Below, piece after piece: positions 1 through 64,000 of a DNA stretch of 64,000 nucleotides (positions are counted from its first letter, which is position 1; each line of letters begins with the position of its first letter). The stretch spans positions 124,001 through 188,000 of the forward strand of contig NZ_FXEH01000006.1 of assembly GCF_900176565.1 (NCBI RefSeq), read 5' to 3'. The stretch is from Thalassobacillus devorans. GTDB taxonomy: Bacteria; Bacillota; Bacilli; Bacillales; Halobacillaceae. The notes under the pieces were generated by a model, which worked only from the letters and a program-made list of their open reading frames with translations, did not search any database and had not been told where the DNA came from. The position numbers and the translations under genes were made by a program.

Positions 1-759
1 TTCAATGTACCCTTCTTTTAGTGTGCCAGTCAGGAAGTTCATTGCTGGCGATCCAATGAAGCCGCCAACAAAAACATTGTTCGGCTTATCATACACTTCT
101 TTTGGCGCACCAACTTGCTGGATATAGCCATCCTTCATAACAACCAGACGTGTCGCCATTGTCATCGCTTCTGTCTGATCATGTGTCACGTAGATGGTTG
201 TTGTCTGGAGGCGCTGGTGAAGTTTTTGGATTTCCGCACGCATCTGCACACGAAGCTTGGCATCGAGGTTGGATAATGGTTCATCCATCAAGAATACTTT
301 TGCGTCACGAACAATGGCACGCCCCAAAGCCACACGCTGACGCTGACCACCAGAAAGCGCTTTAGGTTTACGGTCAAGTAATGCTTCCAAGCCAAGGATT
401 TTGGCTGCTTCCTGGACACGGCGGTCGATTTCTTTTTTGTCCATTTTACGTAACTTCAGTCCGAATGCCATGTTATCGTACACGTTCATATGAGGGTACA
501 AAGCATAGTTCTGGAAAACCATCGCAATATCCCTGTCTTTTGGCGCGACATCATTCATACGCTTATCACCGATGTAGAAATCTCCACCTGTAATCTCTTC
601 AAGACCTGCGATCATACGAAGAGTTGTTGATTTACCACATCCGGATGGCCCTACGAAAACAACGAATTCTTTATCATCGATGTGCAAGTTGAAATCTTCA
701 ACCGCTTTTACGTTCTTGTCATAAACTTTATCAATATGTTCTAATTTCAGTTCTGCCAT
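1..759 (-). CDS. msmX: MsmX-type multi-sugar ABC transporter ATPase (3' end cut by window edge)
   Basis: This is the first 253 residues of an ATPase that energises carbohydrate importers of the MalK/UgpC class; the family is usually about 365 residues, so the C-terminal regulatory OB-fold region lies outside the window. Visible motifs are Walker A GPSGCGKS at about residues 37-44, the Q-loop glutamine near 83, the LSGGQ signature near 135-139 and Walker B VFLMDEP near 155-161. The start is the ATG at 759-757, behind GGGAGG. No permease genes adjoin it, as expected for a shared ATPase serving several sugar transporters. A PucR-type regulator lies upstream on the same strand. The family call is secure; the MsmX name rests on similarity to the B. 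subtilis protein. Confidence 0.9.
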
Positions 760-780
760 GCTAAATTCCTCCCTGAATTT

Positions 781-796
781 ATGTAAGCGTTTTATA
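781..796 (-). promoter_or_regulatory. Possible catabolite-response (cre) element upstream of msmX
   Basis: ATGTAAGCGTTTTATA matches the CcpA consensus WTGNAANCGNWNNCA at all conserved positions except the final C. It sits 22-37 bp upstream of the msmX start, where CcpA could repress a sugar-import ATPase. One mismatch and an AT-rich context make a chance match quite possible. Confidence 0.35.
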
Positions 797-840
797 AGCT
801 ATGTATATAGTCTATCTAAGTCTCCAGCAACCGTAAATGG

Positions 841-881
841 ACAACGTGCACAAAGATAAACGGTCACTTTGTGCACGTTGT
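841..881. terminator. Perfect 15-bp inverted repeat between the PucR-type gene and msmX
   Basis: The arms at 841-855 and 867-881 are perfect complements around an 11-base spacer. It lies just past the stop of the PucR-type gene, where a terminator is expected, but neither strand carries a T-run after the stem. A factor-assisted terminator, mRNA-stabilising hairpin or protein operator is equally possible. Confidence 0.5.
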
Positions 882-899
882 ATATCAGACGGCCCACCG

Positions 900-1823
900 T
901 TACTGTTTATTTCTATTGGCAGCTTTCAGCTGCAGTAAAGCCATGTAGGTCGGCAAGGCTTCGTGGAATTGACGGACATCAATTCCCGTTTTTTCAATAA
1001 ACTTATCAATTCGGTATTGAAGGCTATTGCGATGCATGTACAACTTTTTGGCCGTCACGGTAGCATTTGAATTACACTCCAGGAATACTCTGACGGTTTC
1101 CAGCAGTTCAGGTTCGTCAACGACTTCCTGCAATGTTCCGGTTATGATTCTTTCTCCTTTCTCCCCAGGCATATGATCCAAATAGAGGTAAGGTAAGACA
1201 TCCAAAAAACTGGTAACGTCTTTATTCAGGTATCGGTTAGCGATTTGGAAGCAGTGTTTGCTCCAGGTAAAATGTGAAGGAGCGTCATCAATATGGAAAT
1301 TATATTCACTGACATAAAAGGAAAGCTTCATATAAAAGTCACTCATTAATACGTCAATAATCGGTTCATAAGAGAGGTCTTCTTCCTGGTTGGCAACTAC
1401 CGATTCCTCGATGATGAAACCAGAATGGGCATTTTCCCAAATAATCGGCATTGCAGAAGAAAACAACCCCTGGATAGCTTCACGAAAAGTTTCCTGGTCT
1501 GTGGCACGCTCAGACAACTGAAAGAAGACGAATCGGAAACGTTCCGGCGCGTTATTTTTTTTAAAACTGTCTATCTGGTTGTGATAAATCGCATCGAGCC
1601 ATTGCTGCTCCCGCTCTGTTATATAGGGAGTATCATAACGGTAGGGTGTGAGGAATAAATCAAGCATGTGCATCTCCCGTTCAGTGAGATCGCTTTTTTT
1701 AATTCCGACTATTTCATCCGTATTAGTCTGATACCACTTGTATTCCTTGACTTCCAGCGGCTGATCGCTTGGAAGACAGACGAGAGAAGGGTATATCGTT
1801 TGCAGCTGATTCACAGTTATCAT
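900..1823 (-). CDS. PucR-type helix-turn-helix transcriptional regulator
   Basis: The 307-residue protein ends in the PucR C-terminal helix-turn-helix (about residues 240-300). The tell-tale run is NSNATVTAKKLYMHRNSLQY followed by RIDKFIEKTGIDV, typical of the CdaR/PucR family. The N-terminal two thirds match no sensor domain I recognise. It is the gene before msmX on the same strand, separated by a perfect inverted repeat. In B. subtilis msmX also follows a regulator-like gene (yxkF, from memory), so control of sugar-transport ATPase expression is a reasonable inference, but the ligand is unknown. Confidence 0.8.
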   Translation of the reverse strand: MITVNQLQTIYPSLVCLPSDQPLEVKEYKWYQTNTDEIVGIKKSDLTEREMHMLDLFLTPYRYDTPYITEREQQWLDAIYHNQIDSFKKNNAPERFRFVFFQLSERATDQETFREAIQGLFSSAMPIIWENAHSGFIIEESVVANQEEDLSYEPIIDVLMSDFYMKLSFYVSEYNFHIDDAPSHFTWSKHCFQIANRYLNKDVTSFLDVLPYLYLDHMPGEKGERIITGTLQEVVDEPELLETVRVFLECNSNATVTAKKLYMHRNSLQYRIDKFIEKTGIDVRQFHEALPTYMALLQLKAANRNKQ

Positions 1824-1891
1824 TTGTATCTTCCTTTTTTATAGGTTATTCTTTATTATATCAATAGGAATACTTATACCAAGCAAAAGGG

Positions 1892-1936
1892 TTTATTTTT
1901 TCAGGAAAAACGATTATAATATACCTACGAGGGTAC
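1892..1936 (+). promoter_or_regulatory. Promoter and possible CstR/CsoR-type operator for the 1994 gene
   Basis: A perfect -10 TATAAT (1915-1920) lies 17 bp after a weak -35 TTTATT (1892-1897). Overlapping the start region, TATACC at 1919-1924 and GGGTA at 1931-1935 form an imperfect dyad of the kind bound by CsoR/CstR repressors (ATACC...GGTAT). The position would allow autorepression. The -10 is solid; the operator is inferred. Confidence 0.5.
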
Positions 1937-1993
1937 ACTGATAATAGGGAATTATGTTTCACGATATAACCCTGAGGAAAGGGAGGTACAAGC

Positions 1994-2272
1994 ATGGAAG
2001 AGATTAAAATGGACCAATATAACCAGGAAACGAAAAACCGTTTAAAGCGTATAGAAGGTCAAATCCGCGGAGTGTTGAAGATGATGGAAGAGGAAAAAGA
2101 ATGTAAAGACGTCATCACACAGCTATCAGCCGCTCGTTCTGCGATGGACCGTGCAATTGGCTACATCGTTGCTAAAAACCTGGAAACTTGCATACGCACC
2201 AGCAAGGAGAATGGGGACTCAGCTGAGCAGCTAATCAACGACGCAGTACAAATGATTGTCAAAAGCCGATAA
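1994..2272 (+). CDS. CstR-like persulfide-sensing repressor (CsoR/DUF156 family)
   Basis: This 92-residue all-helical regulator belongs to the CsoR/RcnR/DUF156 family. Two cysteines, C37 (in KECKDVITQ) and C66 (in NLETCI), occupy the conserved thiol positions, while the copper-ligand histidine of true CsoR is replaced by N62 in the VAKNLETC run. That C-N-C pattern is the CstR signature, a repressor that senses persulfides through Cys-Cys di- to tetrasulfide links rather than copper. GGGAGG lies 8 bp before the start, favouring this ATG over the internal M6. No sulfur-transferase, rhodanese or persulfide dioxygenase gene is adjacent, so its targets lie elsewhere or it controls only itself. A strong terminator follows. 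Confidence 0.85.
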   Translation: MEEIKMDQYNQETKNRLKRIEGQIRGVLKMMEEEKECKDVITQLSAARSAMDRAIGYIVAKNLETCIRTSKENGDSAEQLINDAVQMIVKSR

Positions 2273-2292
2273 TGACTTAAAGGTTTCTATAA

Positions 2293-2333
2293 AGAAGTAC
2301 GCCCGCAACAATTGCTGCGGGCGTACTTTTTAG
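2293..2333 (+). terminator. Rho-independent terminator after the CstR-like gene
   Basis: A 13-bp stem (2295-2307 with 2316-2328) whose arms read AAGTACGCCCGCA and its complement is followed by a T-run. It separates the gene from the convergent small gene ending at 2342. Confidence 0.9.
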
Positions 2334-2341
2334 TTTGTATG

Positions 2342-2509
2342 TTAGTCATCCTTTTGTTCAGGTATCTCATGGACTTGTCCTAACTGTTCTCTTCCGTGGA
2401 CGGATCGTTCCATGCCGCCGGCCATTCCTTCATTGATCATCCGGTCGACATCGAGTTCTAATTTGCCTTTTCCTTCTGTCGCATGATGTCTTTCCTTCTT
2501 ATCTTTCAT
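2342..2509 (-). CDS. Small acidic/basic hypothetical protein (55 aa)
   Basis: The start is the ATG at 2509-2507, preceded by GGAGGTGA at 6 bp, a near-perfect ribosome binding site; a longer in-frame opening upstream has no such site. The peptide is very hydrophilic, rich in Lys, Glu, Asp, His and Gly, with no membrane segment or cysteine. The middle reads KLELDVDRMINEGMAGG. I do not recognise a family. It lies immediately downstream of the YheC/D-type coat gene on the same strand, 66 bp away, so it may be co-transcribed and spore-related, which is inference from position only. Confidence 0.75.
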   Translation of the reverse strand: MKDKKERHHATEGKGKLELDVDRMINEGMAGGMERSVHGREQLGQVHEIPEQKDD

Positions 2510-2575
2510 TGTTTCACCTCCAGGCTTGGTAGTTTTATTTTTTGCCAGGAGATTTTTTTCATACAACAGGAATTG

Positions 2576-3880
2576 TCAGTCTGTGTTCATTAAATATTGA
2601 CCGTATCGGTAAAGATAGGAAAAGTAATCTGACATCTGCTCTTTTAAAGTGGGATGATCGAACAGGTGGAATCCTGGCTTGGCATTCACTTCAAATATCC
2701 ACAATCCCTCCACCTGATCGATAGCCATATCAATTCCTAATTCACCTAACTGGTAGTCATGTTCCTTATCTAATTCTTCACTGATCACTAGTGCCGTTTT
2801 TTTGAGTCGTTGTCTGATTTGACGACATTTAGATTCTGAAAAAATTTCTTCTAATACGTATATATTACCTCCATAGACATGGTGGGTGGTTGGGTTAAGA
2901 CCATTTCCTGTTTTAACGGCGATAAGTGTCAATTTCCATTTGCCGGTTTCATCTTTATTCGTATGAACACGGAAATCTAATGGTTTTCCTTCGGTTTCCA
3001 ATAAATTGATTTGCGGCTGGATTAAATACCCGGCACTCCCTTTGGGAAAGAAAGCCTGAAAAAAGGAATCCGTAGAAGGGAAGCGATGCGGATGGCGAGC
3101 GTCGGCTTCTAGCACATCAAGAGTACCATCATGATTTCGCTTCACTCGGCACAAGCCTTCTCCTCTGCTGCCGTGGGTTGGTTTAATATAGACAGTATCC
3201 TGCTTTAGCATATCGCTGACCATCTGTTTGGAAGGATTGAAAATAGTTTTAGGCAGAAAATGGTCAAGCTGACTGCTTTCCATCAAATATTTAATAATGG
3301 TTGCTTTATTAAAGAAACCGGGATTGAATACACGTGATTTCTCTTTCAGTGTTCTCAGTGCCTGTACAACATGAGGGTGATGTTCCGTTTTTCGATTGGT
3401 AATACGATTATAGATAACATCCGGAAGGGGAGATTCCACTTTGCGCCATAGATCACGATCATAAATGTAGCCGGTCATATAAGCAGGGAGGGTGGCGAGG
3501 TGCTGATGTCCAAAGAACAGAGCCTGGTAGCCAAGCTCCCGGCCAGTATTACTGAAGGCTTCGAAATATTTGGAGCGGGGACCGAGTAGGGGTCCTTCCT
3601 TTTCAAAACCAGCGGTAAAAACACCGAAAGGGACGGTCAGGCGTGCTTCATCCCCTGTAATGTGACACATAGCCATCCGGTGATCCGGCAAGTTCAGCTG
3701 TTTTTTAGCCTTGGTCGATATCATGATGAAATTATCATGTTCCCGGTGTGTCAGACAGCGAATGTCACAGGAGTGGTTTCCAAAGGTAATAGACCGTATC
3801 GATTGGAATTCTTTTTCATAAGCTTTTGGTACAATCATTCTGGCATGCGCACCGGTATAATATCGAATGGCAAAATACAT
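2576..3880 (-). CDS. yheD: YheC/YheD-type spore coat-associated ATP-grasp protein
   Basis: The 434-residue protein matches the YheC/YheD family of endospore coat-associated proteins. The C-terminal half has ATP-grasp character: YIKPTHGSRGEGL near 231-243 is the phosphate-binding loop, and the late runs LGELGIDMAID and LWIFEVNAKPG carry the metal-binding acidic and Asn residues. The substrate of these ligase-like proteins is not known; B. subtilis YheD localises to the forespore surface. GGGGAGGG precedes the start. The gene is divergent from yheB, the arrangement seen in B. subtilis. Whether it is closer to YheC or YheD cannot be decided by eye. Confidence 0.85.
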   Translation of the reverse strand: MYFAIRYYTGAHARMIVPKAYEKEFQSIRSITFGNHSCDIRCLTHREHDNFIMISTKAKKQLNLPDHRMAMCHITGDEARLTVPFGVFTAGFEKEGPLLGPRSKYFEAFSNTGRELGYQALFFGHQHLATLPAYMTGYIYDRDLWRKVESPLPDVIYNRITNRKTEHHPHVVQALRTLKEKSRVFNPGFFNKATIIKYLMESSQLDHFLPKTIFNPSKQMVSDMLKQDTVYIKPTHGSRGEGLCRVKRNHDGTLDVLEADARHPHRFPSTDSFFQAFFPKGSAGYLIQPQINLLETEGKPLDFRVHTNKDETGKWKLTLIAVKTGNGLNPTTHHVYGGNIYVLEEIFSESKCRQIRQRLKKTALVISEELDKEHDYQLGELGIDMAIDQVEGLWIFEVNAKPGFHLFDHPTLKEQMSDYFSYLYRYGQYLMNTD

Positions 3881-3997
3881 AGTACAGCCCTCCCCATCTT
3901 TGTATTTATATATGCAAGTCTTATTCGTGGCATGACCTTTTCTCTATTCGGGAAAATGATATATACTGATGAACGATGAGGAAATGAGGTTGATGTT

Positions 3998-5134
3998 ATG
4001 AACGTAGTGTTATTAGTACTGATGATGATGGCGATTGGGGCACTGATCGGCGGACTGACCAACTCCTTAGCAATAAGAATGTTATTCCGTCCCTATGAGG
4101 CCAAATATGTCGGGAAGTACCGGCTTCCGTTTACCCCAGGTCTCATACCCAAGCGGCAGCAGGAACTCGCCCGTCAGCTGGGCCGGATGGTTGTGCAGCA
4201 CCTTCTGACAGCGGAGGGTATCCGCAAGAAGCTCGAGGAAAGTGAATTTCAGCGCCAGATGACCGTTTGGGCCCAGGAGGAAGTCAAACAGCTTTTGAAG
4301 CAGGATAAAAAAATAAGCGAACTGCTGGCTGCCTTTGAGGTACAGACAAATGAAGCAAAGGTAAGGCGGAAGGTTTCCTACTGGGTGGAAACACAATATG
4401 AGGAAGTGATGGAACAATATCGTCCGATTCCTCTCAGTGATGTGCTTACTACTGATATGCTCAAAAAGACGGAAAAAGCCACAGATAAGCTGGCTGCAAA
4501 TATCCAGCTGAAGATAGGGAGCTATATCGACAGTCCAGAAGGGAAACGAAAAATTGCGGATTTGATTGAACACTACCTTACAGGCCAGGGGTTTTTCGGG
4601 AATATGATTTCTTCGTTTATTACCCCACAAGGACTGACAGATAAAGCCCATCCCGCGGTACTCCAATACGTACGGGCTCCTGAAACGAAAGCATGGCTGG
4701 TAGAGCTGATCGGAAAAGAAAAAGAGTACTGGCTCCATCAGCCCGTTGGTGCGATTGAGGAAAGAATCGGAAAAAATACTATCAAGCGTGCATTGGGAAC
4801 CGCAGTTTCCAAGACTCTGCCTCTTGAAAACTGGCTGAACCGAACTGTGGCAGAGTGGGTGCGGCCGATTCGCTCGAAAATTATCCAGGATGCTGTCCCG
4901 GTAGTTGTGTCACAACTGGGCACTTTACTTGCCGAACGGATTGAACCGATGATGAAGAAACTGCACCTGGCAGAAATTGTCCAGGAACAAGTAGAGGCTT
5001 TTTCAGTGGGAAGACTGGAGGCAATGGTGCTGGATATTTCCAGACGGGAACTTAAAATGATCACCTATTTAGGGGCATTACTTGGCGGTTTAATTGGTAT
5101 TATCCAGGGTTTGATTGTGATATTTTTAGGATAA
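3998..5134 (+). CDS. yheB: DUF445 family membrane protein YheB
   Basis: The 378-residue protein has a hydrophobic N-terminal segment (residues 1-22, followed by GGLTNSLAIRMLFRP), a long amphipathic helical middle and a second transmembrane segment at the C-terminus (LGALLGGLIGIIQGLIVIFL). This two-ended membrane anchor and the NxLAIxMLFRP motif are typical of DUF445/YheB. The family function is unknown; B. subtilis yheB is linked with sporulation. GAGG lies 8 bp before the ATG. It is followed 89 bp later by yheA with its own promoter. Confidence 0.88.
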   Translation: MNVVLLVLMMMAIGALIGGLTNSLAIRMLFRPYEAKYVGKYRLPFTPGLIPKRQQELARQLGRMVVQHLLTAEGIRKKLEESEFQRQMTVWAQEEVKQLLKQDKKISELLAAFEVQTNEAKVRRKVSYWVETQYEEVMEQYRPIPLSDVLTTDMLKKTEKATDKLAANIQLKIGSYIDSPEGKRKIADLIEHYLTGQGFFGNMISSFITPQGLTDKAHPAVLQYVRAPETKAWLVELIGKEKEYWLHQPVGAIEERIGKNTIKRALGTAVSKTLPLENWLNRTVAEWVRPIRSKIIQDAVPVVVSQLGTLLAERIEPMMKKLHLAEIVQEQVEAFSVGRLEAMVLDISRRELKMITYLGALLGGLIGIIQGLIVIFLG

Positions 5135-5146
5135 TGGCTCTATTCC

Positions 5147-5175
5147 TATACACATTCGTTCACGTTTGTTATAGT
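5147..5175 (+). promoter_or_regulatory. Probable sigma-A promoter of yheA
   Basis: TATACA (5147-5152) and TATAGT (5170-5175) are separated by 17 bp, giving four and five matches to the two consensus hexamers. They lie about 50 bp upstream of the yheA start, which has AGGAGG. Confidence 0.5.
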
Positions 5176-5223
5176 GGGGAAGGAATCAAAGTAAGTGAAA
5201 CATACAGGAGGTAATTTTTTACA

Positions 5224-5577
5224 ATGGCAAATATTTATGATAACGCGTATGACTTGGAGAAAGCGATCCGTTATAGTGATGAATTCCAAGGACTAAAAGA
5301 AGCATATGAAGCAGTAATGGCTGATGAAGCAGCAAAGAAAATGTTCGATAACTTCCGTGAAACTCAAATCAACTTGCAGCAAAAGCAAATGCAAGGCCAG
5401 GAAATCACAGAAGAAGAAGTACAGCAGGCTCAGCAAGTAGTTCAGCTTGTTCAACAGCATGAAGTGATTTCTAAGCTTATGGAAAAAGAACAGCAATTGA
5501 ACACGGTGATCAATGATGTCAGCCGTATCATCACTAAGCCGTTGGAAGAACTATACGGCACTCCAGAAGAACAGTAA
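5224..5577 (+). CDS. yheA: YlbF/YmcA family protein YheA
   Basis: The 117-residue helical protein of the YlbF/YmcA (DUF964) family reads MANIYDNAYDLEKAIRYSDE at the N-terminus, the standard beginning of YheA. Helical repeats rich in Gln and Glu fill residues 60-100. The paralogues YlbF, YmcA and YaaT form an Fe-S complex influencing Spo0A and RNase Y; YheA lacks the cysteines and its role is not known. An AGGAGG site precedes the ATG, and a terminator follows 10 bp after the stop. Confidence 0.92.
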   Translation: MANIYDNAYDLEKAIRYSDEFQGLKEAYEAVMADEAAKKMFDNFRETQINLQQKQMQGQEITEEEVQQAQQVVQLVQQHEVISKLMEKEQQLNTVINDVSRIITKPLEELYGTPEEQ

Positions 5578-5586
5578 TCGTAACAA

Positions 5587-5617
5587 AAGGTCAGGCCCCC
5601 GGGTCTGACCTTTTTTC
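5587..5617 (+). terminator. Terminator after yheA
   Basis: GGTCAGGCCC pairs with GGGTCTGACC (one mismatch) and is followed by six or more T residues. Confidence 0.9.
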
Positions 5618-5753
5618 TTTTATTTAGGCACTGAATAAGACAATTTTAATTAAAGATGATTGCGATTTATGTTTTATTACATCGAAACTGGCAGGATTTT
5701 GTAAGCAGATTAGCGAATGAAAAGAAGAGGTTTTAATCAAAGAGGGGGATATC

Positions 5754-6524
5754 ATGAATTACTTTGAATTAGAGAAAAATGATAACGTAATCGAGCTGAA
5801 GATCGCGCGAGGAGAACGATATAATGCCTTGAATGTGGCGATGCTGGAAGAATTCGTAGCCGCACTCGAGGAAGTGGAAGCAAGTGATGAACAAATCGTT
5901 GTCCTTTCCGGGAAAGGTGACGGGTTCTGTGCCGGCGGAGATGTCACCATGATGACCGAAGTCAGTGAGGAAGAAAAATTCAATGAAGTGATGAGCAATA
6001 TCGAAGCGGTAGTGACAAAGCTTTATACCATGCCGAAGGCGGTTGTCGCTTCTATCCATGGTCCTGCTGTCGGGTTAGGTCTCAGCATCGCACTAGCTGC
6101 CGATTATATTATTGCCGACCCTGATTCACGTTTTTCGATGAATTTCATCGGTATCGGGCTGCTCCCGGATGGAGGAGGACATTTCTGGCTGCAGGAGCGT
6201 CTTGGTACTCATCGTGCCAAGCAGTTTGCCTGGAATGGCGAAGAATTGTACGCCAAGAAAGCTTACGATTATCATCTTGTCGACCAGGTTGCCGGGGAAG
6301 ACCTTCAGGCAGAAACGAAAGCGCTTGTTGCTCATTGGAGTAAGCGCCCGCTGCAATCCATGATTGCTACGAAGCAATTATACCATCAGCACGGGGTGGA
6401 AAAGTTGAAGCATTACCTTGAGGAAGAACGAAAAGCCCAGTGGAAACTGCGACAGACAAAGGATCATCAGGAAGGCGTTCAGGCTTTCATGGAAAAACGA
6501 AAGCCAAAGTTCACAGGAAAATAA
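5754..6524 (+). CDS. yhaR: Crotonase-fold enoyl-CoA hydratase/isomerase YhaR
   Basis: The 256-residue protein has the full crotonase fold. FCAGGDVTMM near residue 61 and the second oxyanion-hole segment HGPAVGLGLSIALAADY near 102 are visible. The segment GLLPDGGGHFWL carries Asp, as in isomerase-type members, while the first catalytic Glu of classical hydratases is not evident; an isomerase or thioesterase-like reaction is therefore as likely as hydration. AGGGGG precedes the start. The gene stands alone between two terminators. In B. subtilis yhaR occupies the same place. Confidence 0.85.
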   Translation: MNYFELEKNDNVIELKIARGERYNALNVAMLEEFVAALEEVEASDEQIVVLSGKGDGFCAGGDVTMMTEVSEEEKFNEVMSNIEAVVTKLYTMPKAVVASIHGPAVGLGLSIALAADYIIADPDSRFSMNFIGIGLLPDGGGHFWLQERLGTHRAKQFAWNGEELYAKKAYDYHLVDQVAGEDLQAETKALVAHWSKRPLQSMIATKQLYHQHGVEKLKHYLEEERKAQWKLRQTKDHQEGVQAFMEKRKPKFTGK

Positions 6525-6527
6525 AAA

Positions 6528-6568
6528 CCAGGCTCCTATCCATGATTACTGATAGGAGCCTTTCTATT
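6528..6568. terminator. Bidirectional terminator between yhaR and yhzD
   Basis: An 11-bp perfect stem (6530-6540 with 6551-6561) separates two convergent genes. A T-rich stretch follows it on the plus strand and GGTTTTTATTTT on the minus strand. Confidence 0.85.
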
Positions 6569-6569
6569 T

Positions 6570-6755
6570 CTACCTATGGAATAAGACAAGATGGCCTTCT
6601 GGGGCTACACAACGATGCGTGTGCTCTTCATAGCCGTGTTCCTGTAATTTATTCTGACCGATTTGCTTTGCGTCATGATCATCGGCAGCTTCGAAATTTT
6701 CATCCAAAAGTTTTTCCCCGTCTTTTGCAAAGACAGTCAATGCGTATGCTTTCAT
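6570..6755 (-). CDS. yhzD: YhzD-like small protein (61 aa)
   Basis: Starting at the ATG behind GAGGAGG (6755-6753), the product is 61 residues, the size of B. subtilis YhzD, and begins MKAYALTVFAKDGEKLLDE. A longer in-frame start six codons upstream overlaps the ribosome binding site and is rejected. It is soluble, with a central acidic region and several histidines. Function is unknown. It is convergent with yhaR and divergent from yhaQ, matching the B. subtilis neighbourhood. Confidence 0.82.
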   Translation of the reverse strand: MKAYALTVFAKDGEKLLDENFEAADDHDAKQIGQNKLQEHGYEEHTHRCVAPEGHLVLFHR

Positions 6756-6925
6756 TTTAATCCTCCTCTTCATTTCCCACTTTCTACTATTAGATATAAC
6801 CCATAAAAATTCCTGCTTATTTCTTTTATTTCCCTATCAAACAGGCAGTTAAAAATACTTCGAAGAAATGAAACTATTTTCCTAATTCAACCGTATAATT
6901 GGAGTAGTGAAAAGGGGGAGAGGTT

Positions 6926-7825
6926 ATGACGCTTCAATTGGCAGGAGTGACCAAGCGTTTTGGCAGCACTGTAGCTGTAGATGACTTATCGCTTACGATA
7001 CCAGAAAAAGAAATGTTTGGATTTTTAGGAGGTAATGGAGCAGGAAAGACGACAACTTTCCGGATGATTCTTGGATTAATGAATCCTACGAAAGGATCGA
7101 TTGTCTGGAATGGAGAAACGATCAGTTACGAGAAGAGCCATATTATCGGCTATCTCCCGGAGGAACGGGGTCTTTACCCTAAGTTAAAGGTGAAAGACCA
7201 GCTTGTCTATCTGGCACGGCTAAGAGGAATGGATAAGCAGGCGGCATTTCGTGAACTCGACAGCTGGCTGGAACGCTTTTATATACCGGAGTATAAAGAG
7301 AAAAAGGTAGAGGAATTATCCAAAGGGAATCAGCAGAAAATTCAATTCATATCAGCAGTTATACATAAACCCGAACTGTTGATTTTAGATGAACCATTTT
7401 CAGGACTGGATCCTGTCAATGTCGAGCAATTGAAAAAGGCAGTTATCGATTTGAAAACTGCAGGAACTACTATCGTATTTTCTTCTCACCGCATGGAACA
7501 TGTCGAAGAACTATGTGAACACCTGTGCATCCTCCAAAAAGGACGTCCAGTTGTACAGGGACAGCTGAAGGAAATCAAGCGTTCATTTGGAAAGAAAAAC
7601 TTGCGCATTCATGCTGATTTTGACTTAACATACTTAAAAGAATTGCCGGGTGTAGTGACATCCAAATCGGTGAGTGAAGGCTGTGAACTGCAGATAAAAA
7701 ACGAAGCGGCAGCTGCCCATGTTTTTGAAGCCTTACAGGGGAAAGGCTTTGTCCGTCTATTTGATTTAGAAGAGCCTTCCTTGAATGACATATTCATTGA
7801 AAAGGTGGGTGCTTCTTATGAATAA
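6926..7825 (+). CDS. yhaQ: ABC exporter ATPase YhaQ (NatA-like)
   Basis: The 299-residue protein is an ABC ATPase with Walker A GGNGAGKTT near residues 35-43, signature LSKGNQQKIQ near 132-141 and Walker B LLILDEPFSGLDP near 153-165. The C-terminal DUF4162 extension (about 215-299, ending ESLNDIFIEKV-like) is typical of NatA/YhaQ exporters. It overlaps the membrane partner yhaP by 8 bp. A perfect TATAAT at 6894-6899 precedes it, without a convincing -35. The pair resembles the Na+ or drug efflux system NatAB; substrate is unknown. Sodium efflux would suit a halophile, but that is speculation. Confidence 0.9.
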   Translation: MTLQLAGVTKRFGSTVAVDDLSLTIPEKEMFGFLGGNGAGKTTTFRMILGLMNPTKGSIVWNGETISYEKSHIIGYLPEERGLYPKLKVKDQLVYLARLRGMDKQAAFRELDSWLERFYIPEYKEKKVEELSKGNQQKIQFISAVIHKPELLILDEPFSGLDPVNVEQLKKAVIDLKTAGTTIVFSSHRMEHVEELCEHLCILQKGRPVVQGQLKEIKRSFGKKNLRIHADFDLTYLKELPGVVTSKSVSEGCELQIKNEAAAAHVFEALQGKGFVRLFDLEEPSLNDIFIEKVGASYE

Positions 7826-9074
7826 GTTTTTTATCATGCTGGCCCATACGTATTTGAATCGGTTAAAATCGAAGTCGTTTCTTATTACGACTGGTGTCAC
7901 GCTGTTACTTATTATTGGTCTTGCTAACTTTGAGATGATAACCGAACGGTTCACCGGAAAAGAATCGGATGAAAACCAGAAAGTGGCGGTTATTGGTGAG
8001 CGGGAAGGGTTACTGGAGCCATTGCAAAGTTATTTGGATGGGCAGGATACTACGATTGAACTTGCTGCCTTTGAAGGAACGAAAGAGGAAGCCGAGCAGG
8101 CAGTGCAAGATGGAGAATATACAGCTTTCATCGACATCGCTGAATCGGATGGAACTCCAAACGCCACCTATTATGCGAACCAAATAGCCAACACAAATGT
8201 AAGCAATCAAATCCGCGAAGCGCTTCAGCAGGTAAAGGTCATGATAGCTGCAGAGCAGGCTGAGATAGACCCGGAAGTATTCCAACAGATTTCAGCACCT
8301 GTCAATTTTGAGACCGTAGCTTTAGAAGAAAACGCGAAAACGGAGGAAGAACTGAGTGAAGCGCGCGGCCTTGTCTATGTCATGCTGTTTATCATGTATT
8401 TTGCTGTAATCATGTATGGCAACATGATAGCCATGGAAGTAGCAACAGAGAAATCAAGCCGTGTGATGGAAATATTGATTTCCAGTGCTTCTCCCGTCGC
8501 CCAGATGTTTGCTAAGATTTTCGGTATTGCTTTACTCGGACTATCGCAAATCACGTTATTCATGGTTGTTGGTTATCAGGCAGTTAAAATGAATCAGGAG
8601 ACGATGACGGGCGGTGTTTTTGACTATTTTGGACTGAATAATATGGAGATCAGTCTATTCGTCTACTTGATCGTTTTCTTTATTCTTGGGTATCTTCTTT
8701 ATGCTACGCTCGCTGCTATGCTCGGTTCACTCGTCAGCAGAATCGAGGATGTACAGCAATTGATTGCCCCGATGACACTGGTTATTGTCGCAGCCTTCAT
8801 GATTGCTATGTTCGGACTTAATGCCCCGGATTCAGGGTTTGTTACGGTTACTTCGTACATCCCGTTCTTTACACCGATGCTGATGTTCTTGAGGGTCGGC
8901 ATGCTGGATGTGCCAATTTGGGAGGTGGGACTATCCATTGGTATGCTAATCGCCACGATTATGCTGCTTGCGGTCATTGGTGCAAGAATCTACAGCGGTG
9001 GAGTATTATTGTATGGGAAGTCTTCCTCGCTGAAGGATATCAAAGCAGCCTTACAGCTGTCGAAAAAAGAATAA
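7818..9074 (+). CDS. yhaP: ABC exporter permease YhaP (NatB-like)
   Basis: The 418-residue permease of the ABC-2/NatB class begins at the ATG (7818) behind AAAGGTGGG rather than 11 codons upstream inside yhaQ. It has one N-terminal transmembrane helix (about 20-38), a large extracytoplasmic domain to about residue 170, and five to six further helices, with the conserved EKSSRVMEILISSASP segment between them. It pairs with YhaQ to form an exporter of unknown substrate. A terminator follows directly. Confidence 0.9.
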   Translation: MNKFFIMLAHTYLNRLKSKSFLITTGVTLLLIIGLANFEMITERFTGKESDENQKVAVIGEREGLLEPLQSYLDGQDTTIELAAFEGTKEEAEQAVQDGEYTAFIDIAESDGTPNATYYANQIANTNVSNQIREALQQVKVMIAAEQAEIDPEVFQQISAPVNFETVALEENAKTEEELSEARGLVYVMLFIMYFAVIMYGNMIAMEVATEKSSRVMEILISSASPVAQMFAKIFGIALLGLSQITLFMVVGYQAVKMNQETMTGGVFDYFGLNNMEISLFVYLIVFFILGYLLYATLAAMLGSLVSRIEDVQQLIAPMTLVIVAAFMIAMFGLNAPDSGFVTVTSYIPFFTPMLMFLRVGMLDVPIWEVGLSIGMLIATIMLLAVIGARIYSGGVLLYGKSSSLKDIKAALQLSKKE

Positions 9075-9078
9075 TTGG

Positions 9079-9113
9079 TAAACCGCTGGGGTTATTCCTG
9101 GCGGTTTTTCTTA
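9079..9113 (+). terminator. Terminator after yhaP
   Basis: AAACCGC (9080-9086) pairs with GCGGTTT (9101-9107), followed by TTTTCTT. Confidence 0.8.
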
Positions 9114-9148
9114 TAAACAAGGTTCATTTTCCTGTTAAAAGAAGAGTA

Positions 9149-9179
9149 GCAGCCAAGGCTTAAAGAATAGCCTGGCTGC
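9149..9179 (-). terminator. Weak terminator of the 9191 small gene
   Basis: GCAGCC with AGGCT pairs with AGCCT and GGCTGC (one bulge). On the minus strand it is followed by the T-rich run TACTCTTCTTTT. Confidence 0.5.
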
Positions 9180-9190
9180 CAGCCAGGAAG

Positions 9191-9343
9191 TTATTCCCCC
9201 ATATTCTTTTTGCCATATTGCATGTTCGTTGTCTGGTGTTCGGGTTCATCAACAAATGGATCGACGGGACCCTGGTTTTTCTTTCCCTTTACACTAGCCG
9301 CACTTTTAGCGCGCTCGGATGGGTTTTTCTTTTGTTTTGGCAT
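9191..9343 (-). CDS. Small basic hypothetical protein (50 aa)
   Basis: The ATG at 9343-9341 is preceded at 8 bp by AGGAGGTG, an excellent ribosome binding site, and the frame runs 50 codons to TAA. The product begins MPKQKKNPSERAKSAASVKG and ends QYGKKNMGE; it is Lys- and Ser-rich in the first half and acidic in the middle (DPFVDEPEH), with no membrane segment. The composition recalls minor small acid-soluble spore proteins, but I cannot assign a known one. It lies between yhaP and yhaO on the opposite strand. Confidence 0.7.
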   Translation of the reverse strand: MPKQKKNPSERAKSAASVKGKKNQGPVDPFVDEPEHQTTNMQYGKKNMGE

Positions 9344-9422
9344 CGGAAAAGCACCTCCTTGTACTTAGCATTTCATAACTTCCTGAAAAATTGCTATCGA
9401 ACGTGCATTCGTTTTTTTGCTT

Positions 9423-9431
9423 TGCTACAAT
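9423..9431 (+). promoter_or_regulatory. Extended -10 promoter of yhaO-yhaN
   Basis: TGCTACAAT at 9423-9431 is an extended -10 element 33 bp upstream of yhaO. The -35 region (GTGCAT) is poor, as is common with extended -10 promoters. Confidence 0.45.
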
Positions 9432-9463
9432 GAAAGGAAACAGGGAGAAGGAGAGGTACACGC

Positions 9464-10687
9464 ATGAAACCTCATCTTAAGTTCATTCATTGTGCTGATT
9501 TACATATAGATAGTCCATTCAAAGGGGTGGGGGAGCTGCCGCCTCCATTGACATGGCAGGTTAGGGAAAGTACATTCTTTGCTTTGGATAGGCTGGTCGA
9601 TCAGGCGGTAACCCATAAGGTTGATTTTGTTTTGATGGCCGGAGATTTATTTGACGAGGAAATAAGGAGTCTACGGGCGCAAATCAAGCTTCGGGACGCT
9701 TTTCGTAAGCTAAAAGACAACGGGATCAAGGTGTATGCCAGTCATGGGAATCATGACTATTTGTCAGCCGACTTCCATCCGGTCACATATCCCGACAATG
9801 TTCATGTCTTCCAGGAGGAACAGGTAACCCACGAAGCTTTTTGCAAAAACGGAGAAACACAGGCCATCATTTATGGATTCAGCTATCATAACCGGGCGGT
9901 CACGGAAAGAAAAGCAGCGGAATACATTCGTACAAACGATCATGCCTATCATATTGCCATGCTGCATGGCAGTATTGAAACCAATACGGAACATGACGTT
10001 TATGCTCCCTTTCGTCTTGGGGAATTGAAGGAAAAAGTGATGGATTATTGGGCACTTGGTCATATTCATAAACGGACTGTATTAGCCGAAGCTCCACCGA
10101 TTATTTATCCTGGCAACATCCAGGGAAGATCCATCAGAGAACCTGGTGAAAAAGGCTGTTACCTCGTAGAAATGGGAGAGAACGGAACGAATTTGACCTT
10201 TCTGCCACTTCAGGCGTTCCAGTTTGAAACGTTCCACTTATCTACGAAAGCCGAAAGTTTTGATGAACTTGAACAAATGATTGCAACAAAGAAGGAAGAA
10301 TGGAGAAACACAGGACCGGCAATCATCCATTTACATATTACCGGAGGGGAAGGACTGGCAACTCTTCGGCATCATCATGAAGAGATGGAGGAGCTGGTGG
10401 AGATTATTAATGAACAGGAACAATCGGAAGACCAATGGTTGTGGATCAGAAAAATGGATATCGAAGCTGTTTCTCCATGGGATGAAGGGCAGCTGATGCA
10501 GGAAAAGCACTTTGTAGGGGAAATGCTCCGCCAATTTCAGCAGGCTGAAGAGATGGACGACTGGCTGAAACCACTGTACTGTCACCGTAAGGCCCGTAAA
10601 CATTTAGAAGTTTTGAGGGAGGAGGAAAAAGAGCAAGTGCTGCAGGAGGCTAAGGATTTATTACTTATGGAATTATTGAAGCGATGA
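9464..10687 (+). CDS. yhaO: SbcD-like DNA repair exonuclease subunit YhaO
   Basis: The 407-residue metallophosphoesterase shows the SbcD/Mre11 motifs: CADLHIDSPF near 10-19, GDLFDE near 61-66, SHGNHDYLS near 91-99, MLHGS near 166 and GHIHKR near 195-200. These residues bind the two catalytic metals. The partner YhaN follows 16 bp later, so the two likely form an SbcCD-like end-processing complex. B. subtilis has the same pair beside yhaM in addition to a canonical sbcDC. Start ATG behind GGAGAAGGAGAGG. Confidence 0.92.
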   Translation: MKPHLKFIHCADLHIDSPFKGVGELPPPLTWQVRESTFFALDRLVDQAVTHKVDFVLMAGDLFDEEIRSLRAQIKLRDAFRKLKDNGIKVYASHGNHDYLSADFHPVTYPDNVHVFQEEQVTHEAFCKNGETQAIIYGFSYHNRAVTERKAAEYIRTNDHAYHIAMLHGSIETNTEHDVYAPFRLGELKEKVMDYWALGHIHKRTVLAEAPPIIYPGNIQGRSIREPGEKGCYLVEMGENGTNLTFLPLQAFQFETFHLSTKAESFDELEQMIATKKEEWRNTGPAIIHLHITGGEGLATLRHHHEEMEELVEIINEQEQSEDQWLWIRKMDIEAVSPWDEGQLMQEKHFVGEMLRQFQQAEEMDDWLKPLYCHRKARKHLEVLREEEKEQVLQEAKDLLLMELLKR

Positions 10688-10703
10688 GAGGAGGGGCGAG
10701 TGT

Positions 10704-13631
10704 ATGAAAATCACCTATATACATATATATGGATTTGGAAAGTGGCAAAATTTCACGTTGCATCTGGAAAAAACGAATTTTCCGATCATGATTGGGAAAA
10801 ACGAAGCAGGAAAGTCGACAATCCGGAAGTTTATCTTATTCTTACTTTTTGGATTACCTCCGAAGCAACGTGAATTTTATCAGCCGAAAACAGGGGGCAC
10901 GGTAGGAGGCAGAATGGAACTTCTCCTGGATAATGGAGAGAAGATGATGGTTGAGCGTCTCCATGATCGGAATAATGGAGCAGCGGTCTGTTTGTTCCCG
11001 GATGGGACAGAGAAAGATGAAAGCTGCCTGCACGCATTGTTAGGAATGGGCCGCCATACGTATGAAGCGATTTTTTCCTTTGAAGCTGCTGATCTGACTG
11101 ACCTCCATAAAATAGACCAGAAGGATCTTGGAGAAACATTACTTAATATCGGCTTGACAGGATCAACTCGGATCAATGAAACAGAGAGGGCATTGGGACA
11201 GCAGCTCTCCGCACGATTCCGCCCCCAAGGAAAGAAGCCGCCAATCAACCAGCGGCTGCAAGAACTCGACAAGATAAACGAGAAGCTAAAGGAAATGGAA
11301 CGAGAAGAAGCGTCTTATCAGCAGCTGAAAAAAGAACAGCAGAAAACTAAGGATCACCTGGAATTATTGTGGCATCAAAAAGAAACAATACAGGAAGACT
11401 TATTTCGTCTGCAACGATTGCTGCAAGTGAAAGATGTAGTGTTAGCCTACCATCAGTATGCGAGCTCCAGCACAGAAAAGCCGGTGGAATTCCCGGTTGA
11501 TGGAAAAGAAAGGCTCCATGCCCTCAAGGATCAATTGCTGCCATTAGAAAGTGAGCAGCAGCTCGTCCTCCAGCGCATACAGGAAAATGAGCAGAGATTG
11601 GAAAACCTCCAGAACGCCAAGCTTTCTCCCAAGCTGTTAGAAGAAATGAAGGAATTATCAGTTGCTCTTCCTGACATACAAGACTCGATAAGGAAAGAAG
11701 AGGAACTAAAAGAACGCATCAGGGAATACGAATATAACGTTACTCGTGAGTTGAAAGAGTTGAATATCAATCTCACCCAGGAAGCGCTGGCGAACTATGA
11801 TTTTCCATTCTTTTTAGAAGAGGAATGGGCACAGGCTGCCAGACAGAAAGAACGCCTGGAAGGTGATGAAGAGCGCATGAAGGAACAGGAGTATCTGCTG
11901 TCAGCTCAGGAAAAGCATATAGAAGATAGAAGGGCAGAATGGGAGGATCAGCTCCTGGATGAACGTTCTTATCATCACTATATAACGGACTTGGAAGCTT
12001 TTGAACAGAAGCAGCGCCGTGGCGGGGGAAATGAAGGATCAGCGTCTGATAAACGGCAGCGACAGGCGAAGCAGACATTTGGCCTGACTGCTGGCCTGGC
12101 AGCGATTGGACTTATGACTGCATGGCTGCTGTCCTCTTTGCCTGTTGCCATGTTTGCTCTTCTGATGCTTATTGGCGGCTATTATATTTATAGACAGTCA
12201 ACTTCGTTGGGGGCTGAGTTGTCCCAGGAACCGGACGTGTCTAATCTTTCTGAGGATGAATATCATTTATATCGTAATAAAGTCGACCAGCATGAAAAAG
12301 CCTCCTATGAACTGGAGCACCTGCAGGAGCAATGGCAGCGTTCTTCTGTAGAACGGATGAAGCTGGAAGAACAAAAGCAATCCATTTGTAGCCGGCGTGA
12401 GCGACTGAACCAGCTGATAGAAGAGCAGCGCAAACAATATCCTTTTCTTTTAGAAGTATCACCAGTTCATTGGGGACGGCTCTATCATGCAGTAAAACCG
12501 TTACAGGAACAATTCCGCCAGGCCCAAGAGCTGAAGGAAGAAGTTGCTTCCCTGGAAAATGAACGGAAAAAGTATACGGTGCAATTGGAGACGTTTTTAA
12601 CAGCCGCTGGATGGGAATGGAACGATAATCAGCTTTCTGCGTTGATTGGTTATTTTTATGAGGGAGAAAAAGCAGTTCAAGAAACAGACCGGGATCGTGT
12701 ACGCTTAGAGGCCGATATAGAAGACCTGCGGGAGAAGAAAAAACAGCTGGAGATAAGGATGCTACCGTTCAAAAAGGAAAAGAACTCCTTATTTGAGGCA
12801 GCGGGATCAGAAAATGAGCAGGACTTTTTACAGATTGCTGAAGCAGCCGAAGCAGAAAGGAACCGTCGGGATAAACGGGAAGACTTAAGAAGGCAGCTGA
12901 CAACGATATTGAAAAAGGATGATATCGAGGGTTATCAAGTTATGGAGAAAGTACCGGATTATCAGCTGCTGGAACAACAACTAACACAGCTCCAAGAAAA
13001 ATTACAACACGTAGAGGAAGAGCGGGATAGCAGAAGGCAAGAGCTTGCTGACCTCCATAATAAACTATCTAAGCTGGAACATGCAGCTTCTTTTTCTGAG
13101 CAACGTCACCAGCTGCAGGCAAAGCGCGATGAACTGCAGGCAGAAGCAAGAGAATGGGCTGTCCTGCAAACGGCATACAACATGTTGCTGCAAACGAAAG
13201 AAGTGTATCAGCACACGTACTTACCTGATGTATTGGACCGGGCGAGCGACTTGTTTTCCCGGCTGACCGAAGAAGCCTATCATCGAGTGCATTTTCACCC
13301 TGAGCAGGGGGATTTGCAAATAGAAACGGCTGATGGTTTCAGCTTCAGTGCTTCTGAACTTTCCAGAGGTACGGCAGACCAGCTTTATGTCGCATTACGT
13401 CTGTCGTTGAGTGCCGTACTATCCAGTGAAGAACGCCTGCCATTTCTTATTGATGATGCATTTGTTCATTTTGATCGTACAAGAACCGGAGTCATGATGG
13501 ATATCATCAAGGAGCTCACCGTTTCCCATCAGGTGTTTTTGTTCACGACCAGAGAGGATTTGGCTGATAATACGTCCGGGGCTGCAACGATCAAACTCTC
13601 GGACCGGATAGCAGGCGGGTTAGCTAATTGA
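10704..13631 (+). CDS. yhaN: SbcC/Rad50-like coiled-coil ATPase YhaN
   Basis: The 975-residue protein has an N-terminal ATPase half with Walker A MIGKNEAGKSTIRKF near residues 29-43, long coiled coils on both sides of the centre and a C-terminal half with the ELSRGTADQLYVALRLSLS signature and Walker B LPFLIDDAFVHFD. Unusually for a Rad50-like protein, two hydrophobic segments sit near the middle (about 452-490, LTAGLAAIGLMTAW and ALLMLIGGYYIY), suggesting the apex is membrane-inserted; this is also the pattern of B. subtilis YhaN. No CxxC zinc hook is seen. It pairs with YhaO. Confidence 0.9.
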   Translation: MKITYIHIYGFGKWQNFTLHLEKTNFPIMIGKNEAGKSTIRKFILFLLFGLPPKQREFYQPKTGGTVGGRMELLLDNGEKMMVERLHDRNNGAAVCLFPDGTEKDESCLHALLGMGRHTYEAIFSFEAADLTDLHKIDQKDLGETLLNIGLTGSTRINETERALGQQLSARFRPQGKKPPINQRLQELDKINEKLKEMEREEASYQQLKKEQQKTKDHLELLWHQKETIQEDLFRLQRLLQVKDVVLAYHQYASSSTEKPVEFPVDGKERLHALKDQLLPLESEQQLVLQRIQENEQRLENLQNAKLSPKLLEEMKELSVALPDIQDSIRKEEELKERIREYEYNVTRELKELNINLTQEALANYDFPFFLEEEWAQAARQKERLEGDEERMKEQEYLLSAQEKHIEDRRAEWEDQLLDERSYHHYITDLEAFEQKQRRGGGNEGSASDKRQRQAKQTFGLTAGLAAIGLMTAWLLSSLPVAMFALLMLIGGYYIYRQSTSLGAELSQEPDVSNLSEDEYHLYRNKVDQHEKASYELEHLQEQWQRSSVERMKLEEQKQSICSRRERLNQLIEEQRKQYPFLLEVSPVHWGRLYHAVKPLQEQFRQAQELKEEVASLENERKKYTVQLETFLTAAGWEWNDNQLSALIGYFYEGEKAVQETDRDRVRLEADIEDLREKKKQLEIRMLPFKKEKNSLFEAAGSENEQDFLQIAEAAEAERNRRDKREDLRRQLTTILKKDDIEGYQVMEKVPDYQLLEQQLTQLQEKLQHVEEERDSRRQELADLHNKLSKLEHAASFSEQRHQLQAKRDELQAEAREWAVLQTAYNMLLQTKEVYQHTYLPDVLDRASDLFSRLTEEAYHRVHFHPEQGDLQIETADGFSFSASELSRGTADQLYVALRLSLSAVLSSEERLPFLIDDAFVHFDRTRTGVMMDIIKELTVSHQVFLFTTREDLADNTSGAATIKLSDRIAGGLAN

Positions 13632-13691
13632 AATTATTAATGGTAAAATGTTTTCAGATTAGATAGGGATGGATGAATGGAGGGTTTTCCT

Positions 13692-14258
13692 GTGGCGAAA
13701 AAAGGACAACAGACAGATTGGGGTAAATATGAAGAAACAGTGGAAAAGTTCATCCAGGTGATTGCGAAAAATATGAGCCTGTATGGGGTTACTCCTTCCA
13801 TCGGCCGTTTGTATGGAGTTTTGTATTTTGCAGACGAACCCATGACGCTCGATGAAATGCGCGACGCCCTGGCGATGAGCAAGACGAGCATGTCGACAGG
13901 TGTCCGTGCATTATCCGATATGAAAATGGTCGAGCCAGCGTTCAAACGCGGAGTGCGGAAGGACCTGTATAAGTCGGAAGAAGATTGGTATAAATCATTC
14001 ACTACATTATTTGGGAGCCGTTGGCGCCACCATACCGAAACAAACATCGAGGAAGCGGAAGAAACGATCGCCAAACTCGAAAAGATAGCAGATGAATCTG
14101 AAGATGAAGAGTTGCAAGAAAGAGTTTTAGCGGACATTGAGCGACTGCGTTACGCCAAAAATTATTATCGCTGGCTGATGGAGTTTATCCGCGTTGTGGA
14201 ATCCGGAGAAATTTTTCAGTATGTACCCAAAATCGATCAGCATGAAGATGATCGGTGA
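13692..14258 (+). CDS. GbsR-family transcriptional regulator (1 of 2)
   Basis: The start is best placed at the GTG (13692) 7 bp after GGAGGG; an in-frame ATG at 13677 overlaps that site. The 188-residue product is a GbsR-type winged-helix regulator: PSIGRLYGVLYF leads into the DNA-binding run DEPMTLDEMRDALAMSKTSM and GVRKDLYK. Helices 100-188 form the dimerisation and ligand part. GbsR proteins sense choline and control betaine synthesis or uptake. This copy sits between yhaN and yhaM, not next to osmoprotectant genes, and shares many residues with the copy at 19815. Its targets cannot be read from position. Confidence 0.85.
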   Translation: MAKKGQQTDWGKYEETVEKFIQVIAKNMSLYGVTPSIGRLYGVLYFADEPMTLDEMRDALAMSKTSMSTGVRALSDMKMVEPAFKRGVRKDLYKSEEDWYKSFTTLFGSRWRHHTETNIEEAEETIAKLEKIADESEDEELQERVLADIERLRYAKNYYRWLMEFIRVVESGEIFQYVPKIDQHEDDR

Positions 14259-14340
14259 TGGGTGAACTCATATAGACCGATTCCGAGGAAAATTACAGGT
14301 AGCGTTGTTCTTTTTTGTTGGTAAGCGGGGAGGAGATTTG

Positions 14341-15288
14341 ATGAAGAAAGGGATAGCTAATTATAATATCGGGGATGGTTTTGACGGATTTATGATGATT
14401 AAATCCGCTTCTAAAGGAGTGGCGAGCAACGGGAAACCTTTCCTGACGTTAATATTGAAGGACGCAACAGGAGAAATTGAATCGAAGCTTTGGGAAGCTA
14501 CATTCGAAGATGAAGCTGTATTTCAAGCCGAAGAACTCGTGAAATTAAGTGGAGAGGTAACCAGCTTTCGGGGACGCCCCCAATTGAAAATCCAGTCGAT
14601 CCGACCTGTTCAGGCAACGGACGGGGTAGCGCGGGAAGACTTTATTGAGAAGGCTCCTATTAAAAAGGAAGCATTGATGGAGCGGATCACCGAAGCCATT
14701 TTTGAAATGAAAAATCCGAATATCCAACGCCTGGTGAGATACTTCGTGCAAAAGTATCAAGAGGCATTGCTGACGTTTCCAGCCGCCACTAAAAATCACC
14801 ATGCTTATGTTTCAGGACTCGCTCACCATATCGTATCAATGCTTAACTTAGCGCGGGAATTGAAAGAGCTGTACCCTTCGCTGAATAAAGATTTGTTGTA
14901 TGCCGGCGTGATACTTCACGATTTAGGCAAGCTAAAGGAATTATCTGGAGCGGCCGCTCCTAATTATACAATGGAAGGAAAATTGATTGGGCATATTCCG
15001 ATGATGGTCCAGGAGATCGGTCAGGCTGCGGAAGAATTGAAGATTAATACGGAAGAAGTGACCATCCTGCAACACCTGGTCCTATCACATCATGGCAAGA
15101 GTGAATGGGGGAGTCCGAAGCCGCCACTCGTACGGGAAGCAGAAGTCCTTCATCTTATTGATATGCTTGATGCTAAAATGAATATGCTCGATCGCGCCCT
15201 TGGTAAAGTGCAGCCAGGGGAGTTTACCGAACGGTTATTTTCTATGGAGCAGCGCTCCTTCTATAAACCTTTATTCGAAGATAAATAA
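14341..15288 (+). CDS. yhaM: 3'-5' exoribonuclease YhaM
   Basis: Starting at the ATG behind GGGGAGGAG, the product is 315 residues, close to the 314 of B. subtilis YhaM. It has an N-terminal OB-fold (about 10-100, with [20 protein letters not shown]) and an HD domain: [15 protein letters not shown] near 156-170, ILHDLGKL near 199-206, and [12 protein letters not shown] near 252-263. It degrades RNA, and single-stranded DNA with manganese. The 12-codon upstream extension in frame lacks a ribosome binding site. Confidence 0.93.
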
Positions 15289-15349
15289 GGCATATACGTC
15301 CGCTTGTCCGCATAAATATTAGTACAAAGCGGACAGGGAGGATCATGCC

Positions 15350-15547
15350 ATGTTATTCGGAATTCCAATTTGGGTTTACTTTTGCATCCTGTTCATCTTC
15401 CTGAGTGGTTATATGGCTTATAAAGCAATGCGTGCCGAGAAGAAGCTGGAACACCAGTTTATCGAACGCGAAGGCCAGGTCTATATCCGACGTATGGAAG
15501 AGGAGCGTGAGCAAAGAAAACATAATAAGTCTGTTGCTTCAGGTTAA
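15350..15547 (+). CDS. yhaL: Sporulation protein YhaL (65 aa)
   Basis: A single N-terminal transmembrane helix (residues 5-25) is followed by a charged tail with RAEKKLEHQFIEREGQVYIR, the YhaL family pattern. GGGAGGATC precedes the ATG. It follows yhaM by 61 bp; in that gap TGTCCGC (15305-15311) and GCGGACA (15329-15335) form an inverted repeat. In B. subtilis yhaL lies beside prsA and its loss affects sporulation. Confidence 0.88.
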   Translation: MLFGIPIWVYFCILFIFLSGYMAYKAMRAEKKLEHQFIEREGQVYIRRMEEEREQRKHNKSVASG

Positions 15548-15571
15548 TGATTGTTTTTTCCTCCTTTATGA

Positions 15572-15614
15572 TGAAGCTGTCTGAACTTACATGTCAGGCA
15601 GTTTCTTTTTGTTT
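15572..15614 (+). terminator. Terminator after yhaL
   Basis: AGCTGTCTGA pairs with TCAGGCAGTT (with G-T pairs) and is followed by TTCTTTTTGTTTT. Confidence 0.7.
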
Positions 15615-15635
15615 TAAAATCATAGCGTCAACGAA

Positions 15636-15671
15636 ACATAAAAACAGCCAGGCATGGATGCCTGGCTGTTT
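15636..15671 (-). terminator. Terminator after prsA
   Basis: A stem of AAACAGCCAGGCAT and its complement near 15642-15671 is followed on the minus strand by TTTTTATGTTT. Confidence 0.88.
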
Positions 15672-15680
15672 CGTCTGTCA

Positions 15681-16565
15681 TCAACCTTCTGCAGGTTGTT
15701 CTGGCTTGTCGAATAGTCCTTCAAATTCATCAAGTTTTACGTCAATTTCAGCATCTTCCATCATTTTATCCATTTTGGCCTGGAGTTCCTGCTGGTCAAC
15801 TTTTTCGGAAGCCAGTTGACGTTTGATAGTATCTTTTTCTTCTTCAAAAGAACCAACATCTTCTGCTTCTCGTTCATCGGTTTTCTTTATGATATGAAAA
15901 CCAAATTCCGTTTCGATTGGCTCACTGATTTCTCCGACTTCCAAATCGTAAGCTGCATCTTCGAATTTGGCCGTCATCTCACCTGTTGAGAAGAAGCCAA
16001 GTTCGCCACCCTTTTCTCCTGAGCCAGGATCAGTAGAATGCTCTTTGGCCAGTTCAGCAAAATCTGCTCCGTCATCCAATTGTTTTTTGATATCTTTAGC
16101 TGTTTCTTCATCTTCGACAAGAATGTGGCTCGCTTCTACTTCTGTTTTCATTTTATCGTAATAAGCCTGCATTTCATCTTCCGCTACTTCGACATCTTCC
16201 ATTGCTGCTTTCTCCTGGAGCAGGCTTAGTCTAAGTGTATCTTTGAAATCTTCTTCATCTTTGAAATTATTTTGCTGAAGGATCATTTCGAATTGGTCAC
16301 CGTATTGTTCCTTCATTTGCTCAAGTTCTTTATCTACTTCTTCTTCAGAGACTTCATAGTTGGCAGATAGAACTTCAGACATGACCAGCTGCTGAAGTAC
16401 TGCTTCACCATTCTGGTCTTTTAATGCTTCGTAAAATTGTTCCTTTGTGATATCTCCGCCACTTGTTTCAACAACGACTTCACTATTGTCTTCCGCATCT
16501 GAACTGCAGGCAGATAAGGTTAATACTCCTGCTGCAAGTGTGGCAGCGACTGCAAACTTTTTCAT
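15681..16565 (-). CDS. prsA: PrsA foldase lipoprotein (parvulin-type PPIase)
   Basis: The 294-residue precursor has a lipoprotein signal with lipobox LSAC (Cys20). A parvulin domain runs from about 135 to 225, recognised by VEASHILVEDEETAKDI, LAKEHSTDPGSGEKGGELGF and TEFGFHIIK. It folds secreted proteins on the outer face of the membrane and is essential or important for wall enzymes in bacilli. The mature protein is very acidic, in keeping with a high-salt exterior. TAGGAGTG lies 9 bp before the start. It is transcribed away from yjcZ. Confidence 0.95.
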   Translation of the reverse strand: MKKFAVAATLAAGVLTLSACSSDAEDNSEVVVETSGGDITKEQFYEALKDQNGEAVLQQLVMSEVLSANYEVSEEEVDKELEQMKEQYGDQFEMILQQNNFKDEEDFKDTLRLSLLQEKAAMEDVEVAEDEMQAYYDKMKTEVEASHILVEDEETAKDIKKQLDDGADFAELAKEHSTDPGSGEKGGELGFFSTGEMTAKFEDAAYDLEVGEISEPIETEFGFHIIKKTDEREAEDVGSFEEEKDTIKRQLASEKVDQQELQAKMDKMMEDAEIDVKLDEFEGLFDKPEQPAEG

Positions 16566-16755
16566 TCCTCAAACACTCCTATTATGTAATTATTCTAGAC
16601 GTAGGGCAGTAAACAACCTATGACATAATATAACATAACCGAGTTAGCAAAAACTAGTACGTTTTTCAAAATATTAGGGATGGGGGGCATGCGCCTATCC
16701 AAAGGATGGGGCAGCTGCATAGGATACTGTACGTATCAGATAAGGGGGTGAGGTT

Positions 16756-16839
16756 ATGAGTCGAGGATATGGTGGCGGTTTCGCTTTGATCGTCGTGCTA
16801 TTCATTTTGCTCATTATTGTAGGGGCAGCATGGCTGTAA
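16756..16839 (+). CDS. YjcZ-family sporulation peptide (27 aa)
   Basis: A 27-codon frame reads MSRGYGGGFALIVVLFILLI then IVGAAWL, almost identical in pattern to YjcZ-type peptides: a Gly/Tyr start followed by one FALIVVLFILLIIVGA membrane helix. These peptides are made during sporulation and inserted in membranes; the molecular role is unknown. The ribosome binding site is AGGGGGTGAGG. CATAGGATA at 16718-16726 resembles the sigma-K -10 CATANNNTA, though the -35 AC is not well placed. A strong terminator follows. Confidence 0.85.
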   Translation: MSRGYGGGFALIVVLFILLIIVGAAWL

Positions 16840-16857
16840 TCCCTGACAGGTGAATTA

Positions 16858-16897
16858 GAAAAGCCAGACGCTGGTTTAAGCGTCTGGCTTTTTTTGT
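16858..16897 (+). terminator. Terminator after the YjcZ-type gene
   Basis: AAGCCAGACGCT pairs perfectly with AGCGTCTGGCTT around a 6-base loop, followed by a run of seven T. Confidence 0.92.
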
Positions 16898-16932
16898 TTA
16901 TTTAATCTTATTTTTGGAAGTCAATCATGAAG

Positions 16933-17118
16933 TCAGACCGCTGCGTTTAAGACCTCTACATAGGAGGAAATCAATAAAATCGTTATTAATACATTAATCG
17001 TACGGAAGACACGCGGCTGTTTCTCTTTAGACATGTTCGTCTTCGTACATAACGAATGCGTCAGAGAATTTATGATGAGTAGAATGACTAAGGCGTAGAT
17101 GATAAATACGAATGCCAC
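16933..17118 (-). CDS. Small two-helix membrane protein (61 aa)
   Basis: Two transmembrane helices (AFVFIIYALVILLIINSL and TINVLITILLISSYVEVL) flank a short basic loop TKTNMSKEKQPRVFR. The GTG at 17118-17116 follows AAAGGGGGT at about 10 bp; an ATG ten codons upstream (17148) has no recognisable ribosome binding site but cannot be excluded. No family is recognised. It lies in an accessory stretch of small membrane genes between prsA and opuA. Confidence 0.6.
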   Translation of the reverse strand: MAFVFIIYALVILLIINSLTHSLCTKTNMSKEKQPRVFRTINVLITILLISSYVEVLNAAV

Positions 17119-17224
17119 AGCTGGATTACCCCCTTTATTCTTATCCATTACTTTAACAAAAATTAATGTTTTTGAACAGAATTTAATATTTGTAAAAACA
17201 AGACAGAAAGGAAACGTAAATCAA

Positions 17225-17264
17225 AAATCGAGTACAAAACCCTGTGAGGTTTTATACTCGATAA
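17225..17264 (-). terminator. Terminator after the DUF3267-like gene
   Basis: ATCGAGTATAAAACC pairs with GGTTTTGTACTCGAT (one G-T pair). On the minus strand it is followed by TTTTTGATTT. Confidence 0.85.
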
Positions 17265-17278
17265 TCTATCTTTATTAA

Positions 17279-17827
17279 TTAGGAGCTTTTTTGTTTAATT
17301 AAAATATCATAACCATCTTTTGCATTTTCAATGATACAACGACGAGGTGCCCGGATAAATTGGTTCAGATACAGGAAATCGGTGAATGATAACCCGATGT
17401 TTACAGCTGCAAACAGAACAAGATAAGCGAAATATCCAGGGAATATGAAGCTCATCGCCAAGGCTGGCATAGTAATAAATAAAGAAGGTGCCAGTGCCAT
17501 GAAAATAGATGTTTTTTTAGATAATTTGGATTGACACCGGTAATCAAATGTCGGAATCCATCTTCTTTTGAATGACCATTTCACCCTTACACGCTTATTA
17601 GCAAGTACTAATGGCAATATATGCATCATCCGGTGCAATGACGGTAAGAAGAACAGAATGACCAGCAAAGGGATGAACCCATGGTCTTTTACATCATGTG
17701 TCAAATGAACCAGTGAAAAAGGCAGATACAATATTAGAAATGCCAACAACCCTGTAAGAAAGGATGTGAGATAAATACGATTATTACCGAAATCCTTAGT
17801 GATGTTTACTGTTTTCCAGCAATTCAT
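17279..17827 (-). CDS. DUF3267-like membrane protein with a degenerate HExxH motif
   Basis: The 182-residue protein has four or more transmembrane segments (about 21-40, 51-63, 108-128, 130-146) and resembles the DUF3267 putative zincin peptidases. Where the family has HExxH, this protein reads HRMMH at 65-69: both histidines remain but the catalytic Glu is Arg. If the family assignment is right it is probably catalytically dead. The sequence start MNCWKTVNITKDFG is typical of such proteins. AAAGGGGG lies upstream of the ATG. Function is unknown. Confidence 0.6.
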   Translation of the reverse strand: MNCWKTVNITKDFGNNRIYLTSFLTGLLAFLILYLPFSLVHLTHDVKDHGFIPLLVILFFLPSLHRMMHILPLVLANKRVRVKWSFKRRWIPTFDYRCQSKLSKKTSIFMALAPSLFITMPALAMSFIFPGYFAYLVLFAAVNIGLSFTDFLYLNQFIRAPRRCIIENAKDGYDILIKQKSS

Positions 17828-18091
17828 CTCAGAATCCCCCTTTGCTGCAAAAATGACTGAAACATTGGAATGAATGTTTCTATGATATTTGGGGTGAAAC
17901 CATATGTTTTAGTAGCACAAATGGAATAATAGTATGTTTTCATAAAAAAAGCAATAGGTTTTTATAAAAAAAATAAAAGAGTTTTTGGACTGCCATGACA
18001 GGGCTTGATGCAGATATGTTTACAAGGTTTGAAAAGTGCTAAACGGGTAATGGAAAAAGAGAGGCGAAGGCGAAGAAATGGAGAGATGTAC

Positions 18092-19741
18092 ATGGGCAAA
18101 TATACAGATAAGCTGAGGCAATATAAACCAGATCGATCCAATGCAGATGATCCCGTTGACGCCATAGGTACTGCCAGGATTAAGCAAAGGCTGCATACGC
18201 TGGAAAGAAAAATTGGTGTGGGCAGCAGGCATCATATTGCAACAGACCATCCCGGTATTAAAGCGGACGGAAAGCATAATGACACTTCAGGTATCCAGCG
18301 TTTACTGGATGAAGCGAAAGACAAACCAAACGGAATTTCTATTTATTTCCCTGCAGGTGTATATAAACTGACATCGACCCTTTTTATTTTCGAAGGGACA
18401 CGGCTGGAGTGTCATCCAAAAGCGGTTTTCAATAAAGTCCACCATCGCGGCATGCTGCAGAATATAAAAAAAGACAGTACCGACACAGGACATAATGGAA
18501 ATGGGAATATTACCATAATTGGAGGAGTCTGGGATAATAACGGGCACCGTTACTTAGGGGGGACGTGTTTTGTTTTTGGCCATAGCAAAAATTTAATATT
18601 TCGTGATCTAACGATAAAAGATGTATCACCGGGTCACGGGATGGAAATAAACTCATCTAAAAATGTCCTGATTGACGGTTGTAGATTTATTGGGATGGCC
18701 CCTAAGAAAAAGAAGCTTTATTCGGAAGCGGTACAGTTGGATTTGATGAAAAGTAAAGGGGTTTTTCCCTGGAAAAAAGGACATTTCGACCATACCCCCT
18801 GTCAGGATGTGATGATTACAAATTGTTACTTCGGCCCGAGTGACAGGCTGGGAAGCTGGGGGAGGGCGATCGGATCACACTCAGCAACCTCAGACCGCTG
18901 GCACCGGCGAATTATCATTACGAATAATATCATGGAAGGAACGTTGCAATGGGGAGTGCGGGCTTATTCCTGGGAGGATGTGACGATTAACGGAAATATC
19001 TTCAATGGGTGCGGTGCGGGCCTCTCGATTGACCCCAACCATGTAGGGGAGGGGGAAGTGGACAGCGAAGATATCGATGGCAACCAGACTTACACCAGCA
19101 ATCAGGTAAAACGTATCACGATTCAGGGAAACCAGTTTACGAAGCCGGGCAGGCATGGATCTGTGATGAGTATTACCGGTGATCAACATCATGATATGCT
19201 AGAGGTGAATGTCACGGGGAATATCATCGAAAATCCTTCCTCCACCTATAGCATCTATCTTGCTCACATCGCTCATTCTAACGTTTCCGACAATATTGTA
19301 ACCGGCGGAGATAAGGGCATCAAACTAGTGGCATGCAGGCAGGTGAATGTCATTGGGAACAACATAAAACAGATAAAGGCAACAGGTATTGAGGCATTTA
19401 GTGGTAATAGAGATTTGACCATAGCTAATAATACATTGTCGCTGATAGGAAGCCATGGAATATGGATTACTGGCAATGTCATGACGGCGGTAAATAACAA
19501 CCATCTGACCGGAATTGGTGGAGGAGGGGGAGAAGACGCTCAGGGCATCCGTGTGACTTCTTCGTGTGAAAGAATTTCCATCGTCGGCAACATGTTCAGT
19601 AGTCAGGAGCCTGGATATCGAATGATGTGTGCCATTCATACCGCTTCGTGTACCAAAAATACGTTAGCTGCAGCTAATAACGCTTTCGGTATAGGATTCG
19701 ATTTTTGCGGGAATGTTACCGAAAATGGAAATGCGGGATAA
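18092..19741 (+). CDS. Right-handed beta-helix (pectate lyase-3 type) protein, cytoplasmic by sequence
   Basis: The 549-residue product (start ATG 18092, 6 bp after GGAGAG) has a basic 50-residue N-terminus and then GIKADGKHNDTSGIQ, the hallmark start of Pectate_lyase_3/tailspike-type beta helices. The rest is a long series of 20-25 residue rungs with recurring GN.I and N.. turns (GNIFNG, GNQFTK, GNIIEN, GNNIKQ, NNTLSL). No signal peptide or sortase signal is present. Such folds occur in polysaccharide lyases, phage tailspikes and spore-surface proteins. There is no phage gene nearby. An upstream ATG (18050) extends it with an Arg-rich run but lacks a good ribosome binding site. Substrate unknown. 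Confidence 0.78.
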   Translation: MGKYTDKLRQYKPDRSNADDPVDAIGTARIKQRLHTLERKIGVGSRHHIATDHPGIKADGKHNDTSGIQRLLDEAKDKPNGISIYFPAGVYKLTSTLFIFEGTRLECHPKAVFNKVHHRGMLQNIKKDSTDTGHNGNGNITIIGGVWDNNGHRYLGGTCFVFGHSKNLIFRDLTIKDVSPGHGMEINSSKNVLIDGCRFIGMAPKKKKLYSEAVQLDLMKSKGVFPWKKGHFDHTPCQDVMITNCYFGPSDRLGSWGRAIGSHSATSDRWHRRIIITNNIMEGTLQWGVRAYSWEDVTINGNIFNGCGAGLSIDPNHVGEGEVDSEDIDGNQTYTSNQVKRITIQGNQFTKPGRHGSVMSITGDQHHDMLEVNVTGNIIENPSSTYSIYLAHIAHSNVSDNIVTGGDKGIKLVACRQVNVIGNNIKQIKATGIEAFSGNRDLTIANNTLSLIGSHGIWITGNVMTAVNNNHLTGIGGGGGEDAQGIRVTSSCERISIVGNMFSSQEPGYRMMCAIHTASCTKNTLAAANNAFGIGFDFCGNVTENGNAG

Positions 19742-19752
19742 ATAAAGATAAA

Positions 19753-19796
19753 GAGGAGAGAAACCGGCTTGATGATCGGTTTCTCTCCTTTTTTAT
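19753..19796 (+). terminator. Terminator after the beta-helix gene
   Basis: GGAGAGAAACCG (19755-19766) pairs perfectly with CGGTTTCTCTCC (19777-19788), followed by TTTTTT. Confidence 0.93.
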
Positions 19797-19814
19797 GGGA
19801 GAATCCGGTGGATG

Positions 19815-20333
19815 CTAAACCAGGTCTTTAGCTGTTGGTTTCATCGCTTTGAAGTTATCCGTAATCAACCGGTGGAAGCGAATCATCTCCCCGAGCCGCT
19901 CATGCAATTCCTCAATCTTTTCCATGTCGGCAGGTTCTTCGATCTGCTTTACTTCCTTCTTTATAGAGGACTCTATTTGTTTTAACGAATGTGCTTGTCT
20001 GTTGGCTGCATCGAGCCATTTTTGTATATAAGAAGTCATGAATTGCCGATATAAGTTTTCATCTGCACGATAAAGGTCTTTTCGGACCCCTTTTTTCCAG
20101 ACACTTTCAACGAGGTTGAGGTCGAGGAGACTCTTAATACCATTGCTCATGGCAGTTTTGCTCTTTCCGAGTGCTTTACTCATCTCGTCGAGTGTCATTG
20201 GTTCCCCATGCAGGTACAAGGTCACGAATAATCGAGCTTCGGTTGGGGTCAATGCGAACATTTCTAACGTCTTAGAAAATTCATGAATGACCTGGGTATG
20301 CAGTTCTTCGATCGTATTAGAATAAGGAGCCAT
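19815..20333 (-). CDS. GbsR-family regulator divergent from opuA (2 of 2)
   Basis: The 172-residue winged-helix protein has the GbsR/OpcR pattern: TPTEARLFVTLYLHGEPMTL then DEMSKALGKSKTAMSNGIKS and GVRKDLYR. A helical C-terminal half follows. AGGAGG is 5 bp before the ATG. It is divergent from the opuA operon across 285 bp that hold the inverted repeat GTACAG-N6-CTGTAC, so choline- or salt-responsive control of betaine uptake is the natural inference. GbsR and OpcR of B. subtilis do this for gbsAB, opuB and opuC; whether this protein is closer to GbsR or OpcR needs alignment. Confidence 0.87.
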   Translation of the reverse strand: MAPYSNTIEELHTQVIHEFSKTLEMFALTPTEARLFVTLYLHGEPMTLDEMSKALGKSKTAMSNGIKSLLDLNLVESVWKKGVRKDLYRADENLYRQFMTSYIQKWLDAANRQAHSLKQIESSIKKEVKQIEEPADMEKIEELHERLGEMIRFHRLITDNFKAMKPTAKDLV

Positions 20334-20461
20334 AAAATCCTCCTTTGTAAAAATTGGCTAATTACCACGTTATATCAAGGTGATGAAAAATCAAAATGAG
20401 TGATAGCGGTTTAATTGAAAGAAAAAGAGAGGAAAACTACGATATTTACTTTTTAAATTTT

Positions 20462-20479
20462 GTACAGAATAAACTGTAC
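20462..20479. promoter_or_regulatory. Perfect dyad in the gbsR-like/opuA intergenic region
   Basis: GTACAG (20462-20467) and CTGTAC (20474-20479) are perfect inverted repeats separated by AATAAA. The centre lies about 150 bp upstream of opuAA and 137 bp upstream of the regulator. A second dyad, AATAAACT...AGTTTATT, overlaps it. Candidate operator for the GbsR-type protein; inferred from position. Confidence 0.45.
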
Positions 20480-20513
20480 GTTATTTTCATACTTTTTTAA
20501 CTGAGTTTATTGT

Positions 20514-20543
20514 TTGTGCTTTTTATTACATGTGCGTTACAGT
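20514..20543 (+). promoter_or_regulatory. Candidate opuA promoter
   Basis: TTGTGC (20514-20519) and TACAGT (20538-20543) are 18 bp apart, about 75 bp upstream of the opuAA start. Three and four matches to consensus; weak hexamers are common in osmoregulated promoters. Confidence 0.4.
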
Positions 20544-20618
20544 ATGTAGGGTGAGCGCAGAGAAATGGGCAATACTAATCATAAAAATTAGACAAAAAGT
20601 TATAGTGAGGTGAATTAA

Positions 20619-21821
20619 GTGCCTGTTATTAAAGTAGATAAGTTATCTAAAATTTTTGGTAAGAACGCCAAGCAAGCGACTAAGCTGCTTGATCAAGGCT
20701 TATCAAAGGAAGAAATATTAAAAAAGACAGGTAACACAGTAGGTGTCAATCGTGCTTCTTTTGAAGTAGAAGAAGGAGAAATCTTTGTAATCATGGGTTT
20801 ATCCGGAAGTGGTAAATCGACGCTGGTCCGCCTGATCAATCGTCTGATTGAACCAACGGAAGGCAGTGTCATGATTGACGGGGAAGACCTGGCCAAGATG
20901 AATAAGCAGGATTTAAGAAAAGTACGACGTGAAAAATTGAGTATGGTTTTTCAAAAGTTCGCTTTATTCCCGCATCGTACGATTCTTCAAAATGCCGAGT
21001 TTGGACTTGAGGTACAAGGTATCGATAAGAGTGAACGTGAAAAACGTGCCAAGGAATCTTTAGAAATGGTTGGTCTTGGCGAGTATATTAACCAATATCC
21101 TTCCCAGTTATCTGGCGGGATGCAGCAGCGTGTCGGTCTGGCGCGGGCATTAGCCAATGATCCAGAAGTTCTATTGATGGACGAAGCTTTCTCCGCTTTG
21201 GATCCGTTGATTCGTAAAGAAATGCAGGATGAACTTTTAGAACTGCAGGAAAGTATGAAGAAAACGATCCTTTTCATCACACATGACCTGGATGAAGCGC
21301 TTCGGATTGGGGATCGCATCGCTTTGATGAAGGACGGAAAAATTGTCCAAATCGGTACACCGGAAGAAATCCTTGTCAATCCGGCTAACGATTATGTCGA
21401 GAAGTTCGTCGAAGATGTCGATCGCTCTAAGGTACTGGAAGCCCAGCACATCATGAAACGCCCAGAAACAGTGGACATCGAAAAACATGGTCCACGTGCT
21501 GCTCTGGAGCGAATGAGAAAAGAAGGTTTGTCCAGTATTTATGTGGTGGACAGAAAACGAAAGTTATATGGTTATGTAACAGCAGACGATGTTTCTGCTG
21601 CCGCAAAACAAGACAAGAAAGATTTAAAGGACATCCTTCATACGGATGTGCCAAAAGCGGATATGAATACGACCATGCACGAAATTTTCGATATGATTCA
21701 TGACTCTCCTGTACCGATCGCAGTCGTTGAAGAAGATAAGCTGAAAGGTATCATCGTAAGAGGAGCTGTCATTGCAGCATTAGCAGGAAGCGAGGTGTCA
21801 ATCAATGGAGATCATTCCTAA
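20619..21821 (+). CDS. opuAA: Glycine betaine/proline ABC importer ATPase OpuAA
   Basis: The 400-residue ATPase starts at GTG (20619) behind GAGGTGA. Walker [10 protein letters not shown] is near 64-72, signature [15 protein letters not shown] near 164-178 and Walker [13 protein letters not shown] near 188-199. The C-terminal 120 residues form tandem CBS domains (about 280-395), the part that senses ionic strength or cyclic di-AMP in OpuA transporters. It overlaps opuAB by 17 bp. The operon imports glycine betaine for salt tolerance. Confidence 0.94.
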
Positions 21822-22650
21822 GCTGCCTGTTGCCGAGTGGATTGACAATGCCACGGATTGGACAACAGATACGTTTGAGTTTTTATTCGATTTCATTAAA
21901 CAGGATTTTGGAGACTTTATTGAATTTTTCGCAGAGGATCTTTTGATGGCGATACCTATCTGGTTATTTATCGCTGTCATTGGCGTGCTGGCTTTCTTTG
22001 TATCAGGAAAACGGTTCGGTTTAGTTGCTTTCTCTGTGATCGGGTTATGGTTTATCAGCAACCAGGGATTATGGGAAGAGCTGATGAACACCTTCACTCT
22101 GGTCATATTTGCCAGTCTGATCTCTGTCATCATCGGGGTACCATTTGGTATCTGGATGGCAAAAAGTAAAACGGTTCAGACCATTCTTACTCCGATACTC
22201 GATTTCATGCAGACGATGCCGGCATTCGTCTATTTGATCCCGGCGGTCGCGTTTTTCAGTATCGGGATGGTTCCCGGGGTATTCGCATCGGTTATTTTTG
22301 CGACGCCTCCTACCGTTAGGTTCACCAACCTTGGTATAAGGCAAGTATCGAAGGAACTGATTGAAGCATCCGATTCATTCGGTACTACCGGGACGCAGAA
22401 ATTATTTAAAGTACAGCTGCCGATGGCTAAGACAACCATCATGGCTGGTATCAACCAGACGGTCATGCTTTCTTTATCTATGGTTGTTATCGCGTCTATG
22501 ATCGGTGCAAAAGGCCTTGGACAAACCGTAATTACCGGTCTGCAACGCGCGGATGTCGGTACTGGTTTCGTAGCAGGACTGGGAATTGTTATTCTTGCGA
22601 TCATCATTGATCGCTTCACACAAAACTTAAATACGCAAAAAGGTCAATAA
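21805..22650 (+). CDS. opuAB: Glycine betaine ABC importer permease OpuAB
   Basis: The 281-residue permease starts inside the end of opuAA behind GAGGTG. It has an N-terminal amphipathic segment ([17 protein letters not shown]), then about six transmembrane helices. The EAA loop is present as [20 protein letters not shown] then [20 protein letters not shown]-like residues near 175-210. This matches OpuAB/ProW. It assembles with OpuAA; the binding protein follows after a small hairpin. Confidence 0.94.
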
Positions 22651-22666
22651 GGTCTAATGAAAGGGT

Positions 22667-22692
22667 AAAAGACCAGCTTCTGCTGGTCTTCT
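22667..22692 (+). terminator. Intra-operon stem-loop between opuAB and opuAC
   Basis: AAGACCAGC (22669-22677) and GCTGGTCTT (22682-22690) form a perfect 9-bp stem with a 4-base loop and a short, interrupted T-run. Placed between permease and binding-protein genes, it could be a partial terminator or a 3'-end stabiliser that sets unequal subunit levels. Confidence 0.6.
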
Positions 22693-22725
22693 TATAAAAA
22701 TTCTATTAAAAGGGGCGAATTAATT

Positions 22726-23658
22726 ATGTTTAACTTAAACTGGAAGCGGATTGGAATAGCAGCTGGTCTATCATTGTCACTTGTCGCAGCAGGTTGTGGT
22801 TCTGATGATAATGAGGGTGAAAGCAACGAAGAATCAAACGGAGATAATACACCTGCCTACAGCGAAGAAGTGAACTACACGATTACTGGTATCGAAGCAG
22901 GTGCAGGTGTAGTGGCAGCAGCAGAGTCTGCGGTAGAAGAATATGAAAACTTGAGCGGGTGGGAAGTATCAACTTCTTCAAGCGGTGCAATGGCACAAGA
23001 ATTATCTAGTGCATATGAAAATGAAGAGCCGATCATCGTGACTGGCTGGACACCGCACTGGAAGTTTGCAAAGTATGACTTGAAATACCTTGAAGACCCT
23101 AAAGAAGTGTTCGGCGGTGAAGAAGAAATCAAAACTATGGTTCGCGAAGGATTAGAAGAAGACATGCCGAACGCCTACAAAATTTTGGACCAATTCCAAT
23201 GGGAAACAAGCGACATGGAGGAAGTCATGCTTGAGATTTCTGAAGAAGGAGCTTCCCCGGAAGAAGCGGCACAAAATTGGGTAGATAACAATGCGGATAA
23301 AGTAGATGCGTGGACGGAAGGAACAGAAGAAGTAGATGGGGAAAAAATTACACTCGTATATGTGAACTGGGATTCTGAAATCGCGTCCACGAACGTCGTC
23401 AAGTATGTATTGGAACAACAAGGTTTTGATGTAACGATTACTGCTTTGGATAATGGACCAATGTGGGAATCCGTAGCTTCAGGAGAAGCGGATGGCATGG
23501 TTGCTGCATGGCTGCCAGGTACACACGGTGCCCAATATGAACAGCATCAGGATAGTCTGGAAGACCTTGGAGCAAACTTGACCGGTGCTAAAATTGGTCT
23601 GGTAGTTCCAGAATACATGGATGTAGACTCCATTGAAGACCTACAGCCAGATGAATAA
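22726..23658 (+). CDS. opuAC: Glycine betaine-binding lipoprotein OpuAC
   Basis: The 310-residue precursor has a lipobox VAAGC (Cys24) followed by a strongly acidic linker. Two lobes follow, the second starting at about residue 205 (ITLVYVNWDSEIASTNVVKY). Tryptophans in TGWTPHWKF near 106, MWESV near 246 and WLPGTH near 260 probably belong to the aromatic cage that holds the betaine headgroup. AAAGGGG precedes the ATG. It is the extracellular receptor for OpuAA/OpuAB; B. subtilis OpuAC is 293 residues. Confidence 0.93.
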   Translation: MFNLNWKRIGIAAGLSLSLVAAGCGSDDNEGESNEESNGDNTPAYSEEVNYTITGIEAGAGVVAAAESAVEEYENLSGWEVSTSSSGAMAQELSSAYENEEPIIVTGWTPHWKFAKYDLKYLEDPKEVFGGEEEIKTMVREGLEEDMPNAYKILDQFQWETSDMEEVMLEISEEGASPEEAAQNWVDNNADKVDAWTEGTEEVDGEKITLVYVNWDSEIASTNVVKYVLEQQGFDVTITALDNGPMWESVASGEADGMVAAWLPGTHGAQYEQHQDSLEDLGANLTGAKIGLVVPEYMDVDSIEDLQPDE

Positions 23659-23671
23659 TTGACTTTTATCA

Positions 23672-23710
23672 CCCCTGCTTTCCTGTGAAAGCGGGGGTTC
23701 CTTTTATTTA
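23672..23710 (+). terminator. Terminator after opuAC
   Basis: CCCCTGCTTTC pairs with GAAAGCGGGGG (one mismatch) around CTGT, followed by TTCCTTTTATTT. Confidence 0.85.
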
Positions 23711-23793
23711 ATGGAGACAGGTAAAGTCCATTACTAATAGGAAAGACTTGCTTGCTGCCGGAAAGGTAATTGAACCGCATACACTTTGAGGCA

Positions 23794-23846
23794 TCAAAAG
23801 GGCTGCCCCGTCGAGGTCTTATTCGACTTTTGGGACAGCCCTTTTA
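23794..23846 (-). terminator. Terminator after yhaH
   Basis: AAAAGGGCTG (23796-23805) pairs with CAGCCCTTTT (23836-23845), with an inner GTCGA/TCGAC stem. On the minus strand a T-run closes the stem. Confidence 0.8.
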
Positions 23847-23849
23847 AAG

Positions 23850-24263
23850 TTATGCTTTTGGTTTGTCTGGATCTTCCATAGGCGGCGTCTGTGGAGATGT
23901 GTTTTGTTCTTGTTTTGCTTTTTCTTCCAATTCTTTCAAGCTTTCTTCGATTTGCTCGAGGTATTTCTGGATGTTTTTCTGATGAGGTTCTACTGTCTTT
24001 TTCCAGCTTTCAATAGACGACTTCACATCTTCTGAAAGGTCTTTAATCAATTCAGCTCCCTCTTTGGAGGTCTGGGCGATTTGATCTTTCAATTGCATAC
24101 CGTCATCTTTCAGTTTGAGTACAGTATCTTTCAGCTGTGCACTTTTGGCTTTCGCGTTTTCACGGAATTCTTCTCCGGAAGTTTTTGTATTCATCAACGT
24201 GTAAGCGGCACCAGCTACTCCACCCACAAAAAAGCCCAATAGTAACGATTTACCGTTTGCCAT
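23850..24263 (-). CDS. yhaH: YtxH-domain protein YhaH
   Basis: The 137-residue product starts at the ATG 8 bp after AAAGGGG; the longer frame upstream overlaps that site. One N-terminal membrane helix (SLLLGFFVGGVAGAAYTLM) is followed by a long charged coiled-coil region, as in YtxH-type general stress proteins, and a Pro-rich tail (SPQTPPMEDPDKPKA). B. subtilis yhaH neighbours trpP in the same way. Envelope-linked stress role; mechanism unknown. Confidence 0.85.
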   Translation of the reverse strand: MANGKSLLLGFFVGGVAGAAYTLMNTKTSGEEFRENAKAKSAQLKDTVLKLKDDGMQLKDQIAQTSKEGAELIKDLSEDVKSSIESWKKTVEPHQKNIQKYLEQIEESLKELEEKAKQEQNTSPQTPPMEDPDKPKA

Positions 24264-24471
24264 AACATAACCCCTTTCAAACATCTTCTTTTTTTATTTT
24301 CTCTTTCTATGTAAAAATGAAACCCTTTTTAAAAGAATATCGGAGGCCTCCCATTATTATGTCCGTTTATCGTGTAAAAACACTTAGCTTATCGTTGGAC
24401 CCTTATAGGGAAAGCCTTTATTTTTATTATACTTTATTCTACTCAGAAAATTAATCGTTCCTAAAGTGTAA

Positions 24472-24503
24472 AAAAACCTCCAGCCTGCCAGCCAGAGGTT
24501 TAT
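24472..24503 (-). terminator. Terminator after trpP
   Basis: AAACCTC (24474-24480) pairs with GAGGTTT (24495-24501); on the minus strand the stem is followed by TTTTTT. Confidence 0.75.
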
Positions 24504-24508
24504 GAATA

Positions 24509-25033
24509 TTATTGATAACTCGCGCTTAGTTGTGACCGTTTCATAATTCCCTGGGTTACAGGATATATGACCATCATTGCAATGGTATTGATCGCAGCTG
24601 TCGGCAGCACGATAGTAGCAAACATGACAGGGAAACTTCCTTCCATCAACCCGATGATGAATAGAATGACGCTAAGGAAAATGGTTCCACTGACCATGGT
24701 GCCTAAAGCTGTCAACAAAGGGGCATAGATGTTCTGTTTCACAAATTTGCGCCCTGCGATGAATAACCCGAAGAAAGCTAATGCGGTCAACGGCTTATCA
24801 ATAATGTTCGCTATCTGACCTCCAGGTACTGTTGTCGTAAGTGCAGAAATGAATCCTGTCGCCAAGGAAAGGATCATCACATATTTGATTTTAGGAAATA
24901 GAATAATTCCCAGAAACATCATCGCCAACAGCATATCGGGACGCATTCCTAAAAAGAATGGCGGCATGATTGCATGTAAAACGGCACCGATTCCAACAAG
25001 TAATGAAAGCATGACTAAAATACGAATATTCAC
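24509..25033 (-). CDS. trpP: Tryptophan transporter TrpP
   Basis: The 174-residue protein has five to six transmembrane helices and the TrpP signature PPFFLGMRPDMLLAMMFLGI near 24-43, with GGQIANIIDKPLTALAF near 71-87. It imports tryptophan. The start is GTG at 25033, the only start that fits the ribosome binding site GAGGAGAG; that site is buried in a row of NAG triplets typical of TRAP control. A terminator follows the stop. B. subtilis trpP (yhaG) occupies the same place next to yhaH. Confidence 0.9.
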   Translation of the reverse strand: MNIRILVMLSLLVGIGAVLHAIMPPFFLGMRPDMLLAMMFLGIILFPKIKYVMILSLATGFISALTTTVPGGQIANIIDKPLTALAFFGLFIAGRKFVKQNIYAPLLTALGTMVSGTIFLSVILFIIGLMEGSFPVMFATIVLPTAAINTIAMMVIYPVTQGIMKRSQLSASYQ

Positions 25034-25039
25034 TTTATT

Positions 25040-25067
25040 CTCTCCTCTTCTCTACTGATCTCTTCTA
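25040..25067 (-). promoter_or_regulatory. TRAP-binding site overlapping the trpP ribosome binding site
   Basis: Read 5' to 3' on the minus strand, the triplets TAG (25067-25065), GAG (25062-25060), CAG (25057-25055), GAG (25052-25050), GAG (25047-25045) and GAG (25042-25040) are each separated by exactly 2 nt. Five of six are (G/U)AG. This is the geometry bound by the 11-mer TRAP-tryptophan complex, and the last two triplets are the Shine-Dalgarno sequence. In B. subtilis TRAP blocks trpP translation in this manner. Confidence 0.8.
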
Positions 25068-25157
25068 CATTTACTTTTCCAGACGTGTCCTCGTGACCGT
25101 CTGCGAAAGTATAAGTACATTATATCAAAACCTCACCAATCAGAAAAGTATATCTAT

Positions 25158-25595
25158 TTATGAGGAAGAGATATTCTGATTGATTTCTTCCGCAATTTTT
25201 TGCAAATCATCTGTATTGTATTCATCAGAATGGACTTCCCAGTTGGAGCTGTATCCATCTCCTTTTCCGTACCTGGGAATCAGATGAATATGTAAATGGA
25301 AGACGGATTGATCGGCAGGCTTTTCATTGTTGTTCAAAAGATTCATTCCAATTGGCTGATATGTCTCTTTAATGGCAGAAGCAATCTCTGGCACGCGAGT
25401 GAACAGTTTCCCTGCGGTTTCAGCATCGGTCTCATAAATGTTTTTCGTATGTTTTTTTGGAATAATAAGCGTATGACCTTTCGTTACCTGGCTGATGTCA
25501 AGGAATGCGTATACATCTTCGTCCTCATACACTTTTGCAGAAGGGATGTCGCCTGCTACGATTTTGCAAAAAATACAATCTTCCTTATGACTCAT
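25158..25595 (-). CDS. hit: HIT-family nucleotide hydrolase Hit
   Basis: Starting at the ATG 8 bp after AAGGAG, the protein is 145 residues, the usual Hit length. CIFCKIVAGDIPSAKVYEDE opens it and the catalytic histidine triad HLHIHLIP is near 99-106. Two CxxC-type cysteines at the N-terminus may bind zinc. HIT proteins hydrolyse nucleoside phosphoramidates or related dinucleotides. An in-frame GTG three codons upstream overlaps the ribosome binding site. It is divergent from ecsA. Confidence 0.93.
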   Translation of the reverse strand: MSHKEDCIFCKIVAGDIPSAKVYEDEDVYAFLDISQVTKGHTLIIPKKHTKNIYETDAETAGKLFTRVPEIASAIKETYQPIGMNLLNNNEKPADQSVFHLHIHLIPRYGKGDGYSSNWEVHSDEYNTDDLQKIAEEINQNISSS

Positions 25596-26068
25596 ACTAC
25601 TCACTCCTTTATAATCGTTGTCTGTATTGTATCATAATCTTGACATCGGTAAGAAACCACTCCGCTTATAAAATTACTCATAAGAAAACAGAGCACCGAA
25701 ACCGGTACTCTGCTATAAAAGGAGTGAAGCTAATCATTGATCGAATTGTTACCTATTTTTTCAAAAAGAGAAGCCATTCAATTGGAAAAGCTTCCGGAAT
25801 TTTGGATAGGAAACCGCTGATAAGCCTTCTGTCAACACCTCATTTGTCATGGGGAATCTGGATCTGGCTCATGAATGATCTTTCACCGACACCTCATTTC
25901 GTGGTTGAACCACTAGTTGATGTTGTCATTGTGAAACGGGGTACTGCCTCACTCCTTACTACGTAGTTTGGCGGAATGAGTCGAAATTATGCACATGAAT
26001 TTTTTGGCATAGTTTATGGGTAGTGGTAAAATTCTATAAAGAAGGATTGCAATGGAGAGGATGATTAA
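25596..26068 (+). other. 473-bp hit-ecsA intergenic region with hairpin, doubtful 80-codon frame and ecsA promoter
   Basis: A hairpin at 25689-25712 (CAGAG-C-ACCG with CGGT-A-CTCTG) is followed by AAAGGAG and an open frame from GTG 25724 to TAG 25966 (80 codons). The ribosome binding site is only one base from the GTG; a TTG at 25737 would give a 12-bp spacing. The predicted peptide is basic with one aromatic hydrophobic run and resembles nothing I know. It may be a leader, a remnant or chance. The rest of the region holds the ecsA promoter. Confidence 0.3.
26004..26032 (+). promoter_or_regulatory. Sigma-A promoter of ecsAB
   Basis: TTGGCA (26004-26009) and TAAAAT (26027-26032), 17 bp apart, each match five of six consensus bases. 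They lie 37 bp before the ecsA start. Confidence 0.75.
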
Positions 26069-26812
26069 ATGGAACCTTTATTACATATTGAAAACCTCCA
26101 CGGAGGTTATACACATAAAAATGTCCTGCATGGAATTTCTTTCGATGTCCATCCCAATGAAATCGTCGGTCTGATCGGTTTGAATGGGGCAGGGAAAAGT
26201 ACAACAATCAAGCACATCATCGGGATGATGCAGGCCAAAAAAGGACAAGTAGCCGTTAATGGGCAGAGGTTTGAAGAGAATCCGGAGGCCTACCGTCAGC
26301 AGATGGCTTACATACCTGAAATGCCGATCCTGTATGATGAACTTACGTTATATGAACACTTGCATTTAACGGCGATGGCTTATGGCATCGAGGAACAGGA
26401 ATTCAAAAAACGTTTGGATCCTTTGTTGAAGGAATTTCGCATGGAAAAGAAACTAAACTGGTTCCCGGTCCATTTTTCGAAAGGAATGCGTCAAAAAGTA
26501 ATGATTATGTGTGCATTTTTGATTGAGCCATCCTTATACATAGTGGATGAACCTTTTGTCGGTCTTGATCCTCTTGGTATTCAGTCTTACCTGCAACTGA
26601 TGGAGGAAATGAAACAGGAGGGGGCAGGCGTGCTCATGTCCACCCATATTTTAGCAACAGCCGAGCGCTATTGTGACCGTTTTGTCATTCTCCACGATGG
26701 GGAAATCCGTGCCAAAGGAACCTTGAAAGAATTGCAGGAAGCCTTTCAAATGCCTGGATCATCATTGGATGACCTGTATGTTCAGTTGACAAAGGAAGAG
26801 AACCATGATTGA
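26069..26812 (+). CDS. ecsA: ABC transporter ATPase EcsA
   Basis: The 247-residue ATPase has Walker A GLNGAGKST near 38-46, the signature FSKGMRQKVMIMCAF near 135-149 and Walker B LYIVDEPFVGLDP near 155-167. It matches EcsA, which with EcsB forms a complex needed for intramembrane protease RasP activity, secretion and competence in B. subtilis. It overlaps ecsB by 8 bp. Confidence 0.93.
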   Translation: MEPLLHIENLHGGYTHKNVLHGISFDVHPNEIVGLIGLNGAGKSTTIKHIIGMMQAKKGQVAVNGQRFEENPEAYRQQMAYIPEMPILYDELTLYEHLHLTAMAYGIEEQEFKKRLDPLLKEFRMEKKLNWFPVHFSKGMRQKVMIMCAFLIEPSLYIVDEPFVGLDPLGIQSYLQLMEEMKQEGAGVLMSTHILATAERYCDRFVILHDGEIRAKGTLKELQEAFQMPGSSLDDLYVQLTKEENHD

Positions 26813-28019
26813 TGCGAAGGCGTTTTGGCAGAAGCGGTTTAATGAGCATACCAAAGAAACAGGCAGGTATTTAAAATATATTTTCAATGGGCATATCGCT
26901 GTAGCGATGATATTCTTCCTTTCAGCATTAGCTTATTATTATCAGCAGTGGCTGACGGAGCTTCCTGAAAACTTCCCGACTGCTGTGATTGTCGGCATCG
27001 CTTTTGGTTTAATCGCCAGTTATAGTCCGGTTCGTACGCTCTTGAAAGAGCCGGATCTTGTTTTCCTTTTGCCTGCAGAACACCAATTGAATGATTATTT
27101 CAAGCGCTGTCTCTATTACAGCTATGTCATCCAGCTGTATTTAGTGCTGCTGGTTGCTGCTGCGTTAGGACCATTGTATTTTGCCAGCTATCCGGAACAG
27201 GGCACAAGATATTACTTGATGATGATGCTCGTGGTCCTTGTTTTCAAAGGGTGGAACATGATGGCGAACTGGTGGATGCTGAAAGAAAGGAACCCTAATA
27301 CCAGGTTATGGGATCAGCTGATACGGATTCTGCTCAGCATTGTCGTGTTTTATTTCTTTGCAGCGGGCGAGCTAATGTTTGCCGGAGTTGTTACCGTGCT
27401 TTTATTTGGAGTGACGATGTACAATTATTCCCTTGCAAAGAAAAAACCCGGTCTCGTCTGGGATGTTCTTGTCGAAAAGGATCAGGCGAGAATGCGTGCT
27501 TTTTATCGGATTGCAAATATGTTTACCGATGTACCCCATTTAAAAAACACAGTGAAGAAGCGTCACTGGCTGGTAGGACTTCTGCTCAAGCCTGTTACTT
27601 ACAAACAGTCACAGTCATTTGACTATTTATACCGGATCACCTTTGCCCGGAGCAGCGACTATGTCGGCATGTATTTCAGACTGCTGGTCATTGGCGGGCT
27701 TGCCATCTACTATGTGCCAAATGTCTGGGTGAAAGTCGCTTTTTCCATTTTGTTCCTGTATCTAAGTGCGTTTCAGATGATGACGTTATGGAATCATCAC
27801 CGGACGATTGCCTGGATGGATTTATATCCATTGAGGCAGGAATGGCGGCAAAAGGCCGTGCTGAAATGGCTGTTTCAGCTGATGTTATTCCAGACGTTCC
27901 TGTTCGGTTTGCTGTTCATCATCCAATGGAATCCTCTTGGCTTACTGCTCGTTTGGGTAGGAGGAGCCATCTTCAGCTGGCTGTTTACCCAGAGCTACAT
28001 CAAACCAAGACTCACGTAG
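26805..28019 (+). CDS. ecsB: ABC transporter membrane subunit EcsB
   Basis: The 404-residue membrane protein has about eight to ten helices in two clusters (about 27-75, 100-205 and 285-400) with a cytosolic loop between. The start MIDAKAFWQKRFNEHTKETG is characteristic of EcsB. It pairs with EcsA. Its terminator lies directly after the stop, and a 260-bp hairpin repeat then separates it from ecsC. Confidence 0.92.
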   Translation: MIDAKAFWQKRFNEHTKETGRYLKYIFNGHIAVAMIFFLSALAYYYQQWLTELPENFPTAVIVGIAFGLIASYSPVRTLLKEPDLVFLLPAEHQLNDYFKRCLYYSYVIQLYLVLLVAAALGPLYFASYPEQGTRYYLMMMLVVLVFKGWNMMANWWMLKERNPNTRLWDQLIRILLSIVVFYFFAAGELMFAGVVTVLLFGVTMYNYSLAKKKPGLVWDVLVEKDQARMRAFYRIANMFTDVPHLKNTVKKRHWLVGLLLKPVTYKQSQSFDYLYRITFARSSDYVGMYFRLLVIGGLAIYYVPNVWVKVAFSILFLYLSAFQMMTLWNHHRTIAWMDLYPLRQEWRQKAVLKWLFQLMLFQTFLFGLLFIIQWNPLGLLLVWVGGAIFSWLFTQSYIKPRLT

Positions 28020-28045
28020 GAGCCTGCCCTCAGGCTCCTTTTTTG
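28018..28045 (+). terminator. Terminator after ecsB
   Basis: AGGAGCCTG (28018-28026) pairs perfectly with CAGGCTCCT (28031-28039), followed by TTTTTT. The stem includes the last base of the stop codon region. Confidence 0.9.
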
Positions 28046-28048
28046 AAA

Positions 28049-28310
28049 GGCTCTGTTAAATCTCCGTGTTGATTTTGCAATAAAAGCTCCCTTTACCTGA
28101 AAACTCAGTTTCGAGACTTTTGATTGCGATTATGGTGGCTGGGAAAACGGATCGCTTTCCGTGGGCATGTGGTGAGCTTCCTCAGGCTTCGCCTTGCGGG
28201 ATCTCACCGCTCATGTTCATCCCACTGGAGTCTCACCGTTTTCCCAGCCACCATACTTTCATTAGTTTCTCGAAACTTCCATCAGAAATAGAGTGATTTT
28301 GGAGCAGAAA
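28049..28310. repeat. Dispersed hairpin repeat, copy 1 (full), between ecsB and ecsC
   Basis: No gene fits here. The segment is a nested palindrome: perfect 20-bp arms at 28131-28150 and 28236-28255, outer 10-bp arms AGTTTCGAGA (28107-28116) and TCTCGAAACT (28268-28277), and an inner GGTGAG/CTCACC pair. The left end (28051-28116) is clearly related to copies at 34253 and 48671, and the core CTTTCCGTGGGC...GGAGTCTCACC resembles a hairpin element I remember as common in Bacillaceae genomes. Boundaries are approximate. Confidence 0.8.
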
Positions 28311-28368
28311 ATACGGTCGATTTACCATTGTATAAGTGATCCTGGTGCGGAAAAGGAGGTGAGGCGCT

Positions 28369-29085
28369 TTGTTATCGTCTTATGAGGAACAGGTTCTTAG
28401 GGAAGCGAAGCGCTGGGAAAAATCTTTAAGCAAACGTGACACGCTGATTCAACGTTCTTCCAAAAGGATTCAAACAAAAATAAACAAGAAAATTCCGGAG
28501 CGCGTACATCAGGTCGTAACAGAAAGTATTCGTAAAATGATTGAGGCAGCGCTGACGAGTTCCGAATATATCGACCCAGTAGAAATCAAGTCAGATGCTT
28601 CTTTTCGAGAACGGGAAGTTATGGTATACGAGCGGATGAAACGGTATAAACGTACTGCCGCTGTTGAAGGAGCGGGGACAGGAGCAGGAGGGCTGCTGCT
28701 TGGTATGGCCGATTTTCCGTTACTATTGAGTATTAAAATGAAGTTCTTATTTGATGTCGGCCAGCTTTATGGCTGTGAAGTTCAGAATTATCAAGAACGG
28801 ATGTACATTCTTCATGTCTTCATGCTGGCTTTTTCCAGTGATAACAAGCAAAAGGAAGTAGCGGCTATCATTAATCATTGGGAACAGGAACAGTTGAAAT
28901 GGAAAGAAGTCGATTGGAAGTCATTGCAGCTTGAATATCGCGATACTATTGACTTTGTTAAAATGCTTCAACTGATCCCTGGGTTCGGGGCTGTAGTAGG
29001 AGCGTGGGCGAATACAAAATTGCTGGAGCAGTTAGGGGAGACGGCGATGAATTGCTACCGTCTCCGGACGCTCCGTGATCGTTAA
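28369..29085 (+). CDS. ecsC: EcsC family protein
   Basis: The start is TTG at 28369, behind a strong AAAGGAGGTGA. The 238-residue protein has the EcsC pattern: a helical basic N-terminus, AAVEGAGTGAGGLLLGMADF near 99-118 (a Gly-rich hydrophobic hairpin), and LIPGFGAVVGAWANTKLLEQ near 203-222. It lies behind ecsAB but is cut off by a terminator and a 260-bp repeat, so it needs its own promoter. Function is unknown; ecsC is dispensable for the EcsAB phenotypes in B. subtilis. It ends in a 4-bp convergent overlap with yhaA. Confidence 0.9.
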   Translation: MLSSYEEQVLREAKRWEKSLSKRDTLIQRSSKRIQTKINKKIPERVHQVVTESIRKMIEAALTSSEYIDPVEIKSDASFREREVMVYERMKRYKRTAAVEGAGTGAGGLLLGMADFPLLLSIKMKFLFDVGQLYGCEVQNYQERMYILHVFMLAFSSDNKQKEVAAIINHWEQEQLKWKEVDWKSLQLEYRDTIDFVKMLQLIPGFGAVVGAWANTKLLEQLGETAMNCYRLRTLRDR

Positions 29086-30260
29086 GATGTATACTTTTCC
29101 TGGTACGAACGGTAAGCCTGGAGCAGCGTTTTGGCCGCATGAGGAAGTGCCCGTTCGTTGATATCAAACTTAGGGTGATGATGAGGATATTCGTGTCCTT
29201 CTATCTTGGCACCGGTAAAATAAAAAGCACCTGGTTTCTCTAGTAAGTAGTAAGCGAAGTCTTCTCCTGCCATGCTCGGTTCGATTTCTCTGGTCGTTAA
29301 GGAGGCGTCAGCTTCAGGCGCTTCATCAAGGATCAAAGCTGCCTCCGCGGCGTGATTGATCACTGGCGGATACCCTTTATAATAATCGAAATCGTAATCA
29401 GCTTCATAAGGGATACAGGCAGACTGTGTAATTCGCTCCATTTCCTTGATTATCGTCTCCTGAACTTCAGAGTCGAAGGTACGGACGGTTCCGGTCAGCT
29501 TGGCGGAATCCGCAATAACATTGAATGCTGTGCCTGATTCAAACTGAGCGACCGTGACGACAGCGGTCTTCAATGGATCAAGACGCCGGCTTACGATTTG
29601 CTGCAAGGATGTCACCAATTGCGATCCGATAACAAGAGCATCTTTGGTGAGGTGCGGCTGAGCACCATGCCCCCCTTTTCCTTTGATGGTGATTTCGAAC
29701 CGGTCTGCTCCGGCCATGAAAGCACCTTTGGTCGTTTCTATGGTACCGAGTGGGGTCGTCGCCCACAGGTGGGTACCAAACACCGCATCAACATCATCGA
29801 TTGCACCGCTCTCGAGAATCGGCTTTGCGCCTCCTGGCGCGTATTCTTCGGCGTGCTGATGCAGGAATACGACTGTGCCAGGGATTTTGTCCTGATAGTT
29901 GATGAGTACTTTGGCAAGTGTCAGCAGGACGGCAGTATGACCATCATGTCCGCACGCATGCATAGCACCCTCGTTTTTAGACTTATATGGTACGTCATTT
30001 TCTTCCTGGATCGGCAGGGCGTCAAAGTCAGCACGAAGAGCGATTGTCTTGCCCGGTCTACCGCCTTTTAGCCTGGCGATGACTCCGTTGCCGCCAATAT
30101 TGGCTTCGTACGGGATGCCTAGCTTTTCGTATGTATCAGCAATGTATTTCGCTGTCTTTTCTTCCTGGAACGACACTTCGGGATATTGGTGTAAATATCT
30201 CCGGATTTCAATCATTTCTTCGTAGGATTCATCAATAGCGGTGTAGATATCTTTCCACAT
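29082..30260 (-). CDS. yhaA: M20-family amidohydrolase YhaA
   Basis: Starting at ATG 30260 behind GGAGGAGG, this 392-residue enzyme is an M20D aminoacylase. MHACGHDGHTAVLLT near 98-112 and QHAEEYAPGGAK near 132-143 contain metal ligands and the catalytic acid (HAEE). A dimerisation insert follows (GGHGAQPHLTKDALV near 195) and the late ligand region MAGEDFAYYL near 339. Family members hydrolyse N-acyl amino acids or related amides; the substrate is uncertain. Convergent with ecsC. Confidence 0.9.
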   Translation of the reverse strand: MWKDIYTAIDESYEEMIEIRRYLHQYPEVSFQEEKTAKYIADTYEKLGIPYEANIGGNGVIARLKGGRPGKTIALRADFDALPIQEENDVPYKSKNEGAMHACGHDGHTAVLLTLAKVLINYQDKIPGTVVFLHQHAEEYAPGGAKPILESGAIDDVDAVFGTHLWATTPLGTIETTKGAFMAGADRFEITIKGKGGHGAQPHLTKDALVIGSQLVTSLQQIVSRRLDPLKTAVVTVAQFESGTAFNVIADSAKLTGTVRTFDSEVQETIIKEMERITQSACIPYEADYDFDYYKGYPPVINHAAEAALILDEAPEADASLTTREIEPSMAGEDFAYYLLEKPGAFYFTGAKIEGHEYPHHHPKFDINERALPHAAKTLLQAYRSYQEKYTS

Positions 30261-30342
30261 GAACAAGTTCCTCCTCCGTAGGTTAACTTGTTTTTAATTC
30301 TATCACATTCATCGCCATTGTCAGAATTATGTGGACATAAAC

Positions 30343-30376
30343 AAAACGCCCGAACGGCGATGTCCGGACGTTTTTG
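30343..30376. terminator. Terminator after the ferritin-like gene
   Basis: AAACGCCCG pairs with CGGACGTTT (one mismatch) near 30345-30371, with T-runs on both strands. Confidence 0.7.
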
Positions 30377-30387
30377 TGCTTTAATTA

Positions 30388-30822
30388 TTAAGATAATCGC
30401 GGGTCTGCCAGCAGACGTTCCATTTCTTCCATGTGCTGGGTTTCATCAGCGATCATATCCTCAAGCTTGACTACTAATTCCGTCAAGCCAAGTTCGTCTG
30501 CCTGCTGTTTGCGTTTTTCATAACGATTAATTGTATCTTCCTCTGACTTGCGAGCTTCTTCCAGCATGTCCTTGACGTTCGTCAGCTGCTTTACTTCTGC
30601 TGGAGTAGTGGTAGGGGTGCCTCCAAGAATTTTAATTTTTTCGGACAGGTAGAGGGCGTGACCCTGCTCGTCTGCGATTTCTCCTTCGAAAAATGGCTTC
30701 AAAACGGAATAATAAAGTCCATCAACTGTTGCTGCGTTATACGTATACATAATCGAAGCTGCATATTCATGTGCTAAGTCTTCATTCAAACCATCAATCA
30801 ATTCTTTCATATTTTCATCCAT
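30388..30822 (-). CDS. Ferritin-like iron-binding protein
   Basis: The 144-residue four-helix protein carries the paired Glu/His motifs of a ferritin-like di-iron site: LAHEYAASIMYTYN near 16-29, DEQGHALYLSEK near 51-62, and DETQHMEEMERLL near 125-137, with a Glu between in ARKSEEDTINRYEKR near 89-103. It resembles bacterioferritin-type proteins of bacilli. It may store iron or quench peroxide. The ATG two codons inside the longest frame has the better spacing (9 bp) from AAAGGA. Placed alone, divergent from the PAP2 gene. Confidence 0.8.
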   Translation of the reverse strand: MDENMKELIDGLNEDLAHEYAASIMYTYNAATVDGLYYSVLKPFFEGEIADEQGHALYLSEKIKILGGTPTTTPAEVKQLTNVKDMLEEARKSEEDTINRYEKRKQQADELGLTELVVKLEDMIADETQHMEEMERLLADPRLS

Positions 30823-30925
30823 ATCCATTCATCCTTTCCAATAAAATATTCCATTGTTACTATTCCCTGGATAGTTTTTCATAAACGTCTAAGTGGTATC
30901 GTAAGGAAGAATGGGGGTACAGTCG

Positions 30926-31573
30926 ATGACGAAAAAACAGCGCTACTTTGTGGCAGCCATGCTTGTGCTGGCGTCCCTGTCGGTTATCCTATTCACGTTC
31001 CAGGCAGCTTCAGAAGGGACACCAATTCTTGACCGCTGGGCAAGTCCATTTGTTGCTGAAGTCGAAGGAACTGCTGTGGAATCTATGTTCCGATGGATTA
31101 CCGAGTTGGGTTCGAGCTGGTTCTTATATACGATAGCGATCATAGCAGGGTTGATTCTCAGGGTTTACTATAAAGATAGCATCGCAGGGGTTATGCTTGT
31201 GTCAGGTGTGGCTGCAGGTTATGGCTTTAACTTTGCTATTAAGCATCTAGTGCAGCGGGAACGACCACGCATTTTGGAAAGTGTCGATGGTACAGGATTA
31301 AGTTATCCCAGTGGTCATGCGATGGTATCGGTGGTTACCTATAGTCTGCTTGTTTATTTTTTGATGATACAAATGAAAAGTATGAAGGCAGCCGTCTGGA
31401 TCATTGTGGTGGGCCTGATATTGGTTCTGCTCATCGGATTCAGTCGTTATGTGTTACGGGTGCATTATTTAACGGACGTGATGGCAGGTTTCAGCTTTGG
31501 AATCCTTGTCGTCGCGGTTTGGATATCTTTATATCATATATGGAAAAGAAGAAAAGAATCATCTCCGACTTGA
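30926..31573 (+). CDS. PAP2-family membrane phosphatase
   Basis: The 215-residue protein has about five to six transmembrane helices and all three PAP2 motifs: KHLVQRERPRI (KxxxxxxRP), SYPSGHAM (PSGH) and SRYVLRVHYLTDVMAG (SRxxxxxHxxxD). These form the active site on the extracellular face. It probably dephosphorylates undecaprenyl pyrophosphate or phosphatidylglycerol phosphate. The ATG behind GGGGGT at 30926 is preferred to the one 5 codons upstream. Its neighbour is the LiaFSR envelope-stress system, which fits a cell-wall lipid role, but a terminator separates them. Confidence 0.85.
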   Translation: MTKKQRYFVAAMLVLASLSVILFTFQAASEGTPILDRWASPFVAEVEGTAVESMFRWITELGSSWFLYTIAIIAGLILRVYYKDSIAGVMLVSGVAAGYGFNFAIKHLVQRERPRILESVDGTGLSYPSGHAMVSVVTYSLLVYFLMIQMKSMKAAVWIIVVGLILVLLIGFSRYVLRVHYLTDVMAGFSFGILVVAVWISLYHIWKRRKESSPT

Positions 31574-31589
31574 GACGGAGAAAGAACCA

Positions 31590-31623
31590 TTCCCCCGGGC
31601 GTTACACCTCGGGGATTTTTTTG
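31590..31623 (+). terminator. Terminator after the PAP2 gene
   Basis: A GC-rich stem TTCCCC...GGGGAT with a G/C inner part is followed by TTTTTTT. Confidence 0.8.
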
Positions 31624-31674
31624 TGATAATAGAACCAGGAAAATAAAAGATAACCCTGTAAAAAAAGGGATTAA

Positions 31675-31688
31675 AGACAAGGTTGTCT
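31675..31688. promoter_or_regulatory. Short palindrome upstream of liaF
   Basis: AGACAAGGTTGTCT is a 6-2-6 perfect dyad 37 bp before liaF. LiaR autoregulates lia operons, so an operator is possible; I cannot match it to a known LiaR box. Confidence 0.3.
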
Positions 31689-31724
31689 AATTTAAATAAA
31701 GATAGAGACAAAAAGGGATGAGCG

Positions 31725-32501
31725 ATGATGAGAAAAGGATGGCTGCATTTCTTGCTTGCTTTCTTGCTGATAGGAACAGGTATCGTGCTAATGTTGGAAA
31801 ACCTTGGAGTGATTGATAAGACGTTATATATATCATTGGGATTGATACTGGCCGTAATCCTGATGCTTATCGGACTGAAGCTCTGGTGGGACAGGGTTAC
31901 AGGACACGGGGGTTCCTGGATGTTCGGTTCTTTTTTTACTGTTTATGGGCTCCTGGTGCTGCTGGGAGAAATAGGCGTTATTACATTTACGTTTGGCGAT
32001 GTGTTCAAACTCTGGCCGCTTCTATTTATCTATATTGGATTCGGTATGTTTCTCGGGGGCAGCCGGAAGCGGTTCCAGGTGAATGTTGATACGGGAGACC
32101 TCAGTGGATCTTCATCTGAAAAAAAACATAACAATAAGAAAATGCACACGGTAATTGGAGACCATCAATATAATGCAGAAAATTGGAAAGTGGAACCGAT
32201 GCAACTGTGGAATGCAGTTGGGGATTACCACTTTGATTTTACAAAAGCTTTTATCCCGGAAAAAGATACCCCTATTTCTGTGAAAGGCTGGGCGGGAGAT
32301 ATAAAAATGCTGATGCCGGAGAACCTTGATTACCGTATAGAAGCATTTGTTAAAGCGGGCAGTATCAATCTTCTCGGAAAGACATCGGACGGCATCAATA
32401 GAACGACGACTTTTGAGACGCCAGGTTACCAGGATGCAGCAAGGCGATTGACGATCGATATTGATCTCAAGGCTGGCGATGTCCGGGTCGACAAGGTATA
32501 G
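31725..32501 (+). CDS. liaF: Envelope-stress system inhibitor LiaF
   Basis: The 258-residue protein has four N-terminal transmembrane helices (about 5-24, 32-52, 65-84, 91-108) and a C-terminal DUF2154 beta domain with GDYHFDFTKAFIP near 165-177 and IDIDLKAGDVRVDKV at the end. LiaF keeps the kinase LiaS inactive until the envelope is stressed, for example by lipid II-binding antibiotics. It starts at ATG behind AAAGGGATG. The order liaF-liaS-liaR is standard, but the liaI-liaH effector genes are not upstream here. Confidence 0.93.
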   Translation: MMRKGWLHFLLAFLLIGTGIVLMLENLGVIDKTLYISLGLILAVILMLIGLKLWWDRVTGHGGSWMFGSFFTVYGLLVLLGEIGVITFTFGDVFKLWPLLFIYIGFGMFLGGSRKRFQVNVDTGDLSGSSSEKKHNNKKMHTVIGDHQYNAENWKVEPMQLWNAVGDYHFDFTKAFIPEKDTPISVKGWAGDIKMLMPENLDYRIEAFVKAGSINLLGKTSDGINRTTTFETPGYQDAARRLTIDIDLKAGDVRVDKV

Positions 32502-32512
32502 GAGCGGATAGT

Positions 32513-33574
32513 ATGTTGAAGCGATTAAGCAGTATTCGATATACATTTATACGATCGCATTTATTTGGGCTGATACTGAATACCTTTGTGCTTCTGGCTG
32601 TCCTGCTCTCTGTCCATGTATGGTTCACACCGGAGTGGCTGTCAGCAGGAGCAATTCTTTTATTTATGGGTATTTATTTTCTGCTTGGTCTGTTCATGGC
32701 CTTTTACGCAGGCTTCCGCTCAAGCGGAGATTTAAAGGATCGTATCGATAGTCTGTCGACAGTGATTACCCATCTGGCAAGAGGGAACTTCAAGACGAAA
32801 GTTTTGTTCAGTGAAGAAGATGAAATTGCTAGAATTGCCAGTGAGTTAAATGAGCTGGGCGGTAAATTGCAGGAACAAAAGGACTCTTTAGTGCGTCTTG
32901 CGGATGAGAAAGCAGAGCTCGCTAAAAAAGCCCATAGTGCTGCGACCATGGAAGAACGCCAGCGCCTGGCCAGGGATTTGCATGATGCGGTAAGCCAGCA
33001 GTTATTCGCATTGACGATGATGTCCCAGGCGGCGGTAAGGATGTTCGATAAAAAACCAGATCAGGCAAAGCTGCAGCTGGAGGAAATTTCTGCGATGGCT
33101 TTACAGGCACAGACAGAAATGCGGGCATTATTGCTGCATCTCAGACCTGTCCATTTATCAGGGGAACCGTTGACCAAAGGAATCGAGCGCCTGGTTCAAG
33201 AATTGGAGCAGAAATGCCCCATCCATTTTCACGTACAAATGGAGGAAACACCTGGTCTCTCTCAGACAAAAGAGGAACATCTATTCCGGATTATCCAGGA
33301 GGCCTTATCCAATATACTGCGGCATTCCAATGCCACGGATGTCAATGTGAGCCTGAAAGAGAAAAACGAAGAGCTTTTTTTACATATCGGGGACAATGGA
33401 GTGGGGTTCAATATGAAGGAAAAAGAAACGATTGTTGCTTCCTATGGATTAAAAACAATGCGAGAAAGGACAGGAGAGATAGGGGGCAACTTTGTACTCC
33501 GCTCACGGGAAGGGGAAGGTACGCATATTGATATACGTGTACCGTTGCAGACAGTTAAGGGGGAGATAGGATGA
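32513..33574 (+). CDS. liaS: Sensor histidine kinase LiaS
   Basis: The 353-residue kinase has two transmembrane helices (about 17-37 and 45-66) with a very short extracellular loop, as in intramembrane-sensing kinases. A HAMP-like linker and the HisKA_3 motif ERQRLARDLHDAVSQQLFAL follow, the His being in RDLHDA. The ATPase part has QEALSNILRHSNAT (N-box) and GDNGVGF (G1). It overlaps liaR by 4 bp. It autophosphorylates and passes phosphate to LiaR. Confidence 0.94.
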   Translation: MLKRLSSIRYTFIRSHLFGLILNTFVLLAVLLSVHVWFTPEWLSAGAILLFMGIYFLLGLFMAFYAGFRSSGDLKDRIDSLSTVITHLARGNFKTKVLFSEEDEIARIASELNELGGKLQEQKDSLVRLADEKAELAKKAHSAATMEERQRLARDLHDAVSQQLFALTMMSQAAVRMFDKKPDQAKLQLEEISAMALQAQTEMRALLLHLRPVHLSGEPLTKGIERLVQELEQKCPIHFHVQMEETPGLSQTKEEHLFRIIQEALSNILRHSNATDVNVSLKEKNEELFLHIGDNGVGFNMKEKETIVASYGLKTMRERTGEIGGNFVLRSREGEGTHIDIRVPLQTVKGEIG

Positions 33575-34206
33575 TAAAGGTTGTGGTAGTTGATGATCAT
33601 GATGTTGTCCGAAAAGGAGTCATCGCTTATTTGAATACTGAGGATGAGCTCGACATCATCGGAGAAGCCTCCAGCGGTAATAAAGGTGCAAAGCTGGTTG
33701 CTGACTTGAAGCCGGACGTCGTGCTGATGGATTTGATCATGGAAGATGGCACCGGCATTGAAGCTACAAAACAGATCATGACCGAACACCCCGATGGTAA
33801 AGTGATTATTCTGACCAGCTATTATGATGATGAAAAAGTGTTCCCGGCGCTTGAGGCAGGAGCATTCAGTTACATGCTGAAAACATCATCAGCCGATGAA
33901 ATCGCCGATGCTATCAAGAAAGCCTATCGTGGTGAAAATACGATCGAACCAAAAGTGGCGGGGAAGATGATGAACCGCTTCCGATCATCCGACAAGAAAC
34001 CCCATGATGAATTGACACAGCGGGAGCTGGAAGTGTTGTTATGTATCGGGGAAGGGATGACCAATCAGGAAATCAGTGATTCTCTTTATATAGGCATCAA
34101 AACCGTGAAGACCCATGTCAGCAATATACTTAGTAAACTCGGTGTCCACGACCGGACACAGGCCGCGGTCTATGCCCATAAAAATCAATTGCTGAAAAAG
34201 ATATGA
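33571..34206 (+). CDS. liaR: Response regulator LiaR
   Basis: The 211-residue NarL/FixJ-type regulator has the receiver domain (DDHDVVRKG near 8-16, phosphoacceptor Asp in VVLMDLIMEDG near 50-60, Lys in MLKTSSADE near 106) and a LuxR helix-turn-helix (ELTQREVLL-like run TQRELEVLLCIGEGMTNQEI near 148-167). It is the third gene of liaFSR and is followed by a strong terminator. Confidence 0.95.
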   Translation: MIKVVVVDDHDVVRKGVIAYLNTEDELDIIGEASSGNKGAKLVADLKPDVVLMDLIMEDGTGIEATKQIMTEHPDGKVIILTSYYDDEKVFPALEAGAFSYMLKTSSADEIADAIKKAYRGENTIEPKVAGKMMNRFRSSDKKPHDELTQRELEVLLCIGEGMTNQEISDSLYIGIKTVKTHVSNILSKLGVHDRTQAAVYAHKNQLLKKI

Positions 34207-34211
34207 TGGAA

Positions 34212-34250
34212 TGAAAAAGTGAGCGGCATCTATGCCTGCTCACTTTTTAC
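34212..34250 (+). terminator. Terminator after liaR
   Basis: AAAAAGTGAGC (34214-34224) and GCTCACTTTTT (34238-34248) form a perfect 11-bp stem; the inner GGCAT/ATGCC extends it. Confidence 0.92.
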
Positions 34251-34252
34251 AT

Positions 34253-34323
34253 GCGCTCTATTAAATCTCAGAGTTGTTTTTCAATATAAGCTCTCTTTTT
34301 CTCAAGACTCACTTTCAATATAG
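34253..34323. repeat. Dispersed hairpin repeat, copy 2 (left-end fragment)
   Basis: About 70 bp match the left end of copy 1 (28049-28117): CTCTRTTAAATCTC, then AAGCTC-CTTT and the final ACTCA-TTTC-A block are shared in order and spacing. The central hairpin is absent. It lies directly after the liaR terminator. Confidence 0.65.
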
Positions 34324-34330
34324 AAATCAT

Positions 34331-34837
34331 TTATTCTTCGTCGAATTGTACCATTCGGTACTTAGTGATATAAGCGTCACCGTCGATAAAGGAAGGTTTT
34401 TTGGTATGCTTTGGTCCGGAATTTTGATGCGCCTGTTCAAACGACTGGGAGTTCTTCCAGTCTTCAAAGTCATTTTCATTGCGCCATTGCGTGAGAACTA
34501 CATAAGTGTTTCCTTTTAAGGGACGGAGAATGCGCAGTGCCTGGAAGCCTTCCATTTTTTCCACTCCGCCTTTGCGGTTTTTAAAGCGGTCTTCAAAAAC
34601 AGGACGACCTTCGTCACTGACAGGAATGTTGTTCATAACGACGAAACCTTCCGGCTGCATCTCACCAACAGCGTCTACCGTTTCATATTCCCGTCCTTCA
34701 TTGAAAATACTAGGCTCACCTTCATGGTAGGCGACGGTTTTATCTGGGTCCTGCATGAAAAAGAGTGTCGTTTCTGGGTGTTTCTTATCTAGATTTGCTA
34801 AATAGTTTGGTGTACCATTTGTCATAGAAACTTTCAT
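34331..34837 (-). CDS. hmoB: Heme-degrading monooxygenase HmoB
   Basis: From the ATG at 34837, behind AAAGGGGA, the product is 168 residues, close to B. subtilis HmoB (YhgC, 166). The C-terminal ABM domain has LRILRPLKGNTYVVLTQWRN and DFEDWKNSQSFEQAH with the conserved Trp and His-region; the N-terminal part (NYLANLDKKHPETTLFFMQD) is HmoB-specific. It opens heme oxidatively to release iron. It is divergent from pbpF and the hemEHY cluster, so heme synthesis and breakdown genes are neighbours. Confidence 0.9.
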   Translation of the reverse strand: MKVSMTNGTPNYLANLDKKHPETTLFFMQDPDKTVAYHEGEPSIFNEGREYETVDAVGEMQPEGFVVMNNIPVSDEGRPVFEDRFKNRKGGVEKMEGFQALRILRPLKGNTYVVLTQWRNENDFEDWKNSQSFEQAHQNSGPKHTKKPSFIDGDAYITKYRMVQFDEE

Positions 34838-34941
34838 TTGCACATATCCCCTTTCCATTATAAATTCAGTTTAGCAATGACAGAAAAGAAAAAACAAGTT
34901 ATAACACATAGAGGAAAGTTATAAGAAAGGATGCGCAAGCC

Positions 34942-37128
34942 TTGAAACTTTGGAATAACAACGATAGACCGACGACCAGAATGAAACGTCTGAAGAAAAA
35001 GCGTTATAAATGGGCCGCGATTGTCGCATTAAGTGCTGTCATACTGGCTGTGCTTGGCTACTTGACGATTTTGTTTGGCGGCATGCTGGTGGCAGATAAA
35101 GAAAAGCTGGTATTGAATGATGCCACGACCGTAGAACTGGAAAACGGAGAAGTGATCGAGCGAATCTACACGGAGAATCGCACCCTGATATCGATCGATG
35201 AAATACCGGATCACGTCGAGGAGGCGTTTATGGCTGTTGAGGATGCCCGTTTTTATGAACATGGGGGAGTGGACCCGCGGGCAATTTTCCGTGCGGTTTA
35301 TAAAGACTTGATAGCGATGAAGAAGGTAGAAGGCGGCAGTACGATTACGATGCAGCTGGCCAAAAACCTGTTTTTGACCAATGATAAGACCTTTATGCGA
35401 AAGACGAAAGAAGTAATGGCTGCACTGTATTTGGAGCGTAATTACACGAAAAAAGAAATACTGGAACTATACCTGAACCGGATTTATTTTGGAAAAGGAA
35501 TTTATGGGGTCGAGCAGGCTTCCCAAGTTTTTTATAACAAGCCTGCCTCAGAGCTGACTATTTCTGAAGGGGCAATGCTCGCGGGTATGCCAAAAGCACC
35601 GAACACTTACTCGCCGATTGATAATCCGGAGGAAGCCGTGAAGCGAAGGAACGTCGTGCTCGACCGTATGCACAGTGTTGGTATGATTACATCCGAGCAG
35701 TTACTTCAGTTGCAAGGTAAGACGCTTGAAGTGAATTACCAGGAGCGAGAAGATCAGAAATGGTCCAATAGTTACGTGGATCTGGTCATCCGGGAAGCGG
35801 CGGCCCGTTACAATATCAGCCGGGATGAACTGAAGCGCGGAGGTTACCGGATTATTACCGGCATGGACCCTGATATCCAGAAAATCGCTTATGAGGAAAT
35901 GCAGAATGGCGAATATGCACCAGGGTCTGTCGAGGGGGTTCAAGGCGCATTCACGCTGATGGATGCGGACAGCGGAGCAATTGTTGCCGCTATCGGAGGA
36001 CGTGATTACGAGCATGGTACCATGAACCGTGCCAACGTACGGCGTGCCCCAGGTTCAACAATCAAACCATTGTCGGTCTACGGCCCGGCGATGATGGAGG
36101 CAGGGTATGATCCATACTCCTTACTAGTTGACCGTCCAATGAAATTTGGTAATTACGAACCAAAAAACTATGATGGTAATTATGAAGGGCTTGTCTCCTT
36201 ATATGATGCGCTGGTGAAGTCAAAAAATGTTCCAGCGGTATGGCTGCTTGACCAAATTGGTATTAAGACTTCCAAAGAATACTTGAAGAAACTTGGCCTG
36301 GAAACCAATGACAGCGGCTTGTCGCTGGCGCTCGGCGGACTAGAGCATGGCTACTCACCAGTGGAGATAGTAGAAGCTTACCGTGCTTTTGCGAGAGGCG
36401 GAAAGTCGATTGATGCGTACGCCATTAAGAAAATCGAAGACCGAAACGGAGAAGTCATCGAAGAGATGGAACCGAAAGAACGAACTGTTTTTTCTGAACA
36501 GGTGGCCTGGAATATGACCGAGATGCTTCAGCGTGTCGTTTCTCATGGAACCGGGACATCGGGCAGTTATGGGAAAGCATTAGCTGGCAAGACAGGTACC
36601 CAGCAGCATGATTCCGTCTCAGGTAAAAATAAAGATGTATGGTTTGCCGGCTATACACCGGAATATGTCGGAAGCTTGTGGATGGGTTATGATTCATCCG
36701 GGAAAGATCATTATCTGGAAGGGGGGAGCAGCTACCCCACCGCTATGATGAAAGCGATTTTGACAAAAGTTGATCAGCAAAAAGGGTTGAGCGCCAGTTT
36801 TCAACAGCCTGAAGGAGTAGAAGAAGATATTGCTCCTCCCGTAAAACTACCAGCAATCGACGATCTTAACGTCAAGTTTGAAGTTGGAGGTTCATCGCTT
36901 ATCCGGGGCAGATTGTCATGGTCTCCTGGTGAGGATGATCGAATTGTCTATCACATTTATAAAGAGGAGCCTGGAGTCGATAGCCGAGTAGGGGAAGTAA
37001 AGGGCGAAGGGGCGTTCACGGTGGAAATAAAGAACGTCTTCAAGCGCCATACCTACTATGTTGTTCCTTACGATCCGTATACGAAGATGGAAGGACAGCA
37101 GTCCAACCGCGCAGTGTTAGAGTGGTAA
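34942..37128 (+). CDS. pbpF: Bifunctional class A penicillin-binding protein PbpF
   Basis: The start is TTG (34942) behind AAGGATG; no in-frame ATG has a better site. The 728-residue protein has one membrane helix (about 24-46), a glycosyltransferase-51 domain with EDARFYEHGGVDPRAI near 92 and GGSTITMQLAKNLFL near 131, and a transpeptidase domain with SxxK in PGSTIKPL near 371, SKN near 423 and KTGT near 550. A fibronectin-like C-terminus (about 640-728) follows. It polymerises and cross-links peptidoglycan. In B. subtilis pbpF is also between yhgC and hemE and acts in vegetative growth and germination. Confidence 0.93.
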   Translation: MKLWNNNDRPTTRMKRLKKKRYKWAAIVALSAVILAVLGYLTILFGGMLVADKEKLVLNDATTVELENGEVIERIYTENRTLISIDEIPDHVEEAFMAVEDARFYEHGGVDPRAIFRAVYKDLIAMKKVEGGSTITMQLAKNLFLTNDKTFMRKTKEVMAALYLERNYTKKEILELYLNRIYFGKGIYGVEQASQVFYNKPASELTISEGAMLAGMPKAPNTYSPIDNPEEAVKRRNVVLDRMHSVGMITSEQLLQLQGKTLEVNYQEREDQKWSNSYVDLVIREAAARYNISRDELKRGGYRIITGMDPDIQKIAYEEMQNGEYAPGSVEGVQGAFTLMDADSGAIVAAIGGRDYEHGTMNRANVRRAPGSTIKPLSVYGPAMMEAGYDPYSLLVDRPMKFGNYEPKNYDGNYEGLVSLYDALVKSKNVPAVWLLDQIGIKTSKEYLKKLGLETNDSGLSLALGGLEHGYSPVEIVEAYRAFARGGKSIDAYAIKKIEDRNGEVIEEMEPKERTVFSEQVAWNMTEMLQRVVSHGTGTSGSYGKALAGKTGTQQHDSVSGKNKDVWFAGYTPEYVGSLWMGYDSSGKDHYLEGGSSYPTAMMKAILTKVDQQKGLSASFQQPEGVEEDIAPPVKLPAIDDLNVKFEVGGSSLIRGRLSWSPGEDDRIVYHIYKEEPGVDSRVGEVKGEGAFTVEIKNVFKRHTYYVVPYDPYTKMEGQQSNRAVLEW

Positions 37129-37304
37129 TTGGGAAAATCGCACAAAATGGTGACAAAAAATCCTCAAGTTCTATGTAGATAGTAAAAAAGTGTTATAGTG
37201 GTATACGGATAAAAAGTATGACAGTTCATGGGAAACGGAGTCCAGCATGTGTTGAAAGATCCGCTTCCAGTTATGTTGAACATATAGTAAAGGGGTTATT
37301 TAGC

Positions 37305-38342
37305 ATGATAAGACAGATCAACGATACGATATTGAGAGCTTTCCGCGGGGAGACGACCGATTACACACCAGTGTGGTATATGCGTCAGGCTGGCCGTTCT
37401 CAGCCGGAATACCGTCAGCTGAAGGAAAAGTATTCCTTGTTTGAAATTACTCATCAGCCGGAGTTATGTGCCTATGTAACGAGGCTGCCAGTGGAACAAT
37501 ATGGCGTAGACGCGGCGATTCTCTATAAAGACATTATGTCGCCGCTTCCTGCTATTGGTGTCGATGTCGACATTAAAAAAGGAATTGGTCCGGTCATCGA
37601 TAATCCGATCCAGTCCAAAGCTGATGTCGAAAAATTAGGCACGATCGATCCAGAATCCGATGTTCCTTACGTGATGGATACGATCCGACTACTGACAAAG
37701 GAGCAGCTGGATGTTCCATTGATCGGTTTCAGCGGGGCCCCGTTTACCCTGGCGAGCTATATGATTGAGGGTGGACCTTCAAAAAATTATAATAAAACCA
37801 AGTCCTTGATGTACAGCGACTCGGAAACATGGTTTATGCTAATGGATAAATTGGCCGATATGACGATCGAATATGTCCGGGGACAAGTCAACGCTGGAGC
37901 AAAAGCGATTCAAATTTTCGACTCGTGGGTGGGTGCGTTGAATCAGGAAGATTACCGCACATTCATCAAGCCGGTCATGCACCGTATCTTTTCTTCGCTT
38001 CAGGAAGAAGGGGTACCGTTGATCCTGTTTGGTGTCGGAGCACGTCATTTGATCACAGAGTGGAATGAGCTGCCCGTCGATGTGTTAGGCCTGGATTGGA
38101 GAATGTCAATTGCAGAAGCGAGAAATCTTGGCATCACGAAGCCGCTTCAAGGCAACCTGGACCCTTCCCTGCTGCTATCGGACTGGCACGTCATCGAGGA
38201 GCGTACCAAACGAATCCTTGATGAAGGGAAGGAAAACCCGGCTCATATTTTCAACCTTGGCCATGGGGTAACACCGGATATCAAACCGGAAACACTTAAA
38301 CGGTTGACCAGCCTGATTCATGAGTATTCCAGCAGAAATTAG
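37305..38342 (+). CDS. hemE: Uroporphyrinogen decarboxylase HemE
   Basis: The ATG at 37305, behind AAAGGGGTTA, gives 345 residues, the family size; an upstream in-frame ATG (37218) is rejected. [16 protein letters not shown] near 25-40 holds the substrate-binding Arg pair, [17 protein letters not shown] follows, and [10 protein letters not shown] near 312-321 is the C-terminal signature. It converts uroporphyrinogen III to coproporphyrinogen III in heme synthesis. First gene of hemEHY. Confidence 0.95.
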
Positions 38343-38355
38343 AGGTGAATGATTG

Positions 38356-39285
38356 ATGGCAAAGAAACAAATGGGGCTGCTTGTAATGGCTTATGGCACT
38401 CCTTATAAAGAAGAAGACCTTGAACGTTACTACACACACATTCGCCGCGGGCGCAAACCGTCGGAGGAAATGCTGCAGGACCTGCGCGAACGTTATGATG
38501 CTATTGGCGGTATATCTCCGCTGGCACGTATCACAGAAAATCAGGGAAAAGCGATCGAAGCAAAACTGAATGAGCTTCAGGACGATGTAGAATTTAAACT
38601 TTACCTCGGTCTTAAACATATTGAACCATTCGTAGAAGATGCAGTAGCACAAATGGCAGAAGACGGTATCAAAGAAGCAGTTTCACTTGTACTGGCACCG
38701 CATTATTCTACTTTTAGCGTCAAATCCTACAATGGTCGTGCTCAGGAAGAAGCGGCGAACCATGGATTGACAATCAAGTCCGTGGAGAGCTGGTATGATG
38801 AGCCAGGATTCATTGATTTCTGGAAAGAACAGATCGATTCTGTATATAACCAAATGGATGACACGGAAAAGGAGAAAGCCTGCCTGATCGTGTCTGCGCA
38901 CAGCCTTCCGGAGAAAATTCTCCAAGGAGGCGACCCATACCCTGACCAGTTAAAAAAGACAGCAGACTTGATTGCTGAAGCTTCTGGTATCACCCAATAC
39001 GAAATTGGCTGGCAGAGTGAAGGGAACACCCCGGATCCCTGGCTTGGACCGGACGTACAGGATTTAACGAGAGACTTATACAACGAAAAAGGCTATCGTT
39101 CCTTTGTCTATGCACCGGTAGGGTTTGTATCTGACCATCTCGAAGTTCTTTATGACAATGATTATGAATGTAAAGTTGTCTGTGATGAAGTAGGTGCGAA
39201 CTACTATCGTCCGGAAATGCCTAATACCCATCCTAAATTCATTGATACTTTAGCAAAAGTCGTTTTGGAAAAAGTGAAAGAATAG
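38356..39285 (+). CDS. hemH: Coproporphyrin III ferrochelatase HemH (CpfC)
   Basis: The ATG at 38356 is 8 bp from GAGGTGA and gives 309 residues. [20 protein letters not shown] opens it, [14 protein letters not shown] near 114 contains the catalytic-site His, and [10 protein letters not shown] near 181 is the conserved SAHSLP motif. FAPVGF-like [16 protein letters not shown] near 251-266 carries the active-site Glu. It inserts iron into coproporphyrin III, the Firmicute route. It sits between hemE and hemY with short spacings. Confidence 0.95.
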
Positions 39286-39294
39286 GGGATGTCC

Positions 39295-40698
39295 ATGTCT
39301 GAAACTAAACAAATTGTAGTAGTCGGCGGCGGAATTACAGGTCTCGCTGCCGCTTACTATTTGCAAAAAGAAATCAAACATCAGCAGCTTCCTTACGAAG
39401 TTAAACTGTTGGAAGCAAGTGATAAATTAGGTGGAAAAATCAAAACGGAACAGAGGGATGGCTTCACGATCGAACGGGGACCAGATTCCTTTTTAGCCCG
39501 TAAGAAAAGTGCATCAGAGCTTGCTTCTGAAGTCGGACTTGGCGATCAGCTGGTTCCAAATGGTACTGGTCAATCGTATATTTTAGTGAAAAATAAGCTT
39601 CATAAAATGCCGAGTGGCTCTTTTATGGGAATTCCAACGAAAGTACGTCCGTTTCTGTTTTCCGGTTTGTTTTCCCCCGTCGGGAAAGTGAAAGCCGCAA
39701 AGGACTTCGTTAAATCGAAAAGCGCTCCGCAGGACGACCAGTCGCTTGGTCACTTTTTCCGTAATCGTCTTGGGGATGATGTAGTTGAAAATCTGATCGA
39801 GCCATTGTTATCCGGAATATATGCCGGCGATATTGATAATCTTAGCCTAATGTCCACGTTTCCGAACTTCTATCATCTGGAACAGGAATACGGCAGCTTG
39901 ATTAAAGGCTTGAATAAAACGATGCCTGCACGAAAACCTGCCAAAAAAGGTAAAAAGCCGAGTATGTTTTTAACGTTGAAAGATGGCTTGGAGTCGTTGG
40001 TAGAGGCGGTTACCGATCATCTTGACGAAGGGACAGTCCATACGAATAAAGCGGTGGATCATATTGAAAAGAAAGACAGCCATTATAATCTTTTATTAAA
40101 TGACGGAACTGTCATGGAGGCAGCTTCTGTGATTCTAGCTTCGCCTCATTCTGCTGCTGAGCGGATGTTGAGTAAACATGATTTTATGAAGCCGTTCCAG
40201 GAGATGCCGGCAACCTCTGTCGCCAATGTGGCGCTGGCTTTCGATGCCTCTGCTGTCAAAAAAGACATCGATGGCACCGGGTTCGTCGTGTCGCGTAACA
40301 GTGATTTTCGCATTACTGCCTGTACATGGACGCATAAAAAATGGCCTCACTCAACGCCGGAAGGAAAAGTTCTGCTCCGCTGCTACGTCGGCAAACCGGA
40401 TGACCAGGAAGTCGTTGACCTATCTGATGAAGAAATTGTTGATATAGTCCTTAATGATCTCAATAAAACCATGAAAATTACCGCTGATCCGGAATTTTCC
40501 GTTATCACCCGATGGAAAAATGCCATGCCGCAATACACGGTTGGTCACAAACAGCGGATGAATGAAATCCAGCAAGCGATGCAACAGAAACTTCCAGGCG
40601 TGTACCTTGCTGGAGGGTCTTATCACGGCGTCGGTGTTCCAGACTGTATTGACCAGGGGAAGGAAGCAGTCGAAAAAGTATTGAATTTCCTGAAATAA
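39295..40698 (+). CDS. hemY: Coproporphyrinogen III oxidase HemY (CgoX)
   Basis: The ATG at 39295 is 6 bp after GGGG; the one two codons earlier abuts it. The 467-residue flavoprotein has the FAD dinucleotide fold VVVGGGITGLAAAYYL near 8-23 and IERGPDSFLA near 62. The C-terminal YLAGGSYHGVGVPDCIDQGK near 437-456 completes the FAD site. It oxidises coproporphyrinogen III to coproporphyrin III, feeding HemH. Last gene of the cluster, followed by a terminator. Confidence 0.95.
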   Translation: MSETKQIVVVGGGITGLAAAYYLQKEIKHQQLPYEVKLLEASDKLGGKIKTEQRDGFTIERGPDSFLARKKSASELASEVGLGDQLVPNGTGQSYILVKNKLHKMPSGSFMGIPTKVRPFLFSGLFSPVGKVKAAKDFVKSKSAPQDDQSLGHFFRNRLGDDVVENLIEPLLSGIYAGDIDNLSLMSTFPNFYHLEQEYGSLIKGLNKTMPARKPAKKGKKPSMFLTLKDGLESLVEAVTDHLDEGTVHTNKAVDHIEKKDSHYNLLLNDGTVMEAASVILASPHSAAERMLSKHDFMKPFQEMPATSVANVALAFDASAVKKDIDGTGFVVSRNSDFRITACTWTHKKWPHSTPEGKVLLRCYVGKPDDQEVVDLSDEEIVDIVLNDLNKTMKITADPEFSVITRWKNAMPQYTVGHKQRMNEIQQAMQQKLPGVYLAGGSYHGVGVPDCIDQGKEAVEKVLNFLK

Positions 40699-40738
40699 TA
40701 ACCTCATGCCTACACAAATGAAATCACTTAGTAGAAGG

Positions 40739-40774
40739 AAAAAGCTCGGAATTTAATTCTGAGCTTTTTTCTTT
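40739..40774 (+). terminator. Terminator after hemY
   Basis: AAAGCTCGGAAT pairs with ATTCTGAGCTTT (one mismatch), followed by TTTCTTTC. Confidence 0.85.
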
Positions 40775-40888
40775 CGCTATAACCTTTTTAAAATTAGTTA
40801 TTATTCTTTCCATTTATAGGTGCGATTGAAGCGCATTGTTACCGCTAATACTACAGATGACCATCTATTGAAGAAAAGAGGTTATCTG

Positions 40889-41596
40889 ATGAAAAAGCTT
40901 TTAACACAAGGATTTTCTCTGTTTTTAATGACATTTCTGATTGCCTGCGCTGCCGGGAATGACGAAGGAATGCGTGATGTCAACAATGATCCGCGACAGG
41001 TCAACTTTGGTCCTGACGATTTTTCTCCAAGGCAGGATAACATCCAGCGGGATGAATATCGCTTTTTTACTGACTATGATCTTGGAGAATATACACAACG
41101 CGACAACTATCAGAACCCAAATGGCAGTAATTACCCGAACGGTAATACCGTAACGCCGGACAATCGAAATGATGAAACAGCCCGGAACCAGCCGCAACAG
41201 CCTCAGGGCGATCAAAATGTCAATGACATTCAGCAGCAGGTTGTCGATCTTACCAACCAGGAACGGGAGAAGAACGGTCTCAAACCGCTCAAAATTGACA
41301 CGGAAGTGATGGAAGTCGCTCAGGAAAAGTCAGAAGATATGGCGGAAAATGATTATTTCAGTCATAACTCTCCGACTTATGGCAGTCCTTTTGACATGAT
41401 GAAAGACTTTGGAGTCGACTATCAAAGAGCGGCAGAAAACATCGCAGCCGGTCAGCAGACGCCTGAAAGTGTCGTAGAAGGATGGATGAACAGTCCTGGA
41501 CACAGAAAAAATATTTTAAATGGACAGTTGACTCATATCGGTGTCGGTTATGATGCGAATGGGGACTACTGGACCCAAATGTTTATCAGAAAATAA
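40889..41596 (+). CDS. CAP/SCP-domain lipoprotein (YkwD-like)
   Basis: From the ATG at 40889 behind AAAGAGG, the 235-residue precursor has a signal with lipobox LIACAAG. A disordered Asn/Gln/Pro/Asp-rich linker runs to about residue 105, then a C-terminal CAP domain: NQEREKNGLKPLKIDTEVME, YFSHNSPTYGSPFDMM, AAENIAAGQQ and GWMNSPGHRKNILNGQLTHI. The His/Glu cluster is the CAP cavity. YkwD-type proteins are secreted, of unclear function, some linked to spores. Stand-alone gene with terminator. Confidence 0.88.
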   Translation: MKKLLTQGFSLFLMTFLIACAAGNDEGMRDVNNDPRQVNFGPDDFSPRQDNIQRDEYRFFTDYDLGEYTQRDNYQNPNGSNYPNGNTVTPDNRNDETARNQPQQPQGDQNVNDIQQQVVDLTNQEREKNGLKPLKIDTEVMEVAQEKSEDMAENDYFSHNSPTYGSPFDMMKDFGVDYQRAAENIAAGQQTPESVVEGWMNSPGHRKNILNGQLTHIGVGYDANGDYWTQMFIRK

Positions 41597-41605
41597 GTAT
41601 GAATA

Positions 41606-41641
41606 AAAGAATCCCGCAAACTTGCGGGATTCTTTTTTTTA
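41606..41641 (+). terminator. Terminator after the CAP-domain gene
   Basis: AAGAATCCCGCAA pairs perfectly with TTGCGGGATTCTT, followed by eight T. Confidence 0.93.
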
Positions 41642-41719
41642 AAATATTTTAGAACAGAGGCTGAATTTTTTCTTGAAGAGTAGGAATTCTGTTATAGTCA
41701 CGTTAATACAAAACATAAA

Positions 41720-41748
41720 AAATAGGACAGCTATATAACAGCTGTCCA
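41720..41748 (-). terminator. Terminator after yhfH
   Basis: GGACAGC (41725-41731) and GCTGTCC (41741-41747) pair; on the minus strand TATTTTTTATG follows. Confidence 0.82.
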
Positions 41749-41792
41749 AAGGTGAAAGGAAATCATCGCAAAGGATATTCGTTTAACAGCAC

Positions 41793-41921
41793 TTAGCGTG
41801 CTGGATGATCGCATTCATCACAAAGGTTGCCGTAGCAGTCTGCTTTCTCATCAATGGCATTACCGCAGCTTGCACACTGTTTACGTGGAAGATTTTTAAA
41901 GAATTCAACAATACTCATCAT
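41793..41921 (-). CDS. yhfH: YhfH-family small zinc-ribbon protein (42 aa)
   Basis: A 42-codon frame starts at ATG 41921-41919, 8 bp from AGGAGG. The product begins MMSIVEFFKNLPRKQCASCG and continues ADCYGNLCDEC: two CxxC pairs (C16/C19 and C34/C37) that should bind zinc, as in YhfH. It ends DHPAR. The terminator hairpin CAGCAC/GTGCTG overlaps the stop codon and a second one follows. In B. subtilis yhfH is also next to yhfI. Function unknown. Confidence 0.87.
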   Translation of the reverse strand: MMSIVEFFKNLPRKQCASCGNAIDEKADCYGNLCDECDHPAR

Positions 41922-41965
41922 GAAAATCGCCTCCTGATTTTGTGTTTGAAGTTAGTATACCCATA

Positions 41966-41994
41966 TTGTAATATAACAAAACACAGAATACAAT
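41966..41994 (+). promoter_or_regulatory. Sigma-A promoter of yhfI
   Basis: TTGTAA (41966-41971) and TACAAT (41989-41994) are exactly 17 bp apart, with four and five matches to consensus, 58 bp before yhfI. Confidence 0.65.
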
Positions 41995-42051
41995 AGGCTG
42001 TTATAAAACAATTTTAAAATAGTAAATATGTTGGAAAAAGGAGGAACTTAT

Positions 42052-42786
42052 ATGAGAGTGACTGTCATTGGCTTTTGGGGGGCTTATCCGGCTGCTGAAA
42101 GTGCGACATCATGCTATTTATTCGAACAGGATGAATTTCGGTTACTGGTGGATTGCGGCAGTGGGGGTATGTCAAGATTGCAGAAATATATTGATCCTTT
42201 TCAGTTAGATGCAGTACTTATTTCCCATTACCACCAGGATCACATTGCGGATGTTGGCGCCCTGCAATATGCCTGGCTGGTACAGAACACCTTGCAAGAC
42301 ACTAATAAGAAACTTCCCATTTATGGACATCCGTTTGATACAGCGAAGTTCAACTCGTTGTCGCATCAGTACACAGAAGGAAAAGCGTACGACCCATCGG
42401 AAACTCTAAGTATCGGCCCGTTTACGGTGAAATTTCAGGAGACGAACCATCCTGTTCCCTGTTACGGCATGGCGGTTACTAATGGTAAACACCAAGTCGT
42501 CTATACAGCCGATACGAGTTTTTCCGAAGCGTGGATTCCTTTTGCTGAAGGCGCCGATTTATTAATTACCGATACAAATTTTTATAAAGGAATGGACGGG
42601 ACAGGTCCAGGCCATATGACGAGCGAGGAAGCAGGTGCTCTCGCAGACAAAGCAAGAGTCCGCGAACTGCTGTTAAGTCATCTTCCCCATTTCGGCGAAC
42701 ACGACCAGTTGATCAAGGAAGCGAAAGAGAGATATGAGGGACTGGTTTCGCTCGCCGAAGAAGGATGGACGTGGGAAAGCCAATGA
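42052..42786 (+). CDS. yhfI: Metallo-beta-lactamase-fold hydrolase YhfI
   Basis: The ATG behind AAAGGAGG at 42052 gives 244 residues. The metal motif SHYHQDHIADVG near 60-71 is HxHxDH; further ligands lie in TNHPVPCYGM near 131, YTADTSFSEA near 152 and LLSHLPHFGEHDQ near 212. The start MRVTVIGFWGAYPAAESATS is typical of YhfI. The fold hydrolyses phosphodiesters or thioesters; the substrate is unknown. It is followed 65 bp later by lplJ, possibly in one transcript. Confidence 0.9.
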   Translation: MRVTVIGFWGAYPAAESATSCYLFEQDEFRLLVDCGSGGMSRLQKYIDPFQLDAVLISHYHQDHIADVGALQYAWLVQNTLQDTNKKLPIYGHPFDTAKFNSLSHQYTEGKAYDPSETLSIGPFTVKFQETNHPVPCYGMAVTNGKHQVVYTADTSFSEAWIPFAEGADLLITDTNFYKGMDGTGPGHMTSEEAGALADKARVRELLLSHLPHFGEHDQLIKEAKERYEGLVSLAEEGWTWESQ

Positions 42787-42851
42787 ATTGTTTCTTTTGC
42801 GGGATTTCATTACAATGGTAGGTGGCAGAATAAATGAAAGGGCTGATTGTC

Positions 42852-43850
42852 ATGCTATTTATTGATAATGAGGGAATCAATGACCCGCGAATCAATCTGG
42901 CTATTGAAGAATACGCACTGAAAAATTTAGATATCAACGAAACATACTTATTGTTCTATATCAATAAACCGTCGATCATTATCGGAAAAAACCAGAACAC
43001 CGTAGAAGAAATCAATACCGATTATGTAGAAGAGAACGGAATTCATGTGGTTCGTCGTTTGTCAGGCGGTGGTGCTGTTTATCACGACCTTGGTAACTTG
43101 AACTTCAGCTTCATCACGAAGGATGATGGGGATAGTTTCCATGATTTTGCGAAGTTTACGGAACCTGTAACAGCAGCACTTAAGAAACTTGGCGTTGATG
43201 CAGAGCTTTCCGGACGAAACGATATTACGGTCGATGGACGTAAAATTTCCGGTAATGCACAATTTTCCACGCGCGGCCGTATGTTCAGCCATGGAACCTT
43301 GATGTTCGACTCGGAAGTTGAGCATGTAGTAAAATCATTAAATGTAAAAACGGAAAAAATCAAATCCAAAGGCATTAAGTCGATACGAAGCCGTGTTGCT
43401 AACATTTCCGAATATCTGGATGAAAAAATTACGATGGACGAGTTCAAGCGGCTGATCCTTCGTTATATTTTCGATGTGGAAGATGTAAAGGATGTGCCGC
43501 AATATAAATTGACCGAAGAGGATTGGAAAGCCATTCACAAGTTGTCAGAAGAACGCTATCAGAACTGGGAATGGAATTATGGCAAATCACCGAAATTTAA
43601 CATCCAGCATACGAAGCGGATTGAAGGAGCAGGAAGTTATGATGTCCGCCTTGATGTAGCAAAGGGTATGATCAAAAACGTGAAAATTTATGGTGACTTT
43701 TTCGGCGTCGGTGATATTAGTGAAATCGAGGAGCGGCTGATTGGCACAAAATATGAGAAAAGTGCTATCTCGGAAGCATTGGCTGAGGTAGATATTTCCC
43801 ATTATCTTGGTAAAATTACAAAAGAAGGTTTTCTTAATATCCTTTATTAA
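42852..43850 (+). CDS. lplJ: Lipoate-protein ligase LplJ
   Basis: The ATG at 42852 behind AAAGGG gives 332 residues, the length of B. subtilis LplJ (331). VVRRLSGGGAVYHDLGNLNF near 66-85 is the lipoyl-AMP binding loop and GRKISGNAQFSTRGRMFSHG near 132-151 contains the catalytic Lys. It activates lipoate and joins it to E2 and GcvH subunits. Its terminator has been split by the IS that follows, so transcripts may now run into or be altered by the IS. Confidence 0.94.
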   Translation: MLFIDNEGINDPRINLAIEEYALKNLDINETYLLFYINKPSIIIGKNQNTVEEINTDYVEENGIHVVRRLSGGGAVYHDLGNLNFSFITKDDGDSFHDFAKFTEPVTAALKKLGVDAELSGRNDITVDGRKISGNAQFSTRGRMFSHGTLMFDSEVEHVVKSLNVKTEKIKSKGIKSIRSRVANISEYLDEKITMDEFKRLILRYIFDVEDVKDVPQYKLTEEDWKAIHKLSEERYQNWEWNYGKSPKFNIQHTKRIEGAGSYDVRLDVAKGMIKNVKIYGDFFGVGDISEIEERLIGTKYEKSAISEALAEVDISHYLGKITKEGFLNILY

Positions 43851-43857
43851 TATCACT

Positions 43858-43868
43858 AAAAAGACTCC
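43858..43868 (+). terminator. Left half of the lplJ terminator, split by the IS
   Basis: AAAAAGACTCC here and GGAGTCTTTTT at 45750-45760 are perfect complements. Removing the IS and one copy of the 10-bp duplication restores an 11-bp stem with an 8-base loop and T-run. Confidence 0.85.
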
Positions 43869-43917
43869 TGGAGACGAGGCCACTGAAGAACTGAAGGTCT
43901 ATGAAAAGTAGAATTTT

Positions 43918-43965
43918 AAAAAAGCGGTCTGTGTGGAATTGATTTCCATACAGACCGCTTTTCGT
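43918..43965 (-). terminator. Terminator of the IS transposase
   Basis: AAAGCGGTCTGT-TGGAA pairs with TTCCA-ACAGACCGCTTT around 43922-43964; T-run on the minus strand. Confidence 0.85.
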
Positions 43966-43989
43966 CTAATTTCAAGAGGTTTGTGCCCT

Positions 43990-45456
43990 CTATTCCTTTA
44001 TTAGCTTAACGATTCGTTTCACATTAGCCGTGAAAATCGCCATCGCACCTTGCATGCGCATGCCTTCGAGACCCGAAGATGAGGCGATCTCATATCCGTG
44101 TCTATGCTTCAATTCGCTATTCTTCGCTTCAATCTTATATCTTTCCTTCGCCCTTTCTTTGAAGCTATCGCTGTTTTGAAAGGTGAGTTGATCCATATGT
44201 TCTTCTGATTTTAGGCTGACCGAATAACTTTTGGTTTTGGCCCCAGGTTTATAACATCCTTCCTGAAGGGGACACCGTTTACACTTTTCGACATCAAAAT
44301 AGTGGGTTTCTACCTGATTTTTTGCTTGACCCTTCTTGCCCTGACGGGCTTTTCGAAAAGCCATATGACCAGCCGGACAGACATACAAGCCAGCGTCTTT
44401 ATTAAATTCAAATTCTTCTTCTTTCTTACGATATCCATGAGAAACCGAAGGGTTCAACTTGGAAATGAGTTCGATCTCATTTTCTTTGGCATAGTTGATA
44501 TTTTCCTTTGCCGAATAAGCTGTATCTCCAATGACTTCCTCCACTTCTAACCCAGCTCCTCGGCTTTTCTTCACTAACGCAGGTAACTGCTTTCCGTCCG
44601 TTTTTTCTCCGGTAGTCACTGTGGCCGCCGTAATGATGCGTTCCTGAGACATGCCGAGATGCGTTTTATATCCAAAGAAAGCAGAGTCAGCTGATTTATG
44701 TCCCAAACGGGCATCAGGATCTTGAGATTCCTGCAATTCCAGTTGGTCATCTGTAATCGTCTCTTTCAGTAAGTTCAGAGGTTCTTTGATTTTGGGGATA
44801 AAGACGAGTTTTGGTTCTTTTTCAATGACTTCGACAAGACGTTCCGAATAGTCCAGCTCAGCTTCAAGCGTATCTTCGGTTGGTTTCTCAGGAAACTTTT
44901 TCTTCATCGATTCATCGACGGAATAAATCATTTTACGGACGTTCTTGGAACGGGTACGCAATACTTCTTGAGGGGATGTTTGATTGTATCGAGCTCTGGT
45001 GTGCGTGGCATCAAGGATGAGAGACTTCGATTGAATCACGCCTTTCTCAAGAGCGACCTCCACGGTTTTTCCAATCAGGAGATCTAAAAGGTTTGTGTCT
45101 TTAAGACGTTTACGACGAAAGTAAGCTAATAAGCTGGGATCAATGACCTCATCTTCTGGTGCCATTTCAAGGAAATATTTGAAGGACATGTCGACCTGAG
45201 CTCGTTCCACGAGATCCACATCAGACAACGTATAGATGGTTTTCAGGAGGAGGTATTTAAACATACGAATGGGATGAACAGCGTTCCGTCCATTGTCATG
45301 ACAGTATTTATCCTTCAGTTCGTCATAAACGAAGGAAAAATCTATAAGCTCATTGATTTCCCGAAGAAGGTGGTCCTTAGGGACCACCATATCGTAGAGT
45401 CCTTCGTACTGGCTTAAATTCATGGATAATTGACGGTCTAGCATCGAATCCCTCAC
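43990..45456 (-). CDS. IS1182-family transposase (intact, 488 aa)
   Basis: The 488-residue DDE transposase has the IS1182 layout: an N-terminal DUF772 domain (MLDRQLSMNLSQYEGLYDMV, FKYLLLKTIYTLSDVDLVER), then the RNase H fold with Asp in LILDATHTRARYNQ near 140, Asp in VIGDTAYSAKENI near 316, and Glu in the ERYKIEAKNSELKHRHGYEI run near 438-457. A zinc-like cysteine group (YVCPAGHM, KCKRCPLQEGCY) sits between. No frameshift or early stop, so it should be active. Confidence 0.93.
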   Translation of the reverse strand: MRDSMLDRQLSMNLSQYEGLYDMVVPKDHLLREINELIDFSFVYDELKDKYCHDNGRNAVHPIRMFKYLLLKTIYTLSDVDLVERAQVDMSFKYFLEMAPEDEVIDPSLLAYFRRKRLKDTNLLDLLIGKTVEVALEKGVIQSKSLILDATHTRARYNQTSPQEVLRTRSKNVRKMIYSVDESMKKKFPEKPTEDTLEAELDYSERLVEVIEKEPKLVFIPKIKEPLNLLKETITDDQLELQESQDPDARLGHKSADSAFFGYKTHLGMSQERIITAATVTTGEKTDGKQLPALVKKSRGAGLEVEEVIGDTAYSAKENINYAKENEIELISKLNPSVSHGYRKKEEEFEFNKDAGLYVCPAGHMAFRKARQGKKGQAKNQVETHYFDVEKCKRCPLQEGCYKPGAKTKSYSVSLKSEEHMDQLTFQNSDSFKERAKERYKIEAKNSELKHRHGYEIASSSGLEGMRMQGAMAIFTANVKRIVKLIKE

Positions 45457-45483
45457 TTTTATGTATTACTTTCATTGTACAAG

Positions 45484-45532
45484 AAAAAAGAGTGACTTTC
45501 TTTTATAAATCAAAGAAAATCACTCTTTTTCG
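45484..45532. terminator. Protective hairpin upstream of the transposase
   Basis: AAAAAGAGTGACTTTCTTT and its near-perfect complement (one mismatch) flank a short loop. It would stop transcripts from outside entering the transposase gene and is a T-flanked terminator on both strands. Confidence 0.8.
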
Positions 45533-45541
45533 TTATTCCTC

Positions 45542-45690
45542 TGTTGATTCCACGATGAGCGTTCGGTGGTGACGCCTGCGGGAACAGCGCGAGTCGAAGA
45601 TCAACTTGGTCAAGTGATCTTCTTGACCAAGTTAGCTGAGGCCGTGCCCGCGGCAAGCATCCACCGACAAGCGATTCGTGAGAATCAACA
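45542..45690. repeat. 150-bp GC-rich imperfect inverted repeat inside the IS
   Basis: TGTTGATTC (45542-45550) pairs with GAATCAACA (45682-45690) and the arms continue with interruptions through CGGTGG and GCGGG/CCCGC to a perfect inner 12-bp stem AACTTGGTCAAG (45603-45614) with 45622-45633. This resembles the hairpin class seen at 28131 and 48758 in its GCGGGAACAGCGCGAGTC and GTGCCCGCGG motifs. No coding frame. It lies between the transposase start and the IS right end. Confidence 0.7.
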
Positions 45691-45793
45691 ACAAACGTTG
45701 ACATTCCCTTTAGGTTATAAAGGACTTTTTCAGTGGCCTCCTGGAGACGGGAGTCTTTTTATTTATCTAAAACCTATGATAAAAATACAGTTG

Positions 45794-45822
45794 TTGCAGG
45801 AAAGTTTTCAGTATTTTATAAT
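45794..45822 (+). promoter_or_regulatory. Sigma-A promoter of lcfB
   Basis: TTGCAG (45794-45799) and a perfect TATAAT (45817-45822) are 17 bp apart, 69 bp before the lcfB start. Confidence 0.85.
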
Positions 45823-45848
45823 TAGAATGAATATTTTTTACAGAATGG

Positions 45849-45866
45849 TGAATGACCATTCATTCA
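45849..45866. promoter_or_regulatory. FadR operator of lcfB
   Basis: TGAATGACCATTCATTCA matches the Bacillus FadR consensus TGAATGAMTANTCATTCA at every defined position but one. It lies just downstream of the predicted transcription start. FadR is known to control lcfB in B. subtilis; acyl-CoA would relieve repression. Confidence 0.85.
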
Positions 45867-45890
45867 TTTTATTGCGAAGGGGGACACAGT

Positions 45891-47429
45891 ATGAATATCA
45901 GTGATCAATTATCACTGACGGCACAGCAGCAACCAGACAAGGCAGCGTACATATTTCAGGATAAGGAAACCAGCTATCAGGAATTAGAAGGAGCCGTCAC
46001 AAAGTTTGCTTCCAGTCTTAAGCAGCTTGGTTATGGAAAAGGGGATCACATCGCATTGGTCGTTGGCAATAGTCCATTTTTTGTTATTGGTCTATATGGC
46101 GCCTTGCGAATCGGAGCCACGGTAATCCCAATCAATCCGATTTATACGGTTGACGAAATTAGCTATATTTTGAAAAATGGAGACGTCAAAGGCGTTATTA
46201 CGATGGATGTCCTGCTCGAGAAATTTGAACATATGGATGCACACATCCCGGGTATCAGGCATTATTTCGTAGGAGAGACAGGGGGAAATCCGGGCTGGGA
46301 ACAGTCTTCTTTAAGCGAAAAAATGAAATCGTTTACAAAGACTGTTGGAGCAGGAAGTCTGGAGCTGGAACGTCCGGAGCTTGATGACAATGATACCGCG
46401 GTTATTCTCTATACTTCTGGAACGACCGGGAAGCCAAAAGGGGCGATGCTTACCCATAAAAACATCTATTCCAATGCCAAAGATGTCGCGGACTATTTGG
46501 AATTCACCAATGATGACAGGGTGATTGCTGCGCTGCCAATGTTCCATGTTTTCTGTCTGACTGTTGCCTTGAATGGTCCTTTGATGAATGGCGGGACCGT
46601 ACTGATTGTGCCGAAATTCTCTCCGCAGGCTGTTTTTACAATTTCTCAAGAGTGGAAGGCTACTGTATTTGCGGGTGTACCGACAATGTATAACTACCTG
46701 CTGCAAACCGGAGATGGCATGGAAGAAACGTTCAAGCATAACCGTCTCTGTATTTCCGGTGGTGCGTCGATGCCGGTTGCACTGTTGAAAGCATTCGAGA
46801 AAAAATTCGACGTCATCGTTTCCGAAGGCTACGGGCTCTCTGAAGCCAGCCCTGTTACCTGCTTCAACCCGCTTGATCGCCCTCGAAAACCAGGGTCGAT
46901 CGGCACGAATATTAAAAATGTCGAAAATCGTGTCGTGGACGAGCTTGGAGAAGAGGTGGCACCAGGGGAAGTCGGAGAGTTGATTGTTAAAGGCCCGAAT
47001 GTGATGAAGGGCTATTACAAAATGCCTGAAGAAACTACTGTGGCTATTCGCGACGGATGGCTGTATACCGGGGATATGGCGAAAATGGACGATGAAGGGT
47101 ACTTCTCTATCGTCGACCGCAAAAAAGACATGATCCTCGTTGGCGGCTACAACGTTTATCCGCGCGAAGTGGAAGAAGTGTTGTATGACCACCCTAACAT
47201 TTCGGAAGTAGCAGTCATCGGAGCCCCTCATCCGGATTCCGGTGAAACGGTGATCAGCTTTGTCGTCTCCGATGATCCTGACTTGAATGAAGAACAGGTG
47301 ATCACATATTGTCAGGAACACCTGGCCAAATATAAAGTACCGACCAGTGTGGAATTTTTAGAGGAGCTTCCGAAGAATACGACAGGTAAAATTTTACGTA
47401 AGAATTTGCGCGAAAAAATCACTCAGTAA
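45891..47429 (+). CDS. lcfB: Long-chain fatty acid-CoA ligase LcfB
   Basis: The ATG at 45891 behind AAGGGGG gives 512 residues, the size of LcfB. YTSGTTGKPKGAMLTH near 176-191 is the adenylation P-loop, EGYGLSEASPVTCFNP near 311-326 the A5 motif, YTGDMAKMDDEGYFSIVDRK near 383-402 the A7/A8 region, and PKNTTGKILRKNL the A10 Lys motif. It makes acyl-CoA for beta-oxidation. Regulated by the FadR-type site upstream. The upstream IS ends 55 bp before the promoter -35. Confidence 0.94.
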   Translation: MNISDQLSLTAQQQPDKAAYIFQDKETSYQELEGAVTKFASSLKQLGYGKGDHIALVVGNSPFFVIGLYGALRIGATVIPINPIYTVDEISYILKNGDVKGVITMDVLLEKFEHMDAHIPGIRHYFVGETGGNPGWEQSSLSEKMKSFTKTVGAGSLELERPELDDNDTAVILYTSGTTGKPKGAMLTHKNIYSNAKDVADYLEFTNDDRVIAALPMFHVFCLTVALNGPLMNGGTVLIVPKFSPQAVFTISQEWKATVFAGVPTMYNYLLQTGDGMEETFKHNRLCISGGASMPVALLKAFEKKFDVIVSEGYGLSEASPVTCFNPLDRPRKPGSIGTNIKNVENRVVDELGEEVAPGEVGELIVKGPNVMKGYYKMPEETTVAIRDGWLYTGDMAKMDDEGYFSIVDRKKDMILVGGYNVYPREVEEVLYDHPNISEVAVIGAPHPDSGETVISFVVSDDPDLNEEQVITYCQEHLAKYKVPTSVEFLEELPKNTTGKILRKNLREKITQ

Positions 47430-47431
47430 GA

Positions 47432-47466
47432 AAAAGGAGGCCCCGGTGCGGGCCTCCTTTTTGTGG
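47432..47466 (+). terminator. Terminator after lcfB
   Basis: AAAGGAGGCCC pairs perfectly with GGGCCTCCTTT, followed by TT and G-rich sequence. Confidence 0.92.
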
Positions 47467-47470
47467 GGGG

Positions 47471-47635
47471 TGTCTCCTTGGTGATTGTCTCATATATGAC
47501 GATGCGTTCTCATTTAATTTTAAATTTGTCTCGAAAAAATTCGAATCTGTCTCTCTTATTTTCGAAATTGTCTCTCATCCTATTGTGATTTCTCTTATCC
47601 GGTAAGATTGTTTCTTTTAGCGTTGTTTTGTCTCA
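47471..47635. repeat. Array of nine TTGTCTC-like cores, mostly 20-21 bp apart
   Basis: The TCTC-type tetranucleotides lie at 47473, 47488, 47508, 47529, 47550, 47571, 47591, 47611 (TTTC) and 47631, so steps are 15, 20, 21, 21, 21, 20, 20, 20. Most are TTGTCTC or CTGTCTC; the sequence between is AT-rich and not conserved. The array fills the gap between the convergent lcfB and sco genes. I know no named element with this pattern. Confidence 0.75.
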
Positions 47636-47665
47636 TAAATTGACTCTGGCGGTTTAAGATTGAAA

Positions 47666-48256
47666 TCAGTCGACGGTCCTCATAATTCGTTTGAATACTT
47701 TTTCTTTATCGAAGCCTTCTCCCATGGAAAACTTCTCAATCAGGTAATTATCCTGGTCGATCAGGTAAGTGAACGAATCGTGGACAATATAGTCGGTGCC
47801 ACGGTCTTCAAAGCGGAAGCGGAAAGGTTCTGCAAAAGCTTTCGTATCTTCTAACGATCCTCTTAAGAAAGTCCAGCCATTTTCATCCGGGCTGATGGCG
47901 TAAGTATCCATGTATTTTTGAATGCGTTCTGGCGTATCCTTTTCCGGGTCGATCGATATCGAAATGAATTCCATTTCATCCCCATACACACCTTCTTGTT
48001 TCAGCATCTCGCGAAGGTGCATCATCCTTTGAGTGGTGAGTGGGCAGACATCCGGGCACTGGGTGTAATAAAATTCAATAAGCCGTACTTTCGGTTCCAT
48101 GTTTTCAAAATCATAGCTTTCTGCTGAGGCCGTTTCAAGCAGGACATCCTTCGGCAGCTGAACGCCGGCATCACGCCAAACCTCAATATATAGAATACCG
48201 AGTGTGATTCCGATGGCAATGATCCCGGCAAACATGGCATAATATCTTTTTTTCAT
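47666..48256 (-). CDS. SCO1/SenC-family copper chaperone-like protein
   Basis: From ATG 48256 (5 bp after GGGGGAG) the product is 196 residues: one N-terminal membrane anchor (YYAMFAGIIAIGITLGILY) and a thioredoxin-like domain with the metal motif FYTQCPDVCPLTT (CxxxC) near 68-80 and the distal His in DYIVHDSFTYLID near 163. Sco proteins deliver copper to the CuA site of cytochrome oxidase; the B. subtilis member is YpmQ. No oxidase genes are nearby. The 32-codon upstream extension in frame lacks a good start site. Confidence 0.88.
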   Translation of the reverse strand: MKKRYYAMFAGIIAIGITLGILYIEVWRDAGVQLPKDVLLETASAESYDFENMEPKVRLIEFYYTQCPDVCPLTTQRMMHLREMLKQEGVYGDEMEFISISIDPEKDTPERIQKYMDTYAISPDENGWTFLRGSLEDTKAFAEPFRFRFEDRGTDYIVHDSFTYLIDQDNYLIEKFSMGEGFDKEKVFKRIMRTVD

Positions 48257-48448
48257 CATAACTCCCCCTGCATCATTACGAATAGAATATACTTTTATCA
48301 TACAATGTTCTGGTAGGGGAAATAGGGGAAACTCGTGACGAACTGATGACAAAAATTTGAAAACAAATTCACAATTTCAACTGAAATCCGAACTGATTTC
48401 AAATAAATGAGAATTTTATGACAAAAACTAACAATAGCGCAAACGTTT

Positions 48449-48464
48449 TTGCGGTGTACCGCAA
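48449..48464. promoter_or_regulatory. Palindrome upstream of the candidate small RNA
   Basis: TTGCGGTGTACCGCAA is a 7-2-7 perfect dyad just upstream of the predicted small-RNA promoter, preceded by GCAAACGTTTTTGC. It has the look of an operator; the regulator is unknown. Confidence 0.45.
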
Positions 48465-48499
48465 CACTTTTTCGGTGAAGGAATAACGGGTATATATTA

Positions 48500-48656
48500 A
48501 AATAAAATCATGAGTTAGTTGTTAATCACCTCGGTGATTGACAACAGATTGGAAAAGCTTCCCAAGCTTTTTCATGGATTTAATTCCCTCACTCAAAAGT
48601 TTAACCAGTCGTCTCTTTGGCCAATATCCACCGTTTGGATATTGGTCCTTTTTTAT
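48500..48656 (+). ncRNA. Candidate small regulatory RNA with three hairpins and its own terminator
   Basis: No frame with a ribosome binding site exists here. Hairpin 1 (48518-48545) is a 13-bp stem with one G-T pair and a tight loop; hairpin 2 (48551-48573) pairs GGAAAAGCTT with AAGCTTTTTC; the third (48619-48647) is a 10- to 12-bp GCCAATATCCA stem followed by seven T. Between 2 and 3 is a single-stranded C-rich stretch AATTCCCTCACTC, the type used by Firmicute sRNAs to pair with ribosome binding sites. GGGTAT/TATATT at 48488-48498 can serve as -10. No plus-strand gene follows. Confidence 0.55.
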
Positions 48657-48669
48657 CTTCTTTTTACAT

Positions 48670-48890
48670 AGGCTTTGTTAAAGGAAAGCTCCCTTTTACT
48701 TAAGACTCAGTTTCAAGAGAAACTGTTTCCGTTATGGAATGGAGCGTTTGGAGTTCCGGGAAATCACTCGCTTTCCATGGGCGTACGAGCTCGCCAGTTC
48801 CCCCACAGGAAAGCGAGTAGTTTCCCAGCCGCCCCTGACACTTTTATAGTAAAGAACCCTAGATATCTCGAAATCAAGTCTTCGACTTTT
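48670..48890. repeat. Dispersed hairpin repeat, copy 3
   Basis: The left end (48671-48719) shares GGCTYTGTTAAA, AAGCTCCCTTT and ACTCAGTTTC in order with copy 1. The core hairpin has 19-bp arms at 48758-48776 and 48808-48826 (17 matches), read CGCTTTCC outward to inward, with CATGGGC at the turn as in copy 1 (CGTGGGC). The right end TCTCGAAAT matches copy 1 too. No gene. Confidence 0.7.
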
Positions 48891-48939
48891 CGGCATTTTA
48901 ATTGAATAACTCTCTTATGAGAACAACAACGTTTAATTG

Positions 48940-48975
48940 CATAAAAAAACTCCTCAATATGCCGTGAGGAGTTGT
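48940..48975 (-). terminator. Terminator after the 48982 gene
   Basis: AACTCCTCA (48949-48957) pairs with TGAGGAGTT (48965-48973); on the minus strand seven T follow. Confidence 0.9.
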
Positions 48976-48981
48976 TTGTGG

Positions 48982-49452
48982 TCATTTTTTTGAAGGTGGC
49001 TGGTAGGTGATGAGGAATTCTTCGTCCGTGATGTAAAAGTCGCGGTCAGGACGGTAAGGCAGCAGTTTTAACGTTTCGAGTTTGTAGTAGCTGACTCGTT
49101 TGTAGGGATCGTTTTCTATGATGGGGAGTTCCTTTGTTGCTTTCATATATTGATCGACGGCGCGCTGGACATGGTCGAGATCCAGCGCGAGCTGCTTCTC
49201 TTCTTCCGGAAAAATTTCATAGGTCTCCCGCGACATATAGTAGGTCTCTACCGGGATACCTTTCAGGTAAGGGGCGATTAAGTCGTAGTCGATCGTCAAG
49301 TCTTCTTTAATAATGACACTCAGTTCGACGCCTTTTGGAAGCTGGCTGGCATAGGCATTGACTGCCTTTCGAACTTCATGGATTGGAATGCTGCGCTGCT
49401 CATAAACTTCTGTCGGTTTTGGAGCAGGCTTCGATTTCTTTTTCTTCCACAT
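48982..49452 (-). CDS. Conserved hypothetical protein, probably DUF3939
   Basis: The 156-residue soluble protein begins MWKKKKSKPAPKPTEVYEQR, has RKAVNAYASQLPKGVELSVI near 28-47, YYMSRETYEIFPEEEKQLAL near 71-90 and ends with DRDFYITDEEFLITYQPPSK. From memory this pattern fits the DUF3939 family of Bacillaceae, to which no function is assigned. No catalytic motif or membrane segment is visible. It is divergent from the small gene at 49519 and lies where B. subtilis has yhfM; homology to YhfM is not claimed. Confidence 0.75.
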   Translation of the reverse strand: MWKKKKSKPAPKPTEVYEQRSIPIHEVRKAVNAYASQLPKGVELSVIIKEDLTIDYDLIAPYLKGIPVETYYMSRETYEIFPEEEKQLALDLDHVQRAVDQYMKATKELPIIENDPYKRVSYYKLETLKLLPYRPDRDFYITDEEFLITYQPPSKK

Positions 49453-49518
49453 TAACCCATCCCTCCTTGTTTAAAAAAGATATAACAGGCACACACTAAC
49501 AGGGGAGGTGTGTGCGAA

Positions 49519-49662
49519 ATGGAAAATAGCCAATTAAATGAACGGGAACTCGATATCTATACCTGTATCAACCCTGAGTTCGGCTGGCCGGATGATGACT
49601 GTTGGCATGACGGCCATAAAGAAGAATTAGAGGCCAGGCAGGTTCCTTCAGCTCAATTATAG
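49519..49662 (+). CDS. Small acidic hypothetical protein (47 aa)
   Basis: The ATG at 49519 is 8 bp after GGGAGGTG. The 47-residue product starts MENSQLNERELDIYTCINPE and continues FGWPDDDCWHDGHKEE; it is rich in acidic residues with two Cys, two His and two Trp that could bind metal. No family recognised. The good ribosome binding site and divergent position from the DUF3939-like gene support it being real. Confidence 0.65.
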   Translation: MENSQLNERELDIYTCINPEFGWPDDDCWHDGHKEELEARQVPSAQL

Positions 49663-49785
49663 CAGACAGAATAGCCATTCCCTGATAAATTAAAAAAGAT
49701 TTGTGAAAAATTAGGACTTTTTTCATGTTTAGTGGTACATTTAAATAGCACGAATTCTTTTAAGTCAGAAAGGAAGATGACATGA

Positions 49786-50304
49786 ATGAGTCCAATTAAA
49801 AAAGATACCTTTGAGATTACAGCGCAGACCCTTGCTCTGGTGGCAACGACTACGCCTTACGGTAAGGTTTTGACAGAGGTAATTGAAACCGGAGCAAGAC
49901 ATGAGCTTCCCGTCCACCCAAGCCGGCTGGTTGATGAAGCATGCCGCTATTTCGCTTCCAGTCTGCCGGGCCGCTTAGCCGGTACGAAACAAGTTGCCGG
50001 GTTTACTCATAAACCTCCGATTGTAATTTCCCAGTCGATGGGCATCTACTTCTTTCCTACAATTTCTCCGAAACGAAAAGACTGCTCCTGGATTTCCCAC
50101 AGTCATATCCACTCTTTTAACAGCCTTGACGGCTACCAGACTACTATTGAATTCACCAATGGATCCTCCATCGTTGTGCCTGTTTCACCGGGCATGATTG
50201 CCAATCAGATCCAGCGTACCGCCCAGTTCCGTTTCCTTCTGGAAAACCGGATCAAGCATTCTTCTCTGTATACTGCGGAGCAGATCGCAGAGCCTTTTGC
50301 ATAA
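49786..50304 (+). CDS. comK: Competence transcription factor ComK
   Basis: The 172-residue protein matches ComK: YEITAQTLAL-type start, TKPPIVISQSMGIYFFPTIS near 83-102, CSWISHSHIHSFNSLDGYQT near 106-125, and a basic C-terminus RFLLENRIKHSS. ComK is the master activator of competence and DNA-uptake genes. AAAGGAAG precedes the ATG. The last 53 bp overlap, in the opposite direction, the 3' end of the next gene. A K-box pair could not be identified upstream. Confidence 0.93.
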   Translation: MSPIKKDTFEITAQTLALVATTTPYGKVLTEVIETGARHELPVHPSRLVDEACRYFASSLPGRLAGTKQVAGFTHKPPIVISQSMGIYFFPTISPKRKDCSWISHSHIHSFNSLDGYQTTIEFTNGSSIVVPVSPGMIANQIQRTAQFRFLLENRIKHSSLYTAEQIAEPFA

Positions 50305-50641
50305 GTTCGTACAGGATATTTTCTACTTTCTTACGGATTGCCGGATTGAAATAATTGCGTTTTTCTTCATAGCCATGTGCGAGGAACAGGAATGAAGTGA
50401 AGGAATCGTTCTTGCTGATCTGGACGACCTGAAGCTTTTCCCGGTCCATACGGGCGCGCAGGTTTCTTCTTTCTGTGCGGGCCTCTGATTCCATTTTCCC
50501 TAACAACTCCAAATAGTGTTCCTTGATTTTGAATTGTCCTTTCTCGATGTGCCGCCGATCCTGCTGGATGACTACTAGTGCCATCGAAAGAAACAGATAG
50601 CGGGAGGTGACCTCCAATTCTTCTTCTTTTAAATAGCGCAT
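50252..50641 (-). CDS. Conserved hypothetical protein overlapping the comK 3' end
   Basis: From the ATG at 50641, 7 bp after GGAGGG, the product is 129 residues: a hydrophobic-rich first helix (RYLFLSMALVVIQQDRRHIE), a charged helical middle and a C-terminal helix NPAIRKKVENILYELMQKAL. No family recognised. The extended -10 TGCTATAAT on the minus strand (at 50682-50690) fits as its promoter. The frame ends inside comK, giving a 53-bp convergent overlap that could allow mRNA-mRNA interaction with comK. Confidence 0.7.
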   Translation of the reverse strand: MRYLKEEELEVTSRYLFLSMALVVIQQDRRHIEKGQFKIKEHYLELLGKMESEARTERRNLRARMDREKLQVVQISKNDSFTSFLFLAHGYEEKRNYFNPAIRKKVENILYELMQKALRSAPQYTEKNA

Positions 50642-50681
50642 GACATTTCCCTCCGTCGCGAACGTATGTTCTGTTACGAGT

Positions 50682-50690
50682 ATTATAGCA
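50682..50690 (-). promoter_or_regulatory. Extended -10 promoter of the 50252 gene
   Basis: On the minus strand TGCTATAAT is a perfect extended -10 about 40 bp before the start codon. Confidence 0.55.
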
Positions 50691-50871
50691 CGAACGGAAA
50701 AAAAGTATGCAAGTTTTTTCTGGAAAATTTGGAAGCACTCCACTGAGCGAGGGAATTTTAGGGTAAGCTATATACGAGAGCAGCTATTGCATCAATCAAT
50801 AGTCAAAGCTTCTGTTTTTGATTAAAATGGAAACATAGGAATGAATTGTACAAGCTAAGGAGCTACTTTCG

Positions 50872-51519
50872 ATGTATATCTATACCCTGAATTTTGATAA
50901 ATTCCAGCAGATGTATGAAGATGATAAACTGTATGAATATATCATGGCCCAGTTGGAAAGGTACGAAGCGCTCGGTCCCCTGCCAGGTATCCTGCTGCCG
51001 ATGATTGAGGCATTCCTTCCAATCCTTCCCCTGGTTGTATTCGTTTTGGCAAATGCGGTCGCCTACGGATTGCTGAAAGGCTTCCTTTATTCCTGGATTG
51101 GAGCCAGCGTCGGAGCGGTTATTGTGTTTACGATAATCCGCAGGCTGGGAAAGAAGCGATTCATGCAGTTCATTGCCAATCATAAACAGGTGAAAAAGGT
51201 GACGACCTGGGTCGAGAATCATGGCTTCGGTCCGTTATTTTTGTTAATGTGTTTCCCGTTCTCGCCTTCCTCGATCATCAATGTCGTGGCTGGATTGTCG
51301 GGAGTCAGCAGGCAGCAGTTCGTGCTGGCCGTCCTGCTTGGGAAATCGGTGATGATTTTCACCATTGCCTATGTCGGAGAAAGCATTACATCTTTCGCCC
51401 AGAATCCGGTGAAAACGATTGTAGTTGCTGTGTGCATTACGTTGTTCTGGGTGCTTGGAAAGTTTCTGGAAAAGTGGCTGCAGAAAAAAGCAGAACGGAA
51501 ACGTTACCAAAACGATTAG
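50872..51519 (+). CDS. yhjE: TVP38/TMEM64 (DedA-like) membrane protein YhjE
   Basis: The 215-residue membrane protein has about five helices and the SNARE-associated/VTT motif: MIEAFLPILPLVVFVLANA near 44-62, GASVGAVIVFTIIRRLGKK near 82-100, and FPFSPSSIINVVAGLSGVSR near 128-147. VTT-fold proteins relate to lipid scrambling or transport. AAGGAG precedes the ATG. It is followed by sipV 55 bp later, as in B. subtilis. Confidence 0.9.
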   Translation: MYIYTLNFDKFQQMYEDDKLYEYIMAQLERYEALGPLPGILLPMIEAFLPILPLVVFVLANAVAYGLLKGFLYSWIGASVGAVIVFTIIRRLGKKRFMQFIANHKQVKKVTTWVENHGFGPLFLLMCFPFSPSSIINVVAGLSGVSRQQFVLAVLLGKSVMIFTIAYVGESITSFAQNPVKTIVVAVCITLFWVLGKFLEKWLQKKAERKRYQND

Positions 51520-51573
51520 ATTATGTCAAAAGCGGGTAAGATGTTGTTAGCACACACCGTGGAGGCATAAAGA

Positions 51574-52116
51574 ATGAAAAAGAAGAATTTTTGGCGAGTT
51601 TTCCGTACTGTTTTGTTTGCGCTAGTGATCGCCTTTTTGTTCCGGTCGTACTTGTTTGCCAGTTATGTGGTAGATGGAGAATCGATGGAACCGACGCTGT
51701 ATGATGGAAACTTGTTGATGGTCAATAAAGTGGTTTATGACTGGCAGGGAATCGATCGACAGGATGTCATCGTATTTCACGCCAACGAAAAAGAGGATTA
51801 TGTGAAACGAGTGATCGGCTTACCAGGGGATCACATCGAGTTCAAAGATGATACGTTATATATCAATGGCGAGGCACAGCCGGAAGAATATTTAGAGGCA
51901 CTCCGCCCGGATGACGGTAAATTATTTACGAAAGACTTCACGCTTGAAGAAGTGACTGATAAAAGTGAAGTACCCGAGGGCCAGATGTTCGTGATGGGCG
52001 ACAATCGTCGCGACAGTCTGGACAGTCGTTACTTCGGATTTGTATCGATGGACACCGTCGTTGGGAAAGTCGATGTCCGGTACTGGCCGATGTCGCAATT
52101 AGCGATTCAGTTTTAA
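51574..52116 (+). CDS. sipV: Type I signal peptidase SipV
   Basis: The 180-residue peptidase has one N-terminal membrane anchor and the S26 boxes: VDGESMEPTL near 33-42 (Ser nucleophile in GES), EDYVKRVIGLPGD near 73-85 (catalytic Lys) and MGDNRRDSLDSRYFG near 141-155. It removes signal peptides from exported proteins. Synteny with yhjE supports SipV. Its terminator lies inside the 3' end of the convergent MFS gene. Confidence 0.92.
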   Translation: MKKKNFWRVFRTVLFALVIAFLFRSYLFASYVVDGESMEPTLYDGNLLMVNKVVYDWQGIDRQDVIVFHANEKEDYVKRVIGLPGDHIEFKDDTLYINGEAQPEEYLEALRPDDGKLFTKDFTLEEVTDKSEVPEGQMFVMGDNRRDSLDSRYFGFVSMDTVVGKVDVRYWPMSQLAIQF

Positions 52117-52141
52117 AAATAAAATAACATGATCAAACGAG

Positions 52142-52183
52142 CAGCCCTGCAGGCCGATTCATTTCGCCGGCAGGGCTTTTTCC
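52142..52183 (+). terminator. sipV terminator overlapping the MFS gene 3' end
   Basis: AGCCCTGC (52143-52150) pairs with GCAGGGCT (52170-52177), followed by TTTTT. The right arm encodes the last codons of the MFS protein. Confidence 0.75.
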
Positions 52184-53316
52184 TGCTTAGAATATATCCG
52201 ATAAGATACCAGGGTGAAGCAGGCAAACAAGACGGCTATGACATAAACAGCCGCTTCCAGAGGCAGGAACGGAGCAAGGAAAGAACCGACGCTTGCACCG
52301 GATAACAAGACGAACGAGTAGATGGACAGGGCGCTCCCTCTATTTGTGACAGCGATAGTGCCGATCAGGACGATAACCATCGGAATCGTCACCGAAGTGG
52401 AGGCGATCATCATCACCGAAGCCCAGATAAGTGTGGCGGTTGACAGACTGACCATAGCAGGGATGAATGCCCCCATCATCAAGCTTAAAAATAAGCATAA
52501 CAGGATAGCCGGATGGAGGTGTTTTTGCATACGACTGACAAAAAAAGCAGGAAGCACGCCGATCAGACCGAGCATTCGGAATTGCTGCAGGCTCAATTGC
52601 AGCTGCTCCTGTCTTTCTTCCATATACCATTCAAAACTGCTGTAGAAGAGCATGATGGTAAATAGTAGAAAGAAGCTGATCAGATAGAGTTTTCGCAAGG
52701 AAGATTGCTTGAAAAATGATAGAATGGTAGTAAGTGAAATCGAGGCATATCTCCAATCTACAGCATCAGCTGGACGTAAAGCTGCCACCATGAATAGAGC
52801 ACAGCACAAGTAGGAGAGGCCGAAAACGACAAAAACCACGGGATAACCGTAGGATAAACCGAAAAAGCCTGAAACCAGCTGGCCAAATATTCCGGCAAAC
52901 AAAAATCCGGTATTGATCATAGCAATGACAAAAGCCTGGCGCGCCCCCGAAAAACGTTTAAACGTGTAGCTGAATGCAGGCGGTGCAAAACTTGCGGCAA
53001 AAAAACCCTGCACTGCCCGAAGCACCAGCAGCATTCCAAGGGAGTCGGTCAAGGCAATCAGAGCGGTGACAAATGTAACAGCAAACATGCCGGACTTAAG
53101 AATTTGTGCATTGGAATAGAGGTCAGCAAGGACACCAAAGCACAGAAGCCCGCAGGCATAGAAAATAATGAACAACGTGCTCGTCAGAGAGGTTAAGGCA
53201 GGTGTTGCCGCAAAATGTTCGGCAAGGGCAGGGTGAAGGGGGAGCATCGTGTATAAATTGCTGGCGATGAATATCCCGGAAATGATCAGAACCAGTGCCT
53301 GGAAGGTTTGTTTCAT
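52159..53316 (-). CDS. MFS transporter (YnfM-like)
   Basis: The 385-residue protein has twelve predicted transmembrane helices and the MFS loop motif FGVLADLYSNAQ near 61-72. The start MKQTFQALVLIISGIFIASN and overall layout resemble arabinose-efflux-like/YnfM permeases. Substrate unknown. Divergent from addB. Confidence 0.82.
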   Translation of the reverse strand: MKQTFQALVLIISGIFIASNLYTMLPLHPALAEHFAATPALTSLTSTLFIIFYACGLLCFGVLADLYSNAQILKSGMFAVTFVTALIALTDSLGMLLVLRAVQGFFAASFAPPAFSYTFKRFSGARQAFVIAMINTGFLFAGIFGQLVSGFFGLSYGYPVVFVVFGLSYLCCALFMVAALRPADAVDWRYASISLTTILSFFKQSSLRKLYLISFFLLFTIMLFYSSFEWYMEERQEQLQLSLQQFRMLGLIGVLPAFFVSRMQKHLHPAILLCLFLSLMMGAFIPAMVSLSTATLIWASVMMIASTSVTIPMVIVLIGTIAVTNRGSALSIYSFVLLSGASVGSFLAPFLPLEAAVYVIAVLFACFTLVSYRIYSKQEKALPAK

Positions 53317-53402
53317 GATCTGTCATCCTCTCATAAGCGATAATATAATTCACGATATGTAAAAGGCATAACGATGTGCATAACGAAGGGGGAAACCATT
53401 CG

Positions 53403-56400
53403 ATGGGAATCCGATTCATACTCGGACGGTCCGGAGCCGGTAAAAGCTCCGCCGTCATGGAAGAAATCGAAGCAAAGTTAAAAGAAGACCCAAAAGGACC
53501 GCCGATTATCTATCTCGTCCCGGACCAGATGACGTTCCAGCAGGAATATGCGCTATTACAGCGGGATGGCATCGAAGGGTCGATCCGCGCCCAGGTATTC
53601 AGCTTTTCCAGGCTGGCATGGCGTGTACTGCAGGAAACGGGCGGAAATACCCGGAAGTACATAAGCTCTACCGGAATTCAAATGATGCTTCGGAAAATCA
53701 CGGAAGAACGGACATCGGACTGGCTCGTTTTTCAAAAAGCGATCGAAAAGCAGGGCTTCATGGAACAACTGGAAGGGATGATTACCGAATTTAAACGTTA
53801 TCGGATTACTCCGGAGGTGCTCCATGGGCAGATGGAAGCTATTGATCAGTTCACACACCAATATGCCAGTGAAATTGCCCTGCGCAATAAGCTTGAAGAT
53901 TTAAGCTATATATATGATCGCCTGGATCACGCCCTCAGAGACCAATATATGGATGGAGAAGATCAGCTGCAGATGCTGGCGGATAAAATTCCGACGGCAC
54001 GGTTCCTGGAAGGCGCGGAAATTTATATTGACGGTTTCCACAGCTTCACCCCGCAGGAAATGATGGTTATCGAGGGTTTATTAAAACGGACGAAGTGTGT
54101 GCATGTCGCCTTGACGCTAGATAAGCCGTCTGCGGGTGATCGCTCCGAGCTCGACTTATTCCATGAGACGGGAGAAACCTATGAAACATTAACTGCCATG
54201 GCTGAAGAACAAGACATCAACTTTGATGGAACAACGATTCTCGATAACAAGCAAGGCAGGTTCAAAGACAGGCCGCACTTTTTGCATATGGAAAACTATT
54301 TCGATGAACGGCCGGCTCCTCCTTATGAAGGGGAGGCACCGATTCAAATCGCAGAAGCAGTCCATCCTCGTGCCGAAGTCGAGGGGGTGGCACAGGAAAT
54401 CCTTCGCCTGGTCCGGGATGAAGGTTACCGTTACAAAGACGTTGCTATTTTAATGCGCGAACCAGAGGCGTACCATGACCTGATTACAACTGTGTTCAAA
54501 GATTATGAGATTCCGGTCTTTCTTGATGAAAAGCGGACGATGCTCAATCATCCTTTGATCGAATTAATCCGGTCCGGGCTGGATGTTGTTGAAGGAAACT
54601 GGCGTTACGATGCGGTGTTCCGCCTCTTGAAAAGCGGATTCAGCCTGGCAGATGACCGCCAGTATCCGCTTGACGAAGATGCCATTGATGAATTGGAAAA
54701 CTATGTCCTTGAATATGGCATTCGATCCCGTGAGCGCTGGTGCAGTAAGGAACCTTGGGTATACCAGCGTTTCCGCGGTTTCGATCAGGCTTCCCAGACC
54801 GATGAGGAACGGGCGAAACAGAACCGGATAAACCGATATCGCAGCCAGGTGACCAACATTCTCGAAACATTTGACGAAGGGTTGAGAGAAGCGAAGACGA
54901 TTGGGGAAAAATGCCGCGTCATCTACACTTGGCTGGAAGCAATGGACGTCCCCGGACAGTTGGAAAAATGGCGGGATGACTTTGATGAAAACGGTCAAAT
55001 TGAGCGCGGCCGGGAGCAGGAACAGGTATGGGACGCCGTATTGCAGCTGCTCGATGAAATTGTCGAGATGGCTGGTGACGAAACGATGTCTCTACAGGTG
55101 TTCCGCAACACGGTGGAAAGTGGTCTCGAATCATTACGATTTTCTCATGTGCCGCCAAGTATGGACCATGTCATCGTCGGTACTGTCGACCGGTCAAGAA
55201 TCTCTGGTATTAAGGCCGCTTTTTTGCTTGGAGTAACCGAAGGCATATGGCCGATGAAGCCCTCTGGTGATGGGATGATCAGTGAGGAAGAACGTGATTT
55301 ATTAGCCACACATGGACTGAAGCTCGCTGATGGCAGTAAACGACAGCTATTGGATGACCGCTTTTATGTATATCTCGCTCTGACGATGCCGCGCGACCGG
55401 TTGTGGATCAGTTACCCGCTCAGCAATGAAGAAGGGAAATCAAAAACCCCCTCACCGATTATACGCCGAGTGGAAGAATTGTTTCCTTGCTGTCAGGATC
55501 ATATCCTGCTTCAGGATCCTGACGACCTGGAAGATGCTGACCGTTTCATTACTACAAAAACAAAGACAAGAGGGGCGCTTACGGCACAACTGTCCCGGTA
55601 TTTGAAAGGGTACAGCATGCGTCCGGTCTGGTGGGATGTGTTCAACTGGTATGTCAGACATGAGCAAAAAGGCGGTCTCACCAACCGTATTCTCGAGAGC
55701 CTTTTTTATCAAAATAAACCGGTGAATTTAAGCAGGGAGACGACAGAACAACTGTATCCGAAGCAGGTAAAAGCGAGTGTGTCCCGGCTTGAAATGCATA
55801 ACCGCTGCTCTTATCAGCACTTTGCCAGGTACAGCCTGCAGCTGGAAGAGCGGAAAACATATAAATTGGATGCACCTGACATCGGTCAGCTGTTCCACGA
55901 AGCCTTGAAAAAAATCACCGAGTGGATCCAGGCAGAAGGAAAAGACTTCTCTCAACTGGATAAACGAACGAGTACCCAGTATGCGACCCGTGCCGTTACA
56001 GAATTGGCACCGATTCTTCAGCATCAGATCCTGCATAGCTCCAACCGGTATCAGTACTTACAGCATAAACTGCAGAACGTCATTGCAAGAGCAGCGTTTG
56101 TATTGAGTGAACAGGCAAGAAACTCGAAATTCTCGCCTGTTGGCATGGAACTTGGCTTCGGGCCAAAAGACGAACTCCCGCCGCTGACACTTGATTTGCC
56201 GAATGGATTTGAATTAATGCTCAGGGGAAGAATCGACCGGGTTGATAAAGCCCTCAACCAGGACGACTTGTTTTTGCGGATTATCGATTATAAATCAAGC
56301 GCCAAAGGGTTGAACCTGGTGGAAGTCTATTATGGCTTGGCGCTTCAGATGCTGTCCTATCTCGATGTCGTGCTCACCTATGCGGAACAGTGGCTTGGTG

Positions 56401-56903
56401 CCAAGGCATCGCCCGCCGGGGTGCTATACTTCCATGTCCATAATCCGATGATTTCCGGCAAGCAGAAAATGGATGACAGTAAGATAGAAGATGAAATCCT
56501 GAAGAAATTCAAAATGCAGGGCTTGCTGTTGGAAAATCAACAGATTGTTCAAATGATGGATACGAGCCTGGAAAAAGGGACAAGTAACATGGTTCCGGCC
56601 GGACTCACGGCTAAAGGCGGATTTTACAAAAGTTCCAAAACGGCGGACTTGGATATGTTTGAACGCCTGCAGGGCTATATTCGCGACATCATGATACAGG
56701 CGGGTACGAGTATCACGAATGGAAAAGTAAAGCTGGACCCATTCCAGCATGATCAGCAGACAGCTTGTACGTATTGTCCATTTCGCTCTGTCTGCCAATT
56801 TGACCCAACATTAGAAGAGAATAAATTTCGCAAGCTGCAAGATATGAAAGATGAGGAAGTCTTAGAGCGGATTGCGAAACAAGAAAGAGAGGGGGATGTC
56901 TAA
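53403..56903 (+). CDS. addB: Helicase-nuclease subunit AddB
   Basis: The ATG at 53403 behind AAGGGGG gives 1166 residues, the size of B. subtilis AddB. Walker A GRSGAGKSSAV lies at 8-18. The C-terminal nuclease has LRIIDYKSSAKGL, and the Fe-S cluster Cys residues are in NRCSYQHFARY near 800 and CTYCPFRSVCQFD near 1128. With AddA it resects double-strand breaks up to Chi. It ends one base inside addA. Confidence 0.95.
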   Translation: MGIRFILGRSGAGKSSAVMEEIEAKLKEDPKGPPIIYLVPDQMTFQQEYALLQRDGIEGSIRAQVFSFSRLAWRVLQETGGNTRKYISSTGIQMMLRKITEERTSDWLVFQKAIEKQGFMEQLEGMITEFKRYRITPEVLHGQMEAIDQFTHQYASEIALRNKLEDLSYIYDRLDHALRDQYMDGEDQLQMLADKIPTARFLEGAEIYIDGFHSFTPQEMMVIEGLLKRTKCVHVALTLDKPSAGDRSELDLFHETGETYETLTAMAEEQDINFDGTTILDNKQGRFKDRPHFLHMENYFDERPAPPYEGEAPIQIAEAVHPRAEVEGVAQEILRLVRDEGYRYKDVAILMREPEAYHDLITTVFKDYEIPVFLDEKRTMLNHPLIELIRSGLDVVEGNWRYDAVFRLLKSGFSLADDRQYPLDEDAIDELENYVLEYGIRSRERWCSKEPWVYQRFRGFDQASQTDEERAKQNRINRYRSQVTNILETFDEGLREAKTIGEKCRVIYTWLEAMDVPGQLEKWRDDFDENGQIERGREQEQVWDAVLQLLDEIVEMAGDETMSLQVFRNTVESGLESLRFSHVPPSMDHVIVGTVDRSRISGIKAAFLLGVTEGIWPMKPSGDGMISEEERDLLATHGLKLADGSKRQLLDDRFYVYLALTMPRDRLWISYPLSNEEGKSKTPSPIIRRVEELFPCCQDHILLQDPDDLEDADRFITTKTKTRGALTAQLSRYLKGYSMRPVWWDVFNWYVRHEQKGGLTNRILESLFYQNKPVNLSRETTEQLYPKQVKASVSRLEMHNRCSYQHFARYSLQLEERKTYKLDAPDIGQLFHEALKKITEWIQAEGKDFSQLDKRTSTQYATRAVTELAPILQHQILHSSNRYQYLQHKLQNVIARAAFVLSEQARNSKFSPVGMELGFGPKDELPPLTLDLPNGFELMLRGRIDRVDKALNQDDLFLRIIDYKSSAKGLNLVEVYYGLALQMLSYLDVVLTYAEQWLGAKASPAGVLYFHVHNPMISGKQKMDDSKIEDEILKKFKMQGLLLENQQIVQMMDTSLEKGTSNMVPAGLTAKGGFYKSSKTADLDMFERLQGYIRDIMIQAGTSITNGKVKLDPFQHDQQTACTYCPFRSVCQFDPTLEENKFRKLQDMKDEEVLERIAKQEREGDV

Positions 56904-59900
56904 TGGTTCGCTGGACAGAAGAACAAGAACGGGCGATTCATACAAGCGGGAGGGATGTACTTGTCTCAGCGGCCGCAGGCTCTGGTAAGACCGCCGTTTT
57001 GGTTGAACGGATCATTCAAAAGCTGTTGCATCCAACAAACCCCGTTGATATCGATTCCCTGTTAGTCGTAACTTTTACCAACGCGGCTGCCCAGGAAATG
57101 AGAAGCCGTGTCGGTCTGGCGCTAAGCAAAGCCCTCGAGGAGAATCCGGAATCCAATCACTTAAAGAAGCAGTTATCCCTGCTTCAGACGGCATCCATTT
57201 CCACCCTGCACTCTTTCTGTATGGAAGTCGTGCGCCGGTATGCTTACCTGCTCGATATAGATCCAAGCTTCCGGATTGCAGATGATATTGAAGCCGATCT
57301 CCTGCAGCAGGAAGTGCTGGAAGAATTATTCGAAGACTGGTATGGAAAAGAAGGAGAAGAGCGGGAAGCTTTCTTCGCAGTCGTCGATCGTTTTTCCAAC
57401 GACCGCAGTGATTTGGAAGTGGAGTCATTAATCATCGACTTATACACGTTTGCTATGCAGAATCCTTCTCCGGAAAACTGGCTGGATCAGATGGCGGCGA
57501 TGTATCATATTACGGAAGATACCGATGAATCAGACCTGCCTTGGCTGAGGATGCTGAAGCGGGAAGTAGACAGCCAGCTAGATGCAATTCAAGTGGAAGC
57601 GGAAAAAGCACTGGAAGTTACAAAGGAAGCAGATGGTCCCTATCATTATGCCGAAACAATCGATGCCGACCTTGCCATGATTCAGGAAGCGAAAGGGCTT
57701 GCTGGCATGTCATGGGAAAAACTTCAGGAATTTATGCAGACGAGCAAGTTTGCCCGGCTATCCGGTAAAAAGGCGGATTGCGATGAAGCCAAAAAAGATC
57801 AGGTGAAGGCGATACGGGACAGCTACAAGAAGCGATGGAATGACATGGCTGGCGAGTGGTTCACGCGTTCATTAGATGGTCATCTTGCTGATATGAAGGA
57901 ATTACATCCTGTCATTGCCCAGCTGGTGACATTGGTCAAAGAGTTCCGTGAGCGCTACACTCGGCTGAAAAGGGAAAAGGCGATTGTCGACTTTTCCGAC
58001 CTGGAGCATTATTGCTTAGACGTCCTGCGTGACGAAGCATCTACCACGGATCATCTAATCCCATCAAACGTCGCGTTTGATTTCCAGGAAAAGTTCTCCG
58101 AGGTACTCGTCGATGAGTATCAGGATACGAACCTTGTCCAGGAAACGCTTCTTTTACTATTGACTGGTGGAGAACACGGTGGAAATCTATTCATGGTCGG
58201 TGATGTGAAGCAAAGTATTTACCGGTTTCGCCATGCCGAGCCAACGTTGTTTTTGGACAAATACCAGCAGTTCAAAGAAAACGACCACCCTGGGGAGCGG
58301 ATTGATTTAGCCCGTAATTTCCGAAGCCGAAAACAGGTGCTGGCAGCAACAAACTATATTTTCCGCCAGATCCTCGATGAGGAAGTCGGCGAGATGAACT
58401 ATGAGGCCGATGCCGAACTCATTTACAGCAATTCCATCTATGATGAACTCACTTCCTCTGATACGGATGCTGAGTTATTAGTGATTGACCGGGAAGCGTC
58501 AGACGACCAGCCGTCAGAAGATGGGGAAGACTATCGTGACTTGGAAAAAGCACAGATCGAAGCCCGTGCATACGGCCAGCTGATCAAAACGTGGATCGGT
58601 CAAAATGAACAGGAACCACTCCAGGTCATCGATAAAGAGACAGAATTCCAGCGTCCGGTTCAGTACAGAGATATTGTGATTTTGATGCGTTCAATGACGT
58701 GGGCACCTACGATTGTCGATGAACTGAAACAGCAGGGGATTCCGGTGTATGCTGAATTGTCCTCCGGCTACTTTGAAGCGATTGAAATAAAAATCATGTT
58801 AAGCCTTTTAAAGGTCATCGATAACCCACAGCAGGATATCCCGCTGGCATCGGTGCTTCATTCACCGATCGTCGGACTCGATGAAGAACAAATGGCGCAA
58901 ATCAGGCTTGCTAAACAGCGCACGACTTACTATGAAGCGATGAAAGCTTTTAGTGGGGAGCCAGAGGTTAAACGCAAGATTGATAGTTTCTTAGAACAAC
59001 TCCAATCGTGGCGCGTACGTGCACGGCAGGGGGCATTGTCAGAGCTGGTATGGGAAATCTACCGGGAAACCGGCTACTATGATTTTGTGGGAGGTATTCC
59101 AGGGGGACGGCAACGTCAGGCGAACCTGCGCGCTTTGTATGACCGGGCACGTTCCTATGAAGCAACTTCTTTCCGGGGACTGTTCCGTTTCTTACGATTC
59201 ATTGAACGAATCGAGGAGCGAGGCGATGACCTTGGTGCCGCCCGTGCTTTGGGCGAACAGGAAGATGTGGTACGGATCATGACCATCCATAAGAGTAAAG
59301 GGCTCGAGTTTCCGGTTGTTATTCTGGGCGGTATGGATAAACAGTTCAACCAGATGGATCTCCGCTCGAAATACCTGCTGCACAAAGATTATGGTTTCGG
59401 GACCCGCTACATCAACCCGGAGAAACGGATTATGTATCCGACGCTTGCTTACCACGCCTTAAAACGGGAAAAGCTTCGCGAATTGCTGGCGGAAGAGATG
59501 CGGGTTTTATATGTCGCATTGACGAGGGCGAAAGAGAAGCTCGTCATGGTCGGAAATGTCGCGTCTTTCGAGAAAAAGCAGGAGAAGTGGCTGGAATTCC
59601 TGGAGCACCCGAGCTGGGTACTGCCACCGCATTATCGGCTGGAATCAAAAAGCTATCTCGATTGGGTAGGGCCCGCTTTGATCCGTCACTATAAAACAGA
59701 GCCATTGCGTCATCCGGATCTTGAAGTGAAAACGTCTGAAGAATTATGGCAGGATGAATCAGAATGGCGGGTAGAAATCAAGCATGGCAGTGCCTATAAC
59801 CAGCTGGAGGAATTAGAAAAGAATCGCGATGAACGCTTAAAAGACGCTGTATACGGTTGGAAAGAAGTCGAAGAGAATGGGGAGTCAGAGAAAGTAGACC

Positions 59901-60622
59901 GCCGATTAAATTTTGCCTATCCCTATCATCAGGCTGCAAATTCCCGGGCTAAGCAGTCGGTAACCGAACTGAAAAGGCAGCGGGAAGAATTAGATGAATA
60001 TAGCAGCAATGATATGGTGCTGCCGTTCAAAGCACCGATTATCAAGCGACCGCGTTTCATGCAGGAAGAGAAGAAGCTGACGGCAGCAGAGCGAGGCACC
60101 GCGATGCATACAGTCATGCAGCATTTGCCGTTCACAAGAAAATATTCAGAACACGAAGTCCGGGAATTTGTGCTGGAATTAGTAGATTGGGAAGTGCTCC
60201 GTCCAGAAGAAGCGGATATTATCGATAATGCAGCAATTGCAGCTTTTTTCGATACCGGGATCGGGGAATTCGTTCTTCAGGCGGATCAGGTGGAAAAAGA
60301 GGTGCCTTTTAGTTTGACGCTTCCGGCCCATCAGGTGTACCGCGACTGGGAGGGTGAAACTGATGAACAGGTCTTCGTTCAAGGTGTCATCGACTGTGTC
60401 GTACCATATGAAGGGGGATGGCTGATTCTGGATTATAAAACCGATAAGATTACAGAAGAGGTGACCGGGGAGCTGAAGGAAAAGCTTTCTTCCCGGTATG
60501 AAGTGCAATTACAGCTCTACCAGACTGCTCTCGAAAAGATATGGAAAGAACCAGTCGTGGAAAAGTGTCTTTATTTTTTCGATGGACCACTTTTGCTCTC
60601 CACGGAGCAGGTTAAAAAGTGA
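56903..60622 (+). CDS. addA: Helicase-nuclease subunit AddA
   Basis: The 1239-residue UvrD/RecB-type protein overlaps addB by one base (TAATG). Walker A SAAAGSGKTAVLVERI lies near 22-37, motif II DEYQDTN near 405, TIHKSKGLEFPVVILGG motif near 795, and the RecB-type nuclease motif ILDYKTDK near 1175. It provides helicase and 3'-strand nuclease activity of the AddAB complex for recombinational repair and RecA loading. Confidence 0.95.
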   Translation: MVRWTEEQERAIHTSGRDVLVSAAAGSGKTAVLVERIIQKLLHPTNPVDIDSLLVVTFTNAAAQEMRSRVGLALSKALEENPESNHLKKQLSLLQTASISTLHSFCMEVVRRYAYLLDIDPSFRIADDIEADLLQQEVLEELFEDWYGKEGEEREAFFAVVDRFSNDRSDLEVESLIIDLYTFAMQNPSPENWLDQMAAMYHITEDTDESDLPWLRMLKREVDSQLDAIQVEAEKALEVTKEADGPYHYAETIDADLAMIQEAKGLAGMSWEKLQEFMQTSKFARLSGKKADCDEAKKDQVKAIRDSYKKRWNDMAGEWFTRSLDGHLADMKELHPVIAQLVTLVKEFRERYTRLKREKAIVDFSDLEHYCLDVLRDEASTTDHLIPSNVAFDFQEKFSEVLVDEYQDTNLVQETLLLLLTGGEHGGNLFMVGDVKQSIYRFRHAEPTLFLDKYQQFKENDHPGERIDLARNFRSRKQVLAATNYIFRQILDEEVGEMNYEADAELIYSNSIYDELTSSDTDAELLVIDREASDDQPSEDGEDYRDLEKAQIEARAYGQLIKTWIGQNEQEPLQVIDKETEFQRPVQYRDIVILMRSMTWAPTIVDELKQQGIPVYAELSSGYFEAIEIKIMLSLLKVIDNPQQDIPLASVLHSPIVGLDEEQMAQIRLAKQRTTYYEAMKAFSGEPEVKRKIDSFLEQLQSWRVRARQGALSELVWEIYRETGYYDFVGGIPGGRQRQANLRALYDRARSYEATSFRGLFRFLRFIERIEERGDDLGAARALGEQEDVVRIMTIHKSKGLEFPVVILGGMDKQFNQMDLRSKYLLHKDYGFGTRYINPEKRIMYPTLAYHALKREKLRELLAEEMRVLYVALTRAKEKLVMVGNVASFEKKQEKWLEFLEHPSWVLPPHYRLESKSYLDWVGPALIRHYKTEPLRHPDLEVKTSEELWQDESEWRVEIKHGSAYNQLEELEKNRDERLKDAVYGWKEVEENGESEKVDRRLNFAYPYHQAANSRAKQSVTELKRQREELDEYSSNDMVLPFKAPIIKRPRFMQEEKKLTAAERGTAMHTVMQHLPFTRKYSEHEVREFVLELVDWEVLRPEEADIIDNAAIAAFFDTGIGEFVLQADQVEKEVPFSLTLPAHQVYRDWEGETDEQVFVQGVIDCVVPYEGGWLILDYKTDKITEEVTGELKEKLSSRYEVQLQLYQTALEKIWKEPVVEKCLYFFDGPLLLSTEQVKK

Positions 60623-60924
60623 TACGGCAATTCGATGACAAAACGTGCGATTTATGCGCGAGGTCACCGGTTACGACAACCGACCACCACTTGATTCCAA
60701 AAGAGTATGGAGGCGCGGATGGGCCGACTGCCCAGTTGTGCAGCGCCTGTCATCGACAAATCCATGCCTTATTTACGAATGAAGAACTGGCAGGTTTTTA
60801 TCATACATTGGAGCGGCTTGCCGACCACCCCGATATGGCCAAGTATTTGCGCTGGGTGAAAAAGCAGGACCCGCAGAAAAAGATTACGACCAGGAAATCG
60901 CATCGAAGGCGTAACCAGCGGTGA
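60619..60924 (+). CDS. yisB: HNH-domain protein YisB
   Basis: Starting at GTG 60619, overlapping addA by 4 bp (GTGA), the 101-residue protein has a zinc-bound HNH domain: CDLCARSP near 10-17, TTDHHLIPKEYGGADG near 20-35 and LCSACHRQIHALF near 40-52. A basic tail KKITTRKSHRRRNQR ends it. In B. subtilis yisB lies between sbcC and gerPF; here it follows addA directly because sbcDC is absent from this position. Likely nuclease, target unknown. Confidence 0.88.
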   Translation: MIRQFDDKTCDLCARSPVTTTDHHLIPKEYGGADGPTAQLCSACHRQIHALFTNEELAGFYHTLERLADHPDMAKYLRWVKKQDPQKKITTRKSHRRRNQR

Positions 60925-60951
60925 ACATCCCAAATAATTGTTTTTACTCAT

Positions 60952-60990
60952 ATAAAGACGCTGCGCTAATTAGCTGCAGCGTCTTTTTTA
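60952..60990. terminator. Bidirectional terminator between yisB and gerPF
   Basis: AAAGACGCTGC (60954-60964) pairs perfectly with GCAGCGTCTTT (60976-60986); T-run on the plus strand. Confidence 0.9.
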
Positions 60991-61206
60991 TGCATTTCCG
61001 GCAACGTTCTGATCATTGACATCCGGATCGAACGGATTGGTGGAGCTGAATCCGTTGTTCGTATTGATAAAATCCCCGGTATTCAAAGAACCGGAACCGG
61101 CGTTGGTTTTCGATGTGCTTTTCGGAGACAGGTAGAAAGCATCTCCAAAGTTTATGACCCCGCCGCCAACGCTGTTGATTTTTATGGGGCCGACAATCGA
61201 TGGCAT
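60988..61206 (-). CDS. gerPF: Spore germination protein GerPF
   Basis: The 72-residue protein begins MPSIVGPIKINSVGGGVINF and has GDAFYLSPKSTSKTNAGSGS, the GerPF/GerPA signature. Last gene of the gerP operon, whose products are spore coat proteins needed for germinants to reach the receptors. AGGAGGGG precedes the ATG. Confidence 0.95.
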   Translation of the reverse strand: MPSIVGPIKINSVGGGVINFGDAFYLSPKSTSKTNAGSGSLNTGDFINTNNGFSSTNPFDPDVNDQNVAGNA

Positions 61207-61234
61207 CTTACCCCTCCTTCAAAAAGTCTCTCAT

Positions 61235-61627
61235 TCAGTCTATGCCTGTATTCTCTTCTTGTTCATCCTGGAGTATCCGAATATGCTTCACACGTGCTTC
61301 CGCATCCAGTTCATCAAGACTGCCGATTTGTATCATGGAAGAAGTGGAAGCACCGTTAACCCTGACTCTGCCGACATTGATCGTTGGATTGTGCTGGTAA
61401 TGGATATCGTTGACAGCACCTGAGGGAGGGAGTCGTTTGAATTGTCTCGTAAAAAGTGGGTATTGATCGTAGGAATAGATTTCTTCATCAAATCTGGCAC
61501 CTTCTTTTTGGATGGCTATTACCCGTGCAAAAGGCGTCGCCCGGTGACTGTCACCAATGATGAAAGTTGTGCCATAAACGACATTGATAACTTTGATGTC
61601 ATCCAACTTTACAAGCCGTTTATTCAT
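61235..61627 (-). CDS. gerPE: Spore germination protein GerPE
   Basis: From the ATG at 61627, the 130-residue product begins MNKRLVKLDDIKVINVVYGT and has IIGDSHRATPFARVIAIQKE and MIQIGSLDELDAEARVKHIR, as in GerPE. GGTGGAG lies 10 bp before this ATG. It overlaps gerPD by 8 bp; the longer in-frame extension would overlap further and lacks a site. Confidence 0.9.
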   Translation of the reverse strand: MNKRLVKLDDIKVINVVYGTTFIIGDSHRATPFARVIAIQKEGARFDEEIYSYDQYPLFTRQFKRLPPSGAVNDIHYQHNPTINVGRVRVNGASTSSMIQIGSLDELDAEARVKHIRILQDEQEENTGID

Positions 61628-61838
61628 CTTCTGTTGTCTCCACCGTGTTATCTGCTGTGCCGCTGTTTGTACCCAAAGGAACAAACGGGCCGATAATCAG
61701 GGATTCAGGGGGGGTGTCAAAATAAGAATTTAACCGTATTTGTTTATTATCTCCGATTAAAAATACAGAGGAAGATGAAATCCCCGTGATGTCTACATTA
61801 CCAACATGGAGTCCCCAATTATGGACGATAAAAGCCAT
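61620..61838 (-). CDS. gerPD: Spore germination protein GerPD
   Basis: The 72-residue product begins MAFIVHNWGLHVGNVDITGI and has SSVFLIGDNKQIRLNSYFDT, the GerPD pattern; the C-terminal Thr/Glu tail is longer than in B. subtilis (58 residues). It overlaps the gerPC stop by one base, so the two are probably translationally coupled. Confidence 0.92.
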   Translation of the reverse strand: MAFIVHNWGLHVGNVDITGISSSSVFLIGDNKQIRLNSYFDTPPESLIIGPFVPLGTNSGTADNTVETTEDE

Positions 61839-62404
61839 TATTTATCTTCTCCTTTGGATCGTTCCAGGTATTGAGCGATGGAATGTTCGATTTCCGTCTT
61901 AATTTGTTGGACGATTGTTTCAGCTCCTGGTTTTGGATCCTGGTTTTCATAATGTTCGATCCGCGAAGGCAGTTGATTTCGGATATCCTGAACGATGCTC
62001 TGCTCTATTTGCTGATTCATGTCAACCTCATGGTGAGTGGCGAGACTGCGGATAATGGAACCACCTTGCTCTGTCAGGTAGTGGTCTAATTCCTCCAAAA
62101 CCTGCTGATTGTCTGGTTTCGGTGCCGCTTTCTGGATAGGATTCTGCTGGCGCCATACCGAAGCATCGTCAATTTCACTTAATTCTTGCGGCGTCAATCC
62201 GATATGAAGGGTACCTTCCAATGATTCTATTTTCAACTGGTCAAAATTATATTCTATTTTTTCTATCACTGTCCTGGGTTGATCGGAATGGTTTTGTTCA
62301 AGGGATTCTAATTTTTGATACAAAGCCTTGATTTCTTTCTGCTGCTCTTGCAGCTGTTTCATCATCTGCTCCATGTACTGCTGCCATGAACCGTAATAAT
62401 TCAT
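61838..62404 (-). CDS. gerPC: Spore germination protein GerPC
   Basis: The 188-residue protein begins MNYYGSWQQYMEQMMKQLQE, has a coiled coil over residues 8-45 and LEGTLHIGLTPQELSEI near 79, which are GerPC features. A charged helical C-terminus follows. It is the largest GerP protein and structural in the coat or inner coat. Confidence 0.92.
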   Translation of the reverse strand: MNYYGSWQQYMEQMMKQLQEQQKEIKALYQKLESLEQNHSDQPRTVIEKIEYNFDQLKIESLEGTLHIGLTPQELSEIDDASVWRQQNPIQKAAPKPDNQQVLEELDHYLTEQGGSIIRSLATHHEVDMNQQIEQSIVQDIRNQLPSRIEHYENQDPKPGAETIVQQIKTEIEHSIAQYLERSKGEDK

Positions 62405-62474
62405 TCCATCACCCCCGTTGGAATTAGGCTATATCCCTAATTTATGCAAAAGAACGTAAGCTGTGATTCTAAAA

Positions 62475-62708
62475 TCATCCTCCTGGTGCTGAGAGCGGCA
62501 CCATTGGTCCGCCACCAGGTTCATAGGTTCCTATCTCGCCTTCGAGAGGCTCAGCCAACGGAGCTGGTTCAGTAAAGCCCCCGGTGTTATACAGCTCAGC
62601 ACGAGATTGAATCGAACCAGCGCTGCCTATTTGAAGAACCGAAGAATTGGTGACAGCGCCGATTTTCAGCAGGTTAATACAAATAGACTGGTGGATGGTG
62701 ATACTCAT
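62475..62708 (-). CDS. gerPB: Spore germination protein GerPB
   Basis: The 77-residue product begins MSITIHQSICINLLKIGAVT and has NSSVLQIGSAGSIQSRAELY, then a Gly/Pro/Glu tail, typical of GerPB. It follows gerPA by 12 bp. GGAGG precedes the ATG. Confidence 0.93.
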   Translation of the reverse strand: MSITIHQSICINLLKIGAVTNSSVLQIGSAGSIQSRAELYNTGGFTEPAPLAEPLEGEIGTYEPGGGPMVPLSAPGG

Positions 62709-62720
62709 AGTCGACGCCTC

Positions 62721-62939
62721 CTATTTTTTTACTTTGGACTGGTCATAGACATCCCGGTCATTAACATAGGTGACAGATCTTCCTAAATCGACCCGGATTC
62801 CATCTCCTGAATTGAATGATCCTCCGCCGGCAAATGTTTTTGCTGAACTGGTGGGAGCAATCATGTAAACGTCTCCGATATTGAAAATGCTGGACGAAGA
62901 AATGGATAGGACTTTTACTGCGCCTACTTGTGCTGGCAT
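62721..62939 (-). CDS. gerPA: Spore germination protein GerPA
   Basis: From the ATG at 62939, 6 bp after AGGAGG, the 72-residue product begins MPAQVGAVKVLSISSSSIFN and has GDVYMIAPTSSAKTFAGGGS. It is the first gene of gerPABCDEF. The long upstream frame is not coding. CATATTTAA upstream on the minus strand resembles the sigma-K -10 but the -35 is unclear; gerP is sigma-K dependent in B. subtilis. Confidence 0.94.
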   Translation of the reverse strand: MPAQVGAVKVLSISSSSIFNIGDVYMIAPTSSAKTFAGGGSFNSGDGIRVDLGRSVTYVNDRDVYDQSKVKK

Positions 62940-63036
62940 GATGAGCCTCCTTTTTAAATATGTATAAATTTTATTTAATCCTTCATCTATTAAGTTAGGA
63001 ATGAAAGCAGTAAAATATAATAAAGGAGTGAGCACG

Positions 63037-64000
63037 ATGAAGGACATTGGAACACCATTACGGGAAGCGGAACGGTTGGAATGGATTGATGCTGCCCGTG
63101 GTTTGGCCATCTTTGGTATATTCATGGTCAACGTTCCTGCTTTCAATGCGCCGTATTTTTTATACGGTGGGGAAGAAATCTACTGGTCTTCCGGGACTAG
63201 CCATACCATCCAGGCGATCATCGATATATTTTTCCAGGCCAGCTTTTATACGCTGTTCTCATTTTTATTCGGTTTCGGAATAGAAATGATGAGAGAGCGG
63301 CTTGTTGATAAAGGTTTACGCGCCAAATACGTTATCGGCCGCCGGTTAGTGATATTAATCGGTTTCGGACTCATCCACGCTTTTTTGATCTGGCACGGTG
63401 ATATATTACTATCCTATGGGCTAATTGGTTTATTGTTATTATTCTTCTTGAATCGTAAGAAAAAAACATTGTTGGCCTGGGGATTCAGTATGCTTTTGAT
63501 CTTCACTGTTTTTTTCACATTCAGCCTTTACAGCTTAGGTTCTGATTATGGGGGATGGGTGAATGAGCCTGCCATTGAACAGGCTGAAGAAAATTACGGA
63601 AACGGGACGTTATTCGATATCTGGTCCCAGAATCTCAATGATTGGAACTATACCAACGCCCCGATGAACTGGCCGTTTCTTATCATGAGTCTTTTGCCAA
63701 TGTTTTTGTTTGGGATGTATATCGCCCGGAAAAAATGGCTGCATCAGCCAAAAAGACATAAGAAGGCATTAGTTTCCTTATGGGCAGTGACATTCCTGTT
63801 ATTCCTCGTGTTTAAGGCAGGACCTTATCTCTTTGGGAATCCAGCCTGGTTCCAGTTAATGCAGGATAATATCGGAGGAAGTGCTTCTGCTGTCTTTTAC
63901 GTTGTCAGTGTTACTTTGCTGTATCAGTCTCCGATAGGGAAGCGGTGGTTGCGAGGATTAAGCTATGTCGGCAAGTTATCACTTTCCAACTATATTTTGC
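63037..64000 (+). CDS. DUF418-family membrane protein (3' end cut by window edge)
   Basis: The ATG at 63037 lies behind AAAGGAG, and the frame stays open for 321 codons to the window end. It begins MKDIGTPLREAERLEWIDAA then RGLAIFGIFMVN, the DUF418/YeiB-type start. At least seven hydrophobic helices follow, with HAFLIWHGDILLSYGLIGLL near 111-130 and MSLLPMFLFGMYIARKKW near 209-226. The end KLSLSNYIL is the start of the DUF418 domain proper. Function of the family is unknown. It is divergent from the gerP operon. Confidence 0.85.
   Translation, partial: MKDIGTPLREAERLEWIDAARGLAIFGIFMVNVPAFNAPYFLYGGEEIYWSSGTSHTIQAIIDIFFQASFYTLFSFLFGFGIEMMRERLVDKGLRAKYVIGRRLVILIGFGLIHAFLIWHGDILLSYGLIGLLLLFFLNRKKKTLLAWGFSMLLIFTVFFTFSLYSLGSDYGGWVNEPAIEQAEENYGNGTLFDIWSQNLNDWNYTNAPMNWPFLIMSLLPMFLFGMYIARKKWLHQPKRHKKALVSLWAVTFLLFLVFKAGPYLFGNPAWFQLMQDNIGGSASAVFYVVSVTLLYQSPIGKRWLRGLSYVGKLSLSNYIL

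Follow-up and report, generated by a model that had tools for sequence, protein, structure and literature searches.

A conserved small-RNA gene with a ComA-type promoter and predicted pairing to the abrB leader in the Halobacillus family and Pontibacillus

In Bacillus subtilis, AbrB is placed in the decision network for sporulation and competence and is lowered by a trans-acting small RNA (sRNA), RnaC/S1022, which pairs with the abrB mRNA near its start codon (Mars et al. 2015, PMC4366234, available text). According to the same text, RnaC/S1022 is transcribed by SigD, with conservation seen within the B. subtilis/atrophaeus/amyloliquefaciens clade (19 genomes); its pairing is predicted from −10 to +19 and is strongest within the coding region, from +7 to +19. 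A 2021 review lists SR1, FsrA, RoxS, RosA and RnaC as the trans-acting B. subtilis sRNAs for which targets have been identified, and ComA is absent from the available main text of that review (PMC8464778). Deletion of FenSr3 lowers the abrB transcript, and the available part of that report has nothing on a ComA-driven promoter (PMC10194069); in the available part of PMC2784878, ComA occurs only in the title of a reference. No description of a ComA-driven sRNA, or of a circuit from ComA through an sRNA to abrB, was found in the literature searched, which covered few subscription papers. Qrr in Vibrio and RNAIII in Staphylococcus are cases where a signalling two-component system acts on a master regulator via an sRNA, and RoxS and FsrA have C-rich pairing regions.

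The RNA analysed here resembles RnaC/S1022 in being trans-encoded and complementary to the ribosome-binding region of abrB. It differs from the published description of RnaC/S1022 in its promoter, with a ComA site and TANAAT box here and transcription by SigD there; in its hosts, which are the Halobacillus family and Pontibacillus rather than the B. subtilis clade; and in the site of pairing, which lies at and upstream of the Shine-Dalgarno sequence instead of being strongest inside the coding region. It shares with RoxS and FsrA a C-rich single-stranded region and, by prediction, the inhibition of translation, whereas those two are controlled by ResD/Rex and Fur and have redox, TCA and iron targets (PMC8464778, available text). 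The circuit logic is like that of Qrr and RNAIII, but no relation was found (Qrr reaches 14.9 bits, where the gathering score is 50). On these comparisons we would class it as a base-pairing sRNA that is RnaC-like in its predicted target, lies outside any named family and differs in promoter, hosts and pairing site.

The gene was found in a window of 64,000 nucleotides, G000:C4:124001-188000, in which neighbouring genes are 95–99% identical to their counterparts in Thalassobacillus devorans CECT 7046. The predicted transcript of ∼145 nt is encoded on the plus strand at 48,510–48,655, starting 7 nt past the −10 element and ending in the terminator T-run. In the predicted fold, the 5′ arm of a basal helix (UGAGU, 48,511–48,515) is followed by a 12-bp hairpin 1 (48,518–48,545) and an 11-bp hairpin 2 (48,550–48,574). 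Next comes the C-rich pairing core AATTCCCTCACTCAAAAGTTTAACCAGTCGTCTC at 48,582–48,615, recognized from its conservation and from its complementarity to the abrB leader and Shine-Dalgarno sequence. The RNA ends in an intrinsic terminator, a 12-bp hairpin and T-run at 48,619–48,656, which is supported by folding, terminator prediction and covariation. All these features are on the plus strand.

The initial annotation had proposed an sRNA at 48,488–48,656 built from two stable hairpins, a C-rich stretch without pairing and a strong terminator. These elements are present, and the predicted folding energy of the 169-nt stretch is −51.4 kcal/mol (z = −5.49), a stability that none of 200 shuffles reached. 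The sRNA does lie inside the proposed extent, but its predicted start is at ∼48,510 and its control site (48,449–48,475) falls outside. The stretch described as unpaired, which begins AATTCCCTCACTC, is mostly open, except that five of its bases (ACUCA, 48,591–48,595) are the partner of UGAGU in the 5-bp basal helix. As part of the seed can sit in this helix, the predicted fold counts to that degree against the model of pairing with abrB.

No plus-strand gene was seen in the gap, the neighbours of which are the minus-strand sco and a minus-strand DUF3939 gene. The annotation could not match the RNA to RoxS, FsrA, SR1 or 6S, and a search of the whole 64-kb window against Rfam gave no matches at the gathering score. 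With E-values of up to 10 there were seven sub-threshold matches, every one at E = 1 or worse. The best near-match among bacterial sRNAs was Listeria rliE (RF01459), with 17.8 bits (E = 1) where the gathering score is 90, so the RNA is not a member of that family. A second copy was sought in the host's own 4.07-Mb genome and none was found, the 15 other matches being fragments at chance level. Predicted transcripts range from 136 to 221 nt across the loci (39 of 40 were measurable) and are variable in their 5′ part. A conserved small protein is not favoured, as the longest ATG open reading frame (ORF) in the predicted transcripts ranges from 3 to 62 codons (lengths alone were compared between loci). 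The stretch was thus confirmed as a free-standing small-RNA gene, with transcription itself predicted.

Homologues in related genomes, which the annotation had suggested seeking, were found in two families. A DNA search located the gene in all 37 genomes of the host's own family (Halobacillus, Thalassobacillus and Salimicrobium; the host genome included), while 24 other genomes of the order gave two weak matches, neither of which involved the core. A covariance model of core and terminator matched 27 of 397 genomes of the order: 17 from the Halobacillus family, nine from a second family that we call Pontibacillus-type from equal neighbour-gene identities in named Pontibacillus loci, and one doubtful genome. 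This last match, at E = 0.008, has the look of a hairpin arisen by chance and was left out of the counts. The exact core was found in 37 stretches among the genome_contigs, which hold one genome for each of 84,980 species, and these came from Halobacillus, Thalassobacillus, Salimicrobium and Pontibacillus only. No viral carriage was seen, with no matches to the exact core in viral_contigs.

The alignment comprised the 30 fetched loci of the 37 in the Halobacillus family. For the model and the covariation analysis 28 of these were used, omitting one locus identical to another (L009, the same as L001) and one that has no terminator stem (L033). In the latter, a Halobacillus-type locus, core and promoter are intact, so that the stem was either deleted or lost through faulty assembly. 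The core, TCCCTCACTCAAAAGT(T)TAACCAGTCGTCTC, comprises 30 nt and one optional T and is invariant in the 28 aligned sequences; a Salimicrobium-type locus outside this set (L059) has CCCCTC and TAATC in its core.

Compensatory changes, the evidence that the annotation had looked to in homologous loci, were found in the terminator and in the upstream hairpins. In the 28 sequences, 96.4% of the terminator cells stay paired. Both-side changes occur at 4 of 10 terminator pairs, compared to a shuffled mean of 2.0, with 32 of 500 shuffles reaching four. The number of cells with such changes (13, against 2.6 when shuffled) and the covariation score were each reached by none of 500 shuffles. Further pair types showed no excess (6 against 7.1 when shuffled). 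The consensus fold of ten Halobacillus-type RNAs has double changes in 8 of 58 pairs; five pairs in the counterpart of hairpin 2 are doubly changed, each of them in a single sequence. Among four Thalassobacillus-type RNAs there is a double change in 1 of 41 pairs, from A-U to G-C in hairpin 1. Both consensus folds have a counterpart of the basal helix, the pairs of which never vary.

The genomic place of the gene is also shared. Convergent with the sRNA lies the DUF3939 gene (48,982–49,452, minus strand; PF13075, E = 2.1e-49), and 1.1 kb downstream of the sRNA is comK, for the competence master regulator (49,786–50,304, plus strand; PF06338, E = 1.7e-51). Many loci are too short to contain all the neighbours. 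Within that limit, the DUF3939 gene is beside the sRNA in 30/31 loci of the Halobacillus family, 9/9 of the Pontibacillus-type family and 33/37 named loci, comK in 26/31, 7/9 and 28/37, respectively, and an acyl-CoA ligase gene on the other flank in 27/31, 1/9 and 30/37. This shared location suggests that the sRNA has been inherited vertically, and the proximity of comK fits a role in competence. The intergenic sequence between the sRNA and the DUF3939 gene, at 48,656–48,960, is a dispersed repeat that contains an inverted repeat; other fetched loci have copies or fragments of it that have diverged, including a comA locus (L161 of G004). Elsewhere in the window, a minus-strand ORF at 43,990–45,456 is, judged by eye, presumably an IS1182-type transposase.

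Upstream of the sRNA there is a site of the tripartite form that Griffith and Grossman reportedly described for ComA. On the plus strand, the inverted repeat RE1-RE2 (TTGCGG-TGTA-CCGCAA, 48,449–48,464) is an exact match to the published consensus, and the half-site RE3 (TTTCGG, 48,470–48,475) follows RE2 after a 5-nt spacer. The consensus is a TTGCGG inverted repeat with a 4-nt spacer, plus the half-site RE3 (PMC4797271, available text). The ComA promoters of B. subtilis include srfAA, rapA, rapC, rapF and lutP (PMC4797271, available text). The present site is like them in having TTGCGG-N4-CCGCAA with a downstream half-site, and unlike them in that the targets named in that text are protein genes and here the gene encodes an sRNA. 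It also differs in RE4, which is unrecognizable: the sequence 5 nt past RE3, GAATAA, bears by eye little resemblance to TTGCGG in the window. Some true ComA targets have an RE3 or an RE4 that departs from the consensus by more than 50% (PMC4797271, available text), so we did not take the unrecognizable RE4 as excluding a ComA promoter.

The geometry of this promoter is fixed. The pattern TTGCGG-N4-CCGCAA-N5-TTTCGG lies upstream of the sRNA in all 40 loci, with no mismatch in its 18 specified bases in 30 loci, one in eight and two in two, and the gap from the end of RE3 to the TANAAT box is 22 bp in every locus. Of 37 genomes, 19 have the exact tripartite site (19 of 23 from the Halobacillus family, none of 14 others), each of them a single time and in every case at the sRNA; the backwards control gave none. 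Although 2–12 nt were allowed, the spacer between RE2 and RE3 is 5 nt in all 19 exact sites. The four genomes of the family without an exact site are Salimicrobium-type, and the site there carries one or two mismatches. With up to three mismatches, the site was found in the host genome nowhere but at the sRNA promoter (once per strand), compared to two places in the control. Other genomes have further places at three mismatches, at about the control level; one (G018) has another place with two mismatches, equal to its sRNA site, and another (G285) has a repeated sequence at three.

The −10 element is TAAAAT at 48,498–48,503 (plus strand), conforming to TANAAT in 40 of 40 loci, and it replaces the −10-like GGGTATATATT of the initial annotation. 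A Sigma-B reading of GGGTAT was dismissed since relatives lose the GGG and keep TANAAT. No −35 element is recognizable, as expected for an activated promoter, and a sigma-70 scan gives no site here.

The ComA ortholog of the host genome (G000:C4:1727880-1728530) is located beside a ComP-like kinase gene and gerE. Among the 397 genomes of the order, those with a comA ortholog of at least 66% identity are precisely the 26 that give a strong sRNA match, the next best ortholog being 60% identical; the sRNA and the regulator therefore travel together. In the next-nearest ComA-bearing genomes, no sRNA was found by the covariance model. Leaving aside the type found in a ComX cluster, a ComA ortholog is present in 41 of 41 genomes of the Halobacillus family and is 44–49% identical to the cluster ComA of G008, a genome with a ComQ-ComX-ComP-ComA cluster. 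For its DNA-binding domain, B. subtilis ComA gives the only PDB matches at E-values up to 1e-8. No NCBIfam model names the regulator, the best scoring 96 bits against a cut-off of 250.

In the host genome and in G011, comA follows the gene of a large membrane kinase resembling ComP and directly precedes gerE. The ComP-ComA pair is situated between the sdh operon and gerE, with no ComX or ComQ beside it (L164, 4062–7418, in the host genome; L165 in G011). A search for ComX (PF05952) in 23 genomes of the Halobacillus family found it in G008 only, the host being among those without it. Two genomes outside this search, G035 and G417, may carry ComX, judging from ComA relatives 69 and 76% identical to that of G008. 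The label 'quorum' for the putative ComP-ComA signal would be carried over by analogy with B. subtilis. A LuxR-type regulator at 33,571–34,206 and its kinase were considered as an in-window ComA system and set aside, as they look by eye like a LiaSR/VraSR pair. In a further family (f37; L207 of G072 and L216 of G111), a ComA-like box with two mismatches lies just after comA and before an ORF of ∼60 codons, which is possibly a ComA-controlled small protein.

In 13 genomes, an initial scan for places where GAGTGAGGG closely precedes an ATG gave 75 matches, against 46 in the backwards control; eight of the 75 were the sRNA's own opposite strand. The matches were inspected in 66 fetched loci, and the abrB leader of G005 stood out, with AACTTTTGAGTGAGGG as a perfect 16-nt complement. 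The AbrB gene is present in all 48 genomes searched. Where the sRNA is present, the Shine-Dalgarno region of the abrB leaders reads (A)ACTTTTGA(T/G)TGAGGGGAG, in some cases in a looser form. In the 16 genomes without the sRNA, the abrB leaders are without the full motif, and one (G037) has TTTTTGAGGGGAG.

Predicted duplex energies between core and abrB, obtained with three core versions and not with the exact flanks of each genome, follow the same division. The mean is −30.3 kcal/mol in the Halobacillus family (n = 23, −36.5 to −25.6), −25.4 kcal/mol in the Pontibacillus-type family (n = 9, −28.0 to −20.2) and −15.7 kcal/mol in genomes without the sRNA (n = 16, −21.5 to −10.1); genomes within the two families are non-independent samples, and the counts and tests ignore kinship. 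The weakest duplex (G217, −20.2) lies within the range of genomes without the sRNA, which reaches down to −21.5. Each of 31 sRNA-bearing leaders (G285 is not among them) was equalled by at most two of 200 of its own shuffles, in a test that is not corrected for phylogeny. The host's own abrB ranks first in comparison with 54 other gene starts of the window, at −28.4 kcal/mol against −21.6 for the next. Of 246 gene starts of named relatives, chosen like those of the window by a simple script, 13 reach −20 and one reaches −25.3 kcal/mol. Against these gene starts, the duplexes of the Halobacillus family therefore stand out and the weakest Pontibacillus-type duplexes do not. For the full-length sRNA with the leader, the predicted ensemble gain is ∼18.6 kcal/mol over the separate molecules.

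Within the core, the CCCUCACUCAAAAGUU positions pair in at least 27 of the 32 duplexes, except for the one facing the T/G position (16 duplexes). The UCGUC region pairs in most of the 32, in some of them to bases farther upstream, and the GACGA or GGCGA that it often meets presumably corresponds to the Spo0A box of abrB, which it resembles. Scanning with a 16-mer at up to two mismatches recovered abrB in 12 of 17 genomes with the sRNA, the leaders of the other five missing the cut-off, and in none of seven without. Complementarity at the abrB leader follows the presence of the sRNA. The annotation, which had recognized neither the ComA site nor abrB as the target, had proposed target prediction with a CCCUC seed. 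Its suggestion of a UCCC-type stretch that occludes ribosome-binding sites gained support, in that the stretch is invariant and fits the abrB Shine-Dalgarno sequence, from which occlusion would follow.

Many Halobacillus- and Thalassobacillus-type leaders have one internal mismatch to the invariant core. The core is invariant beyond the needs of pairing with abrB, so further targets are likely, and pairing with abrB may be only part of the reason for the constraint. A perfect complement of the core, 23 nt long, lies shortly before a putative exported-protein ORF in one Thalassobacillus-type genome (L373, G003:C1:1132160-1132182), a possible species-specific extra target. Two Salimicrobium-type genomes (L375, L376) share a near match, AACTTTTGAATGAGGTGG, before an ArsR/CadC-like gene, which is possibly a lineage-specific target in genomes of this type.

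Taken as a whole, the evidence leads us to consider it probable, with considerable confidence, that an sRNA activated by ComP-ComA acts in trans to repress abrB translation and favours the transition-state programme. When ComP-ComA is active, phosphorylated ComA would bind the tripartite site and turn the promoter on, as the site and its fixed spacing suggest. An RNA of ∼145 nt, ending at its own terminator, would then be made. Its core would pair with the abrB leader, CCCUCACUCAAAAGUU covering the Shine-Dalgarno sequence together with the bases immediately before it; UCGUC, nearer the 3′ end of the core, could pair with GACGA-like leader bases. Ribosome entry would be blocked and AbrB would fall, an effect that we infer from the computed complementarity and distribution. 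The likely outcome would be an earlier transition-state programme, which may include competence via the neighbouring comK.

The most serious alternative accepts a real, ComA-driven sRNA and makes abrB one of many targets, with the core serving as a general anti-Shine-Dalgarno arm as in RoxS and FsrA. The invariance of the core while abrB leaders vary speaks for this, as do the Shine-Dalgarno scan count above its control, the perfect complement before another ORF in a Thalassobacillus-type genome and the shared near match before the ArsR-like gene. However, the 16-mer matches in the 17 sRNA genomes other than abrB and the sRNA itself are at the control level (31 against 28), and no other target recurs in leaders across both families among the 23 of these 31 that were inspected. 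We give this alternative a substantial chance, a little short of even. Long invariant unpaired stretches are also typical of protein-binding RNAs, and the core is such a stretch; it might then titrate a protein or bind the ribosome, the match to abrB being secondary. The complementarity to abrB tracks the presence of the sRNA and reaches upstream of the purine-rich Shine-Dalgarno sequence, which makes this explanation improbable.

The upstream site might instead be read by a LuxR-type regulator other than ComA. The host genome holds 10 matches to the GerE domain, the ComP-like kinase is without a ComX partner in 22 of the 23 genomes of the family searched, and the full-length regulator scores highest with VraR among solved structures, the ComA structures covering the DNA-binding domain alone. 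Against this, the sRNA co-occurs with the comA ortholog, and the site equals the published ComA consensus (PMC4797271, available text). The same pattern, with three mismatches and an exact inverted repeat, is also found before a gene in a Bacillus-type genome, where there were four matches against six in the control. We take the gene to be surfactin-synthetase-like. A regulator other than ComA thus seems unlikely to us, much as titration does. Nothing was found in favour of a chance cluster of hairpins or decaying intergenic sequence, with no gene; as promoter, core and terminator are all conserved in both families, this reading is contradicted and scarcely credible.

Returning to the favoured reading, ComA-driven repression of abrB by the sRNA, a bolder version can be proposed tentatively, as one we think rather more apt to be wrong than right. 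Here the mostly ComX-less ComP-ComA system would have been rewired so that nearly its whole direct output is one sRNA, which would silence AbrB post-transcriptionally, in parallel to Spo0A at the abrB promoter, and open competence via the adjacent comK. This would be a Gram-positive counterpart of the logic of Qrr and RNAIII.

The model gives concrete predictions that are testable in easily grown strains, and the one ComA box per genome provides a signature for studying the ComP-ComA system of these hosts. RnaC, driven by SigD and narrow in range, is the one sRNA that we found described as acting on AbrB. If the model is true, sRNA control over AbrB would seem to have been invented separately in the case described here, and two central decision nodes of the Bacilli would be connected at the RNA level by an sRNA against abrB that ComA drives throughout the family.
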